A stretch of DNA of 64,000 nt from Agrobacterium tumefaciens. GTDB lineage: Bacteria; Pseudomonadota; Alphaproteobacteria; Rhizobiales; Rhizobiaceae. A program made the position numbers and the translations under genes. The stretch is taken from NCBI RefSeq assembly GCF_013318015.2, contig NZ_CP115841.1, positions 1,550,001 through 1,614,000 of the forward strand, written 5' to 3'. The notes below the pieces were generated by a model. It had not been told where the DNA came from and ran no database searches. It was given only the letters and a program-made list of their open reading frames with translations. Of the stretch, positions 1 to 64,000 are shown in pieces. Positions within the stretch are counted from its first letter, which is position 1. Each line of letters begins with the position of its first letter.

Positions 1-106
1 GGCTCCAGATCTTGATTACTTCATTGCGTCCGCTTTCGCGCACCTTCTCAGCCTTAGTGAGAAGATAGCCGTCAACAAACGGACCTTTCCAAACTGAACG
101 AGCCAC
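1..106 (-). CDS. rpsS: 30S ribosomal protein S19 (partial, 5' part only)
   Basis: Small-subunit protein S19, which sits in the 30S head with S13. Only the first 35 codons lie in the window; the gene runs off the left edge. The reading starts at a GTG (complement of 104-106) and gives [16 protein letters not shown], the classical S19 N terminus. An AGGAG ribosome-binding site lies about 9 bases upstream and supports the GTG start. It follows rplB by 15 bases in the usual S10-operon order, so it is translated from the same message. Confidence 0.95.
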
Positions 107-121
107 TTGAGACTTCTCCTC

Positions 122-958
122 TTACTTCTTGCGCTGATGGCGCGAACGCATGATGAACTTGTCGGTCGACTTGTTCGAACGGGTGCGCTTGCCCTTCGTG
201 GGTTTACCCCACGGAGTAACCGGGTGACGACCACCCGACGTGCGACCTTCACCACCACCGTGCGGGTGGTCGACCGGGTTCATGACGACGCCGCGAACGT
301 GCGGACGCTTGCCACGCCAACGCGAACGACCGGCCTTGCCGTCGTTGGTGTTGCCGTGATCGGAGTTCGAAACTGCGCCAATCGATGCGAGGCAGGAGCC
401 GTGCACCAGACGCTGTTCGCCCGAGTTGAGACGCAGGATAGCCATACCGGCATCGCGGCCGACGAGCTGGACGTACGTACCGGCGGAGCGGGCAATCTGA
501 CCGCCTTTACCTGGCTTCATCTCGACGTTGTGGATGATCGAACCGACCGGAATGTACTGAAGCGGCATGGTGTTGCCGGGCTTCACGTCCACTGCCTTGT
601 CGGAGGCGATCACCTTGTCACCGGCAGCGAGACGCTGTGGCGCGAGAATGTAAGCCTGTTCGCCGTCGGTATACGTAACCAGCGCGATGAACGCGGTGCG
701 GTTGGGGTCGTATTCCAAACGTTCAACGGTGCCTTCAACGTCGAACTTGCGACGCTTGAAGTCCACCAGACGGTAGGTCCGCTTGTGACCACCACCCTGG
801 AACCGGACGGTGATCCGGCCCTGGTTGTTGCGGCCACCCTTGGAGCTGAGGCCCTGGGTGAGAGCCTTTACCGGCTTGCCCTTGTAGAGCGAAGCGCGGT
901 CCACGATAACCAGCTGACGCTGGCTTGGCGTGGTCGGATTGAAACTTTTCAATGCCAT
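122..958 (-). CDS. rplB: 50S ribosomal protein L2
   Basis: Primary 23S rRNA-binding protein next to the peptidyl transferase centre. The 278-residue length is normal for the family. The N-terminal OB-like RNA-binding domain is followed by the highly conserved C-terminal stretch [13 protein letters not shown] near residue 230, including the histidine needed for peptidyl transferase function, and a very basic C-terminal tail. It lies between rplW (43-bp gap) and rpsS, in the order of the S10 operon. Confidence 0.98.
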
Positions 959-1001
959 ATTCTTGTTCCCTTTTGGGTCTTTGCCCGCTTGGGCCTAACC
1001 T

Positions 1002-1295
1002 TTAGAGTCCGGTGGACACGTCGATGGATTGACCTTCGGCGAGCGTAACGACGGCTTTCTTGACGTCTTTCAGCTTACCGGCGAACCCACGGAAACGACG
1101 GGTCTTACCCTTGCGGATAAGCGTGTTCACAGCCGTGACTTTGACGCCGAAGAGAGCTTCCACGGCAGCCTTGATTTCAGGCTTGGAAGCGCTTTTGGCG
1201 ACGTTGAATACGACCTGGTTCTGTTCGGATACCAGCGTCGACTTTTCCGTGATCGAAGGAGATACGATCACATCGTAGTGGCGAAGATCCGTCAT
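1002..1295 (-). CDS. rplW: 50S ribosomal protein L23
   Basis: L23 lies at the exit of the polypeptide tunnel and is the docking site for trigger factor and SRP. The 97-residue protein begins [20 protein letters not shown], the standard L23 start, and carries the basic loop [12 protein letters not shown] near residues 61-72. Its ATG overlaps the rplD stop by 4 bp (1292-1295), which suggests translational coupling. Confidence 0.98.
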
Positions 1296-1912
1296 TTGAA
1301 CCGCTCCTCCAGAGCCTCTACAGCAGCCTTGGAAAGCACGAGCTTACCACGACGCAGGATGTCGTAAACATTGATGCCCTGAACCGGCAGAACGTCCACA
1401 TTCGGGATGTTCTGAGCTGCGAGCTTGAAGTTGCCATCAAGTTCTGCGCCACCGATAACGAGAGCGTTGGTCAGGCCAAGCGAAGCGAAGCTGCCCAGCA
1501 GAGCCTTGGTCTTTGCTTCGGACGCGACGAGCTGATCAACGATGATCAGATCTTCAGCCTTCAGCTTTGCAGACAGAGCGTGACGCAGAGCAAGCGCGCG
1601 AACCTTCTTGGGAAGGTCGTGTGCGTGGCTGCGAACGACCGGGCCGTGGGCCTTGCCGCCGCCGCGGAACTGCGGTGCGCGAGCCGAATGGTGACGAGCG
1701 CGGCCCGTACCCTTCTGCTTGTACATCTTCGCACCAGTACGGGAAACTTCCGCACGGGTCTTGGTCTTGTGCGTTCCCTGCTGCTTCTTTGCAAGCTGCC
1801 AGCGAACCATACGGGCCAGGATATCCTGACGGGGATCGAGGCCGAAAATCTCGTCCGACAGAGAAACCTTGCCGGCGTCTTTTCCCTCGAGGGTCTTGAC
1901 GTTCAATTCCAT
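1292..1912 (-). CDS. rplD: 50S ribosomal protein L4
   Basis: L4 binds 23S rRNA and its extended loop lines the exit tunnel. The 206 residues begin [18 protein letters not shown], and the conserved loop region [24 protein letters not shown] lies near residues 70-95. In gamma-proteobacteria L4 also represses its own operon; whether that holds here cannot be seen in the sequence. It follows rplC by 12 bases and overlaps rplW by 4 bp. Confidence 0.98.
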
Positions 1913-1924
1913 GATAAGGCTCCC

Positions 1925-2566
1925 TTACTTCGCGGCCGACTTGACGGCGTCGCGGACGATGATCCAGGCGCCCTTGGAACCGGGAACTGCACCCTTAACG
2001 AGGATCAGGCCACGGTCTTCATCGGTCGAAACGACTTCGAGGTTCTGGGTCGTAACGCGCGTCTGGCCCATATGACCAGCCATGCGCTTGCCCTTCCACA
2101 CGCGGCCCGGATCCTGGTTGTTACCAGTCGAACCGTGCGCACGGTGCGATACGGAGTTACCGTGCGAAGCGCGACCACCACCGAAGTTGTGACGCTTCAT
2201 AGCACCGGCAAAACCCTTACCGATCGTGGTTCCCGTTACGTCGACCAGCTGGCCGGCCTGAAAATGAGTTGCGGTCAGTGTTGCACCGATATCGATCAGG
2301 TTCTCGGGGGAAACCCGGAACTCGACGAGCTTTGCTTTCGGTTCGACATTGGCAGCGGCAAAATGACCGCGAAGCGCCTTCGTCGTGTTTTTGACCTTGG
2401 ACTGGCCGGCACCGAGCTGAACTGCGGTGTAGCCATTCTTGTCTTCCGTGCGCTGGGAAACGACTTGTACGTTATCCATCCGCAATACTGTTACTGGAAT
2501 ATGTTCACCAGCGTCGTTGTAGACGCGGGTCATACCCACTTTCTGTGCAATCACACCTGAACGCAT
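1925..2566 (-). CDS. rplC: 50S ribosomal protein L3
   Basis: L3 is an early-assembly 23S rRNA-binding protein. I start it at the ATG at 2564-2566 ([18 protein letters not shown]), giving 213 residues. The open frame extends upstream to 2641, but those 25 residues have no L3 character. The central loop carries the conserved [20 protein letters not shown] near residues 135-155, where the Gln methylated in other bacteria lies. It is followed by rplD after 12 bases. Confidence 0.97.
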
Positions 2567-2732
2567 TGGTTCATCCTCTTGCGAGCCTTGAAGGGAAAAC
2601 CCTTTTTGGCCTTTGTTAAGGAGTGCCCTTCGACATCTCACGATGTTTCCGGTCTCCGGATTGGAAGCCGTTGGATTTCTCCACGTACCTTCCTTGTTAT
2701 ATGGCCCTCACTTGGATGAGGTCAGGCCAGTC

Positions 2733-3041
2733 TTAGAGCTTGATTTCCACGTCAACGCCGGCAGCCAGGTCGAGCTTCATCAGAGCATCGACGGTCTGCG
2801 GGGTGGGGTCAACGATATCGAGAAGACGCTTGTGCGTCCGCATTTCGAACTGTTCACGGCTCTTCTTATCAACGTGAGGAGAGCGGTTGACGGTAAACTT
2901 TTCGATGCGGGTGGGAAGCGGAACCGGGCCGCGAACGCTGGCGCCGGTGCGCTTTGCGGTCGACACGATTTCACGGGTAGAGGCATCGAGGATCCGGTGA
3001 TCGAACGCCTTGAGGCGGATACGGATATTCTGGCCGTTCAT
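2733..3041 (-). CDS. rpsJ: 30S ribosomal protein S10 / NusE
   Basis: S10 is a 30S head protein that also acts in transcription antitermination as NusE, binding NusB and NusG. The 102-residue sequence [19 protein letters not shown] is a textbook S10 start, and the full length matches the family. It heads the S10 operon, with 312 bp of non-coding DNA separating it from tufA, and rplC follows after 166 bp. A purine-rich ribosome-binding site (AAGGA) precedes the ATG. Confidence 0.98.
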
Positions 3042-3354
3042 TCGTCTTGTCCTTGTTCTTTGTTATTCGTTTCCGCACGCGGAAACACATGAACTTCTAT
3101 TGATCGTGGCGCCGCAGATTTTCAAAAATCGAGAGGGATGCGCGTCGCACCCCAATCATTTCAGTAGTCTGTATTGCTAAAACACCGCGCTCCGCAATTG
3201 CTTGCGAATCCAGCGGGTGAGTGTGAATGCGCGTTTACGCGCTTTCACCGAATTTTTCAAGCACTAAAAATGCAACGCCGCCAGGCTTTTTTACTAAAAG
3301 CCCGGCGGCGGTGTGGGTAACACCGCCGCCGGTCTGAATTTCAACGTCGTGAAA
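3042..3354 (-). other. Non-coding gap between tufA and rpsJ
   Basis: This 313-bp gap contains the tufA terminator hairpin (listed separately). Reading toward rpsJ, the minus strand also holds TTGAAA, then 17 bases, then TAAACG (within about 3222-3260), a weak candidate promoter for the S10 operon. The long leader could hold a regulatory RNA structure, but I cannot recognise a known S10 leader. Confidence 0.4.
3276..3310 (-). terminator. Hairpin terminator after tufA
   Basis: A GC-rich stem (CGCCGCC, one mismatch, GGCTTTT, 5-nt loop, AAAAGCC, mismatch, GGCGGCG) lies 45 bases past the tufA stop. A short T-run (ATTTTT) follows on the minus strand. It probably ends or attenuates the str operon before the S10 operon. 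Confidence 0.75.
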
Positions 3355-4530
3355 TTACTCGACGATAGAAGCGACGATGCCGGCGCCGACGGTACGGCCG
3401 CCTTCGCGGATAGCGAAGCGCAGCTTTTCTTCCATCGCGATCGGAACGATCAGCTCGACTTCAACAGTGACGTTGTCGCCAGGCATAACCATTTCCGTGC
3501 CTTCTGGAAGCGAAACGATACCGGTAACGTCAGTCGTACGGAAGTAGAACTGCGGACGGTAGTTCGTGAAGAACGGCGTATGACGGCCGCCTTCTTCCTT
3601 CGTCAGGATGTAGGCTTCTGCCATGAACTTCTTGTGCGGCTTGACCGAACCCGGCTTGCACAGGATCTGGCCACGCTCAACGCCGTCACGGGTAACGCCG
3701 CGAACCAGAGCACCGATGTTGTCGCCAGCCTGGCCCTGGTCGAGCAGCTTGCGGAACATTTCAACGCCGGTAACCGTCGTCTTCGACGTCGGACGAATGC
3801 CGACGATTTCGACTTCTTCACCAACCTTGACGATACCGCGCTCAACGCGACCCGTCACAACCGTACCACGGCCAGAGATCGAGAACACGTCTTCGATCGG
3901 CATCAGGAACGGCTGGTCGATCGGACGCTCAGGCGTCGGGATGTAGGCGTCAACAGCAGCCATCAGCTCGCGGATTGCATCTTCACCGATCTTCTTGTCG
4001 GAATCTTCAAGAGCAGCAAGTGCCGAACCCTTGACGATCGGGATATCGTCGCCCGGGAAGTCGTAGGACGACAGAAGTTCGCGAACTTCCAATTCGACGA
4101 GCTCGAGAAGCTCGGCGTCGTCAACCTGGTCGACCTTGTTGAGGAACACGACGATCGCCGGAACGCCAACCTGGCGAGCAAGCAGGATGTGCTCGCGCGT
4201 CTGCGGCATCGGGCCGTCAGCTGCAGAGCAAACCAGGATCGCGCCGTCCATCTGGGCAGCACCGGTGATCATGTTCTTCACGTAGTCGGCGTGGCCGGGG
4301 CAGTCGACGTGTGCGTAGTGACGGTTCGGCGTTTCGTACTCGACGTGCGCCGTCGAGATCGTGATGCCGCGAGCCTTTTCTTCAGGAGCAGCGTCGATCT
4401 GGTCGTACGCCTTGAACTCGCCGAAATACTTCGTGATCGCAGCAGTCAACGACGTCTTGCCGTGGTCGACGTGACCGATCGTGCCAATGTTGACGTGCGG
4501 CTTATTGCGCTCAAACTTGCTCTTTGCCAT
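3355..4530 (-). CDS. tufA: Elongation factor Tu (copy A)
   Basis: EF-Tu is the GTPase that carries aminoacyl-tRNA to the ribosome. The 391 residues contain G1 GHVDHGKTS (near residues 18-26), G2 RGITI, G3 DCPGHADY, G4 NKVD and G5 SAL, followed by the two beta-barrel domains ending [11 protein letters not shown]. It is the last gene of the str operon, 66 bp after fusA. Its protein is identical to that of the second copy at 23740-24915. The only nucleotide difference I found is base 4342 (G on the plus strand here, A in the other copy), a silent valine codon change. Confidence 0.98.
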
Positions 4531-4596
4531 TAGTGGCTCTCCATTCTTGTCCCTTGAGGGGAATAATCTTCAAATCTCTGATGGGGCGCACCCCGA

Positions 4597-6696
4597 TCAC
4601 TTCTGACCGGAGTACTTTGCCTGGATTTCCTGCGCCACGTTCGACGGAACCGGCGAATAGTGATCGAACGTCATCGAGTACTGCGCGCGGCCCTGCGACA
4701 TGGAGCGCAGGTTGTCGACGTACTTGAACATGTTCGCGAGCGGAACGTGTGCGCTGATCACGATGGTGATGCCACGCGATTCCTGACCCTGGATCTGACC
4801 GCGACGCGAGTTCAGATCGCCGATCACGTCACCGACGTAATCTTCAGGGGTGACGACTTCGACCTTCATCATCGGCTCGAGAAGCTGTGCACCAGCCTTC
4901 TTTGCTGCTTCACGGAAGCAGGCACGCGATGCGATTTCGAACGCCAGAACCGAGGAGTCGACATCGTGGTATGCGCCGTCGATCAGGGTCGCCTTGACGC
5001 CCAGCATCGGGAAGCCAGCGAGCGGACCGGAAGACAGAACGCTTTCGATACCCTTCTGAACGCCCGGGATGTATTCCTTCGGAACAGCACCGCCGACGAT
5101 CTTGGATTCGAACTTGAATTCTTCGCCTTCAGGGTTCGGTTCGAAGATGATCTTCACGCGAGCAAACTGACCGGTACCACCGGACTGCTTCTTGTGCGTG
5201 TAGTCTTCTTCGTGCTGACGCGTGATGGTTTCGCGGTAGGCAACCTGCGGAGCACCGACGGTTGCTTCAACCTTGAACTCGCGACGCATACGGTCAACGA
5301 GGATGTCGAGGTGAAGTTCGCCCATGCCTGCGATGATCGTCTGACCGGATTCTTCATCCGTCTTGACGCGGAACGAAGGGTCTTCAGCAGCCAGGCGGTT
5401 GAGCGCCAGGCCCATCTTTTCCTGGTCGCCCTTGGTCTTCGGCTCGATGGCGATCTGGATGACCGGCTCGGGGAATTCCATGCGCTCGAGGATAACCGGC
5501 TTCAGCGGATCGCAGAGCGTATCGCCAGTGGTGGTTTCCTTGAGGCCAGCCAGAGCAACGATGTCGCCGGCGAAGGCTTCTTCGATGTCTTCACGGCTGT
5601 TGGAATGCATCTGCAGCATACGGCCGACGCGCTCGCGCTTGTCCTTGACCGTGTTGATGACCGACGTGCCCTTTTCGAGCTTGCCGGAGTAGATGCGGGC
5701 GAAGGTCAGCGAACCGACGAAGGGGTCGTTCATGATCTTGAACGCGAGCATGGAAAGCGGCTCGCTGTCATCGGCATGACGCTCGATTTCGGCTTCGGTC
5801 TTGAAGTCGATGCCCTTGATCGCGGGAATGTCCAGCGGCGAAGGCAGGTAGTCGACGACGGCGTCGAGAAGCGGCTGAACGCCCTTGTTCTTGAACGCGG
5901 TACCGCAGAACATCGGGTGGAACTTCACGTCGATGGTGCCGCGGCGAACGAGCGAACGGATCTTCTCGTTGTCGGGCATGATGCCGTTCAGGTAGTCTTC
6001 CATCGCTTCTTCGTCGATCTCGACAACGGTCTCGATCAGCTTTTCGCGATATTCTTCAGCCTTGGCCTTCATGTCTTCAGGAATTTCGACGACGTCCCAC
6101 TGAGCGCCGAGCGATTCGTCGCGCCAGATGAGTGCGTTCATCTCGATCAGGTCGATAACGCCCTTGAACTCGGTCTCAGCGCCGATCGGCAGCTGCATGA
6201 CAACGGCGGTAGCGCCGAGACGGGACTTGATCATTTCTACCGAGCGGTAGAAGTCAGCACCGGTCTTGTCCATCTTGTTGCAGAAGATCATACGCGGAAC
6301 GTTGTACTTCTCAGCCTGACGCCAGACGGTTTCCGTCTGCGGCTCTACACCGGCGTTGGCGTCGAGAAGAGCGATGGCACCATCGAGAACGCGCAGCGAA
6401 CGCTCGACTTCAATGGTGAAGTCAACGTGGCCGGGGGTGTCGATGATGTTGAAACGGCGCATCTTGCCATCGCGACCCTTCCAGAAGGTCGTGGTCGCAG
6501 CGGACGTGATGGTGATACCACGTTCCTGCTCCTGTTCCATCCAGTCCATCGTGGCAGCGCCATCATGAACTTCGCCGATCTTGTGCGACTTACCGGTGTA
6601 ATAAAGAATACGCTCGGTGGTCGTCGTCTTACCGGCGTCGATATGCGCCATGATACCGAAATTGCGGTAGTCTTCGATTTTATATTCGCGAGCCAT
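4597..6696 (-). CDS. fusA: Elongation factor G
   Basis: EF-G is the GTPase that drives translocation and, with RRF, ribosome recycling. I start it at the ATG at 6694-6696 ([22 protein letters not shown]), giving 699 residues. The longer open frame adds 31 residues that do not resemble EF-G. The G1 motif [10 protein letters not shown], the G2/switch region with [11 protein letters not shown], the G3 motif DTPGHVDF and the G4 motif NKMD are all present, followed by domains II-V. It lies between rpsG and tufA in classical str operon order. Confidence 0.98.
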
Positions 6697-6730
6697 AATG
6701 GACTGCCTTTCGATATGCGACCGTTTAAGA

Positions 6731-7213
<483 letters not shown>

Positions 7214-7278
7214 TCAATGTTATTGACGCTAAACCACGCGGAGAACCTCGCGCAGCGCCTGATTGTTGTTGCCGAAAA

Positions 7279-7650
7279 TTACTTCGGACGCTTCGCACCG
7301 TACTTCGAACGGCGCTGCTTGCGGTTCTTGACGCCTTGGGTATCGAGAACACCGCGGATGATGTGGTAACGCACACCCGGCAAGTCCTTTACGCGGCCGC
7401 CGCGGATCATGACCACGGAGTGTTCCTGAAGGTTGTGACCTTCGCCGGGAATGTAGCCGATGACTTCGAAGCCGTTGGTGAGGCGGATCTTGGCAACCTT
7501 ACGCAGAGCCGAGTTCGGCTTCTTCGGGGTCGTCGTGTAAACGCGGGTGCAAACACCACGCTTCTGCGGGTTTTCCTGAAGTGCAGGAACCTTGTTGCGC
7601 TTTACCTGTGCCTGGCGGGGCTTACGGATCAGCTGGTTTACGGTAGGCAT
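7279..7650 (-). CDS. rpsL: 30S ribosomal protein S12
   Basis: S12 is the decoding-centre protein in which streptomycin-resistance mutations arise. I start it at the ATG at 7648-7650 ([13 protein letters not shown]), which gives the standard 123 residues; the open frame continues 13 codons upstream without S12 similarity. The conserved [14 protein letters not shown] segment has lysine at the classical K43 position (wild type), and [12 protein letters not shown] follows. It is the first gene of the str operon. Confidence 0.98.
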
Positions 7651-8180
7651 ATAACCATCCCTTGCAAAAACTACTTTAGCCACCCTCACGGGTGGCGGCT
7701 ATGCCGTTTCCGGCGACGAAGCACGCATATATCCTCATGCGCAAAACGTGGCCCGATCCGTTTTCACGGATGGACCACCAAGAGCAGAGGACGCCGGATG
7801 AGGCGTCTTGCGTGCAACATTCGTGTCTTCTACGTGCAATGAAGCTTCATTTGAGATGATGTTCGGGAAAAACGTTTCCGAACGGCCAGCACAGATAGAG
7901 GCTCCGATGGCGGGCGTACTACTGTTTTAGCCAGCTTTCGTCAAGGGCGAATCCGCATTTTGCGCTGGCACCCGAGGCCACAAAGCCTGCGCACAGGCCC
8001 TTTGCCCTCTCCTTCTAACATAAGTCACAGCCGGCAACAGCGATTTTGACCTCCGGCCTTTGGCTTTTCACAAAATCCGTCTATTGATTCCCTCAAGCGG
8101 GCCGGAGCTGGCACCGCCGCGCGCAAGACCGATTCCGTCCGGCCCGCACACTCCACAACGACATATCAAGGAACCGCGTC
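7651..8180 (-). other. Long leader and promoter region of the str operon
   Basis: This 530-bp stretch has no convincing gene. It holds the candidate str promoter at 7916-7944, implying a leader of about 250 nt before rpsL. The leader includes a GC-rich hairpin near 7680-7700 (CCACCC/GGGTGG). The remainder (7946-8180) separates the divergent small gene at 8181, whose ATG is preceded by AAGGAA. An open frame in 8060-8395 in another phase looks spurious. Confidence 0.45.
7916..7944 (-). promoter_or_regulatory. Candidate promoter of the str operon
   Basis: On the minus strand there is TTGACG (complement of 7939-7944), a 17-bp spacer, then TAGTAC (complement of 7916-7921). The C before TTGACG matches the rhizobial preference CTTGAC. 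It points at rpsL and is the only strong -35 element I found in the gap. Confidence 0.5.
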
Positions 8181-8474
8181 ATGACAAACCTCCCCGACAA
8201 CGACAACGGACGCGACGAGCCGATGGTCTTCATCGTCATCGGCAAGGCTTACGAACACGACAATTCCGAAGGCATCGACATCCACGTCATTCTGCGGGCG
8301 CCGGACGACGACACCGCCGTACGCGAAACGCTAAACGCGCTTTCGGAGGAGGGTTTCATCGAAGCCGACCTCGACCAGATCGGCATGCTGACTGAAGTTC
8401 CGGACGAAGAGCCGCACGCTTCCGCCTATCAGGGCGCCCTCGAGGGCGAAGTCGCGATCATCCGTTTCGCCTGA
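8181..8474 (+). CDS. Conserved small hypothetical protein
   Basis: The 97-residue acidic protein begins MTNLPDNDNGRDEPMVFIVIG and has a good AAGGAA ribosome-binding site. I recognise no named domain. Residues 15-40 and 43-75 alternate beta-like (VFIVIGKAY, IHVILRAP) and helical (AVRETLNALSEEGF) segments, suggesting a small ferredoxin-like fold, and the C terminus VAIIRFA may be a final strand. It is divergent from the str operon and followed by a weak GC-rich hairpin (CCGCCC/GGGCGG) near 8524-8541. The role is unknown. Codon usage is typical of the surrounding genome, which supports a real gene. Confidence 0.75.
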   Translation: MTNLPDNDNGRDEPMVFIVIGKAYEHDNSEGIDIHVILRAPDDDTAVRETLNALSEEGFIEADLDQIGMLTEVPDEEPHASAYQGALEGEVAIIRFA

Positions 8475-8707
8475 GGGACCGCCCTCACCGCGACAAATGC
8501 ACCGCCACCGATAAAACGGCACCCGCCCACACCAGGGCGGTTGTCTTCCAGGACTTGATGCCAAGGCCGAAATCTTGTGTGCAGCCACCTTTTCCTGCAA
8601 AAGACCTTGGTAAATTTCAATATATTAAGTCACTGATAGATTATATACTTTAAATATAATAGTATTATTTGTATTTCCGTTGAAATATACGAAGACATAA
8701 GATTAAA

Positions 8708-9862
8708 ATGATCCCGGCGCATGATTTCGGTGGCGGGTTGGATAATATATCTTCGGCAGACATTATAGATGACATTTACGAGGCAGCACTTTTTCCCGAT
8801 CGCTGGGCGAACGTGATAGCCGCAATCGGCCAACAGCTCGATTTCTGGGGCGGCGCGCTCACCTGGGGCAAAGGCGAGGATGAAGCATGGCTCTATCCGC
8901 CCAATTTCCAGGAGCTCATGCAAGCCTTCATGAAGGGCGGCTGGAACCACCGCAACGATCGCCTCACACGCGCTGTCCGCGAGGGCCAATTTTCCTTCGT
9001 GCATGATTTCGATATCTTTACCCCTGACGAATGGGCGGGGCTACCAATCGTGCGCGATTTCCTGATGCCGCGTGGACTGGGATATGGGGTGGCAACGCAG
9101 GTTGCGCCGCCGGATCATCCCGAAATGACTCTCCTGTTCGAACGCAAGCTCGACAGAGGAGTCATTGGTCCGGAAACCATGGCGGCACTTGGCCGGCTGA
9201 GGCCGCATATCGCCCGCAGCCTCACCCTCGCAACAGGGCTGCAACGCCAGAAAGCAGATGCCATCACGCTCGGCCTCAACGCCATCGGTGCGCCGGCGGC
9301 GGTGCTCCAGGCAAGCGGACGCGTTCTTTCCACAAACAACCTGTTCGAGGCGACCAAAAAGTGTATTTCCACCCGCGCCCGCGACAGGATCTTGATCTTG
9401 GACGAGAGAATAAACCGGCTGCTCTACAAGGCGCTAGCCGGCGGCAGTGTCAGTTCCCTACCCCTGCCGACAAGCGAAGACAGGGTGTGCATCCTTCACG
9501 TCATACCGCTGCGCAAGGACGCGCTGGATTTATCCCCTAACGGCAGCGCCATCGTGCTGATATCGCAACCATCGGACACCGTTGCCGACGTCACGCCGCT
9601 TCTGAAGGGGTTATACGATCTCACCAAGGGCGAGGCCCGTGTCGCGCTGGAAATCCTGAAGGGTCTTTCACTTCCCTCCGTGGCAAAGCAACTTCAGATC
9701 TCGCACGAAACGGTTCGCAGCAACGCCAAGTCTATCTATGCAAAGACCGGCAGTACGGGCCAGACCGATCTCGTTCGCCGGCTTTCCGTTTTGACGCGCT
9801 ACACCATCGGTGAGCAGGAAAGACCCCGAGACGGGACTGGCCATATGAAGGACCAGATCTGA
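8708..9862 (+). CDS. LuxR-type helix-turn-helix transcriptional regulator
   Basis: The 384-residue protein ends in a LuxR/GerE-type HTH at about residues 300-362: LTKGEARVALEILKGLSLPSVA, then the recognition-helix region SHETVRSNAKSIYAKTGS. The N-terminal 290 residues have no recognisable autoinducer-binding or receiver domain, so the signal is unknown. The start at 8708 has a poor ribosome-binding site and follows an AT-rich stretch (8620-8707) that probably holds the promoter. It sits alone on the plus strand between rpoC and the str operon, interrupting the translation gene block, so it may be an insertion into an ancestral cluster. Confidence 0.85.
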   Translation: MIPAHDFGGGLDNISSADIIDDIYEAALFPDRWANVIAAIGQQLDFWGGALTWGKGEDEAWLYPPNFQELMQAFMKGGWNHRNDRLTRAVREGQFSFVHDFDIFTPDEWAGLPIVRDFLMPRGLGYGVATQVAPPDHPEMTLLFERKLDRGVIGPETMAALGRLRPHIARSLTLATGLQRQKADAITLGLNAIGAPAAVLQASGRVLSTNNLFEATKKCISTRARDRILILDERINRLLYKALAGGSVSSLPLPTSEDRVCILHVIPLRKDALDLSPNGSAIVLISQPSDTVADVTPLLKGLYDLTKGEARVALEILKGLSLPSVAKQLQISHETVRSNAKSIYAKTGSTGQTDLVRRLSVLTRYTIGEQERPRDGTGHMKDQI

Positions 9863-9882
9863 CCTTCTAACCCGACCAAAAC

Positions 9883-9916
9883 AAAAAAACGCCCGGATTG
9901 CTCCGGGCGTTTTTTT
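9883..9916. terminator. Bidirectional terminator between the LuxR gene and rpoC
   Basis: A perfect 15-bp inverted repeat with a 4-nt loop: seven A, CGCCCGGA, loop TTGC, TCCGGGCG, seven T. The stem has T-runs on both strands and lies between convergent stops (9862 and 9964), so it can terminate both the LuxR gene and rpoBC. Confidence 0.93.
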
Positions 9917-9963
9917 ACTGAACTTTGGCGTGGCTTCGTAAAGCCCCTGCCCTTGAGCAGACC

Positions 9964-14169
<4,206 letters not shown>

Positions 14170-14349
14170 GCCTTGTCTCCTTGAGAGGCTAGCTGCTGCC
14201 CCTGTTTGCATCTGGACCGGCTTCTTCCCGGGTCACCGTCCAGAGCTTTAAATACGGATTAACCGCACAATGCGGCGAAAGTGTCCCGCGGCAACCATTG
14301 GTCGCCGGGGAAACGGCAGGCGCCAAAACGGCGCCCGCCTCTCTCATCT

Positions 14350-18486
<4,137 letters not shown>

Positions 18487-18647
18487 CGTCGCTCCTTTAA
18501 AATTGCATCCGGGCCTGCAACGGACGGGAACCGATGGCCAGTCGATCCCGTCAAGCAATGGGTGTCATCAATCTCGTTCCACATCCCGGATCGATCAGGC
18601 CGGATTGCCTAGATGAGCCGGTTCGGAACCATTCTCTTGAAGAACCC

Positions 18648-18685
18648 ATTACCCAAAAGCCATTTTCACGCGGCTTTTGGGTAAT
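18648..18685 (-). promoter_or_regulatory. Strong hairpin between rplL and rpoB
   Basis: A perfect 14-bp stem (ATTACCCAAAAGCC with GGCTTTTGGGTAAT) and a 10-nt loop, 63 bp past the rplL stop. No T-run follows, so it is not a classical terminator. In enterobacteria this junction carries an attenuator and RNase III site; a similar role here is inference from position and shape. Confidence 0.6.
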
Positions 18686-18747
18686 AAGTTTTAAAACGAT
18701 GACGACGGAAAGGGGCATGAAGCCCCTTCCCGCCAGCAATCGCAAGA

Positions 18748-19125
18748 TTACTTAACGTCGACCTTGGCGCCAGCGTCTTCAAGCTTCTTCTTGAGGTCAG
18801 CAGCTTCAGCCTTGGAAACAGCTTCCTTGACAGCCTTCGGAGCGCCTTCAACGAGGTCCTTAGCTTCCTTCAGGCCGAGACCCGTGATAGCGCGGACTTC
18901 CTTGATGACGTTGATCTTGTTGGCGCCAGCGTCAACCAGGATCACGTCGAATTCGGTCTTTTCTTCTTCAACGACAGCAGCAGCGCCAGCACCGCCAGCA
19001 GCAGCAACAGCTACCGGAGCAGCGGCGGAAACGCCCCACTTTTCTTCGAGAAGCTTCGACAGTTCTGCAGCTTCCAGAACGGTCAGGGTGGAGAGGTCTT
19101 CAACGATCTTTGCGAGATCAGCCAT
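18748..19125 (-). CDS. rplL: 50S ribosomal protein L7/L12
   Basis: Stalk protein that recruits and stimulates translational GTPases; present in several copies per ribosome, bound to L10. The 125 residues show the N-terminal dimerisation helices ([20 protein letters not shown]), an Ala-rich hinge near residues 34-50 and the C-terminal domain ([20 protein letters not shown]... [15 protein letters not shown]). It follows rplJ by 59 bp. Confidence 0.98.
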
Positions 19126-19184
19126 TTTGATAGTTCCTTTTGTTCAGTTCGAACCAGTTTGAATAATTACAGCGAAAAACCGCC

Positions 19185-19703
19185 TTAAGCGGCTTCGTCC
19201 TTCTTGGCGTAAGCCGAGAACACCCGTGCAAGCTGGCTTGCAGGTGCTGCGACAACCGTGGCGACGCGAGTTGCCGGGGCGTTGAGTAGGCCCAGCAGCT
19301 TTGCGCGCAGCTCGTCCAGCGAAGGCAGGGTCGCAAGCGACTTGACTGCTTCGGCGTTGAGCGTGGTTGCGCCCATGGAACCGCCGAGAACAACGACTTT
19401 ATCGTTGGTCTTTGCGAAATCCATGACGACTTTCGGAGCAATCATAGGGTCGACGCTGTATGCAATCAGCGTCTGGCCCTTGAAGAGATCTGTCATCCCT
19501 TCCGACTCCGTGCCCTGAAGAGCGATCTTGGCCAGGCGGTTCTTCGCGACCTTGACGGTGCCTCCGGCAGCGCGCATTTTCGAACGGAAGTCGTTCATTT
19601 GCGCAACGGTGACACCAGCATAGTGGGCCACGACAACCGAACCGGAAGCCTTGAAGACTTCGTTCAGCTCCGTGACGAATTCGCGTTTTTCCGCTCTTTC
19701 CAC
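19185..19703 (-). CDS. rplJ: 50S ribosomal protein L10
   Basis: L10 anchors the L12 dimers at the stalk base. I start it at a GTG (complement of 19701-19703) reading [17 protein letters not shown], 172 residues; a GGAG ribosome-binding site lies just upstream. The open frame extends to 19829, but the extra 42 residues are unlike L10. The C-terminal Ala-rich helix ([16 protein letters not shown]) is the L12-binding region. It is preceded by a 357-bp leader. Confidence 0.97.
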
Positions 19704-20060
19704 TGTCTGTCTCCAGTAGACGGGGCCACATAAGTGTGAACCCGTCGGGTTTGCCTTTGCCCCAAGGGACCTTTTTACAAAGATCCCGAGCGACGCTCGA
19801 GGATCCTGTCCCCCGCTCTGTCGCCGCAAACGGCTTCAGGCACAGGCACACCAGGTTCGAACCGGACAGTCAGGCATCTGCGATGCCTCAAATCCAGCCT
19901 CACCCGTCTCATGCAGGTTGAATGATTAAGGCCAAACCCCGAAGGACATGGCCACCCGCAATCTCGGACAGGAGTTCCGGGTTTCCCCGGAAATCTCCGG
20001 CTCCCTGAGAGCCGGAAATTCTTTTAATCACGCTCCCCGACAGGGAAGCACGAGAATTGA
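19704..20060 (-). promoter_or_regulatory. rplJL leader region (likely autoregulatory)
   Basis: The 357 bp between rplA and rplJ holds no gene. Just past rplA there is a hairpin at 19996-20016 (TCCGGCTC/GAGCCGGA, 5-nt loop) that may act as a partial terminator. The length and position match the leader that L10-L12 binds to repress rplJL in other bacteria. I did not resolve the kink-turn motif, so the regulatory function is an inference. Confidence 0.5.
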
Positions 20061-20756
20061 TTAAGCCGTAACCGACGAAGGTTCGATCTTGACGCCCGGA
20101 CCCATGGTCGAGGAGATGGCAACGCGCTTGACGTAGTTGCCCTTGGCACCCGTCGGCTTTGCCTTGATGACCGCATCGGCGAAAGCCTTGATGTTTTCTT
20201 CAAGAGCCTTGGCGTCGAACGAAGCCTTGCCAATACCAGCGTGTACGATACCGGCCTTTTCGACGCGGAACTCAACAGCGCCGCCCTTGGACGCCTTGAC
20301 GGCGCCGGCAACATCCATCGTCACCGTACCGACCTTCGGGTTCGGCATCATGCCACGCGGGCCGAGTACCTTGCCGAGACGGCCGACGAGCGGCATCATG
20401 TCCGGGGTCGCGATGCAACGATCGAAGTCGATCTTGCCGCCCTGAACGATTTCAACCAGCTCTTCTGCGCCAACAACGTCAGCACCAGCAGCCGTGGCTT
20501 CATCAGCCTTGGCGCCACGTGCAAAAACGGCGACGCGAACGTCACGGCCCGTGCCGTTCGGCAGGTTGACAACGCCGCGAACCATCTGGTCCGCATGGCG
20601 CGGGTCAACGCCGAGGTTCATCGAAACTTCAACGGTTTCGTCGAACTTGGCGACTGCACGTTCCTTGACCATCGAAATGGCGTCGGTGAGAACGTAGAGC
20701 TTGTTAGGATCCACACCTTCGCGGATCTTCTGAATACGCTTTGCTACCTTGGCCAT
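20061..20756 (-). CDS. rplA: 50S ribosomal protein L1
   Basis: L1 forms the mobile L1 stalk at the E site and in other bacteria represses its own operon. The chosen ATG (20754-20756) gives [16 protein letters not shown], 231 residues; a TTG two codons upstream (20762) overlapping the rplK stop is possible but adds only two residues. The signature [12 protein letters not shown] and the C-terminal [19 protein letters not shown] are present. It begins 2 bp after the rplK stop, suggesting coupled translation. Confidence 0.97.
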
Positions 20757-20758
20757 GA

Positions 20759-21190
20759 TCAACCTACTACTTCCAGGCCCATGGCGCGGGCAGAGCCCTC
20801 AACCATTGCCATTGCGCCTTCGATATCGGCAGCATTCAGATCCTTCATCTTGGCTTCAGCGATCGTCTTGACCTGAGCCTTGGTGATGGAGCCAACCTTG
20901 GCGCCCTTGCCAGGCGTCTTGGAGCCGGAGGTGATCTTTGCTTCCTTCTTCAGCCAATAGGTCATCGGCGGCTGCTTCATGACGAAGGTGAAGGACTTGT
21001 CCTGGTAATAGGTGATGACGACCGGAATCGGCATACCCTTTTCCATTTCCTGCGTGGCGGCATTGAACGCCTTGCAGAATTCCATGATGTTGATGCCGCG
21101 CTGACCAAGTGCAGGACCGATCGGCGGGGACGGATTGGCCGACCCTGCCTTCACCTGCAGCTTGAGCTGGCCCATAACTTTCTTAGCCAT
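20759..21190 (-). CDS. rplK: 50S ribosomal protein L11
   Basis: L11 binds the GTPase-associated 23S rRNA region and is needed for RelA-dependent stringent response. The 143 residues begin [20 protein letters not shown], with the proline-rich [20 protein letters not shown] segment that contacts thiopeptide antibiotics near residues 20-40. It lies 144 bp after nusG and 2 bp before rplA. Confidence 0.98.
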
Positions 21191-21334
21191 ATCTCTCTGC
21201 CTTTCAATTCAAACCGGTTTCCCGGCTTCTCTCTAGCCGGATCGCTCCGGCGGCTGCGGTTGCGTGGTGCGGCGCCCTGCCCCGGCTATGGGAGCCCGTT
21301 TGCCTTCCACGCGATTGGGGCTTCACCCCTCCAG

Positions 21335-21865
21335 TCAGACCTTCTCGACCTGACTGTATTCCAGCTCGACCGGCGTAGCGCGGCCGAAAATCGAAACTTC
21401 CACCTTCAGGCGCGAACGCTCTTCGTCGACATCCTGAACAACGCCGTTGAACGACGCGAACGGACCATCGGAAACGCGAACCTGCTCGCCGACCTCGAAC
21501 GAAACCGAAGACTTCGGACGCTCGACGCCTTCCTGAACCTGACCGAGGATACGATCGGCTTCATAATCCGGAATCGGAACAGGCTTATTGTCCGAACCGA
21601 GGAAACCGGTCACCTTCGGCGTGTTCTTGATGAGATGATAAGCCTCATCCGTCAGGTTGGCGCGCACAAGCACGTAACCTGGAAAGAACTTGCGCTCGCT
21701 GTCGACCTTGCGGCCACGACGCACCTCGACAACCTTTTCGGTCGGAACGAGGATTTTCTCGAAAAGATGATCAAGACCCTTCTGACGAGCCTTCTCTTCG
21801 ATCGACTCAGCGACCTTCTTTTCGAAATTCGAATATGCGTGAACGATATACCAGCGCGCTGCCAT
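21335..21865 (-). CDS. nusG: Transcription elongation/antitermination factor NusG
   Basis: NusG binds RNA polymerase through its NGN domain and Rho or S10 through its KOW domain. The 176 residues begin MAARWYIVHAYSNFEKKVAE (NGN, about 1-115); the KOW motif EQVRVSDGPFASFNGVVQDVD lies near residues 124-145. It follows secE by 21 bp, the almost universal secE-nusG pair. Confidence 0.98.
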   Translation of the reverse strand: MAARWYIVHAYSNFEKKVAESIEEKARQKGLDHLFEKILVPTEKVVEVRRGRKVDSERKFFPGYVLVRANLTDEAYHLIKNTPKVTGFLGSDNKPVPIPDYEADRILGQVQEGVERPKSSVSFEVGEQVRVSDGPFASFNGVVQDVDEERSRLKVEVSIFGRATPVELEYSQVEKV

Positions 21866-21886
21866 TTTTATTCTCCGTTCAATCCG

Positions 21887-22087
21887 TTACCGGCCGACGT
21901 TCAGCACGAGGCTAAGCACCCAGCCGATGAGCTGGTCAGCAGCAAAAAAGAACAGAGCCGCAAAAATGACCATCACAAGCACCATAGCCGTCGAAATCAT
22001 GGTCTCGCGGCGCGACGGCCAAGTGATTTTAGACGCTTCGGCGCGAACCTGCTGCAGAAACGTAAACGGATTGGTTTTGGATGCCAT
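21887..22087 (-). CDS. secE: Preprotein translocase subunit SecE
   Basis: Small essential subunit of the SecYEG channel in the inner membrane. I start it at the ATG at 22085-22087 (MASKTNPFTFLQQVRAEASK), giving 66 residues. It has the amphipathic helix with ITWPSRRE and a single membrane span (MVLVMVIFAALFFFAADQLIGWVL), as in other single-span SecE proteins. It lies between tRNA-Trp and nusG. Confidence 0.96.
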   Translation of the reverse strand: MASKTNPFTFLQQVRAEASKITWPSRRETMISTAMVLVMVIFAALFFFAADQLIGWVLSLVLNVGR

Positions 22088-22271
22088 TGACTGCCCACGC
22101 AATTACGGCGCGTAAAGCCGAACTAATCAGCCCCACGCACCGCGTGTCTGTTTTGACCTTACATAAACACCGATTCCAGTTTTAACAAGAGGAAATCGAC
22201 ATTCGGCGAAATTCGCCGGAAAACCGGCACCCATCTGCCATGCAGCGAAGACCGCGCTTGCGGATGGAAAG

Positions 22272-22347
<76 letters not shown>

Positions 22348-22588
22348 TTAACACCTTAGCCGACCACGAAAATCACTTGGCCGCTTCGGTATGCGTTCCC
22401 TTTAAGGCGCACGGAAAAGAATGGCAAGCGCTTTTTATTCGCTTTCGGAAGAAACTGTTGACGCCCTCCCCGCCACGTTTTTTCCTCGGCCGCTTAACCG
22501 GTTACCCCCAAGCCCGTCACCTCAACGAACCCCTTTTCGGCATCCGAATGCGCTGGTTTGATACCTTTCGCAACCGACCTTTAATCTT

Positions 22589-23395
22589 TTACGGCTCAAG
22601 CGCACTGCGATCGGACCTGATCAACTGACGCTCCCGATACTTGCGCTTGAAGTGTGCGACGTTGCGCGTCACCGAACGCCGCCATTTACGGACTGTCGCC
22701 AGCGAAAAGAATCTGTCGAGCTCTTGCGCCACACCGCGCCAACCACGGCGTTTCTTAAGACCATAATTGCTGCGGCCAAATCCCGAATGGCTGACGCCGG
22801 TTTCGGCCAACCACGCCATGATCGCGCCCTGATCCTTATAAAAGATACTAATCTCCGCCTCTGTCCGGAAACCGGCATAACCTTGCGGTAGTTTTTTATA
22901 GCAGGACAACCGCTTGACGGTCGGATTGAAGGTGAAGCTATGCCAGACACGATGCGCGGTCGGCGGTATCCGCCAATACCCTACATCTTCAACTGCCTGC
23001 GCCTTACGCCGAATGTCACGGGGCATGTCGTCATCGGTTCTGAGTTGAACGAGCGCCACTTGCGGGTCCCGCTTCAGTATTTCGATGCCCCTGCCCACAA
23101 CCTTAGAAACAGGAAATGCCCAGTCGTCTTCGAGATGCAGGATGTAAGGGGTTTGCACTTCCGAATATGCCCGGTCGATAGAGCGGTGCTGCCCAATGTT
23201 GACGCCGTTCAAAATGACGCGGATCGGTTGCTCTGGATACCGCGCCGGAATCGCCCACACCGATTCGTCGTCAGAGTCCTCGATAATGATAAATTCCCGT
23301 AGCGGGTAATCATTAGTAGAGAAGAAGCTATCGAGAGTTCCGATGAGAAGATCAGGACGGCGGCAGCTGGTGAGCACAACAGTTAAATCGGACAT
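22589..23395 (-). CDS. Family 2-like glycosyltransferase
   Basis: A probable GT-A fold glycosyltransferase of 268 residues. I start it at the ATG at 23393-23395 (MSDLTVVLTSCRRPDLLIGTL), which begins directly with the GT2 nucleotide-binding strand; an upstream in-frame start adds 19 unrelated residues. An acidic LEDDW motif near residue 108 fits the DXD metal site that binds the nucleotide sugar. The C terminus is highly basic (KRKYRERQLIRSDR), perhaps for membrane association. The acceptor is unknown. It stands between tufB and tRNA-Trp, where the ancestral locus has no such gene, and its upstream DNA is strikingly AT-rich, so it looks inserted. Confidence 0.82.
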   Translation of the reverse strand: MSDLTVVLTSCRRPDLLIGTLDSFFSTNDYPLREFIIIEDSDDESVWAIPARYPEQPIRVILNGVNIGQHRSIDRAYSEVQTPYILHLEDDWAFPVSKVVGRGIEILKRDPQVALVQLRTDDDMPRDIRRKAQAVEDVGYWRIPPTAHRVWHSFTFNPTVKRLSCYKKLPQGYAGFRTEAEISIFYKDQGAIMAWLAETGVSHSGFGRSNYGLKKRRGWRGVAQELDRFFSLATVRKWRRSVTRNVAHFKRKYRERQLIRSDRSALEP

Positions 23396-23739
23396 GAAGT
23401 CGTCTCGGAAGAAAACTGGCCGATAAAAACAAGCCAGCCAAGCGCTAATCAATATAGTTTCATCTACGTCAAACGAGTTGCAGGCGAATTACGCCGCTAA
23501 ATACAAATAGAATTACATAATAATAAAGCATAAATCACAACTATCTTAAATATATCGCATAATATACGTACAAAATAAGTAAAATATCAGAATTTGGACT
23601 CACATAATAAAATTATACGAATCTTTCAACTATATAAATTTACAAAAATCGATTTTTACATAAAAAAACGGCGATGCCGAAGACACCGCCGTTTTATAAC
23701 TAGATATTTAAATCCGGCGAAACCGCCGTCTGTCGAAGA
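23396..23739. other. AT-rich gap between tufB and the glycosyltransferase
   Basis: About 340 bp with no gene. The part at 23460-23665 is very AT-rich compared with the GC-rich neighbours, with many A and T runs. It contains the tufB terminator at 23662-23693 and must contain the promoter of the glycosyltransferase. No promoter is chosen because AT-rich hexamers are too frequent here. Confidence 0.6.
23662..23693 (-). terminator. tufB terminator
   Basis: On the minus strand, AACGGCGGTGTC pairs with GGCATCGCCGTT (including two G-T pairs) around a 3-nt loop and is followed by a run of seven T. It lies 47 bp past the tufB stop. Confidence 0.88.
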
Positions 23740-24915
23740 TTACTCGACGATAGAAGCGACGATGCCGGCGCCGACGGTACGGCCGCCTTCGCGGATAGCG
23801 AAGCGCAGCTTTTCTTCCATCGCGATCGGAACGATCAGCTCGACTTCAACAGTGACGTTGTCGCCAGGCATAACCATTTCCGTGCCTTCTGGAAGCGAAA
23901 CGATACCGGTAACGTCAGTCGTACGGAAGTAGAACTGCGGACGGTAGTTCGTGAAGAACGGCGTATGACGGCCGCCTTCTTCCTTCGTCAGGATGTAGGC
24001 TTCTGCCATGAACTTCTTGTGCGGCTTGACCGAACCCGGCTTGCACAGGATCTGGCCACGCTCAACGCCGTCACGGGTAACGCCGCGAACCAGAGCACCG
24101 ATGTTGTCGCCAGCCTGGCCCTGGTCGAGCAGCTTGCGGAACATTTCAACGCCGGTAACCGTCGTCTTCGACGTCGGACGAATGCCGACGATTTCGACTT
24201 CTTCACCAACCTTGACGATACCGCGCTCAACGCGACCCGTCACAACCGTACCACGGCCAGAGATCGAGAACACGTCTTCGATCGGCATCAGGAACGGCTG
24301 GTCGATCGGACGCTCAGGCGTCGGGATGTAGGCGTCAACAGCAGCCATCAGCTCGCGGATTGCATCTTCACCGATCTTCTTGTCGGAATCTTCAAGAGCA
24401 GCAAGTGCCGAACCCTTGACGATCGGGATATCGTCGCCCGGGAAGTCGTAGGACGACAGAAGTTCGCGAACTTCCAATTCGACGAGCTCGAGAAGCTCGG
24501 CGTCGTCAACCTGGTCGACCTTGTTGAGGAACACGACGATCGCCGGAACGCCAACCTGGCGAGCAAGCAGGATGTGCTCGCGCGTCTGCGGCATCGGGCC
24601 GTCAGCTGCAGAGCAAACCAGGATCGCGCCGTCCATCTGGGCAGCACCGGTGATCATGTTCTTCACGTAGTCGGCGTGGCCGGGGCAGTCGACGTGTGCG
24701 TAGTGACGGTTCGGCGTTTCGTACTCAACGTGCGCCGTCGAGATCGTGATGCCGCGAGCCTTTTCTTCAGGAGCAGCGTCGATCTGGTCGTACGCCTTGA
24801 ACTCGCCGAAATACTTCGTGATCGCAGCAGTCAACGACGTCTTGCCGTGGTCGACGTGACCGATCGTGCCAATGTTGACGTGCGGCTTATTGCGCTCAAA
24901 CTTGCTCTTTGCCAT
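23740..24915 (-). CDS. tufB: Elongation factor Tu (copy B)
   Basis: Second EF-Tu gene, 391 residues, with a protein identical to copy A at 3355-4530, including the GTPase motifs [17 protein letters not shown] and NKVD. The identity stops at the ORF ends: the bases after the stop and before the ATG are unrelated between copies. It has its own terminator and a strong TTGACA element 95 bp upstream, so it is probably monocistronic. This is the copy that in many proteobacteria lies next to secE-nusG. Confidence 0.98.
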
Positions 24916-25347
24916 GTGAATTGCTTCCTGTGAACGTGAAGTAGTTTTCCCGGCGAACCGGTTTGGTGTCGCCGTTTAAGGCTTTGTAAGCGAATGCGCA
25001 AGACTTAATTGTCAAAGCACGGTCGCGCACGCCTAAGGCGCGCCTCAAGGTGCATATATGGTGCGTTCCGCGCGATATTCAAAGCTGGCTCAGCCTTCCC
25101 ACGCGACGGGCAGACGGGACGCACGGACGGGACCCTGCCTGTACCCCTCTTCGCACAATCGGATCGTTAAATAAGCTTTTTCTTTATCACAACTTCTTTA
25201 CCTGGACCCTCATCATGGCTTAAGGAAATTTCATCTCCGGGGGGAGACGGGCGAGCGGGACGATGCGCCCAGGCGCAAAACCTCTATGCCACATATTGAT
25301 CAGCCGCGCTCTCCGGCGCGAAATTACATCCGTTTCAGGACCGCTCA
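24916..25347. other. Divergent promoter region of tufB and the TerC-like gene
   Basis: A 432-bp gap without a gene. Toward tufB the minus strand has a perfect TTGACA (complement of 25010-25015), but the -10 box about 17 bp downstream is weak. Toward the plus strand, positions 25225-25300 hold GC-rich self-complementary segments (CTCC/GGAG, GGGCG/CGCCC) that could form a structured leader of the TerC-like gene. I could not match them to a known riboswitch. Confidence 0.4.
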
Positions 25348-25980
25348 ATGGAAATCTTCACAGCCGCCGGCTTCACGGCATTCATGCAAGTCATTGCGAT
25401 CGATCTCGTTCTCGCAGGCGACAATGCCATCGTCATCGGCCTTGCCGCCGCCGGTCTTCCCGCCCATCTTCGCCGCAAGGCGATCCTGGTCGGCATCATC
25501 GCCGCCACCGTATTGCGCATCGGCTTTGCCGCCGTAACCGTGCAGCTTCTCTCCATTGTCGGGCTACAACTCTTCGGCGGGCTCCTGCTTGCCTGGGTGT
25601 GCTGGAAGATGTGGTCCGAACTGCGCGAAGCCGCAGGCTCCATCGAAGACGAGGTGACGGACGAAGAGGCTGACCTGACCAAAGGTCACAAGACCTTCTT
25701 TCAGGCCGCAACCCAGATCGTCATCGCCGATGTGTCCATGTCGCTGGACAACGTGCTTGCCGTCGCCGGTGCCGCGCAGGACCATGTCACGGTGCTGATT
25801 ATCGGTCTCGTCGTCTCGATCGCCCTCATGGGACTGGCCGCCAATTTCGTCGCCAAGTTGCTGCACCGCTACCGCTGGATTTCGTATCTTGGCCTGATGG
25901 TCATCATCTATGTGGCGCTCAACATGCTGTATCACGGCGTGATCGAAGTCCTGCCCTACATCAAGCCTTATTTCGGCTGA
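25348..25980 (+). CDS. TerC/YjbE-family integral membrane protein
   Basis: A 210-residue inner-membrane protein of the TerC family, whose characterised members export manganese or are linked to tellurium resistance. It shows the family signatures LAGDNAIVIGLAAAGLP near residue 22 and ADVSMSLDNVLAVAGAA near 128, whose aspartates sit in membrane helices and are thought to bind metal. About six to seven membrane segments are visible. It is divergent from tufB and followed by a clear terminator, so it is a single-gene unit. The substrate is not provable from sequence. Confidence 0.88.
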   Translation: MEIFTAAGFTAFMQVIAIDLVLAGDNAIVIGLAAAGLPAHLRRKAILVGIIAATVLRIGFAAVTVQLLSIVGLQLFGGLLLAWVCWKMWSELREAAGSIEDEVTDEEADLTKGHKTFFQAATQIVIADVSMSLDNVLAVAGAAQDHVTVLIIGLVVSIALMGLAANFVAKLLHRYRWISYLGLMVIIYVALNMLYHGVIEVLPYIKPYFG

Positions 25981-26004
25981 GACTGGCAGGCACATATTCG
26001 TCCC

Positions 26005-26042
26005 GAAAGGCCTGGAAACGAGAGTTTCCGGGCCTTTTCTTT
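26005..26042 (+). terminator. Terminator after the TerC-like gene
   Basis: The inverted repeat AGGCCTGGAAAC/GTTTCCGGGCCT (one mismatch, 4-nt loop) is followed by TTTTCTTTT. It starts about 25 bp after the stop. Confidence 0.88.
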
Positions 26043-26265
26043 TCATACCCACACAAATGCACCCTTGCCTGCACAGCATTGCAAGCGCACGCGCAGGTGA
26101 AATCGGCGCACAGGGGAATCGGTCTCCGCGTCCGCTGCAACATTCGGATAAGACAGGGAAATCGTGATTTTTTGCCTATGGATTTTGGCAATTGAGGTCA
26201 GCCACGGGCAAGCCTAGTGAGCTAGTTAATAAGTCATAAAAATAAAAAGAAAGGTAAAGCTGCCA

Positions 26266-26379
26266 ATGGCTTATGACTGGACCGGCGGTCGCACCCGCCG
26301 CCTTCGCAGGATGAAGCTGGGCGCTGTTGCAAGCTCACTAATCCTGCTGGCGCTCTTAACAGCGCTCGTTCTAGGCTGA
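26266..26379 (+). CDS. Putative 37-residue membrane protein
   Basis: A short ORF with an ATG preceded at a good distance by AAAGAAAGG. The product begins MAYDWTGGRTRRLRRMK, a basic Arg-rich N terminus, followed by one hydrophobic stretch (about residues 19-37, VASSLILLALLTALVLG) and stop. This is the layout of a small single-span membrane protein with the positive end in the cytoplasm. It stands alone between a terminator and non-coding DNA, after an AT-rich promoter-like stretch (26215-26262). I do not know a family name, and the function is unknown. Confidence 0.55.
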   Translation: MAYDWTGGRTRRLRRMKLGAVASSLILLALLTALVLG

Positions 26380-26578
26380 ACGCGCTGCGCGCAATTCAAC
26401 GCTGACCGGCGGCATGGCAAGGTTTCCCAAAACCGCCCTGCCGCCGCTCCTTCGGGGGCAACGTCCATTCTTTGTTGGCAAGATTTGCCGAATATCAGCC
26501 GCGAAGGGATGTCGTGGTTATGCCGCCAAACATATGCATTGAAGCAGGTTCATTTCGGCTCTGAAGCTGCGGCAAGAC

Positions 26579-26674
26579 CTATCGAAACAGCCAATAAATG
26601 ACGCCAAGCACCAACGTCCACATCAGTAGTGATATGGCGAGTACAGCGAGGTAGTTTCGAAATCGTCTGGTCAT
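26579..26674 (-). CDS. Putative 31-residue membrane protein
   Basis: A short minus-strand ORF, MTRRFRNYLAVLAISLL followed by a hydrophobic span to residue 28 and the end WLFR-stop. A basic N terminus plus one membrane helix again suggests a small membrane protein. The ribosome-binding site is weak (GGGCGG), and no neighbour gives context. It could be chance, but the amphipathic-free helix with flanking arginines is unlike random shadow ORFs. Confidence 0.35.
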   Translation of the reverse strand: MTRRFRNYLAVLAISLLMWTLVLGVIYWLFR

Positions 26675-27035
26675 CCGCCCACATTGCCGGCCAGCCGCCA
26701 CGGGACAGCCGTAACCGTTTGATTGCTGGATGCGGATCAAGCCGCAAGATCAACTCTTTCTATCAAGATGCTGAATCGCAAACCATTCGCAGATTTTACC
26801 CGCCCGAAACCGGGGTTGCCTGACCATGTGAATATCAACCCGCCGGTAAGCGTGAAAACGCTGGGCCACGCTTGCCGCAGGATTTGCAGGGCACAGGAAA
26901 AACCGCACGTCGTTCTGGACGTGGCTCAGACACGCTCCGGTCAACCGAATCGACAAATTAAGTCCTTCGGTATGATGTCTGATGACGCGTCATTGCTGGG
27001 GCAACGGCGATCAGCCGCCGCCCCAAAAAAGCGCG
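26675..27035. other. Gap without a convincing gene
   Basis: An open frame at 26723-27097 on the plus strand has biased, low-complexity composition and overlaps the end of the real gene at 27036, so I consider it spurious. A GC-rich hairpin (GGGGC/GCCCC, about 26998-27026) lies just past the 27036 gene's stop but has its A/T run on the wrong side for a minus-strand terminator. No other signal was seen. Confidence 0.4.
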
Positions 27036-27485
27036 TCAGCTCTTCAAAGCCGTATTGCACAGGCTCCAGTAACCGCCACCCTTCTGAATCCACTTGAGAT
27101 CGCCGAGCGTGCCGTCATCCTTGTTCTTACGATAAGAGTCGACGCAGGTCTTCAGGCGGGCCTTGCCAGGAGTCTCGCTTGAATATTTCTTATCGACAGC
27201 ACTCGGAAATACGACGCTCTTCGGAGCCTTTATCGTCGCCTTTTCGGGTTCTTTGTCGGTGGTAGCCGCAACTTGCTTGTCGTCGGCCGCGCTTTCGGCA
27301 GCAGCATCGCTACCGCAGAACTTGGCGCGGTAGTCGTTCCACTTGACGTCCTTCGCGGACCCGTCGGCTTTCGCCGCCTGGTATTTCACGCTGCACTCTT
27401 TCATGGTGAGCGCCGCTGCGGGGGAGACAAACGCCGCCGATGCGAGCAGCGCTAAGGATGAGAGAATTACAACCCTGTTGATCAT
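27036..27485 (-). CDS. Secreted protein with two Cys-flanked repeats
   Basis: 149 residues with a clear signal peptide (MINRVVILSSLALLASAAFV, cleavage near AAA at 23-25). The mature protein has two similar modules, each framed by cysteines: C31-C57 (ECSVKYQAAKADGSAKDVKWN...FC) and C114-C143 (TCVDSYRKNKDDGTLGDLKW...LC). They are separated by an Ala/Lys-rich linker. Each module probably closes one disulfide in the periplasm. I do not know a function. A consensus-like promoter lies 32 bp upstream. Confidence 0.78.
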   Translation of the reverse strand: MINRVVILSSLALLASAAFVSPAAALTMKECSVKYQAAKADGSAKDVKWNDYRAKFCGSDAAAESAADDKQVAATTDKEPEKATIKAPKSVVFPSAVDKKYSSETPGKARLKTCVDSYRKNKDDGTLGDLKWIQKGGGYWSLCNTALKS

Positions 27486-27811
27486 CGAAGACTCCCGTGT
27501 GCATGATTGCCGGCAGACTATCCGACCGGACTTTCAGCTTGTCAACGAGCAGTGCAACAAGCACTGAAAGTCGAATTGGCGGGGAGCAAAATGTACTCAT
27601 CGGGCGTGGCGTTTTCGCGGTGAGGACTGCTGCATCACTCAGTGACCATCGATATCCACAATCAGCCCGCCGCCAGAGGCATCTCCGCCTTGCCACGCGA
27701 ACGACGGCAGCACCGCCCAACGAATCACGTATTCGTGTGACGTCAACCCTGCATCGGAACGAAATTCCTTAATTTTCGTTAGCATCTCGAACGAATAACG
27801 AGGATTTATCG
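27486..27811. other. Divergent intergenic region
   Basis: 326 bp between two divergent secreted-protein genes. It contains the promoter at 27517-27545 for the minus-strand gene. The plus-strand BA14K gene must be driven from about 27700-27790, where I see no convincing hexamers. No gene was found. Confidence 0.5.
27517..27545 (-). promoter_or_regulatory. Promoter of the two-module secreted protein
   Basis: A perfect TTGACA (complement of 27540-27545), a 17-bp spacer and GATAGT (complement of 27517-27522) on the minus strand. It is positioned to start transcription about 25 nt before the ATG at 27485. Confidence 0.65.
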
Positions 27812-28138
27812 ATGTTGAGGATGCCGAAGACTATCTCCGCGCTCGCTCTTGGCGTCGCAATATCTACCGCTTTTACCGTGCCCGCCAGTGCGCTGAGCCT
27901 CATACAACCGGCCTACGAACAACAGGAACAGGCGCAGAGTTCCGACGGTCGCGGCTATCCTGCATCCGCCTTTGCCGCGGGCAAGGGTGAAGAGGCGTCA
28001 TCCAACGGTTACGCCCTCTCAGAATCGGAAATAAACCACGTAAAATGGTGTGCAGCGCGTTACGCATCATACCATCCAACCGACAACAGCTATATGGCAG
28101 CCGCCGGCATACGGACGCAATGTCGTTCTCCGAATTGA
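27812..28138 (+). CDS. BA14K family secreted protein
   Basis: 108 residues with an N-terminal signal peptide (cleavage near PASA, residue 26) and a C-terminal BA14K motif: INHVKWCAARYASYHPTDNSY followed by GIRTQC. The two cysteines probably pair. The family is named after a lectin-like immunoreactive Brucella protein and is abundant in Rhizobiales. The start at 27812 has ACGAGG upstream; an ATG at codon 4 is also possible. Confidence 0.85.
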   Translation: MLRMPKTISALALGVAISTAFTVPASALSLIQPAYEQQEQAQSSDGRGYPASAFAAGKGEEASSNGYALSESEINHVKWCAARYASYHPTDNSYMAAAGIRTQCRSPN

Positions 28139-28257
28139 TTCAGCCGTGCCGCAGCGCACCGCGTCCCAGCCAATAAGATAAAATTTACTTTAAATTCTAT
28201 TGACCTGAACCTTTATCCGGGTTGGCCGTTTGAAGCGCGTGCCAGCGAGGAAACGCG

Positions 28258-28452
28258 ATGATGTGGAATCTTGAAAAACTTGAGCAAGAGCGACTTGATC
28301 TGATCGAGGTCATTACTGCCCTGCGCCACACTGAACGCTTGTCGACAGCGGATCGCACCTCGATCTTTGAGAAAATTACGGCGCATATGGTGAGGTTAAG
28401 CGAGCTCGACGCAGAGAAAATGCGGATTCAGTCGGCCTTGGAGGCGAGCTGA
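28258..28452 (+). CDS. Small coiled-coil hypothetical protein
   Basis: A 64-residue, charged, all-helical protein (MMWNLEKLEQERLDLIEVIT... LSELDAEKMRIQSALEAS) with leucine-rich heptads over most of its length, so it probably forms a coiled-coil hairpin or dimer. A GAGGAA ribosome-binding site precedes two adjacent ATG codons. No known domain was recognised. It ends 69 bp before tRNA-Gly, which is on the other strand. Confidence 0.65.
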   Translation: MMWNLEKLEQERLDLIEVITALRHTERLSTADRTSIFEKITAHMVRLSELDAEKMRIQSALEAS

Positions 28453-28521
28453 AAACAGCCAACGCTGATTGGAGGCTGCACATCGGCGCGAGGCAAAATT
28501 ATCGATCTTTTTGAGAAGTTT

Positions 28522-28595
28522 TGGAGCGGGTAGCGGGAATCGAACCCGCGTATTCAGCTTGGAAGGCTGCTGCTCTACCATTGAGCTATACCCGC
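28522..28595 (-). tRNA. tRNA-Gly (UCC)
   Basis: A 74-nt cloverleaf on the minus strand. GCGGGTA pairs with TACCCGC, the anticodon loop is CTTCCAA (anticodon TCC), the T loop is GTTCGAT and the CCA end is encoded. It lies 26 bp downstream of tRNA-Tyr, probably in one transcript. Confidence 0.98.
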
Positions 28596-28621
28596 GGTGG
28601 TGATTTTGATCCTGCGCAGAA

Positions 28622-28706
28622 TGGTGGAGGGAGTTGGATTTGAACCAACGTAGGCGTAGCCAACGGATTTACAGTCCGTCCCCTTTAACCACTCGGGCAT
28701 CCCTCC
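28622..28706 (-). tRNA. tRNA-Tyr (GUA)
   Basis: An 85-nt tRNA with the long variable arm typical of tyrosine tRNA. GGAGGGA pairs with TCCCTCC, the anticodon is GTA (in ACTGTAAAT), the T loop is GTTCAAA and CCA is encoded. It precedes tRNA-Gly and is divergent from rlmB. Confidence 0.98.
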
Positions 28707-28915
28707 AGCTATCTGCTAGGATCGAGCAACCAAGCTCTTCAGATTTCTCTCCGGCGAAGCGCCGTTGCGTCGTCTGTGGCGCGTATATGACGGCCTCGTT
28801 CGCTTCTGTCAACACGCCGTTTCACGAATTTTCGGGAAAAAATTCAAACCTCTTTGCAGGCCTGTGGATTATCGCGGGGGCTGGTGTGCGTCGCGTCCCG
28901 GAGATATAAGGCGCC

Positions 28916-29803
28916 ATGAGCAAAGACGATCCAAACGACAAATCCACCCGCGACACGCACTACGCCACCCTGCGCCGTGCCGTGCGCGATGCCAAACGCG
29001 AGAGGGGCGAAATTCCGACCCCGCAGCAGCCGAAGCGCCGGAATCGTGGCGCGGAAGACTGGAAGCCGCCGCAGCTTGCGCCGGATCAGGTCCACCTTTA
29101 CGGCCTGCATACCGTGCGTGCGGCGCTTTCCAATCGCGAACGGCAACTCATCAAGCTGTCGGTTACCCTGAATGCCTTTGCGCGTCTGGATATCGGCGAA
29201 GCGGATGCGCAGCCCTTCCCGGTAGAGATTGTCTCACCGCAGGATATCGACAAGGTGCTCGGCCCCGAGGCGATCCATCAAGGCGTGATGCTGGAAACCA
29301 GGCCGCTTCCGGTCAAGAAACTCGACGCGCTGAAGAAAAGCCCGTTGATCCTCGTGCTCGATCAGGTTACCGACCCGCACAATGTCGGCGCCATCATGCG
29401 CTCGGCGGTCGCCTTCAACGCCGGCGCCGTCATCACCACCATTCGCCATAGCCCGACGGAGTCAGGCGTGCTTGCGAAGTCTGCGTCCGGCGCACTGGAA
29501 CTCATTCCCTATATCCAGATCACCAACCTTGCCGATACATTGGGCGAGCTGCACAAGCTTGGCTTCTTCTCGGTCGGTCTGGATTCGGAAGGCCCCGCCC
29601 CCATCGAGCAAACCTTCACCGGCGCAAAGATCGCCCTGGTGCTGGGAGCCGAAGGCAAGGGGCTACGCCAGAAGACCCGCGAAACCGTTTCGGCGCTCGC
29701 CCGTCTCGATATGCCGGGCGAGATCAAATCGCTCAACGTATCGAATGCGGCAGCCATCGCCCTTTATGCAACGCAGCAATTTCTGGGCAAAGCGTCGTCC
29801 TGA
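28916..29803 (+). CDS. rlmB: 23S rRNA (guanosine-2'-O-)-methyltransferase, RlmB/SpoU family
   Basis: A 295-residue SPOUT-fold enzyme that in the RlmB family uses S-adenosylmethionine to methylate G2251 in the P-loop of 23S rRNA. The N-terminal 60 residues are a charged, disordered extension. The L30e-like substrate-binding domain (HLYGLHTVRAAL...) follows. The knot domain has motif 1 (LDQVTDPHNVGAIMRSA, near residue 145), motif 2 (LVLGAEGKGL, near 243) and motif 3 (SLNVSNAAAIALY, near 275). It is divergent from tRNA-Tyr, a fitting neighbour. Confidence 0.9.
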   Translation: MSKDDPNDKSTRDTHYATLRRAVRDAKRERGEIPTPQQPKRRNRGAEDWKPPQLAPDQVHLYGLHTVRAALSNRERQLIKLSVTLNAFARLDIGEADAQPFPVEIVSPQDIDKVLGPEAIHQGVMLETRPLPVKKLDALKKSPLILVLDQVTDPHNVGAIMRSAVAFNAGAVITTIRHSPTESGVLAKSASGALELIPYIQITNLADTLGELHKLGFFSVGLDSEGPAPIEQTFTGAKIALVLGAEGKGLRQKTRETVSALARLDMPGEIKSLNVSNAAAIALYATQQFLGKASS

Positions 29804-29814
29804 CGCTTACCCTT

Positions 29815-29866
29815 CCTTGCGAAATCACAAAGCGCAACGCATGCTGCGCCTTTGACATTCGCAAGG
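29815..29866 (+). terminator. Imperfect long hairpin after rlmB
   Basis: CCTTGCGAA at one end pairs with TTCGCAAGG at the other, with an inner AAAGCGCA/TGCGCCTTT stem. It fills the rlmB-thioesterase gap and ends just before the next ribosome-binding site. No T-run follows, so termination is possible but unproven. Confidence 0.45.
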
Positions 29867-29879
29867 AGCAAATCTCGAC

Positions 29880-30272
29880 ATGACCGACCTGCCCATCAAA
29901 CCGACCGGCGAGCTGACACTGCGGACGCTCGCAATGCCGGCCGACGCCAATCCGGCCGGTGATATTTTCGGCGGCTGGGTCATGTCCCAGATGGACTTGG
30001 CCAGCGGCATCCGCGCCGCGGAGCGGTCTCGCTGTCGCGTCGTCACTGCGGCGGTAAAGGAAATGGCTTTCGAGTTGCCGGTGAAGATCGGCGACACGCT
30101 GTCTATCTACACCGATATCGCCCGGCTCGGCCGCACCTCCATCACGCTGACGGTTGAGGCCTGGGCGCAGCGCTCCCGTTACGACAAGCTGGAAAAAGTC
30201 ACTGCCGGAACCTTCATTATGGTGGCGATGGACGAAAATGGGCAGCCGACGCCCATCCCTCCGGCGGAGTAG
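29880..30272 (+). CDS. Acyl-CoA thioesterase, YciA-like hotdog fold
   Basis: A 130-residue single hotdog-domain protein, likely a cytosolic acyl-CoA hydrolase assembling as a hexamer. The family signature PAGDIFGGWVMSQMDLA (near residues 25-41) includes the catalytic aspartate on the hotdog helix. VTAAVKEMAFELPVKIGD and the terminal TFIMVAMDENG match the fold. The natural chain length cannot be told. The next gene begins 6 bp after the stop, so the two form an operon. Confidence 0.9.
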   Translation: MTDLPIKPTGELTLRTLAMPADANPAGDIFGGWVMSQMDLASGIRAAERSRCRVVTAAVKEMAFELPVKIGDTLSIYTDIARLGRTSITLTVEAWAQRSRYDKLEKVTAGTFIMVAMDENGQPTPIPPAE

Positions 30273-30278
30273 GATGCG

Positions 30279-30872
30279 ATGGAGGCCGCCGTCAACGCCG
30301 CGGAAGCCTATGCGCATATCCGCGCCGTCATGGGCATGGTGGTTGGCCTCAGCCTCGCCCGCTTGCTGACCGGCCTTGCCGGTTTCGTGCAGCATCCCAA
30401 GAAGGAGCGCATCTATCCCTTGCATATCGGCTGGGTGGCGTTCCTGTTTCTGATGCTCGTGCATTTCTGGTGGTGGGAACACCGGCTTTCCGCCACCAGC
30501 CACGTCCTCGGCTTCGGCGCGTTCCTGTTCCTCATCCTGTTCTGCTCGCTGTTCTATTTCCTGTGCGTGTTGCTGTTCCCCTCAGACATGAAGGAATACA
30601 AGGGATACGAGGACTATTTCTTTTCCCGTAAAAGCTGGTTCTTTGCGTTTCTAGCCGCACTTTTCGTCACGGATATCGGCGATACGCTGCTGAAGGGACA
30701 GGACTACCTCTCCTCGCTGGGCGCTGAATATCTCATCCGCACCGCTATTTACGTCGTTCTGTTCACACTGGCGGCTTTCATCGGCAACCGACGCTTTCAC
30801 AGGTTTCTCGTCATTTTCGCCCTGATTTATCAGGCAGTCTGGATATTCCGGACCTACGACCTGCTGGCCTGA
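30279..30872 (+). CDS. Multi-span integral membrane protein of unknown function
   Basis: 197 residues with about six hydrophobic helices: near residues 13-32, 47-64, 77-98, 118-135, 152-170 and 173-190. They are rich in Phe, Leu and Trp (VHFWWWEH, FSRKSWFFAFLAALFV). No family is recognised. It starts 6 bp after the thioesterase stop with GGAG upstream, so it is cotranscribed with it; a lipid-related role would only be a guess from that context. Confidence 0.75.
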   Translation: MEAAVNAAEAYAHIRAVMGMVVGLSLARLLTGLAGFVQHPKKERIYPLHIGWVAFLFLMLVHFWWWEHRLSATSHVLGFGAFLFLILFCSLFYFLCVLLFPSDMKEYKGYEDYFFSRKSWFFAFLAALFVTDIGDTLLKGQDYLSSLGAEYLIRTAIYVVLFTLAAFIGNRRFHRFLVIFALIYQAVWIFRTYDLLA

Positions 30873-30971
30873 ACATTCCCATCCCGAGGTCGGGTGATAA
30901 TTGAAAACAGGCCTCGTCTTTCGCCATCGTGTCGCGGTGACACGGCCCGATAAATATGGCATTTCGCTGCA

Positions 30972-31388
30972 ATGGGATTCATTCGCAGGATAATGCAGGA
31001 CAGAAGTTCGGCTGGCGCCATCGCCACGCTGGCGGTCCTGCTTTTTCTCCTGCAAGGGCTCGTGAATGGCCTGACAAGCGGCAATATGGCCTCAGCCGCG
31101 CTGGCGACCGGTGAGATCATCTGTTCCAGCCACATGCCCGAAGGCGGTTCGGGCAAACCGAACCCGGCCTCCAACCCTGCGGGCAAGCTCGCCGACAATT
31201 GCTGCGGCACGCTCTGCCGTCTGGCCTCCGTTACCATCGCCGCTCTTCCCGTTACTCCCGTGGAGCCTGCGGACGGGATCGTCCGGGTCGTCGAAGTCGA
31301 CTTTCTCGACCGCGACACGGTATTGCCGCCGCCGCCACCCAATCTGGAATCGCGCCCACGCGCACCGCCTCCCTCTCTGCAAATGTAA
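30972..31388 (+). CDS. DUF2946-like Cys/His-containing membrane-anchored protein
   Basis: 138 residues. An N-terminal hydrophobic anchor (ATLAVLLFLLQGLVNGL) is followed by a periplasmic-type segment with CSSHMPEGG and DNCCGTLCR, a Cys/His pattern suited to metal binding, and a proline-rich tail. An ATG at codon 8 (30993) has a better ribosome-binding site (AGGA) than the first ATG. It resembles DUF2946 proteins, which often accompany metal-uptake genes, and stands 48 bp upstream of a PepSY protein. Confidence 0.65.
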   Translation: MGFIRRIMQDRSSAGAIATLAVLLFLLQGLVNGLTSGNMASAALATGEIICSSHMPEGGSGKPNPASNPAGKLADNCCGTLCRLASVTIAALPVTPVEPADGIVRVVEVDFLDRDTVLPPPPPNLESRPRAPPPSLQM

Positions 31389-31436
31389 AGAGCGATCCGG
31401 CCCTGCCGGAAAATCAACTTTTCTGCGGAGACATCC

Positions 31437-32801
31437 ATGTCCGTTACGACCTCTTTCGAGGGCGAGCGCGCGCCTGCGCAATCCTCGTCCGTCAACCTGT
31501 ACCGCGCCGTATGGCGCTGGCACTTCTACGCTGGCCTTTTTGTACTGCCCTTTCTGATATCGCTGGCCGTCACCGGTGCGCTCTATCTGTTCCGGGACGA
31601 ATTCGACAATTTCATTCATTCGGACCTGAAGCGCATCGAAGTGGCGCAGAACGTGCCGAAAGCACTCCCCTCCGATATTCTCGCCGCAGCCGTTGCGGCC
31701 GTTCCCGGCACTGCGGTGAAATACACCACGCCAGGCGATCCGGGTGCCTCGACGGAAATTACCGTCAGGACGGCCGAAGGGAAACGCGCCGTCTACGTCA
31801 ACACCTATACCGGGCAGGTTGCCGGTTCACTGCCAGATCGCGGCACCATCATGTGGACGATCCGCTACATCCACAGCCTGAAATATTTCGGTACCTATAC
31901 CCGCTATCTCATCGAGATCGCCGCCGGCTGGTCCATCCTGCTCGTCGCCACCGGCATCTATCTATGGTGGCCTAGGAAGCAGAGCGGCGGTGTCTTGACC
32001 GTGCGCGGCACGCCGAAAAAACGCGTCTTCTGGCGCGATACCCATGCCGTCACCGGCATTTTCGTCGGCTTTTTCGTCGTATTTCTCGCAGTCACCGGAA
32101 TGCCCTGGTCGGGCGTGTGGGGCGCCAAGGTCAACGAATGGGCAAATGGCAGCAATTTCGGATATCCGGCAGGCGTGCGGACCGATGTTCCAATGTCCGG
32201 CGAACATCTCGATCACATGGCCAAGACCAGCTGGTCACTGGAGCAGGCGAAAATCCCGGAATCCTCCGCATCCGCCACCGGGCAACCAATCGGAATAGAT
32301 GCGGCCATCGCGCGTTTCGACGGGCTCGGTCTTGCCCCTGGTTATACCGTCGTGCTGCCGACCAAATCGACAGGCGTCTATAGCGGCTCCGTCTATCCCG
32401 ACGACCTTTCAAAGCAGCGCGTCGTCCATCTCGATCAATATAGCGGCAAACCGCTGATCGACATGAGCTATTCCGACTACGGTCCGCTTGGAAAGGCGCT
32501 GGAATGGGGGATCAACGTGCATATGGGCCAACAATTCGGCCTCGCCAACCAGATCGTGTTGCTGGCAGCCTGTGTCGGCATCGTCCTGCTTGCCGTCTCC
32601 GCCGGCATCATGTGGTGGAAACGACGCCCCAGAGGTTCACTCGGCGTGCCACCATTGCCGCAGGATAAACGCGTCTTGCGCGGCCTGCTGGCGCTGCTCG
32701 CCATCGGTGGCATCCTGTTCCCGCTGGTCGGCGCAAGCCTGCTGGTGATGCTTGTTCTGGATCTGATCGTGCAGTCCCGCGAAAAGCAACGCGCTGCCTG
32801 A
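31437..32801 (+). CDS. PepSY-associated transmembrane protein (putative iron/siderophore reductase type)
   Basis: 454 residues. The N terminus carries the PepSY_TM signature RAVWRWHFYAGLFVLPFLISLAVTGALYLFRDEF (first span about 30-52), then a periplasmic PepSY stretch, spans near 160-180 and 205-225 (TGIFVGFFVVFLAVTGMPWSGVW), a second extracytoplasmic region, and two C-terminal spans (365-390, 420-445). Family members are inner-membrane proteins often linked to ferric-siderophore reduction; that role is inferred. It forms an operon with the DUF2946-like gene. Confidence 0.87.
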   Translation: MSVTTSFEGERAPAQSSSVNLYRAVWRWHFYAGLFVLPFLISLAVTGALYLFRDEFDNFIHSDLKRIEVAQNVPKALPSDILAAAVAAVPGTAVKYTTPGDPGASTEITVRTAEGKRAVYVNTYTGQVAGSLPDRGTIMWTIRYIHSLKYFGTYTRYLIEIAAGWSILLVATGIYLWWPRKQSGGVLTVRGTPKKRVFWRDTHAVTGIFVGFFVVFLAVTGMPWSGVWGAKVNEWANGSNFGYPAGVRTDVPMSGEHLDHMAKTSWSLEQAKIPESSASATGQPIGIDAAIARFDGLGLAPGYTVVLPTKSTGVYSGSVYPDDLSKQRVVHLDQYSGKPLIDMSYSDYGPLGKALEWGINVHMGQQFGLANQIVLLAACVGIVLLAVSAGIMWWKRRPRGSLGVPPLPQDKRVLRGLLALLAIGGILFPLVGASLLVMLVLDLIVQSREKQRAA

Positions 32802-32808
32802 CAAAAAA

Positions 32809-32836
32809 CACGGCCGGGAGATATCCCCCGGCCGTG
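32809..32836 (+). terminator. Hairpin after the PepSY gene
   Basis: CACGGCCGGG pairs with CCCGGCCGTG around an 8-nt loop, 8 bp past the stop, with an A-run before it and only a weak T stretch after. It probably ends the PepSY operon. Confidence 0.7.
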
Positions 32837-32873
32837 CCCTTCTGAATTCCGGGCGGTTGGCAGAAGCTTGGCC

Positions 32874-32981
32874 TTAGAGCACGTCCTGTTTAAACAGAAT
32901 CGTTTGACGTCCTCTAACTGTTTGTTTCTACGAATTTTCCGGACGTAAAACCGCTACGCACTTTTACTGGAAATGCTCTAG
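32874..32981. repeat. Intergenic repeat element, copy 1
   Basis: About 108 bp bounded by TAGAGCA (32875-32881) and TGCTCTA (32974-32980), with an inner 12-bp palindrome CTGTTTAAACAG. Read on the minus strand from 32980, its first 50 bases resemble the start of the element at 60125-60230 (GCATTTCCA, AGCGGTTTT, CGTCCGGA shared in order). It sits between convergent genes, and its end supplies the TAG stop of the gene at 32978. Confidence 0.75.
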
Positions 32982-33454
32982 AACATCGTATTATTGTTTG
33001 CAGCCTTTTCCGGAACCGGCTGGATCACGTCCCAATGTTCGGTGATCTTGCCGTCGGTGACCCTGAAAATATCGACGATGGCGGCTCCGCGCGCACCCTC
33101 TTTATCCGTGGAATGGATGTGCAGATAAACCAGATCTCCATCCGTGGCGCTACGCACGATCCGGGATTTCGCCTGCGGGTTTTCCTTGAAGAAGCCGGTG
33201 AAATAGTCGACGAATGGCTTCTTGCCATCAGGCACCATCGGATTGTGCTGCTTGTAGCTGTCGACGATGACGGCAGCGCCCTTCGCCACCTCGTGCTTGT
33301 TGAAGACGGTGTCGTAAAAATCGATCACCAGCTTGCGGTTGGCTTCTTCCTGAACCAGATCGCGCTTGGCGGTTTCCGCCAGAACGGGCGCGGCCATCAG
33401 CGCGGGCGCGAGGGCAAGAGCAGCGATGGCAAGACGACGTGTCATGAAATTCAT
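32978..33454 (-). CDS. Secreted SnoaL-like (NTF2-fold) protein
   Basis: 158 residues with a signal peptide (MNFMTRRLAIAALALAPALM, cleavage near VLA at 26). The mature part is a SnoaL/NTF2-like fold: NRKLVIDFYDTVFNKHEV, QHNPMVPDGKKPFVDYFTGFF and IVDIFRVTDGKITEHWDVIQPVP. Family members are often described as predicted SnoaL-like aldol-condensation proteins, without proven activity. The TAG stop (complement of 32978-32980) lies inside a repeat element. The next gene upstream (33467) is on the same strand, 12 bp away, so they are an operon. Confidence 0.85.
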   Translation of the reverse strand: MNFMTRRLAIAALALAPALMAAPVLAETAKRDLVQEEANRKLVIDFYDTVFNKHEVAKGAAVIVDSYKQHNPMVPDGKKPFVDYFTGFFKENPQAKSRIVRSATDGDLVYLHIHSTDKEGARGAAIVDIFRVTDGKITEHWDVIQPVPEKAANNNTMF

Positions 33455-33466
33455 GGATGAGACCTC

Positions 33467-34078
33467 TCAGTAACCGACGGTGAAACGCTGGCGAGAATGC
33501 TGCGGCTTTTCGATTTCATCGACAAGAGCGATGGCGTAGTCCTCGAAAGAAATGCGGCTGCCAGCTTCGTTGCTCAAAAGGCTGTCCTTGCCGATACGGA
33601 ATTTGCCCGTTCTTTCCCCCGGCACAAATTCGGCCGATGGCGACAGGAAGGTCCAGTCGAGCTGCTTTTCCCCTTTCAGACGGTCCAGAAACTCCGCTCC
33701 CTTGGTCGCCTCTGCCTTGTAGGCGGCCGGGAAGTCCGGCAGGTCAACCACGCGCTGGCCTGGCGCAATTTCAAGGCTGCCAGCGCCACCCACGACGAGA
33801 TAACGGGAAACGCCCGAGGCACGGACGGCCTCGATCAGCGTCACCGGATCGCTCGCAGTGAAGTGCACGGCGCTGATCACGGTATCGTGACCCTTAAGCA
33901 GTTCCGAAAGCCCTGCCTGATCGAAGACATCGCCCTTTTTTGCCACTACGTTCGGGAGGCTGGCGATCTTTTCAGGGTTGCGGGCGATCGCCGTCACCTG
34001 GTGCCCCCGGTCGGAAAGTTCCTTCAGAATACGGGATCCGGCATTGCCGGAGGCTCCGATGAGCGCGATTTTAGCCAT
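33467..34078 (-). CDS. NAD(P)-binding protein, NmrA/SDR-atypical type
   Basis: 203 residues. I start at the ATG at 34076-34078 (MAKIALIGASGNAGSRILKEL), with the GxxGxxG nucleotide-binding loop at residues 8-14; an ATG seven codons upstream is possible. The rest fits a small Rossmann protein (GDVFDQAGLSELLKGHDTVISAV, VVGGAGSLE) of the type often called NAD(P)-dependent oxidoreductase or quinone reductase-like. The substrate is unknown. It is divergent from the HxlR regulator, which probably controls it and the SnoaL gene behind it. Confidence 0.87.
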   Translation of the reverse strand: MAKIALIGASGNAGSRILKELSDRGHQVTAIARNPEKIASLPNVVAKKGDVFDQAGLSELLKGHDTVISAVHFTASDPVTLIEAVRASGVSRYLVVGGAGSLEIAPGQRVVDLPDFPAAYKAEATKGAEFLDRLKGEKQLDWTFLSPSAEFVPGERTGKFRIGKDSLLSNEAGSRISFEDYAIALVDEIEKPQHSRQRFTVGY

Positions 34079-34106
34079 GACTTTTTCCTTTATGGGCATC
34101 GTTGTA

Positions 34107-34123
34107 GGTCTAGATAATAGACC
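34107..34123. promoter_or_regulatory. Candidate HxlR operator
   Basis: A perfect inverted repeat GGTCTA, 5-nt spacer, TAGACC in the divergent gap, 29 bp upstream of the NAD(P)-binding gene's ATG. HxlR proteins bind such dyads beside the gene they control. Confidence 0.55.
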
Positions 34124-34214
34124 GCTAGGGGAAGCTATGGTATCGCAGCCCCGGCTGCAAGAAGTCAGCCGACGCTGATCAGGTCACACGGCGATGACCT
34201 GAAAGGGCACGAAA

Positions 34215-34616
34215 ATGGAAAGAGCAGGGAAAATGCCGGATACGCAAACCAAGGAAATCTTCGCCTTCGACCAGCCCTGCCCCATCCGCGACGTGCTGGA
34301 TCGCATCGGCGATCAATGGAGCCTGCTGGTTCTGGAAGCGCTTCAGGGCGGGGTGCTGCGTTTCAACGAACTGAACCGCAAGATCGACGATATTTCCAAA
34401 CAGATGTTGTCACGCACGCTGAAACGGCTTGAGGAAGACGGTTTCATTCGCCGCACGCTCTATGCGCAGGTGCCGCCGCGCGTGGAATACGAACTGACCA
34501 ATCTCGGCCGTTCGTTTCTGGTGCCGATGCAATTGCTGGTGCAGTGGGCGGACGAGAACCACGTCCGCATTTGTACGGCGCGGTTGGACTATGCCAATGG
34601 TGGAACGGGATCGTAA
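34215..34616 (+). CDS. HxlR-family transcriptional regulator
   Basis: 133 residues with the HxlR winged helix: CPIRDVLDRIGDQWSLLVLEAL (near 20-41), GVLRFNELNRKIDDISKQMLSRTLKRLEEDGFI and the wing RTLYAQVPPRVEYELTNLG. Cys21 sits where redox-sensing HxlR proteins such as YodB and HypR have a conserved cysteine, so thiol or quinone sensing is plausible. The ATG at 34233 (MPDTQTKE) is an alternative start. It is divergent from an NAD(P)-binding protein, a common pairing. Confidence 0.9.
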   Translation: MERAGKMPDTQTKEIFAFDQPCPIRDVLDRIGDQWSLLVLEALQGGVLRFNELNRKIDDISKQMLSRTLKRLEEDGFIRRTLYAQVPPRVEYELTNLGRSFLVPMQLLVQWADENHVRICTARLDYANGGTGS

Positions 34617-34677
34617 CACCGTTCCTCGTGCCGTGGCGAAACCTGTCCGCCACGGCAATAGAAAGGCACTATGGCAA

Positions 34678-35031
34678 TCAGGAGCGGAAGATGAAGGAAG
34701 CGCCGAAAGCGATGAGCGCAAAACCGATCACGTGGTTGATCGTGATGCTTTCCTTCAGCCAGAAGACCGAGAACAGCGCAAAGACCGCAAGCGTGATAAC
34801 TTCCTGAATGGTCTTGAGCTGCGCGGTCGAATAGACCTCCGATCCCATGCGGTTCGCGGGGACTGCGAGCATGTATTCGAAGAAAGCGATGCCCCAGCTT
34901 GCAACAATCGCAAGGAAGAGTGCGCTGCCCTTGTGCTTGAGATGCCCATACCAGGCGAAAGTCATGAAAACATTGGAGACGATGAGCATCAGGACAGGCC
35001 AGATGTGGGCAGGGCTGATCGAGAACGGCAT
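34678..35031 (-). CDS. DMT-like small membrane protein (DUF486)
   Basis: 117 residues with four membrane spans (about 10-28, 36-54, 75-92, 98-116). The pattern PVLMLIVSNVFMTFAWYGHLK at the start and IQEVITLAVFALFSVFWLKESI..HVIGFALIAFGASFIF at the end is that of DUF486, a four-span relative of drug/metabolite transporters. Transport activity is unproven. It converges with the HxlR gene across a 61-bp gap. Confidence 0.88.
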   Translation of the reverse strand: MPFSISPAHIWPVLMLIVSNVFMTFAWYGHLKHKGSALFLAIVASWGIAFFEYMLAVPANRMGSEVYSTAQLKTIQEVITLAVFALFSVFWLKESITINHVIGFALIAFGASFIFRS

Positions 35032-35272
35032 GATTGTTCCTGAATGAAGAAGGGAGGGATGTCACGAAAGGCAGTTTGAAAACGCAACCGTCATTTTTGT
35101 CTTTGCTTTAACTTACCGCCGTATGAAACGGAACCGGTTTCTATCAAAGCGTATTCGGCCGCTATGCAACGTATCCGGCCAAATTTTGTTCCCCGCGCTT
35201 CGTTTCCTTTTTGTACTCATTTTTTCTTGGCCTCCCCTTCCCTTTGCGCGTGACTCCCTCCATATTTCGCGC

Positions 35273-38254
35273 ATGGCCAGATCACCCAAAAATTCCAAAC
35301 CCTCGAATTCCGGCTTCGAGGAAGCTCCGCAATCGTCGTTCGAAGGCGCGCCGCTCAGCGGCAGCGTTGCCGATTGGGTAAAGCAGCTCGAGGCGGAAGC
35401 CGAAGCCGGCTCGGTGGAAACCCAGCGCGAAGTCGCCTCGAAAGCTGGCAAGCACCGCAAGAAGATCGAGATCGAAGCGCGCAAGGAAGCGGAAAAAGCG
35501 GCCAACAAAACGGCTAAAAACACCACGGCTTCCAAGACAGCGCGCGGCGTTTCCATCGGCGCGTCGAGCGATCCAAAAACCCGCGCCGCCGCCGGTCTCA
35601 ATCCAGTGGCTGGCATGGACGTTTCCCTGGAGGAGGCGGCCAATCTCGCACCGGGTGCCGTCACCGCCACCGTCGAGGCGCTATCGGCGCTTATCGAGAG
35701 CGGCAATCCGCTGTTCAAGGACGGCAAGATGTGGACGCCGCACCGGCCGGCCCGTCCGCCGAAATCCGAAGGCGGCGTTACAATCCGCATGGACTCGGAG
35801 TATCAACCGGCAGGCGACCAGCCGACGGCGATTGCCGATCTCGTGGAAGGCATCAATTCCGGCGAGCGCAGCCAGGTCCTGCTCGGCGTCACCGGCTCCG
35901 GCAAAACCTTCACCATGGCCAAGGTGATCGAGGCAACCCAGCGCCCGGCCGTCATCCTTGCGCCCAACAAGACGCTGGCCGCGCAGCTCTATTCCGAGTT
36001 CAAGAACTTCTTCCCCGACAATGCGGTAGAGTACTTCGTCTCATATTACGATTATTATCAGCCGGAAGCCTATGTGCCGCGCTCCGACACCTTCATAGAG
36101 AAGGAATCCTCGATCAACGAACAGATCGACCGGATGCGTCACTCCGCGACCCGCTCGCTGCTGGAACGCGACGACTGCATCATCGTCGCTTCGGTTTCCT
36201 GCATCTATGGTATTGGCTCGGTGGAAACCTATACCGCCATGACCTTCCAGATGCAGGTGGGCGACGGGCTGGACCAGCGCCAGCTTCTGGCCGACCTTGT
36301 GGCCCAGCAATACAAGCGCCGCGACATGGATTTCCAGCGCGGCTCTTTCCGCGTGCGCGGCGATACCATCGAAATCTTCCCTGCCCACCTTGAGGATGCC
36401 GCCTGGCGCATCTCGATGTTCGGCGACGAAATCGATTCCATTACCGAATTCGACCCGCTGACCGGCCAGAAAACCGGCGATCTGCAATCCGTCAAGATCT
36501 ACGCCAATTCGCACTATGTCACCCCGCGCCCGACGCTGAACGGCGCGATCAAGTCGATCAAGGAAGAGCTGAGGGTCCGCCTCGCCGAGTTGGAAAAGGC
36601 GGGACGCCTGCTGGAAGCCCAGCGGCTGGAACAGCGCACACGTTACGACATCGAAATGCTGGAGGCGACCGGCTCCTGCGCCGGTATCGAAAACTATTCG
36701 CGTTATCTCACCGGCCGCAATCCCGGTGAGCCGCCGCCGACGCTGTTTGAATATATCCCTGATAATGCGCTGCTTTTTATTGACGAAAGCCACGTATCGG
36801 TTAGCCAGATCGGTGGCATGTATCGCGGCGACTTCAGGCGCAAGGCGACGCTGGCCGAATATGGCTTCCGCCTTCCCTCCTGCATGGATAACCGGCCGTT
36901 GCGCTTTGAGGAATGGGATGCGATGCGGCCGCTGACGGTCGCGGTTTCGGCCACCCCTGGCTCGTGGGAAATGGAACAGGCAGGCGGCGTCTTCGCCGAA
37001 CAGGTCATCCGCCCGACAGGACTCATCGATCCGCCGGTCGAGGTGCGCTCAGCCCGCAGCCAGGTGGACGATGTTCTCGGCGAAATTCGCGAGACCGCCG
37101 CTAAGGGTTACCGTACGCTCTGCACCGTGCTGACCAAGCGCATGGCTGAAGACCTGACCGAATATCTGCACGAACAGGGCGTTCGCGTGCGTTACATGCA
37201 CTCGGATATCGACACGCTGGAACGCATCGAGATCATCCGCGACCTGCGCCTTGGTGCCTTCGACGTGCTTGTCGGTATCAACCTTCTGCGCGAAGGCCTC
37301 GATATTCCAGAATGCGGTTTCGTCGCGATCCTCGATGCCGACAAGGAAGGCTTCCTCCGTTCGGAAACTTCGCTGATCCAGACCATCGGCCGCGCCGCCC
37401 GTAACGTCGACGGCAAGGTCATCCTTTATGCCGACAATATCACCGGCTCGATGAAGCGGGCGATGGAGGAAACCTCCCGCCGCCGCGAAAAGCAGATGGC
37501 CTATAACGCCGAACACGGCATCACGCCGGAATCGGTCAAGGCGAAGATCTCCGATATTCTTGATTCAGTTTATGAGCGTGATCACGTAAGGGCCGATATT
37601 TCAGGCGTTTCCGGCAAAGGCTTCGCCGATGGCGGCCATCTGGTCGGCAACAATCTGCAGTCCCATCTCAACGCGCTGGAAAAATCCATGCGCGATGCCG
37701 CAGCCGATCTGGACTTCGAAAAAGCCGCCCGCCTGCGCGACGAAATCAAGCGCCTCAAGGCCACCGAACTCGCCGTCATGGACGACCCGATGGCGAAGGA
37801 AGAGGCGAAATCGCTTGAGGGTGGCGGCAGAAGCAAGAAAAAAGAAACGAGCGCCCGCAACGGGTCGATCTCGCCTCTTGCGGGAGATATATCCGGCGGG
37901 ACAGAGGACGGTGCCGCTTCCGCAAACGAAAGTGGAAAATCTCTCTTCGCCAAACCTTCGCTGGACGAAATGGGTCCCGGCTCGGACACGGGCAAGCCGC
38001 TGTTCCGCAGGAACACGCTGGACGAGATGACCGTTGGCCGCACCGAGAAGCCGGTGCGTGGCGAAGTTCCCGGCAAACCCGAGACGGAAACCGGCAAACG
38101 TTTCTCACCGCTCATGGAAGGCCAGCCTGAGCGAACCAAGGACGATCCCCGCCCCCTCGTGCGCGGCAAGATCGGAGCGGGTTCCTATGAGGATGCCGGC
38201 GAACAGAAGCGCAAAAGCCGGACGAAGGGGAAGACGGGGCGTCCCGGTCGCTGA
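35273..38254 (+). CDS. uvrB: Excinuclease ABC subunit B
   Basis: DNA damage-recognition helicase of nucleotide excision repair, working with UvrA and UvrC. I start at the ATG at 35273 ([12 protein letters not shown]), giving 993 residues against about 670 in E. coli. Residues 1-165 are a charged extension. The core starts at [15 protein letters not shown], with Walker A GVTGSGKT near 204, the beta-hairpin region [16 protein letters not shown], Walker B DESHVSV near 504 and the UVR coiled coil ([24 protein letters not shown]) near 802-830. The last 160 residues are an extra tail with a duplicated LF..(S/T)LDEM motif and a repeat-derived segment at 864-880. I found no GTTC-N7-GTTC SOS box upstream. 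Confidence 0.96.
37864..37913 (+). repeat. Repeat-derived segment inside uvrB
   Basis: 50 bases matching without gaps (41 of 50 by eye) the right arm of the inverted repeat at 49572-49730. Here the sequence is read through in frame and encodes [17 protein letters not shown] (residues 864-880 of UvrB). The same frame of the intergenic copy reads SISPLEGEMSGRTEGG. Confidence 0.75.
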
Positions 38255-38285
38255 AGCGCAACGGCGCAATCTGGATAGACACCGC

Positions 38286-39254
38286 ATGCATCGAAAAAAT
38301 CTGGCGGCCTTATGCCTCGTCTTTTTCTCAAGCCCAGTCCTTGCCGGGCAGATTGAGGACGCCACCTTCCACAGCGCCGCCCTGAACGCACCGCTGCCCG
38401 TCAACATCTACCGACCGGATGGCACGCCGCCGGAAAACGGCTGGCCGGTGCTTTATCTCCTGCACGGCCATGATGGTGACCAGAACAGCTGGCGAGACCT
38501 CGGCAATATCGAAAAGACGCTGGACACGCTGATTGCGGCTGGCGCCATCCGCCCGCTGGTTATCGTCATGCCAGGCGTTAAAAACAGTTGGTACGTGGAT
38601 TCGGCCGCTGTCGGTGGTCCCGGCGATTACGAGACGGCCCTGACGGGCGATCTGCGCCATCAGGTGGAAAAAACGCTGCCGGTGCGAAAAGATCGCGAAG
38701 GGCGTGCCATCGCCGGGCTGTCCATGGGCGGTTTCGGCGCATTGCATCTGGCTTATGGCCACGAAGACCTCTATGGCGCAGTCGCCAGTCTGTCCGGCGC
38801 GATCTGGCAGAACGTGCCCGCCTCCGATCTCGACAAAACGCCCGCGGAACTCAAGCTCATTCAGGACAGCGCCTTCTTCCACCGCGTCGACCGCACTACC
38901 GTCACCAGCGGCATCGTGCTGCCCTCCACCGGCGATCACTTCTCCGGCGCCTTCGGCACGCCCTTCGATGCGAGTCTCTTCAATGAGAAGAACGTCTTCA
39001 CCCTTGTTGCACAGCACGTCGCCGAAAGCCAAGACTTGCCCGCCACCTATCTGACAGTTGGCGACGACGACGGCTTCTTCCTCTGGCGCGGCGCCATCGC
39101 CCTGCACGAAACGCTTCAGGCCGACAATCGCAAATCCCAATTGCGGATCACCGATGGCGATCACGTCTGGTCAGTGTGGAAAGTGTCAATTATCGACGCG
39201 CTGAAGTTCATCGATGGGGAATGGGACAAGGCAACGGACGTTGGGAAAGATTGA
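38286..39254 (+). CDS. Secreted esterase of the esterase D / S-formylglutathione hydrolase type
   Basis: 322 residues with a signal peptide (MHRKNLAALCLVFFSSPVLA). The alpha/beta hydrolase core shows LLHGHDGDQNSW (oxyanion region), the nucleophile elbow GLSMGGFG near residue 145, the acid region GDDDGF near 260 and the catalytic His in DGDHVWSVW near 293. The signal peptide argues for an extracytoplasmic esterase rather than the cytosolic detoxification enzyme. I start at 38286; the frame is open further upstream inside uvrB. Confidence 0.87.
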   Translation: MHRKNLAALCLVFFSSPVLAGQIEDATFHSAALNAPLPVNIYRPDGTPPENGWPVLYLLHGHDGDQNSWRDLGNIEKTLDTLIAAGAIRPLVIVMPGVKNSWYVDSAAVGGPGDYETALTGDLRHQVEKTLPVRKDREGRAIAGLSMGGFGALHLAYGHEDLYGAVASLSGAIWQNVPASDLDKTPAELKLIQDSAFFHRVDRTTVTSGIVLPSTGDHFSGAFGTPFDASLFNEKNVFTLVAQHVAESQDLPATYLTVGDDDGFFLWRGAIALHETLQADNRKSQLRITDGDHVWSVWKVSIIDALKFIDGEWDKATDVGKD

Positions 39255-39266
39255 CTGCCTACTCGA

Positions 39267-39701
39267 TTACCCAGCCTTATTCCCCGTGCGTTTCTTTCCA
39301 GCCTTCCCCGCGACATTTAACGCCACCGCCGCGCGGATCAGCGCCACCAGTGCCTCCACGTCGATCTCATCTCGCTCGTGAAAGTCGATGGCGCGTCGCG
39401 TATTGCCCTCAAGGCTCGAATTGAACAGGCCGGCCGGGTCTTCAAGCGATGCGCCCTTCGCAAACGTCATCTTCACGGCTGTCTTGTAGGTTTCGCCCGT
39501 GCAGATGATACCGGCATGTTCCCAGACGGGCACGCCGCGCCATTTCACCTCCTCCGTCACATCCGGATCGGCCTTCCTTATCAGCGCCCGGATGCGCGCA
39601 AGCGTCTCGCCACGCCAGTCGCCAAGCTCCGCGATCTTTCGATCGATGAGAACCGACGATGCAATCTCCTCCGCATCCTTGCTGTCAGTGTTTTTTGCCA
39701 T
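39267..39701 (-). CDS. DUF1801 (YdhG-like) domain protein
   Basis: 144 residues from the ATG at 39699-39701 (MAKNTDSKDAEEIASS). The DUF1801 core is visible: IRALIRKADPDVTEEVKWRGVPVWEHAGIICTGETYKTAVKMTFAKGASL. A Lys-rich C terminus follows. Members are small soluble proteins of unknown activity. The upstream open frame to 39827 is not part of the domain. Confidence 0.85.
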   Translation of the reverse strand: MAKNTDSKDAEEIASSVLIDRKIAELGDWRGETLARIRALIRKADPDVTEEVKWRGVPVWEHAGIICTGETYKTAVKMTFAKGASLEDPAGLFNSSLEGNTRRAIDFHERDEIDVEALVALIRAAVALNVAGKAGKKRTGNKAG

Positions 39702-39841
39702 AACGTCCTCCCGATTTTGCGTGCCAGTACTCCCGCTATCAGCATAAACCAAATTTTCATCTCGTCCCACGCGGAACCAAATCCGGCCTTCACCGTTTCT
39801 TCCCCGAACGAAACGTTCAGCATACAAAGGGAAGAAACATC

Positions 39842-40297
39842 ATGAAAATCAACGTCATCGCTCTCGCTGCCGCAGCAGCCCTCTCCTCTTCCGTGGCTTT
39901 TGCCCAGACGGCTGCGACTGCGCCTGCTGTTGGCGCCGATGCGACTTTGTCCGGTCCCGGCATCACCATGGGCACCAAGGCTAACGGCCCGCTGAAGTTC
40001 GTCAATGTCCAGAAAACCGACCTCACCGCCTCCCAGCTCGACGGTCTGGATATCTATAACGCCCAGAACGAAAACATCGGCGAAATCGAGGATGTCGTCA
40101 TCGGCGATGGCAAATCGGTGATCGGCCTCGTTGCCAGCGTCGGCGGTTTCCTCGGCATCGACAAGAGCTATGTGGTGCTCGACCCGGCCTCGGTTGCAGT
40201 GCACAACGACAACGGCACCTGGAAGGCCTATGTCGATACCACCAAGGAAGCGCTGCAGAACGCACCGAAGCTCGACTACGACAAGCTGGACGACTGA
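39842..40297 (+). CDS. Secreted PRC-barrel domain protein
   Basis: 151 residues with a signal peptide (MKINVIALAAAAALSSSVAF, cleavage near AFA-Q). The mature part is a PRC barrel: LDGLDIYNAQNENIGEIEDVVIGDGKSVIGLVASVGGFLGIDKSYVVLD. Such periplasmic PRC-barrel proteins are common in Rhizobiales; the function is unknown. It ends in a strong terminator. Confidence 0.9.
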   Translation: MKINVIALAAAAALSSSVAFAQTAATAPAVGADATLSGPGITMGTKANGPLKFVNVQKTDLTASQLDGLDIYNAQNENIGEIEDVVIGDGKSVIGLVASVGGFLGIDKSYVVLDPASVAVHNDNGTWKAYVDTTKEALQNAPKLDYDKLDD

Positions 40298-40319
40298 TTC
40301 CCCTGCAGTCGCAAGCTTG

Positions 40320-40347
40320 ACCCCCGCGATCCGTCGCGGGGGTTTTT
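40320..40347 (+). terminator. Terminator after the PRC-barrel gene
   Basis: A perfect stem ACCCCCGCGA/TCGCGGGGGT with a 4-nt loop, followed by TTTT, 23 bp past the stop. Confidence 0.93.
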
Positions 40348-40454
40348 CGTGTGTGGAATTTCGGCGCAGTATCCGACAATCCCTCTCTCACGACGCTTGC
40401 CTAGCTGCCCGGCTCTCGCCTATCTTCGGCGCGCAAGACACCAAGGATCGATGC

Positions 40455-41066
40455 GTGCCCACCAAAACTCTCTCTTCCCTCACCATCAGCGCTATGACGA
40501 TATTGCTGAGCACCCTTCCGCTATCAGCACAGTCAGCCGGCTGGAAACCAGCCGAGCAGATAAAAACCTATGCGATCAGCGGTGATACGGGCGGAGCGCT
40601 TTACCAGTCCATAGGCGAGCGTGGCCCGACTGCCGGTGTGCAGGCCATCGCCCACACCACCTTCAAGCTGACATGGCGGCGCGATTATCGTCCGCAACCG
40701 GACGGTGCCTGCGTACTGGCCACCGCCAAGCCAAATCTCACAATCATCTATACCTGGCCGAAAGCGCCGGCCAGATTGCCGCCCGCGGTCGCCGCCAGCT
40801 GGAAAACCTTTATTTCCGGTGTGGAAACCCATGAGCGCGTTCATGGCGAGCACATTCTCGACATGGTGCAGAAGATCGAGGCATTCAGCACCGGTCTGAG
40901 AGCGGAAAACGATCCGAAATGCCAGAAAGTGCGCGTTGTCCTTCAACAGCGGCTTGGTGAGCTATCCAACGAGCAGCGCCAACGCGGACGCGATTTCGAC
41001 CGGGACGAGCTTTCGCCCGGTGGCCGCGTGCATCAGCTCATTCTGGCGCTCGTCAACGGTCCCTGA
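40455..41066 (+). CDS. DUF922 family secreted protein (putative Zn-peptidase-like)
   Basis: 203 residues from a GTG start at 40455 with AAGGA upstream, giving a signal peptide (TLSSLTISAMTILLSTLPLSAQSAG). An in-frame ATG at 40494 would shorten it. The mature region carries ETHERVHGEHILDM near residue 135, an HExxH-type motif typical of DUF922, whose members are predicted periplasmic metallopeptidases. Two cysteines (in GACVLA and PKCQKV) may pair. Activity is inferred only from the motif. Confidence 0.8.
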   Translation: MPTKTLSSLTISAMTILLSTLPLSAQSAGWKPAEQIKTYAISGDTGGALYQSIGERGPTAGVQAIAHTTFKLTWRRDYRPQPDGACVLATAKPNLTIIYTWPKAPARLPPAVAASWKTFISGVETHERVHGEHILDMVQKIEAFSTGLRAENDPKCQKVRVVLQQRLGELSNEQRQRGRDFDRDELSPGGRVHQLILALVNGP

Positions 41067-41084
41067 GAACCCAGGGAGAAACGG

Positions 41085-41687
41085 CTATTCCGCCGCCTCG
41101 CCTTTCAGCAGCGGTTCGGAGAGCGATATGCTCTCCAGCTCGTAGGAATAGCCTTCCAGCATCGTATAGGCCTGCTCGATCGCCTCTATCTGCGCTTCCG
41201 CATTGCGGATGGCTTCGGCGATGGACTGGCTGCGCGCACGCAACATGGAACTCAAAACATCGGTCTCCGGCTTTCTGCCCAGCCGGTCCATATGTTTGCG
41301 CACTCGCGTGCGGTGACGCTCCAGTTCCAGAATGTGAAAGCGGCTTTTCAGGATATCGTCGGTCAGCTTGCGGCGCATGGCGGCCACTGGGTCGAAGCTG
41401 CCGGGCTCGCGCTCGTCCAGAATGAATTCGTTGACCAGAGTTTCCAGCATCAGCAGCCCTTTGAGGTCCTTGGCATCGGCAAGCTGCGGATCGTAACCGG
41501 TATCGTCGAACACCTTGCGGCGCACCGGATCCTTCAAAAGCTCGTAAGCGGTTTGCAGGCGTGCGAATTGGTCGGTATCACCCCCGCTGTCGGGATGGGC
41601 GGCTTTCGCCACCTTCCGGTAAGCGGACTTGATCGCCGCCTCGTCGGCATCACGCTCCACGCCAAGCAAAACATAGGGATCGATCAC
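41085..41687 (-). CDS. J-domain (DnaJ-like) protein
   Basis: 200 residues. An N-terminal J domain (MIDPYVLLGVERDADEAAIKSAYRKVA) has the HPD tripeptide at residues 31-33, which stimulates DnaK ATPase. The rest (about 70-200) is a charged helical region with no Gly/Phe or zinc-finger domain, so it is a class C J protein with an unknown client. It converges with the DUF922 gene across an 18-bp gap. Confidence 0.92.
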   Translation of the reverse strand: MIDPYVLLGVERDADEAAIKSAYRKVAKAAHPDSGGDTDQFARLQTAYELLKDPVRRKVFDDTGYDPQLADAKDLKGLLMLETLVNEFILDEREPGSFDPVAAMRRKLTDDILKSRFHILELERHRTRVRKHMDRLGRKPETDVLSSMLRARSQSIAEAIRNAEAQIEAIEQAYTMLEGYSYELESISLSEPLLKGEAAE

Positions 41688-42004
41688 TAAAACACCTTCA
41701 AACGCAAACTGTTACCGCATGCCATACGCCACCCCCGTGCGGCTCGCGCACAGATCATAAGCGAATTCCGCCCGCGCGGCACCCCCGCGCCGGCGCAAAA
41801 GCCCTTGATCCTCAAATTTGTCGGACCCATGGCGACTATAATCACGGGCGGGACAAAATTGTGGAAAGTCATGGCAAAACACGCCGGGCCAAGCTGCCTA
41901 CCCATGCGGAAAACCGTGCAACCCGCAGGTTTTACGGTGCTTATGGTGGAACGGCTCCAACGGGTGTAAGCTTGGCTTTTGGATCTGAAGGGAGGGACGA
42001 TCCG

Positions 42005-42358
42005 ATGCCGCAAACCATTACCCAGACAGTGACGGATTATGTGCACGCCATGGCCTATGCGGATGAGGGCCTGATGCGTGATGTTTTCGATCCGCGCGCC
42101 AGCATCGTCGGGACGTTCCAGGGTGAAACGGAATGGCTTTCACTGGAGGACTTCGCCGAGCAGATACGGAAAAGCGAACGCGGCCTGCCCGATCACGACC
42201 CCGTCTTCGAAATCCTCGGCATCGACAAGGAAGGCGACAGCGCGTCCGTGAAGCTGACGACGAGTTTCGACGGCATGGATTTTAGCGAATACTTGTCCTT
42301 GCTGGAGCGCGACGGCAACTGGGCAATCGTGCACAAGCTATATCACATCAAGCCATAG
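42005..42358 (+). CDS. NTF2-like / putative lumazine-binding family protein
   Basis: 117 residues from the ATG at 42005 (MPQTITQTVTDYVHAMAYAD), preceded by an excellent GGGAGGG ribosome-binding site. The fold shows YADEGLMRDVFDPRASIVG and a final strand NWAIVHKLYHIKP, matching the SnoaL-like/lumazine-binding-type NTF2 family. The ligand is unknown. It stands alone between the J-protein promoter and tRNA-Thr. The 41688-42004 gap before it has no other recognisable feature. Confidence 0.82.
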   Translation: MPQTITQTVTDYVHAMAYADEGLMRDVFDPRASIVGTFQGETEWLSLEDFAEQIRKSERGLPDHDPVFEILGIDKEGDSASVKLTTSFDGMDFSEYLSLLERDGNWAIVHKLYHIKP

Positions 42359-42413
42359 GCGTTGTGCGAATGCAGGAATAATAGCGGGGAAATGGCCAAG
42401 CCATTGAAAATAC

Positions 42414-42489
<76 letters not shown>

Positions 42490-42696
42490 AATCCAGTGCC
42501 TTGCCAACTATCAGATTCTCACTTCGTGTAAAGCAAAAATTGATTGCGCGCCGTTGGGAGACCTCTTTTCCACACCGTACCTGTGGGTTTCAATCACCAG
42601 GTCGCGGCAAAAGGCCTGCAAAATAAGCGAAGTATTTACGCGATGTAGCTAAAATGGCGATAATTCATAACCATCCCACCGGGAATAACGCATCGC

Positions 42697-44436
42697 ATGC
42701 GCGCAAGCATACAGAAAATCCAACTAACCGGTACGATCGTCATAGCGGTAAGTTCCATCTTGTTGGCAACCCTTGCCGCCCTGCCGAGCGTTTCCAGTTA
42801 CTTACGCTACCGGACCAATGCGCAGCAACTCAGCCGCTTCGAAACAGCCCTCCAGTCCGCATGGCTGGTATCGGCCGAGCGTGGTCCTGCCAATAATTTG
42901 ATGGGCGCGTCTTCCCCCGATGCAAAACTGGTCCAGGAGCTGGCCGCAGCGCGCAAGGCGACGGACGACAAGCTGGTGGAACTCGAAAACTCTTTTGCCG
43001 CGGAAATCAGGGCGCAGCCAGAATTGGCAAAATCGCTGGTCGATACACGCCGAAAACTGGCGCAATCCCGAGAAGCGGTCGATCAGGTTGCTGCACTTCC
43101 GGAATCCGCGCGCAGCTACACGGCGATGTCCAACGCAATTTTTGCGATGTTCAAGGCGGCGGACAGCGTCAACATGCTGCGTGGCAAGACCGCTCGCGCG
43201 ATTATCAAGGTAACGCCCAATGTAGCGATCGACATCGCCATGACCGGCACGGCCGGAGTGATGCGGGACCGGATCGGTCGCCTCGGTTCCTACGTGGTCA
43301 TGAGCCTGCGGGCGAACAGGCAGGACAGGCTGAGCCTCCGCGCCAAATTCGACACGGAAATACAGAGCCTCACACTGCTGAAATCGTCGCTGACGAACTA
43401 CACCGCCGCTTACCTGTCCACACCACGCGTCGATGCAGCGTTTCACGATATTGAAATCTTCTATTTCGGCCAGGCACTTCCCTATGCGCAGAATACGATT
43501 GCGATGGTGGTGCCGTCCGCGCAGCCAAGCGTTCGCGAATTCTCCGAAAACTACATCAAGGGCATGCGTTCCTCGAGCACGTTGCGCGACCTTATTCTCG
43601 CCGAAACACGGGCAAGGATAGAAAGGAACAAGGAACAGGCGTTGATCTATGGTGGAACGTCTCTCCTCCTCGCTCTCATCGCGGTTCTGGTATTGCTGCG
43701 GCTTGCATCGGTTTACAGAACGGCACTGTTCCGCCCCATGCAATCCGTCCAGACGCAGATCGCCGCAATCGCCGCTGGCGATCTTTCAGGAGCCCTGTAT
43801 CAGGACAAGGCTGCTCCGGAAGTGAAGAAAATGTTCAAGGAACTGGATTTCCTGCGCGAGCAGCTTCGCCAGAAGGAAGAAATGGAAAAGCAGCAGTCCG
43901 CGCTGGCCGAACAATTACGCACGCTTTCAGAAACAGATGCCTTGACCGGTGTGTCCAATCGCCGTGCGTTGGAAAAGACCGTTCGTGCCATATTGAGCGG
44001 CGAGGAGCAGTTGCAGGCGCTTGGCGTGATGATTGTCGACATCGACCACTTCAAATCCATCAACGACCGTTATGGCCATGCCATGGGCGACCTCGCGCTA
44101 CAGAAGACAGCGACTCTTTTAAGAGGCGCCCTCCGTAAAAACGATATTCTGGCGCGCTATGGCGGCGAGGAATTCGTGGTCGTGTTGCAGGATGTCAGCC
44201 ACGCGACGGCGACCGCCACCGCCGACCGCCTGCGCCGGCTGATTGAAGCCCAGATCATTGATGAACAAAGCGGGCTGTCACTGACGGCAAGTTTCGGCGT
44301 GGTCTGGCAGGAGGCACGGGCGATCAACAGCTGGGACGAGCTGATCGCAATTGCCGACGACCGACTTTATGAGGCCAAGCGTGCGGGCCGCAACCGGGTG
44401 TGGGCGACCTACTTCCCCAAGGTTGCCAACGGCTAG
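42697..44436 (+). CDS. Membrane-bound diguanylate cyclase
   Basis: 579 residues. Span one lies near 12-33, followed by a large, mostly helical periplasmic sensor region (to about 312) with SAERGPANNLMG reminiscent of nitrate-sensing NIT domains. Span two is about 315-340, then a HAMP-like linker and coiled coil, then a GGDEF domain with RYGGEEFVVV (GGEEF at 489-493). RKND at 480-483, five residues before it, is an intact RxxD inhibitory site, so the enzyme should make c-di-GMP with product feedback. The sensed ligand is not known. Confidence 0.93.
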   Translation: MRASIQKIQLTGTIVIAVSSILLATLAALPSVSSYLRYRTNAQQLSRFETALQSAWLVSAERGPANNLMGASSPDAKLVQELAAARKATDDKLVELENSFAAEIRAQPELAKSLVDTRRKLAQSREAVDQVAALPESARSYTAMSNAIFAMFKAADSVNMLRGKTARAIIKVTPNVAIDIAMTGTAGVMRDRIGRLGSYVVMSLRANRQDRLSLRAKFDTEIQSLTLLKSSLTNYTAAYLSTPRVDAAFHDIEIFYFGQALPYAQNTIAMVVPSAQPSVREFSENYIKGMRSSSTLRDLILAETRARIERNKEQALIYGGTSLLLALIAVLVLLRLASVYRTALFRPMQSVQTQIAAIAAGDLSGALYQDKAAPEVKKMFKELDFLREQLRQKEEMEKQQSALAEQLRTLSETDALTGVSNRRALEKTVRAILSGEEQLQALGVMIVDIDHFKSINDRYGHAMGDLALQKTATLLRGALRKNDILARYGGEEFVVVLQDVSHATATATADRLRRLIEAQIIDEQSGLSLTASFGVVWQEARAINSWDELIAIADDRLYEAKRAGRNRVWATYFPKVANG

Positions 44437-44454
44437 GCGGCCCGGAGCGGTAGA

Positions 44455-45564
44455 TCAGATCAGATCGAGCGTCATAACGACAGGGCAATGGTCGGAAGCC
44501 TTGGGGCGGTCCCAGCCGGTGCGCGGATAACGATCCACCTCCTGCCCCGGCGGAAAGACCGTCCTGTAAGGCTGGCCAGCGCGGATGATTTCGGGAACCC
44601 TTGTCGCATTGATCTGCGCAAGATGCGGGGAAAGCCAGATATAATCGAGCTGGCAGAGATGCTGTTCCTGTGGCCCGCGCGAATGATAGAGCGTCCAGCG
44701 ATCCATGACGTCACGGCGCGACATCGGATTGGTCACAAAATCATCCGCCGTGAAGATATCGAGCGCGCTCCGCTCCTCTTCCAACGGCGTAAAGCTGTAG
44801 CCGCTGCGCCGGTCGCCGGAAATCGAAATGCGTTCCTGATAATCATTCATGTCGCCGCAGATGGCAAAATTCTTGTTGCGGGTATTGTTTGCGCCCCAGC
44901 GGTTTTCGATGATGCGGCGAACGGCCATGGCTTCCGCCTCGCGAATCGGCATGGTGGCGAGCCGGGCATCTATGGCGTCACGGGCATTGGTCATGGATTT
45001 GAAATGCGTGACGTAAAGCGTCAGCGGTTTGCCGCCGATCCTCAGATCGATTTCCAGACAATCGCGTTTGAAAATCTTGTCGTCTATCTGGTTGGTCGCG
45101 GCAAGTGCGGGATTGAAGAGATCGAGATTGCGGTAGGTTAGCGCGGCGTGGCTCTTGATGTCGATGACCTCGATCTTGTCGCCGTCTCGGGTCTGCTCGC
45201 GCATGACGACGGCGACATCGATGCCGCGACTGTCATTGCCCTCGACCAGATATTTCTGCAGATAGCCGTTGCCGACCATGCGGTAGAGATAGCCATATTC
45301 GAAAGCCTGCAGGGCAGCCATGTTGTCGACTTCCTGCAGGCAGAGAATGTCGGCATCCGCATCCGCAATGGCCAGCGCCGAAAGTTGCCGCGTATCGTCT
45401 GTGGAAGAGACTGCCCGCGCACTTTCCAGCGCCTGATAGGTTGCCTCGTCCCTGATATCGAAAAGCTGGATCGCCCTGTCGCGCCGCGTCTGGTTGCGAA
45501 AACCGGTAAAGTCGAAACGGGTGAGAAGATTTTCGATATTGAAGGTGGCGAGCCGAAGCGACAT
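44455..45564 (-). CDS. Endonuclease/exonuclease/phosphatase (EEP) family protein
   Basis: 369 residues, a metal-dependent phosphohydrolase of the DNase I/EEP fold. Motifs: ATFNIENLLTRF (metal site), LCLQEVDN with the catalytic Glu, GNDSRGIDVAVV, HFKSM, GDMNDYQE, and the final SDHCPVVM with the catalytic His. There is no signal peptide. The substrate (nucleic acid or phosphoester) cannot be told. A second, shorter EEP gene lies at 51840. The start has AGGA upstream. Confidence 0.88.
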   Translation of the reverse strand: MSLRLATFNIENLLTRFDFTGFRNQTRRDRAIQLFDIRDEATYQALESARAVSSTDDTRQLSALAIADADADILCLQEVDNMAALQAFEYGYLYRMVGNGYLQKYLVEGNDSRGIDVAVVMREQTRDGDKIEVIDIKSHAALTYRNLDLFNPALAATNQIDDKIFKRDCLEIDLRIGGKPLTLYVTHFKSMTNARDAIDARLATMPIREAEAMAVRRIIENRWGANNTRNKNFAICGDMNDYQERISISGDRRSGYSFTPLEEERSALDIFTADDFVTNPMSRRDVMDRWTLYHSRGPQEQHLCQLDYIWLSPHLAQINATRVPEIIRAGQPYRTVFPPGQEVDRYPRTGWDRPKASDHCPVVMTLDLI

Positions 45565-45685
45565 GTTTCATTCCTGTTGCTGGAATGGGAGCTTAGCCGC
45601 TCCCGTTCGGTCTCGCCAGTGGCCTGTCGCGTCGATCAGATTTCCCTATTCGCGATGTCGGATTTTATGTGCCGGGATATTCCCC

Positions 45686-45720
45686 ACCCTCATTCCTGTG
45701 CCCGTCACAGGAATGAGGGT
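45686..45720. repeat. Perfect 15-bp palindrome behind the ABC operon
   Basis: ACCCTCATTCCTGTG, loop CCCGT, CACAGGAATGAGGGT: a perfect stem with no T-run. It lies between the ABC ATPase stop and the EEP start, so it may work as a Rho-independent-like stop or RNA stabiliser. Palindromes of this type are widespread in rhizobial genomes. Confidence 0.75.
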
Positions 45721-45731
45721 GCAAGCAAATG

Positions 45732-46760
45732 CTAAAGACGCCACGCCGCACGAATCGCAACCGGCAGCTGGTCACCGACCGCAACCGATTCTCGAGAATA
45801 AGCCCGAAGCGCCTGCCCGTCCGGCAGGTCGAGACGCAGGGCATAACGCTCGCCCTCGTAGAGAACCGAGGTCACGGTGCAGGTGATTCCATCCGCATCC
45901 CGCACCACGTCCTGCGGCCGCACGAGAATATCCGCCCGTGGTAATTGCCCACCGTTATCCATCGCTGTGCGGAGCGCGTCCCAGTCAATATCCCGCGAAG
46001 AACCTTCCGGCACCGGCACGGAGAGAATGGCGCCCTGCCCCACCAGCGAGCCGACAAGACGCCCCTCGGGTCGTGCATAAAGCTCGGCGGGTGGCGCGAC
46101 CTGAAGCAGCTTGCCCTGAGACATGACGGCGACATCGGTTGCCAGCGCCATGGCTTCCGCCTGATCGTGGGTGACATAGATCATCGTCGCGCCGGAGCGG
46201 ATGTGGAACTCGCGAAAGGTCTCCTCCATCTCCTGCCGCAAATGCCGGTCGAGATTGGCGAGCGGCTCGTCGAGCAGCACCACATCGGGTTCAGTGACGA
46301 GGCAGCGAGCCAGCGCCACGCGCTGCCGCTGGCCACCGGAAAGCTGGGCGGGACGGCGGTCCGCAAAGCCTTCAAGGCGTACGGCTGCCAGCGCTTGGGC
46401 CACCTTCTCGCGATATTTCTCGCCGGAAATGCCGCGAACCTTCAGGGGATAGCCGGCATTGTCGGCAACCGACATGTGCGGCCAGAGCGCATAGGACTGG
46501 AACACCATCGCCATGTTGCGCCGCTCCGGCGGCACCATGCTGCCTGCATCGGCCAGCACCCGCTCGCCGAGCAGGATGGAGCCATCAGTCGGTTGCTCGA
46601 AACCGGCGATCATGCGCAACACCGTCGTCTTGCCGCAGCCGGAAGGCCCAAGCAACGCGAGGAAACCTCCCTCACGCACCGTGAGCGAGACGTCGTCAAC
46701 GGCGGGTTTCGACCCGGCCCCAAAGCTTTTCGTCAGACGATTGAGGATCAGTTTCGCCAA
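45732..46760 (-). CDS. ABC transporter ATPase, iron(III)/spermidine type
   Basis: 342 residues; powers the importer formed with the two genes upstream. Walker A GPSGCGKTT is at 38-46, the Q loop MVFQSYALWPHMS follows, then signature LSGGQRQRVALARCL, Walker B VVLLDEPLANLD and H-loop YVTHDQAEAMA. A C-terminal TOBE-type domain begins near 240. It overlaps the permease gene by 13 bp, so translation is coupled. Family FbpC/PotA; ferric iron is the likely cargo but 2-aminoethylphosphonate or other anions are possible. Confidence 0.93.
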   Translation of the reverse strand: MAKLILNRLTKSFGAGSKPAVDDVSLTVREGGFLALLGPSGCGKTTVLRMIAGFEQPTDGSILLGERVLADAGSMVPPERRNMAMVFQSYALWPHMSVADNAGYPLKVRGISGEKYREKVAQALAAVRLEGFADRRPAQLSGGQRQRVALARCLVTEPDVVLLDEPLANLDRHLRQEMEETFREFHIRSGATMIYVTHDQAEAMALATDVAVMSQGKLLQVAPPAELYARPEGRLVGSLVGQGAILSVPVPEGSSRDIDWDALRTAMDNGGQLPRADILVRPQDVVRDADGITCTVTSVLYEGERYALRLDLPDGQALRAYSRESVAVGDQLPVAIRAAWRL

Positions 46761-48442
46761 GGGACCACTCCTTTCGGCAGATAGCGCCCCAGAATTTCGA
46801 GCAGCAGCATGAGGAAAATCACCATGATGACGACAAGCACCGAAAGTGCGGAGGCAAGATCGAAGCTGCCGCTGTCATCGAGGTTATAGATGAGCACACC
46901 GAGCGTCTGCGTGCCGGCGGACCAAAGGAGCGCCGAAACCGTCAGCTCATTGCAGGCGATCAGGAAAACGAGGATGACGGAAGCGCCAGCCGCAGGCCCG
47001 ACCAGCGGCAGGATGATGTCCTTCAACCGCCGCCAGAAACCGGCGCCCGAAAGCCTTGCCGCCTCTTCCAGCGACGGATCGAATTGCAGGAAGGCGCTGA
47101 CCATCGGTTTGAGGCTGACGGCGAAAAAGGAGGAAAAATAGGCGAGCAGAATGATCCAGATCGTGCCGTAAAGCGTGATGCCGAGCAGCGGAATGGGGGC
47201 CGCGAACAACAGGACGAAGGATACGGAAATCACCACACCTGGCAGCGCATAGGGAATATCCACCAGCGCCGACAGCAGGAACATGAAGCGGCTTTTGCCG
47301 CGCACCAGGAAATAGGCGGTCAACACCGTCACCGCAAGCAGGCAAAGGGATGTGACCGTCGCCAGAAACAGCGAGTTGCGGAAGGCTGTGCGGGTCACGC
47401 TCTGCCGGTAGAGCAGCTCCTCATAGGCGTGCATCGTAGCGGTCTTGAGACTGAGCGGCACGCCATAGGCGGGGGCAAGCGAGCTTGCCACCAGCGCAGC
47501 AAGTGGTGCAACCAGCATGAAGAACAGCACGAGCCAAAGGACAAGCTCAGCCACTACACGCCAGCGCGACAGCTTGAAAGTCGCGGCCTTGCCGGAAAGA
47601 CCGATGATGCGATAGTCCCTGCCCTTCATTGCCCGCTCTTGCAGCGCAAGACCGGCCACGGAGATGATGGCGATCATGGTCGAGAGAATGGCGATATCGC
47701 CGAAGGTGCTCGCACCAAAACTGGCGAAGCGGCTGTAGATCAGCGTCGGCAGGGTGAAGATCGAGGCCGGAATACCGAGGATCGCCGGAATACCGAAATT
47801 GCCGACATTGGACACAAACGAGATCGCCGCCCCGGCGATCAATCCCGGCGTCGAAAGCGGCAGGATGATATCGAACAGCACGCGGCGAGGCGAAGCACCG
47901 GAAAGCTTGGCCGCCTCGATGCCATCCTGCGGCAAAGCGAGCAGGCCGGCGCGCAGCGACAGATAGACGAGCGGCGCATGCTGCACGCCGAGCAAAAGCG
48001 CGATACCGGCAATGGAATAGAGCGGTTGCGGCGAGCCCATGGGCGGCGCAAGGCCGATGGCCTTTAACAGCGTGCTCGACGGGCCGGTCATGCCGATCCA
48101 CGACAGCGCCGTCACCTGCGGCGGGATCATCATAGGCAGCATGAAGAGGAAGCTTAAGATCGACTTGCCGCGTATGTCGCAAAGCGTCAGCGCCAGCGCG
48201 AAGCCCCCGCCGATCATGAGTGAAATCAGCATGCCGAAAAAAGAGGTGGACAGCGTGTTCAGCGCCGCATCCCAAAGGGCGGGATCAGCCAGCAATCGCC
48301 ATATGTCACCGTTGAGTGACGAAACAATGCCGGTATAGGCGAGCCGCCCGAGCGGCAGGGCGCTGAGCGCAAAAACGACGCTCACCACAAAAGGAAACAG
48401 CCAGCGCGGCTGGCTGTTTCCATAGGCACTTGATCGGGACAT
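46748..48442 (-). CDS. ABC transporter permease, FbpB-like double permease
   Basis: 564 residues with two BPD_transp_1 domains fused, about 12 spans. The first half carries the EAA loop EAAKLSGASPRRVLFDIILPLSTPGLIAG near residue 177 and the second EEAARLSGAGFWRRLKDIILPLVGP near 460, both typical of binding-protein-dependent importers that touch the ATPase. It lies 9 bp after the binding-protein gene and overlaps the ATPase gene. Confidence 0.95.
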   Translation of the reverse strand: MSRSSAYGNSQPRWLFPFVVSVVFALSALPLGRLAYTGIVSSLNGDIWRLLADPALWDAALNTLSTSFFGMLISLMIGGGFALALTLCDIRGKSILSFLFMLPMMIPPQVTALSWIGMTGPSSTLLKAIGLAPPMGSPQPLYSIAGIALLLGVQHAPLVYLSLRAGLLALPQDGIEAAKLSGASPRRVLFDIILPLSTPGLIAGAAISFVSNVGNFGIPAILGIPASIFTLPTLIYSRFASFGASTFGDIAILSTMIAIISVAGLALQERAMKGRDYRIIGLSGKAATFKLSRWRVVAELVLWLVLFFMLVAPLAALVASSLAPAYGVPLSLKTATMHAYEELLYRQSVTRTAFRNSLFLATVTSLCLLAVTVLTAYFLVRGKSRFMFLLSALVDIPYALPGVVISVSFVLLFAAPIPLLGITLYGTIWIILLAYFSSFFAVSLKPMVSAFLQFDPSLEEAARLSGAGFWRRLKDIILPLVGPAAGASVILVFLIACNELTVSALLWSAGTQTLGVLIYNLDDSGSFDLASALSVLVVIMVIFLMLLLEILGRYLPKGVVPWRN

Positions 48443-48451
48443 GCCGCTATA

Positions 48452-49435
48452 TCAGCCCTTGGAGCCGAAAATATCGGAGAAGGTCTTCAGATCCTGCTCT
48501 GAGTTCTTCAGCGCGTCCGCGGCGTTGAGCGGCAGGACCTTGAGCTTGTCGCGGGCGGGGAAACCTTCCGGCATGCCAGCGTCAGCGCGCGCGGGGATGT
48601 AGCCGAGCTTGACGAAGCCCTGCTGGCCTTTTTCCGAAAGCACGTAGTCGACGAACTTCTTAGCGGCTTCCTCATGCTTGGTACCCTTGAGGATCGCGAC
48701 CGGTTCGGTCACGGCCGAAACGCCCTCTTCCGGGAAAACGAACTCCACCGGGGCGCCCTTGGCCTTTTCGCGGATAGGCATGTAGTCGACGACAACGCCG
48801 TAAGCCTTCTCACCTGATGCAACCGACTTCAGCACCGCGCCGTTACCGCCACCGGAAATGGCTTCATTGGCCTTCAGCTGCTTGTAATAGTCCCAGCCGA
48901 GGCCGTTGGCAGCGGCCAGCGTCTGCGCGTGGATCAGCGCTGCACCAGAGGTCAGCGGGCTCGGCATGGTCACCAGACCCTTGGCTTCCGCCTTGGCAAG
49001 ATCCTTCCAGCTCGTCGGCTTCATCGCAGCGGCAGTGTTATACATGATGCCGGTGGTGATGAGCTTGGTGGAATAATAATAGCCGTCCGCATCGTAGAGC
49101 GAGGCGTCGATGTTCTTCGCTTCCGGCGACTTGTGGGCCATAAGCTGGCCAGCCTGCTTCATACGCTCGAGTGTGACGGTGTCGGCGATCAAGAGCACGT
49201 CGGCAACCGGATTGCCGGCGCTGATCTCAGCCATCAGCTTGGCCATGATCTTCGGCGTTCCGTCACGCACCCATTCGACTTCGATACCGGGATTGGCGGC
49301 CTTGAAACCATCAACGGTCGCCTGCGCGTCCTCGTTCGGCTGGCTGGTATAAAGCACCAGGTCGGCAGCATTGGCAGCGGTGGCGATGAAGCCGAGCGAT
49401 ACGATGGCGGTAAAAGCGGAAAGCAGCGTTTTCAT
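48452..49435 (-). CDS. Periplasmic binding protein of an iron(III)-type ABC importer
   Basis: 327 residues with a signal peptide (cleavage after ANA at 23). The mature sequence DLVLYTSQPNEDAQATVDGF..GIEVEWVRDGTPKIMAKL is typical of FbpA-like or PotD-like proteins. Conserved tyrosines lie in YDADGYYYSTKLITTG, the region where FbpA binds ferric iron, but the usual pair cannot be assigned with certainty. First gene of the importer operon. A dyad 36 bp upstream may regulate it. Confidence 0.9.
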   Translation of the reverse strand: MKTLLSAFTAIVSLGFIATAANAADLVLYTSQPNEDAQATVDGFKAANPGIEVEWVRDGTPKIMAKLMAEISAGNPVADVLLIADTVTLERMKQAGQLMAHKSPEAKNIDASLYDADGYYYSTKLITTGIMYNTAAAMKPTSWKDLAKAEAKGLVTMPSPLTSGAALIHAQTLAAANGLGWDYYKQLKANEAISGGGNGAVLKSVASGEKAYGVVVDYMPIREKAKGAPVEFVFPEEGVSAVTEPVAILKGTKHEEAAKKFVDYVLSEKGQQGFVKLGYIPARADAGMPEGFPARDKLKVLPLNAADALKNSEQDLKTFSDIFGSKG

Positions 49436-49470
49436 AGGTCCAGTCCCTGTTGTTTCGTGGGACCGCTAAA

Positions 49471-49489
49471 ACATGATTGCATAACATGT
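49471..49489. promoter_or_regulatory. Candidate operator upstream of the ABC importer
   Basis: ACATG, 9-nt spacer, CATGT, centred about 45 bp before the binding-protein ATG, and partly palindromic in the spacer. It could be a regulator binding site; no known Fur, Irr or RirA consensus was matched. Confidence 0.35.
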
Positions 49490-49571
49490 ATGTGACAGGC
49501 AGGATTTTAGGGGTGTGATCTGTTGGGGTCGTCGCGATTAGGAGTAACAATGCCCCTTGGCGCTTGCGGCT

Positions 49572-49730
49572 CACCCCCCTCTGCCCTGCCGGGCATCTCC
49601 CCCTCAAGGGGGGAGATCGGCAAGAGGCGCTGGCACAACTTCATTTTCAACTGTTGCGATACGCGATACCTTAACCGCGAGTCGATCTCCCCCCTTGAGG
49701 GGGAGATGTCCGGCAGGACAGAGGGGGGTG
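49572..49730. repeat. Long inverted repeat (48-bp arms)
   Basis: The left arm 49572-49619 and right arm 49683-49730 are reverse complements at 46 of 48 positions, with a 63-bp spacer. Each arm itself contains an inner hairpin (CTCCCCC...GGGGGAG). It lies between the aminotransferase stop and the importer promoter. One arm resembles the segment inside uvrB. Confidence 0.93.
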
Positions 49731-49767
49731 AAACCGCACCCTCCGTCAATACCGTAAGCCGCCGCCC

Positions 49768-51012
49768 TCAAATCGCCGGAACCACTTCGGTCGTCTCCGC
49801 CTGCGCCGTCGCAATCAATCGGCCAAGCCGCTTCATGCCTTCCTCGATCATCGCCTCATTGGCGCAGGAGAAGCTTATGCGCAGCGTGTTCGTGCCCGAG
49901 CCATCGGCAAAGAAGGCGCGACCCGGAACGAAGGCGACCTTCTCCGTTGCGATGGATTTTGCCAGCAGTGCGGCGCCATCCATGCCTTCCGGCAGGGTGA
50001 CCCAGATGAACATGCCGCCTTCCGGCTTGGTCCAGCGCGTGCCCTTCGGCATGTATTTGTCGAGCGCAGCCAGCATCGCATCGCGGCGGGCGCTGTAGGC
50101 GGCCTTGATCTTGGCGACCTGTTTGTCGAAGCCGCGCGAAGCGACACGTTCGATGGCGATCTGGTTGATCGTCGAGGAATGCAGGTCTGCGGCCTGCTTC
50201 ATCAGCACCAGCTTGCGGATAACAGGCGCAGACGCGACGATGTAACCGACACGAAGGCCGGGTGCGAGCGTCTTGGAGAAGCTGCCGCAATAGATGGTGC
50301 GGGTGTTCTCGATGCCGCCCGAGCGGGCAATGTCGAGCGCCATGATCGGCGGAACCGCTTCGCCGTCGTAACGCAGCGACTGATAGGCGGCGTCTTCGAT
50401 GACGGCGATATCCAGCTCGTCAGCCAGCGCCAGAACCTTTTCGCGGCCGGCAAGATCAACGGTTTCCCCGGTCGGATTGGAGAAATCGGCAGAGAGATAA
50501 GCGAACTTCACCGCGCCGCCGAGCTTGGCCGCGGTTTCGCGGTAAGCTTCGGGCGTGCGGTTGCCGCCGGGATTGAGCTGGTCGTAATTCGGCTCATAGG
50601 CGTTGAAGGCGGAAAGTGCGCCGAGATAGGTCGGCCAGGTTACCAGCGCGGTATCCTTCGGCGACAGGAACAGCTTGCCGAGGTAGTCGAGACCCTGCTG
50701 CGAACCCGAAACGATGAAGACGTTGTCGGCAGTGCATTCAATGCCGATCTCGGCCATTTCGCCCGCCAGCCATTCGCGCAGCGGCTTGTAACCTTCGCTC
50801 ACCGAATATTGCAGCGCCGAGTTGACCTGCGAACCCGAAAAAATTTCCGCATAAGCCTGCTGGAACTCCTCTGCGGGGAAAAGAGCCGGGTCCGGAATAC
50901 CGCCGGCAAAGGAAATGATATCGGGCTGCTCGAGCAGCTTCAGCAGCTCGCGGATTTCAGACGCTTTCATGCGCGACGAGCGCGTGGCGAAAATTTGTTC
51001 CCAATCAAGCAT
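49768..51012 (-). CDS. PLP-dependent aminotransferase (fold type I, class I/II)
   Basis: 414 residues; catalyses amino-group transfer using pyridoxal phosphate. Start MLDWEQIFATRSSRMKASEIRELLKLL, then SFAGGIPDPALFP. The PLP-binding lysine is K247 in YCGSFSKTLAPGLRVGY, with SNPTGETV and D/Y cofactor contacts before it. It resembles 2-aminoadipate/MocR-like aminotransferases but lacks the GntR HTH. The substrate is unassigned. No operon partner is apparent; the inverted repeat follows its stop. Confidence 0.93.
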   Translation of the reverse strand: MLDWEQIFATRSSRMKASEIRELLKLLEQPDIISFAGGIPDPALFPAEEFQQAYAEIFSGSQVNSALQYSVSEGYKPLREWLAGEMAEIGIECTADNVFIVSGSQQGLDYLGKLFLSPKDTALVTWPTYLGALSAFNAYEPNYDQLNPGGNRTPEAYRETAAKLGGAVKFAYLSADFSNPTGETVDLAGREKVLALADELDIAVIEDAAYQSLRYDGEAVPPIMALDIARSGGIENTRTIYCGSFSKTLAPGLRVGYIVASAPVIRKLVLMKQAADLHSSTINQIAIERVASRGFDKQVAKIKAAYSARRDAMLAALDKYMPKGTRWTKPEGGMFIWVTLPEGMDGAALLAKSIATEKVAFVPGRAFFADGSGTNTLRISFSCANEAMIEEGMKRLGRLIATAQAETTEVVPAI

Positions 51013-51277
51013 GGGTACGTTTCCTCTTGTGTCGTTTTTATGCGTGCATCTTTACAGAAATGTCGATACGTCAGCAATACTGACTTATCAGTTTTTCGAA
51101 TTATTTCTGCCTCCCTGCACGTTACCCGCATTTGGGCCCGCCTTTGGCGGACAAAGCCAAATACACCCTTGCGCAAAGCTTCACAATCTTCCGTTTGCGA
51201 TTGACGCGGCAAGGTTTTCCGGCTGGATTGCGGCCACGCGCCGCGACACGGCGAAAGCATCATGGGAGTTTGACGAC

Positions 51278-51730
51278 ATGCTGAAAAATATCGACCCGGC
51301 GCTGAATGCCGATGTTCTTCACGCCCTACGCGCCATGGGTCACGGCGATACGCTGGTGATTTCCGACACCAACTTCCCTTCCGATTCGGTGGCTCGCCAG
51401 ACAACGGTCGGCAAGGTGCTGCGCATGGACAACATTTCCGCCGCCCGCGCCATGCAGGCGATCCTCTCGGTGCTGCCACTCGACACGCCGCTGCAGCCTT
51501 CGGTCGGACGCATGGAAGTGATGGGCGCGCCGGACCAGCTGGAACCCGTACAGGTCGAAGTGCAGAAGGAAATAGACGCGGCGGAGGGAAAATCCGCCCC
51601 CATGTACGGTATCGAACGCTTCGCCTTCTATGAACAGGCTAAAAACGCATATTGCGTCATCACAACAGGCGAGACCCGTTTTTACGGCTGCTTCCTGCTG
51701 ACGAAGGGCGTCATCCCTCCGGGCAAATAA
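51278..51730 (+). CDS. RbsD/FucU family sugar mutarotase-like protein
   Basis: 150 residues from the ATG at 51278 (MLKNIDPALNADVLHALRAMGHGDTLVISD). The catalytic His of the family is H22 in RAMGHGD, and YGIERFAFYEQAK and the end GCFLLTKGVIPPGK match FucU. FucU proteins interconvert fucose anomers. No sugar uptake genes are adjacent, so the physiological sugar is unknown. The upstream open frame to 50915 is not part of the protein. Confidence 0.92.
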   Translation: MLKNIDPALNADVLHALRAMGHGDTLVISDTNFPSDSVARQTTVGKVLRMDNISAARAMQAILSVLPLDTPLQPSVGRMEVMGAPDQLEPVQVEVQKEIDAAEGKSAPMYGIERFAFYEQAKNAYCVITTGETRFYGCFLLTKGVIPPGK

Positions 51731-51839
51731 GATCCAACGGCAGACTGGGTCGTGTGCTAAACCCGTCATAACAATTTCAAGTTGTTGCGGCAAAAACTTC
51801 CACTAGGTTTTGTAAAACCAACCGGAGGTGTGAGGTATC

Positions 51840-52871
51840 ATGACCCAATATGTCCTGGCGTTCTGGAATGTCGAAAACCTGTTTGCGCCGGAGGGTTATC
51901 CAGCGCGCGAACCTTGGATTGCCGAGCGGCTGAAGAACGATCTCAAAGGCTGGACCGAAGATCTGTTCAAGACCAAGCTCAGGCAACTCGGTTTGATCAT
52001 AAGACAGATCGGCGGCGCCGGGCCGGATCTGCTCGGCGTGTGCGAAGTCGAGAACCGTTTCGTTCTGGAGACGCTTGCGGAACATCTGAACGACCTCATG
52101 CCCGAGCGCGCCTACCGTGTGGTGCATGCAGATTCCAGCAAGGACCAGCGCGGCATCGATACGGCCTTCATCTATGACAGCAAGAAGCTACTGATCAACG
52201 AAACCGAGATTTTCAGCCATTTCGTGATGCGCCGCACCGGTACGCGCGACATTACCCAATGCACCTTCATCACCAAGGGCGGACGCCAGCTTATCGCCCT
52301 TTCCAATCACTGGCCGTCGCGCTCCGGCGGCGCGGTGGAAAGCGCCGGTTTTCGCATGACCGCCGGTGAGACGCTTGGCTACTGGCACCAGCGGATCAGG
52401 GAAGAGAAAGGTAACGACATCGCCGTCGTCGCCTTCGGCGATTTCAACGACGACCCTTCCGATGCATCGCTGCGCTATCACGCCAATTCCACCCGCGAGC
52501 GCGACGATGTCGAAAGCTCGCAATCGGCAATGTTCTACAATCTCACCTGGAACTACCTGCGCCAGCAGGTAGTGGATTCAGTCGGTACGGCAAGAACGAT
52601 CTATGGCACGCTCTATTTCAACGGCGACGCCAATATCTTCGACCAGATCCTCGTCTCAAGATCGCTTCTGACCGGGAGCAGCGGCTTCGCGGTGCGCGAG
52701 GAAACCGCGAAAATTGAAGCCATTGCCGCCATGGTCAGCCACAGCAAGAATGAGGGGCCGATCCGCTTCGGCCTGTCGAAAGGCGATGCAGTCAAAAACG
52801 TCAATCTCGGTGGTTTCTCCGATCACTTTCCCGTATCGGTCATTATCGAGGAAGCCGACGCCATCGTGTGA
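51840..52871 (+). CDS. Endonuclease/exonuclease/phosphatase (EEP) family protein
   Basis: 343 residues of the EEP fold: VLAFWNVENLF (metal site), LLGVCEVENRF with the catalytic Glu, SSKDQRGIDTAFI, SNHWPSR, VAFGDFNDDPSD and SDHFPVSVI with the catalytic His. Start ATG with GAGGTGTGAGG upstream. No signal peptide. It is a distant relative of the EEP protein at 44455; the substrate is unknown. It converges with ilvC through a shared hairpin. Confidence 0.9.
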   Translation: MTQYVLAFWNVENLFAPEGYPAREPWIAERLKNDLKGWTEDLFKTKLRQLGLIIRQIGGAGPDLLGVCEVENRFVLETLAEHLNDLMPERAYRVVHADSSKDQRGIDTAFIYDSKKLLINETEIFSHFVMRRTGTRDITQCTFITKGGRQLIALSNHWPSRSGGAVESAGFRMTAGETLGYWHQRIREEKGNDIAVVAFGDFNDDPSDASLRYHANSTRERDDVESSQSAMFYNLTWNYLRQQVVDSVGTARTIYGTLYFNGDANIFDQILVSRSLLTGSSGFAVREETAKIEAIAAMVSHSKNEGPIRFGLSKGDAVKNVNLGGFSDHFPVSVIIEEADAIV

Positions 52872-52893
52872 TCCTAGCCAGGCGCAATGCAGA

Positions 52894-52919
52894 AAGGCCG
52901 GAGCTCTCGCCCCGGCCTT
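52894..52919. terminator. Bidirectional hairpin between EEP and ilvC
   Basis: AAGGCCGG pairs with CCGGCCTT around a 10-nt loop, between the convergent stops at 52871 and 52945. Short A and T-rich flanks allow weak termination on either strand. Confidence 0.7.
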
Positions 52920-52944
52920 CCAATATTCTGTCAAGCAATGAAGC

Positions 52945-54662
<1,718 letters not shown>

Positions 54663-54690
54663 TTATTTCCACTCCAGAGGCTCGATTAAT

Positions 54691-54704
54691 GTACCGTACG
54701 GTAC
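54691..54704. promoter_or_regulatory. Candidate TetR operator
   Basis: The perfect 14-bp palindrome GTACCGTACGGTAC, 28 bp before the TetR ATG. TetR regulators typically bind such dyads over their own promoter. Confidence 0.65.
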
Positions 54705-54814
54705 GGTTCGAGCGCCATTTAAGCGGAGGCAGCTTGCCCGTCAAGCGCTTTCTTCACGGTGATGTACGAATTGACGCGATGCGGCAGCAGGATGCGCCGC
54801 ACCATAATGCCGCT

Positions 54815-55723
54815 TTATCCGGCCGCGCTTATCTCACGTGAGGCGTCGACGTCGCGTGAGGGCGACATCCCGTAAAAGCGGCTGTATTCCCGGCTGAACT
54901 GCGAAGGGCTCTGGTAACCGACGCGATGGCCAGCCGTGCCTGCATCCAGGCGCTCCAGCAGCATCAGCCGGCGCGCCTCATGCAGCCGCAACTGCTTCTG
55001 GTACTGAATGGGGGTCATGGCCGTGATCGTCTTGAAATGGTGATGGAAAGACGACACGCTCATGCCGATATGCTCCGCAAGTTCCTCGATACGCAGCTGG
55101 CGCGCGAAATTCTCGCGCAGCCAGGCGATGGCGCGGGCAATCCGATTGCCGTGGCTTCCGGCAGCGACGATGTTCATCAGCTGCCCACCCGCTGGTCCCG
55201 TCAGGATTCGATAGAGGATTTCCTGCTCGATCAGCGGCGCCATGGCCGCAATGTCCGCCGGGCGGTCAAGCAGGCGCATCAGCCGGATGGCCGCATCAAG
55301 CAGCTCCGGTGTGGCGGCGTTCACCACGATGCCGCGCTGGCCGCTTACCGGCTCCTGAGGCCGCTCGATCGGCATGCGGCTCATAAGGTCGAGCAGCTTT
55401 TCGCTGTCGATCGCAAGCCCGATGCAAAAATGCGGTACTTCCTCGCTCGCTTCCACCACACGCCAGGCAACCGGCAGGTCGAGCGAGGTCAGAAGATAGT
55501 CGCCGGCCCCGTAATTGATGGTGTCCGTTCCCAGCTGCACGCTTTTCGACCCCTGGATCACCATTGCCAAACAGGGACGATAGCTGCCGTGGCACGGCGC
55601 GCTGGGTGTGGACCGGCGGCTGATGCCGAGGGTTTCGATTGCCGTCTGGACCTCGCCATCGCGGGTGGCATGCCGTGCGGCGATGGAGGCGATCTCCTGA
55701 TAGAGATTGAACGGCATGGTCAT
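54815..55723 (-). CDS. AraC-family transcriptional regulator
   Basis: 302 residues. An N-terminal cupin-like AraC_N domain (about 20-180: PCHGSYRPCLAMVIQGSKSVQLGTDTINYGAGDYLLTSLDLPVAWRVVEASEEVPH) and a C-terminal double HTH (ARQLRIEELAEHIGMSVSSFHHHFKTITAMTPIQYQKQLRLHEARRLM; GHRVGYQSPSQFSREYSRFYGMSPSRDV). It is divergent from the alcohol dehydrogenase with a dyad between, a frequent arrangement in which this regulator type controls the adjacent aldehyde-reducing enzyme. Confidence 0.93.
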   Translation of the reverse strand: MTMPFNLYQEIASIAARHATRDGEVQTAIETLGISRRSTPSAPCHGSYRPCLAMVIQGSKSVQLGTDTINYGAGDYLLTSLDLPVAWRVVEASEEVPHFCIGLAIDSEKLLDLMSRMPIERPQEPVSGQRGIVVNAATPELLDAAIRLMRLLDRPADIAAMAPLIEQEILYRILTGPAGGQLMNIVAAGSHGNRIARAIAWLRENFARQLRIEELAEHIGMSVSSFHHHFKTITAMTPIQYQKQLRLHEARRLMLLERLDAGTAGHRVGYQSPSQFSREYSRFYGMSPSRDVDASREISAAG

Positions 55724-55810
55724 CTGGGAAACCCTTTAGGGAAGGAAGCAGCGTGTCTGTTTGCGTTATCTAGAAAGCCGGGCCAGTTTCCGCAAATAGC
55801 CCACCGCAAT

Positions 55811-55832
55811 TTTTTGCAGGATCGTGCAAAAA
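55811..55832. promoter_or_regulatory. Candidate AraC operator
   Basis: TTTTTGCA, 6-nt spacer GGATCG, TGCAAAAA: an 8-bp perfect inverted repeat in the divergent gap, 79 bp before the dehydrogenase ATG. It is well placed to be the site of the neighbouring AraC protein. Confidence 0.6.
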
Positions 55833-55910
55833 GCTCGGAGGATCGCTCTAACGCCCCGGCACCCTTCCATTGCATATTCCGCCGTCCCCAACTCCCGAAA
55901 GGATATTCAG

Positions 55911-56957
55911 ATGGCCATTGCAAGAGGTTATGCTGCGACCGATGCGTCGAAGCCGCTTACCCCGTTCACCTTCGAACGCCGCGAGCCTAACGATGACGAC
56001 GTTGTCATCGATATCAAATATGCCGGCATCTGCCACTCGGACATCCACACCGTCCGCAACGAATGGAAGAATGCCGTCTTCCCGATCGTTCCCGGCCATG
56101 AGATTGCCGGTGTCGTGAAAGCCGTTGGCTCCAAGGTCACGAAATTCAAGGTCGGCGATCATGTCGGCGTTGGCTGCTTCGTCGATTCCTGCGTCGGTTG
56201 CGCCACCCGCGACCTCGACAACGAACACTACATGCCCGGCCTCGTCCAGACCTATAACGATGTTGATCCGAATACGAAGACAGCCACCCATGGCGGTTAT
56301 TCCGACTCGATCGTCGTCAAGGAAGGTTATGTCCTGTCGATCCCGGACAACCTGCCGCTCGACGCTTCCGCGCCGCTTCTATGCGCAGGCATCACGCTCT
56401 ACTCGCCGCTGCGCCGCTGGAACGCCGGTCCCGGTCAGAAGGTCGCAATCGTCGGCATGGGTGGTCTTGGCCACATGGGCGTCAAGCTCGGCGCTGCCAT
56501 GGGCGCGGATGTCACAGTTCTTTCCCAGACCCTGTCGAAGAAGGAAGACGGACTGAAGCTCGGCGCGAAGGAATATTACGCCACCAGCGACGCCTCGACC
56601 TTCGAAAAGCTGGCCGGCACCTTCGACCTGATCATCTGCACGGCAGGTGTCGCAATCGACTGGAACGCCTATCTCGGCCTCCTGAAGCCCAAGGGCAGCA
56701 TGGTCGTGGTCGGTGCACCGGAACATGCGATCCCGGTCCACGCCTTCTCGCTCATCATCGGTGCGAGGAGCCTCTCCGGCTCGATGATCGGCTCGATCAA
56801 GGAAACCCAGGAAATGCTGGATTTCTGCGGCGAGCATGACATCGTCTCGGAGATCGAAACGATCAACATCCAGGATGTCAACGAAGCCTATGAGCGCGTG
56901 CTGAAGAGCGACGTTCGCTACCGCTTCGTCATCGACATGGCATCGCTCGACGCTTGA
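55911..56957 (+). CDS. Zinc-type alcohol dehydrogenase, YahK-like (NAD(P)-dependent)
   Basis: 348 residues from the ATG at 55911 ([16 protein letters not shown]). It reduces aldehydes or oxidises alcohols. Catalytic zinc ligands are C41 in GICHSDIH and H63 in VPGHE. The Rossmann loop [18 protein letters not shown] follows near 182. Odd: the structural zinc lobe reads [17 protein letters not shown], where the family normally has four cysteines; only two remain. It is under probable control of the divergent AraC regulator and ends in a strong terminator. Confidence 0.93.
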
Positions 56958-57052
56958 GCCCTGGATTGGCACAAGCTCGCCACATCCGCACTCCGTCACC
57001 CCGCACTTAATACGGCGTGACGGAGAAGTGGTTTGGCGCACTGACCATAAGC

Positions 57053-57088
57053 AAGCGCGGGAAGCCAATGCTTCCCGCGCTTTCCTTT
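57053..57088 (+). terminator. Terminator after the alcohol dehydrogenase
   Basis: A perfect 13-bp stem AAGCGCGGGAAGC/GCTTCCCGCGCTT with a 4-nt loop, followed by TCCTTT. It lies between convergent genes and may serve both. Confidence 0.85.
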
Positions 57089-57101
57089 ACCCGCCCTGCC
57101 C

Positions 57102-58367
57102 TCAGGCCTCGTCCTTCAACGTCTCTTTCTGGGTGATCAGCCGCGCGCTGTGCTGGCCGCTGAGGTAAATCCACAGCCAGCTCCACGCCACGGCCAGCCG
57201 CGAGCGCGTTCCGATCAGGAAATAGATATGGGCAAGCCCCCAGATCCACCATGCAAGCACGCCCTTGAGCTTGAACTTGCCGAAATCGATCACCGCCGCG
57301 CGTTTGCCGATGGTCGCCAGATTACCCTGATGGCTGTAGCGGAACGGCGCGGGCTCCGGCTCTCCGGATAGCCGCGCCTTGATGACCTTTGCCACATGGG
57401 CGCCCTGCTGCTTGGCTGCAGGCGCAATGCCCGGCACCGGTTTGCCGTTTTCCTGATTGACGGCGGCCGTATCGCCGATGACGAAAATATTGGGGTCGTC
57501 TTCCAGATTGAGATGCGGCCCGACGATAGCGCGTCCCGCCCTGTCGGCAGCAGCATTCAGCCACTTTGCAGCGGGAGACGCCTGCACGCCAGCGGCCCAG
57601 ACCACCGTGCGGCACGGATAAAAGGTCTCACCCACCGTCACGCCCTCATCGGTGCAGGCCGTCACCGGTGTGCCGAGCAGAACCTCGACGCCGAGCTTTT
57701 CAAGCGCCTGCTTGGCATAGGCGGAAAGATCGTCCGTGAAAACCGGCAGAACGCGCGGACCTGCCTCGACAAGCAGCACGCGGCTCTTTCTGGTATCCAC
57801 ATTGCGGAATTCCGGCGGCAGCGCCTTGTGGGCAAGCTCGGCGATCATGCCCGCCATTTCCACGCCCGTCGGGCCTGCCCCGATGATCACGAAGGTCAGC
57901 TGCGCCTGCCGTTCCTCTTCGCTGGTGGCAAGTTCCGCACGCTCGAAAGCCAGAAGCAGGCGGCGGCGGATCGTCGTTGCATCCTCGAGCGTCTTGAGGC
58001 CGGGAGCGGCACGCTCCCATTCGTCACGGCCGAAATAGGCATGACGGGCGCCGGTGGCCAGCACCAGCGTATCGAAGCCGATGACCTGACCGGAACTCAG
58101 ATGCACGGTGCGCGCGTCACGGTCTACGCCGTTCACTTCCGCAAGCAGCGTCGTCACTTCCTTGCGGTCGCGGTAAAGATGGCGGATCGGCCAGGCGATT
58201 TCGGATGTCGCAAGAGCCGTCGTCGCAACCTGATAAAGCAATGGCTGAAATAGATGATGGTTGCGGCGGTCAATCAATGTGATGCGGACAGGGGCCCCCT
58301 CCAGCCCGTGTACCATTTGTAAGCCGCCGAAGCCTCCACCCACGACGACAACGTGATGTTCTTGCAT
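57102..58367 (-). CDS. ndh: Type II NADH dehydrogenase (NDH-2)
   Basis: 421 residues. A non-proton-pumping, FAD-dependent NADH:quinone oxidoreductase at the inner-membrane face. The FAD loop VVVGGGFGGLQMVHGL is at the N terminus, DRRNHHLFQPLLYQVAT follows, and the NADH loop FVIIGAGPTGVEMAGMIAELA is near 160. The C-terminal FAD contact VIGDTAAV and an amphipathic C-terminal region with aromatic residues (WWIWGLAHIYFLIG) used for membrane attachment complete it. Confidence 0.93.
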   Translation of the reverse strand: MQEHHVVVVGGGFGGLQMVHGLEGAPVRITLIDRRNHHLFQPLLYQVATTALATSEIAWPIRHLYRDRKEVTTLLAEVNGVDRDARTVHLSSGQVIGFDTLVLATGARHAYFGRDEWERAAPGLKTLEDATTIRRRLLLAFERAELATSEEERQAQLTFVIIGAGPTGVEMAGMIAELAHKALPPEFRNVDTRKSRVLLVEAGPRVLPVFTDDLSAYAKQALEKLGVEVLLGTPVTACTDEGVTVGETFYPCRTVVWAAGVQASPAAKWLNAAADRAGRAIVGPHLNLEDDPNIFVIGDTAAVNQENGKPVPGIAPAAKQQGAHVAKVIKARLSGEPEPAPFRYSHQGNLATIGKRAAVIDFGKFKLKGVLAWWIWGLAHIYFLIGTRSRLAVAWSWLWIYLSGQHSARLITQKETLKDEA

Positions 58368-58438
58368 GTGTCTCTGCCTTTAAAAGCTCGCGCACGGAGC
58401 ATGCGCAAGCAGATTATAGGCAAAAAAATTGACTTTGG

Positions 58439-59194
58439 TTATGAAATAGCCTGACCGCAGGCGCGACAAAAACGCCGGACTGTTTCAGCCATGCCATATT
58501 CCAGCGCATCCGCCGTCAACCCGTGACCGATGGAGACCTCTGCGAGATAAGGTATGCGTTTCATAAGCTTGGGCAGGTTTGCTACAGTCAGGTCGTGCCC
58601 GGCATTGACGGCAAGCCCGAGCGCTGCGGCGTAATCCGCCGTCTGTCCGAGTTTTTCCAGAAGCGCGTCACCCTTTTGCGGATCGTCAAAACAGCCGCCA
58701 TAGGGACCGGTATAGAGCTCGATGCGGGCAGCACCCGTCTCAGCCGCCAGCTCCACCGCTTCGCGCTCGCCGTCACCATCGGCAAAAAGCGAAACCCGCA
58801 TACCACCAGCCTTCAGGCGCCCAACGGCTTCTCTCAGGAAAACCGCGTGCTTGCGGAAATCCCAGCCATGGTCTGATGTCGCCTGCGACGGATCGTCGGG
58901 CACCAGCGTCACCTGCTCAGGCTGGGTCTGTTCGCACAGAACGAGAAAATCCTCCGTCGGATAACCTTCGATGTTGAATTCCGCGCTTGGGAAACTGTCA
59001 TCGATAAGCGCACGCAGCACCGGCAGGTCCGAAAAGCGGATATGGCGCTGGTCCGGCCGAGGGTGTACAGTCAGCCCGCTAGCACCCGCAGCGAGTGCAA
59101 TATGCCCGAAATGCGCGACATCCGGCCATGGGAGATCGCGACGGTTGCGCAGCATGGCAATTGCGTTCAGATTGACGGAAAGTTTTGCGGGCAT
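58439..59194 (-). CDS. pdxJ: Pyridoxine 5'-phosphate synthase
   Basis: 251 residues from the ATG at 59192-59194 ([20 protein letters not shown]), chosen because CGGAG sits 9 nt upstream; an earlier ATG (59224) adds 10 residues. PdxJ closes the pyridine ring from deoxyxylulose phosphate and amino-hydroxyacetone phosphate. Key motifs: [10 protein letters not shown], the catalytic Glu region [12 protein letters not shown] and the C-terminal NAGHDL. It is probably independent of its neighbours. Confidence 0.96.
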
Positions 59195-59427
59195 GACATC
59201 GAGGCTCCGGTTCGGAATTGACATCCTGTTTCACGCAGGTTGACGCCGACCGCAAGGAGGCCGATAAAATTTTTTAAGGATACGGGAACGAAAGCAGGCA
59301 ATACAGGTTACGGTTCTCATGCAGCATCGGCAAAATGTCTTGATCAGAAGACAGGTCTGCGGTGGGGAACAAGTAACGAATGCCATAAAAAGCAGGCACA
59401 CTGTCAAAACGCGCGAAGGGGGAAACG

Positions 59428-60123
59428 ATGCAGAATGGCAGGATGCCGTTTGAACACGGCGACGAGGACAAACCCAATCTAAGGATCAGCAGCTTTTTAC
59501 CGGATATAAGCCTGCCCTCCTCCCTGCCCGCCGAACCGGTTCCCATCGCCGACATGGCCAACATTTTCGGCGTAACGCACCGGACCCTGCATTTTTACGA
59601 AGAAAAGGCGCTGCTGACCTCGAAACGCATCGGCCAGATGCGGGTTTATTCCCACCGCAACGTGCAACGCATGGCGGTGATAAATGTCTGTCGCGAAGTC
59701 GGCATTTCCGTCGCAGCCATTACAGACATCATGGAAAAACTTGCCCGCTCTCTCTCGCAGGAAGAAGCGGACGAGATATTCCACTCCGCGCTGCGGCAGC
59801 GAAAAAGAGAACTGACCGCGGAACGCTCCACGCTTCAGCGCCAGGCCCAGCAGATCGAGGAACTGCTCGCCACCGATAACGATGCTGATGGCCTCGATGC
59901 GGCTGAGCGGGGACCGAGCAAGGATATCGCGCTGACAGACAACGAGCGAAAATGCCTGGAACTGATGGCGGAGGGGTACGCCCCGGTAAGGCTCGCGCGC
60001 GCTCTCGGCCTTTCAGGTAACGACCTCAACGAACTGGAGGCGAAGATTATCGGCAAGTTCAGTGCCAGCAACCGCTTTCAGGCAGTTGCCAAAGCGGTTC
60101 TGCTGGGCGTCATCCGCGCCTGA
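59428..60123 (+). CDS. MerR-type regulator with LuxR-like C-terminal helix-turn-helix
   Basis: 231 residues. The N-terminal 38 residues are not recognised. A MerR winged helix lies at about 39-105: PIADMANIFGVTHRTLHFYEEKALL then QMRVYSHRNVQRM. A coiled-coil helix follows (about 105-150), as in MerR dimers. The C-terminal region NERKCLELMAEGYAPVRLARALGLSGNDLNELEAKIIGKFSA (from about 172) looks like a GerE/LuxR-type HTH rather than a MerR effector domain. No metal-binding cysteines. The target is unknown. Confidence 0.82.
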   Translation: MQNGRMPFEHGDEDKPNLRISSFLPDISLPSSLPAEPVPIADMANIFGVTHRTLHFYEEKALLTSKRIGQMRVYSHRNVQRMAVINVCREVGISVAAITDIMEKLARSLSQEEADEIFHSALRQRKRELTAERSTLQRQAQQIEELLATDNDADGLDAAERGPSKDIALTDNERKCLELMAEGYAPVRLARALGLSGNDLNELEAKIIGKFSASNRFQAVAKAVLLGVIRA

Positions 60124-60124
60124 C

Positions 60125-60230
60125 AAGGCATTTCCACGAAAACTTCACAGCGGTTTTCCGTCCGGACAATGCACAGACAAAAGAAATGGAGCATTGAAGG
60201 TGTCCCGCTATTCACCGGAAATGCTCTATC
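60125..60230. repeat. Intergenic repeat element, copy 2
   Basis: About 106 bp that fills the gap between the convergent MerR and helicase stops. GCATTTCC (60128-60135) and GGAAATGC (60217-60224) are inverted ends. Its first 50 bases align by eye with copy 1 at 32874-32981 (read on the minus strand), sharing GCATTTCCA, AGCGGTTTT and CGTCCGGA in order; roughly three quarters identical. Confidence 0.68.
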
Positions 60231-61358
60231 TCAGCGAACGATTGTGAGTGTTTCTGCGGCGCGGGTGATGGCGGTGTAAAGCCACCGCTCGCGCGAATCG
60301 CGGAAGGCATAGCTCTCGTCAAAGAGAACCACATTGTTCCACTGCGAACCCTGCGCCTTGTGCACGGTCAGCGCATAGCCGAAATCGAACTCGTCATAAC
60401 GCTTGCGGGTGGTCCACGGTATTTCCGTTTCCACATCCTCGAAAGCCGCCTTCAGCAATTTGATCTTGGCAGCGCCGCGATCCATATCGTCGTCTTCAGG
60501 CCGGATCATCAGGTTGATGCCGGGTTTCACCGTCTCGCGCGACGAACTCATGACCTGCCAGAGAGAGCCGTTCAGCAGGCCCTTGGCCGGATCGTTCCTC
60601 AAGCAAACCAGCTTGTCGCCGGATTGCGGATAATCGGCCGTAAATCCCTTCAGCTCGCGAAGCCGCTGGTTATAACGGCGGCGCGTGCGATTTGTGCCGA
60701 CGAGCACCTGATCGGCATCGAGCACGAGCGACTGTGTCACCTCGGACTTGGAAATCACCTGCGCGGCACCGTAATCGCCACGCATGATCTCGCGGCCTTC
60801 CCGCACATCCATGGCAAGGTGGATGATGGGATTGTCCTTGGCCTGCCGATGAATTTCGGAGAGCAGGTAATCAGGCTCCTGCTCCGTGAAGAAGCCACCG
60901 CCTGAAACCGGCGGCAACTGCCCGGGATCGCCGAGCACCAGGATAGGCGTGCCGAAGCTCATCAGATCCTTGCCGAGCTGCTCATCCACCATCGAACATT
61001 CATCGATGATGATGAGTGCCGCCTTGGCGAGCGGGCTCTGGCGGTTGATGGAAAACATCGGTGCGACCGAGGTCTTGCCGGTTTCCTCGTCTTCCACGGT
61101 CTCTTCGCCGCGCGGGCGGTAGATCAGCGAATGGATGGTGCGGGCATTGGTCGCCCCGCGCGAGCGCAGCACCTGCGCCGCCTTGCCGGTGAAGGCCGCA
61201 AACAGCACTTCGCCATCGACATTTTCCGCGAAATGTTTGGCAAGCGTCGTCTTTCCGGTTCCGGCATAACCGAACAACCGAAAAACCGGCGTCCGGCCTT
61301 CCTTCAGCCAGCGGGAAACAGCCTTGAGCGCTTCGTCCTGTTGCGGTGAAAATAACAT
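60231..61358 (-). CDS. RecD-like ATP-dependent DNA helicase
   Basis: 375 residues, superfamily 1 helicase of the AAA_30/UvrD_C_2 type. Q motif FSPQQDEAL, Walker A FGYAGTGKTTLA at 29-40, Walker B LIIIDECSMVDE, motif III DPGQLPPVSGGG, and C-terminal motifs YALTVHKAQGSQW and LYTAITRA. It lacks RecBC partner domains, so it is a stand-alone helicase of RecD2/Dda-like type with unknown task. Its stop abuts a repeat element. Confidence 0.92.
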   Translation of the reverse strand: MLFSPQQDEALKAVSRWLKEGRTPVFRLFGYAGTGKTTLAKHFAENVDGEVLFAAFTGKAAQVLRSRGATNARTIHSLIYRPRGEETVEDEETGKTSVAPMFSINRQSPLAKAALIIIDECSMVDEQLGKDLMSFGTPILVLGDPGQLPPVSGGGFFTEQEPDYLLSEIHRQAKDNPIIHLAMDVREGREIMRGDYGAAQVISKSEVTQSLVLDADQVLVGTNRTRRRYNQRLRELKGFTADYPQSGDKLVCLRNDPAKGLLNGSLWQVMSSSRETVKPGINLMIRPEDDDMDRGAAKIKLLKAAFEDVETEIPWTTRKRYDEFDFGYALTVHKAQGSQWNNVVLFDESYAFRDSRERWLYTAITRAAETLTIVR

Positions 61359-61461
61359 GCGCCCTCATCGCAGGATTCGAGCACCGTGCGCAACAGAAAA
61401 AGAACGAAAGATGAATCACACCATCAGAATGCGGCAATAAAACACGGCTGGTTTTTAAACC

Positions 61462-62769
61462 ATGGCGGGTATCATGCCGCGCATGAAGATATTGATTCTG
61501 GGAGCAACGGGTTTCATCGGTTCCGAAGTGATCCGCAGCCTTCACGGCAAAGGTCACACCGTTACTGGGCTGGCTCGCACCATTGCGCGAGCTAAAGATA
61601 AATTGCCTTTCGCCAGCTGGGTTCCGGCCGATCTCTCGCGTATGACCAGCGCTGCCGACTGGGCGGCACTCGTTAGCGACCATGACGCCATCGTCAATTG
61701 CGCAGGTGCGCTTCAGGACGGCCTGTCGGATGATCTTGCTGCGACGCAGGAAAAAGCGATGCTGGCGCTCTACCAGGCAGCGGTAAATGCGGGCGGCAAG
61801 CTGGTGATCCAGATATCGGCCCGCACTTCCGGAGCCGCTTCCCAACTGCCCTTCCTCGCCACCAAACGCCGCGCTGATGTGGCACTTGCCACAAGCGGCC
61901 AGCGCTTTGTCATTCTCCGCCCCGCACTGGTTGTCGGGCGCAACGCCCATGGCGGCACAGCACTCGTGCGCGCGCTTGCAAGCTTCCCCTTCGCAGTGCC
62001 GCTAGTAAACGGCAAGATGCCTGTACAGACCGTCGCAGTCGAAGATGTCGCGTTGGCAGTCAGCGCGGCAATAGATGGCGAAATCCCGTCAGGTAGCGAT
62101 ATCGAGCTGGCAGCGAACGAAACGCTGACATTGCAAGGCGTGGTCGCTGCGCACCGGCAATGGCTCGGCCTCACCCCTGCTCCCGCGCTAAATCTTCCGG
62201 CTGCCTTCATGCGCCCCGTCGCCCTCACGGCGGATATTGCGGGAAAGCTCGGCTGGCGGTCGCCGTTGCGCTCAACCGCCATGAGGGTGATGTCGGAAGG
62301 TATCGTGACGGAGAACAGCGCGCCAAAAGCGACGACATCGCTCAAGAGCTTGAGGGACACGCTGGCAGCTCACCCTTCCGGCGTGCAGGACCTGTGGTTT
62401 GCCAGATCATATCTGCTCAAACCCGTCCTCATTCTCTGCCTGTCGCTGTTCTGGTTGTTGTCCGGCCTCGTACCGCTGCTTGATATCGACAGCTCGGCGG
62501 CGCATTTCCTGCCCTTCATGCCGCAAGTGCCGGCCGTCGCCCTCACACTCGCCACCTGCCTCATCGATATCGCCCTGGGCGTCACCGTCTTGATAAGACC
62601 ACTTGCCAGAAAAGCACTCGTCGCCATGCTCCTGGTCACCGCCGCCTATCTGACTGGTGGCAGTCTGCTGGAGCCGGGTCTGTGGCTCGATCCGCTCGGC
62701 CCCCTCGTCAAGGTCCTGCCCTCCATCGCCCTGACACTTGTCGCCCTTGCCACATTGGATGAACGCTGA
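61462..62769 (+). CDS. NAD-dependent epimerase-like protein fused to a DoxX-like membrane domain
   Basis: 435 residues. Residues 8-290 are an NAD(P)-binding Rossmann domain (MKILILGATGFIGSEVIRSLHGKGH) of the epimerase/NmrA type (QISARTSG; no obvious YxxxK). Residues about 318-435 are four hydrophobic spans (LLKPVLILCLSLFWLLSGLV...IDIALGVTVLIRPL) like the DoxX-like family. ATGs at codons 5 and 8 are alternative starts. Next gene overlaps by 1 bp. Such fusions occur in other proteobacteria; function unknown. Confidence 0.87.
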   Translation: MAGIMPRMKILILGATGFIGSEVIRSLHGKGHTVTGLARTIARAKDKLPFASWVPADLSRMTSAADWAALVSDHDAIVNCAGALQDGLSDDLAATQEKAMLALYQAAVNAGGKLVIQISARTSGAASQLPFLATKRRADVALATSGQRFVILRPALVVGRNAHGGTALVRALASFPFAVPLVNGKMPVQTVAVEDVALAVSAAIDGEIPSGSDIELAANETLTLQGVVAAHRQWLGLTPAPALNLPAAFMRPVALTADIAGKLGWRSPLRSTAMRVMSEGIVTENSAPKATTSLKSLRDTLAAHPSGVQDLWFARSYLLKPVLILCLSLFWLLSGLVPLLDIDSSAAHFLPFMPQVPAVALTLATCLIDIALGVTVLIRPLARKALVAMLLVTAAYLTGGSLLEPGLWLDPLGPLVKVLPSIALTLVALATLDER

Positions 62770-63251
62770 TGACACCTGAAGACCTTCTGCGGCTCGCCCA
62801 TGTCATCGGCGCAACCGTGCTGTTCGGCACCGGGGCTGGCATAGCGTTTTTCATGGTGATGGCGCGGCGGACGGCAAACCCGGCCCTGATCGCCCATGTA
62901 TCGGGCACGGTCGTCATCGCCGACACCATCTTCACCGCCACGGCGGCGATCATCCAGCCGGTCACCGGTTATTTTCTGGCGCGCATCATCGGCTGGCCGC
63001 TGAGCGAAGGCTGGATCGCCCTTTCGCTCTGCCTTTATGTCTTCACCGGCATTTTCTGGCTGCCGGTGGTGTGGATCCAGATCAAGCTACGCGATATCGC
63101 CCGCGATTGCGCCGCAACCGGAGAGACGCTGCCGCAGCAGTGGTTCCGTCTCTACCGCATCTGGTTTGCGTGCGGTTTTCCGGCTTTCTTTGCGGTTCTC
63201 GGCATCATCTGGCTGATGCTGACCAAGCCGGATATTGCCCTGTTCGGTTGA
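62769..63251 (+). CDS. DUF2269 family integral membrane protein
   Basis: 160 residues with four spans and the family start LRLAHVIGATVLFGTGAGIAFFMVMA and end PAFFAVLGIIWLMLTKPDIALFG. Its ATG overlaps the TGA of the epimerase-DoxX gene (TGATG), so both are translationally coupled and probably work together at the membrane. The biochemical function of DUF2269 is not known. It converges with the AHSA1 gene. Confidence 0.92.
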   Translation: MTPEDLLRLAHVIGATVLFGTGAGIAFFMVMARRTANPALIAHVSGTVVIADTIFTATAAIIQPVTGYFLARIIGWPLSEGWIALSLCLYVFTGIFWLPVVWIQIKLRDIARDCAATGETLPQQWFRLYRIWFACGFPAFFAVLGIIWLMLTKPDIALFG

Positions 63252-63257
63252 TGCGCC

Positions 63258-63740
63258 TCAATTGACCGCCTGTCTTTCGACAAGCTGCGCCAGTTGCTCG
63301 GCAACCGTGTTCCAGCCGTCGAAAAAGCCCATCTCCGCGTGCCTGTCGCGATCTTCAGGGTTTCTGTGCATGGCATAGGCCACATATTCCATGCCTTCGG
63401 GATGGTCGCGAAACGTCATGACGGCGGTGAGGAATGGGCGGGCCGACGGCCGAAAGCCTGCCGTCAACGCGTCGGTGAAGATCAGCCGCTCCTCATCATC
63501 CACCGCCAGGAAACAACCGCTTATGTGATCGCCAAATGCCTTACCGTCTTCGCTGTAGCGGGTCTCGAAAGCGCCGCCGGGGAACAGCTCCATTTTCTCG
63601 ACACGGCATTGGCCGGGATGCGGCACCCACCACTGTTCGAGGCTGTTTTTGTCGACCCAGGCGTTCCAGACCAGCTGGCGCGGCGCCCTGATGATCCTTG
63701 AAATCTTCAGATCGAGATCGGGATTGAAAGTGTCGCTCAT
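63258..63740 (-). CDS. SRPBCC/AHSA1 (ATPase activator-like) domain protein
   Basis: 160 residues with the START/AHSA1 fold: ISRIIRAPRQLVWNAWVDKNSLEQWWVPHP, FPGGAFETRYSEDG and the terminal helix GFFDGWNTVAEQLAQLVE. The Bet v1-like cavity could bind a hydrophobic ligand; the Hsp90-activating role of Aha1 does not transfer. It overlaps the upstream ArsR gene by 4 bp, a classical ArsR-SRPBCC pair. Confidence 0.92.
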   Translation of the reverse strand: MSDTFNPDLDLKISRIIRAPRQLVWNAWVDKNSLEQWWVPHPGQCRVEKMELFPGGAFETRYSEDGKAFGDHISGCFLAVDDEERLIFTDALTAGFRPSARPFLTAVMTFRDHPEGMEYVAYAMHRNPEDRDRHAEMGFFDGWNTVAEQLAQLVERQAVN

Positions 63741-64000
63741 TTGTCATTCTCCCCTTTATCGGAGGTTCTGTCCTGCTGCGCCATGACGAACTGTTCAAGC
63801 CGGTCCGTCCGGCCTTCCCAGATGGCATGCTGTTGCGAAAGCCAGCCCTCGATCATTGAAAACCGTTGTTTCTCCAGCGAGCAGAACCGCACCCGGCCCT
63901 GCTTGCGCGTCACGATCAACCCCGCTCCTTCCAGCTGGCGGATATGTTTCATGAACGACGGCAGGGCCATGGCGAAAGGTTCGGCAAGCGTGCCGACGCT
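63737..64000 (-). CDS. ArsR-family winged-helix regulator (partial, N terminus outside window)
   Basis: The reading runs off the right edge; 87 codons are visible. SVGTLAEPFAMALPSFMKHIRQLEGAGLIVTRKQGRVRFCSLEKQRFSMIEGWL is an ArsR/SmtB recognition-helix and wing pattern. No metal-binding cysteine pair is present in the visible part (one Cys, in RFCSLE). It probably represses itself and the coupled AHSA1 gene. Confidence 0.9.
   Translation of the reverse strand, partial: SVGTLAEPFAMALPSFMKHIRQLEGAGLIVTRKQGRVRFCSLEKQRFSMIEGWLSQQHAIWEGRTDRLEQFVMAQQDRTSDKGENDK

Follow-up and report, generated by a model that had tools for sequence, protein, structure and literature searches.

Fifty bases in the C-terminal tail of the UvrB reading frame of Agrobacterium tumefaciens are very probably one arm of a dispersed palindromic repeat of rhizobia (RIME-like, and also MITE/REP-like), which would have entered a linker of the protein in an ancestor and been retained because the frame was left open and the stretch tolerates change. 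We found that the repeat is dispersed, that the linkers of UvrB tails but not the UvrB core match repeats, that the presence of the arm varies among relatives, that its frame is constant and that one insertion site in cobN is empty in a close relative. The first-pass annotation had proposed the capture of an intergenic repeat within uvrB, as a rhizobial case of a repeat turned into protein sequence in the manner known from Rickettsia. The tail matches, the varying presence, the constant frame and further copies in RibD, CobN and FtsY support this proposal, with three corrections: one arm was captured and not the whole element, the window's own copy is diverged, and the phenomenon, rhizobial as stated, is not a single case, many tails and other proteins being affected. 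Throughout, the window is the whole 64,000-nt (64-kb) stretch of DNA that was analysed.

The palindromic repeat and its arm in uvrB

The features of the window are listed in Table 1. The longest ORF of uvrB begins at 35123, upstream of the MARSPK start used here, and the captured arm comes after the UVR motif and ahead of the conserved blocks in the C-terminal part of the protein.

Table 1. Positions of the features discussed, in window coordinates.
Feature	Position	Strand	Basis
uvrB, 993 aa from MARSPK start	35273..38254	+	Pfam UvrB_inter, UvrB, Helicase_C, ResIII, UVR
Last domain recognised ahead of the tail: UVR motif (UvrB/UvrC motif)	37667..37762	+	Pfam, residues 799-830
Hypervariable linker 1 of the UvrB tail, site of repeat capture in many relatives	37799..37939	+	Alignments, translation, tail matches against core control
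Arm of the repeat captured in uvrB, identical to the intergenic copy at 43/53 positions; read as 17 residues	37861..37913	+	Ungapped match, arm search, translation
Tail, C-terminal part, containing conserved blocks (17-residue block ... GSYED ... KTGRPGR), downstream of the insert	38003..38251	+	Invariant alignment columns
tRNA gene	42417..42489	-	Rfam search
Palindromic element (RIME-like), intergenic; arms 49572-49619 and 49678-49730	49572..49730	.	Local match, genome copies, fold

In a scan of the 64-kb window, the 50-mer at 37864-37913 was identical to 49681-49730, in the right arm of the repeat, at 41/50 positions without gaps, exactly the figure that had been counted by eye, and the runner-up ungapped placement on the same strand reached 27/50. 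On the opposite strand, the partner arm at 49572 gave 38/50 and the next placement 28/50. The match can be extended to 53 nt (37861-37913 against 49678-49730); with 43/53 identical positions the window's uvrB copy is diverged, whereas some relatives hold copies of 52/52 to 55/55. Translation of both places bore out the shared frame described earlier: the intergenic arm reads ESISPLEGEMSGRTEGG, and the uvrB arm is read as 17 residues, 6 of which deviate from consensus; their numbering as residues 864-880 is correct given a translation start at 35273. Folded alone, the window's uvrB arm was no better than its shuffles (z = -0.23), and the intergenic arm (z = -0.92) and the perfect copy of Shinella (z = -1.61) were weakly better. 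An arm that has no fold advantage and has kept its frame is as expected of an old capture. The AlphaFold model of UvrB (31 sequences) had a mean pLDDT of 36.6 and was not used for judging disorder of the tail.

The repeat itself is a 159-nt inverted repeat flanked by two minus-strand ORFs (48452-49435 and 49768-51012). A 171-nt element around it folds into a single, long hairpin structure (-126.9 kcal/mol, z = -13.5), as does a Rickettsia palindromic element (RPE), and the two arms, inverted and each about 50 nt long, pair in the fold, as do the terminal inverted repeats of MITEs. The window's own genome (6.0 Mb) gave 34 matches to the 171-nt element with both strands counted; tallied from the match list, these amount to some 15 places with a near-full element and 3 with fragments. 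No Rfam family matched the repeat, and the Rfam search of 37000-50500 gave just a tRNA. The label RIME is used for a presumed resemblance.

Repeats in UvrB tails and in rhizobial genomes

We collected 209 tails from overlapping sets (80 named loci, 39 of the same genus and 90 from a family draw), which gave 179 unique tails and, after five without motifs were dropped, 174. The named loci are the best matches to the window's tail, which biases them in its favour. Less biased is the family draw, in which 90 of 287 matching genomes were taken as the top-scoring ones plus 20 from further genera. At E<=1e-4, 128/174 tails matched DNA outside uvrB in a pool of 0.656 Mb, against 1/870 equally long control windows taken from the last 1800 nt of the cores of the same genes; at E<=1e-3 the counts were 133/174 and 6/870. 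Among the tails of the family draw, 45/72 matched at E<=1e-3 and 42/72 at 1e-4, rows identical to other rows being counted elsewhere and not among the 72. The matched places (n = 76) lay mostly outside ORFs called by a home-made caller (66 outside, 10 inside), and 63% of the pool is inside such ORFs.

All twelve linker stretches sampled matched outside uvrB at E<=0.01, in 1 to 15 places each (0.78 Mb searched), and they represent about ten repeat families, since two of the twelve are both orientations of the window's repeat and two share a matched place. For the linker stretch of L130, an unclassified isolate, a copy with 94.5% identity over 91 nt lies shortly after the end of uvrB. That of R. 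vallis is matched in R. esperanzae DNA at 49/50, and for that of R. johnstonii 3841 the genome of this strain gives 19 matches, the uvrB copy included, and the window's genome none. In 115 aligned rows, linker 1 is 18 to 84 residues long; it is short in G009, G024 and G025, and unrelated peptides fill the same position in relatives. Comparing UvrB tails across Rhizobiaceae had been suggested as a check on the capture; the arm is indeed present in some and absent in others, sometimes with another repeat in the same linker.

Arm matches were carried by 56 of the 179 tails, 66 in all (57 forward and 9 reverse), in a search that admits weak matches (score >= 20) and counts L123 twice for one interrupted arm. 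All 57 forward arms are read in the single frame ESISPLEGEMSGRTEGG, and 51 of them have at least 80% identity over at least 40 nt. Three forward copies (L189, L191 and L202) lie in a second linker closer to the C-terminus, again in the same frame; arms in two different linkers imply at least two captures that are independent by position. Perfect arms occur in Shinella granuli (55/55), L264 (54/54) and the same-genus tails L053 (53/53), L038 and L040 (both 52/52). Among 45 carriers with ungapped inserts (990 pairs), insert identity was flat, with a median of 0.84-0.86 per class over core identities from 80 to 100%, and 100% identical inserts were found between genomes whose cores are just 84-86% identical. 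The identity of the insert does not follow that of the gene. On a tree of the uvrB core (177 rows, 48 with an arm in linker 1), the arm requires at least 28 changes of state, a count that does not separate gain from loss, against a mean of 42 and a minimum of 36 in 100 label shuffles. Arm presence is thus partly inherited. Among the tails compared, no near-identical filled and empty pair was found for uvrB; the clean pair is that of cobN.

Capture of a repeat had also been expected to go with many dispersed copies. With a 75-nt query, 11-77 arm matches per genome were found in 10 of 14 chosen genomes, and genome-wide there was none in G009, G024 and G025, which are of the same genus and have short uvrB linkers. 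R. deserti gave a single match, its own near-perfect uvrB copy (52/53), and is the nearest thing to an exception to the pattern in which the arm follows the repeat. This sole match in the genome sequence searched (G044, C2:213427-213479) may be a fossil or part of a transferred gene. In PLSDB the arm was present in 160 plasmid records; of the 60 listed, 54 have the match in a stretch free of annotated features and 6 are unannotated, the gene table used being incomplete. In the family draw, 193/297 genomes had a repeat match. A segment conserved in relatives lacking the repeat would have spoken against capture: among 90 family genomes, the tail arm was carried by 19/69 with the repeat and 0/21 without it (hypergeometric p = 0.003). 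For this comparison, repeat status was read by hand from the genome search with three candidates scored per genome, and serves for presence or absence; the match is weak in one of the 19, and among the 90 tails one is cut and three are very short. All 19 have at least 4 repeat matches, the tail copy itself counting as one. By the home-made caller, 31/74 arm places in repeat loci are inside an ORF, several of these being small or 5' extensions by eye, so that "intergenic" holds as a majority statement. The repeat is dispersed and mostly intergenic in Rhizobiaceae, as are elements of the RIME type; copies were found in the window's family and on rhizobial plasmids, and its host is not Rickettsia, the host of RPEs.

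Insertions in RibD, CobN and FtsY

Scanning the loci around repeat copies returned five uvrB loci and four sites in three other kinds of gene, confirmed by Pfam. The whole element is in frame in FtsY of Xaviernesmea oryzae, at two sites in CobN of R. johnstonii 3841 and in RibD of R. mesosinicum. As with RPEs, unrelated conserved genes carry in-frame insertions (one arm in UvrB, and RibD, CobN and FtsY), and orthologues free of the insert are found at the same site (CobN site 2, RibD of PDB 3zpc, and FtsY). The arms are in the same relative phase in 21/21 cases in RibD and CobN together, 1/4 in FtsY and 8/32 elsewhere, the sequences not being independent; the Rhizobium FtsY copies differ in arm phase from those of RibD and CobN.

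The window genome's own RibD carries the element (G000:C1:824700-824897) in an open frame of 456 aa. In an alignment of 15 genomes, from which the Shinella RibD is absent as its anchor was missed, 11 have the element and R. anhuiense a rearranged remnant; it is missing from R. ruizarguesonis, N. huautlense and G010, of which N. huautlense and G010 retain a few possible remnant residues. The residues flanking the insert are four apart in the solved RibD (PDB 3zpc) and 70 apart in that of the window's genome. The RibD insert is predicted to be unstructured: in the AlphaFold model (mean pLDDT 68.7), residues 251-300 have a pLDDT of 26-33 by tens, between well-modelled flanking blocks (231-240 and 301-320) at 86-94. 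Three RibD copies have other sequence nested inside the element or in place of part of it. These nested or part-replaced palindromes are in L303, L304 and L310, and in L303 and L310 the nested or replacing sequence matches a second repeat family, that of the R. johnstonii 3841 linker.

In CobN, both full inserts are missing from R. ruizarguesonis (92-97% identical by segment) and from R. anhuiense. Site 2 is cleanly empty in R. ruizarguesonis, where the gene is shorter by about 180 nt and the flanks match, and it is also empty in R. anhuiense. In the one clean pair, that with R. ruizarguesonis, about 180 nt were gained with no clear target duplication by eye. At site 1 there is a remnant in R. 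anhuiense and a short diverged stretch in R. ruizarguesonis. FtsY arms, recognisable or degenerate, occur in Rhizobium and Xaviernesmea and in part in N. huautlense; by eye, none was seen in four Agrobacterium-group genomes and Shinella. In Shinella granuli, the full element occurs twice in CobN (L324) and once in RibD (L305).

Origin of the arm and relation to known elements

The most likely account is that a MITE/REP-like element inserts randomly and that its copies persist where frame and fold survive, and the captured peptide most likely has no specific function. The element would spread by a transposition-like process of an inferred agent at random sites, and insertions that are out of frame or break a domain would be purged. 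In an ancestor, an arm landing in the linker that joins the UVR motif to the conserved C-terminal blocks would have been nearly neutral, and such insertions might then decay, be deleted, or be replaced and overwritten by other repeats. A long variable tail with conserved blocks downstream may alone make the UvrB tail tolerant. Selection for the peptide seems improbable to us, be it for a length or acidity that UvrB would require of its linker or for some role of the peptide itself. It would fit the single frame of every forward copy found, the conserved blocks downstream and the near-perfect copy that R. deserti retains with no other copy in its genome; however, a constant frame is already expected from purging alone, linker 1 varies in length as given above and is short in three same-genus genomes, the window's copy is off consensus at the 6 residues noted, and relatives have unrelated peptides at this position. 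We regard as very unlikely that the uvrB arm acts as DNA or RNA (a hairpin, a binding site or mRNA processing) and not as protein, for the exceptional stability of the hairpin belongs to the intact element, whereas lone arms have no or weak excess over shuffles. Chance similarity of GC-rich, low-complexity coding sequence was considered as well, the sequences being short and GC-rich, and was rejected as practically negligible on the runners-up of 27-28/50, partner arm aside, and the single match among 870 core controls.

Random insertion with persistence in tolerant places leaves room for a tentative addition, which we consider possible though doubtful: the uvrB linker might be a hotspot, re-entered, or refreshed by recombination with intergenic copies, more than other tolerant linkers. 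A repair protein might then be rebuilt in each lineage from resident repeats, perhaps since excision genes or proteins are exposed to hairpin DNA, a suggestion we hold equally loosely. The number of state changes on the core tree, the identical arms in genomes with dissimilar cores, the copies of all twelve sampled stretches outside uvrB with their striking diversity in one linker, and the REPs reported for uvrA genes and for uvrB of R. conorii (PMC3733652) point that way. Against it, the changes are fewer than under shuffled labels, so that presence is inherited to a good extent, they may be losses, and RibD, CobN and FtsY are hit too.

Protein-coding palindromes were reportedly called unique to Rickettsia by Ogata et al. 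in 2002, and a later study is said to describe them in Wolbachia, both according to their titles. RPEs are 105-146 bp in size (PMC2229807), RPEs and other elements have been described as fused in frame to genes (PMC10969869, PMC2229807), and a similar process has been thought conceivable in other prokaryotes (PMC10969869). Like an RPE, the element described here is palindromic, hairpin-forming, dispersed, about 150-200 nt long and in frame in conserved proteins; unlike RPEs, it resides in large GC-rich genomes of another taxon, UvrB usually has one arm of it, and many repeat families share one linker. We would class it as working like an RPE and would not file it among the RPEs. RIMEs are dispersed intergenic repeats of rhizobia with a conserved secondary structure (PMC2573895); by that description our repeat is likewise dispersed, intergenic and rhizobial, but it has copies inside proteins as well, whereas RIMEs are intergenic by name. 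It also resembles the bacterial MITEs with ORFs, which are small, have inverted repeats and contribute open frames that are fused with ORFs of the host (PMC2229807, PMC10969869); in the CobN pair, a target duplication was not clear by eye. REPs inside genes, many of them in DNA repair, have been reported at two sites of uvrB in R. conorii, and also in uvrA and recB genes, those in recB of X. campestris and X. oryzae being at about the same site (PMC3733652). The REPs of R. conorii uvrB are prior art for repeats in uvrB; the GTAG/CGTC-tagged REPs of that paper are by name families other than the rhizobial repeat, and its main text lacks the word Agrobacterium, its rhizobial section being on Bradyrhizobium (PMC3733652). 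Among the open-access literature matches listed, titles and abstract openings contained no description of in-frame repeat capture in rhizobia. What is new here is Rhizobiaceae as hosts and one linker common to many repeat families.

The same process as that of protein-coding palindromes is found in UvrB, RibD, CobN and FtsY of Rhizobiaceae, and UvrB offers a natural series with a single linker and many different repeats. As hundreds of Rhizobiaceae genomes can be compared, insertion sites, frame choice, decay and replacement become measurable. Moreover, repeat-derived peptides in conserved enzymes can mislead gene models and domain boundaries.

Some minor observations concern uvrB and its linker. 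Second copies of the 3' end of uvrB lie outside its frame at seven loci, as might result from replacement or duplication of the tail (L136, 5474-5635; L142, 5693-5788 and 6006-6098; L212, L204, L076, L139 and L099 (weak)). The uvrB frame of L149 (G030) is broken within linker 1, into a 951-aa and then a 236-aa frame, beside an ambiguous residue. Finally, an R. lentis gene annotated as a sugar ABC transporter substrate-binding protein (H61, NZ_CP071455.1, 66960-67049) matches the arm-adjacent part of the R. deserti uvrB linker.
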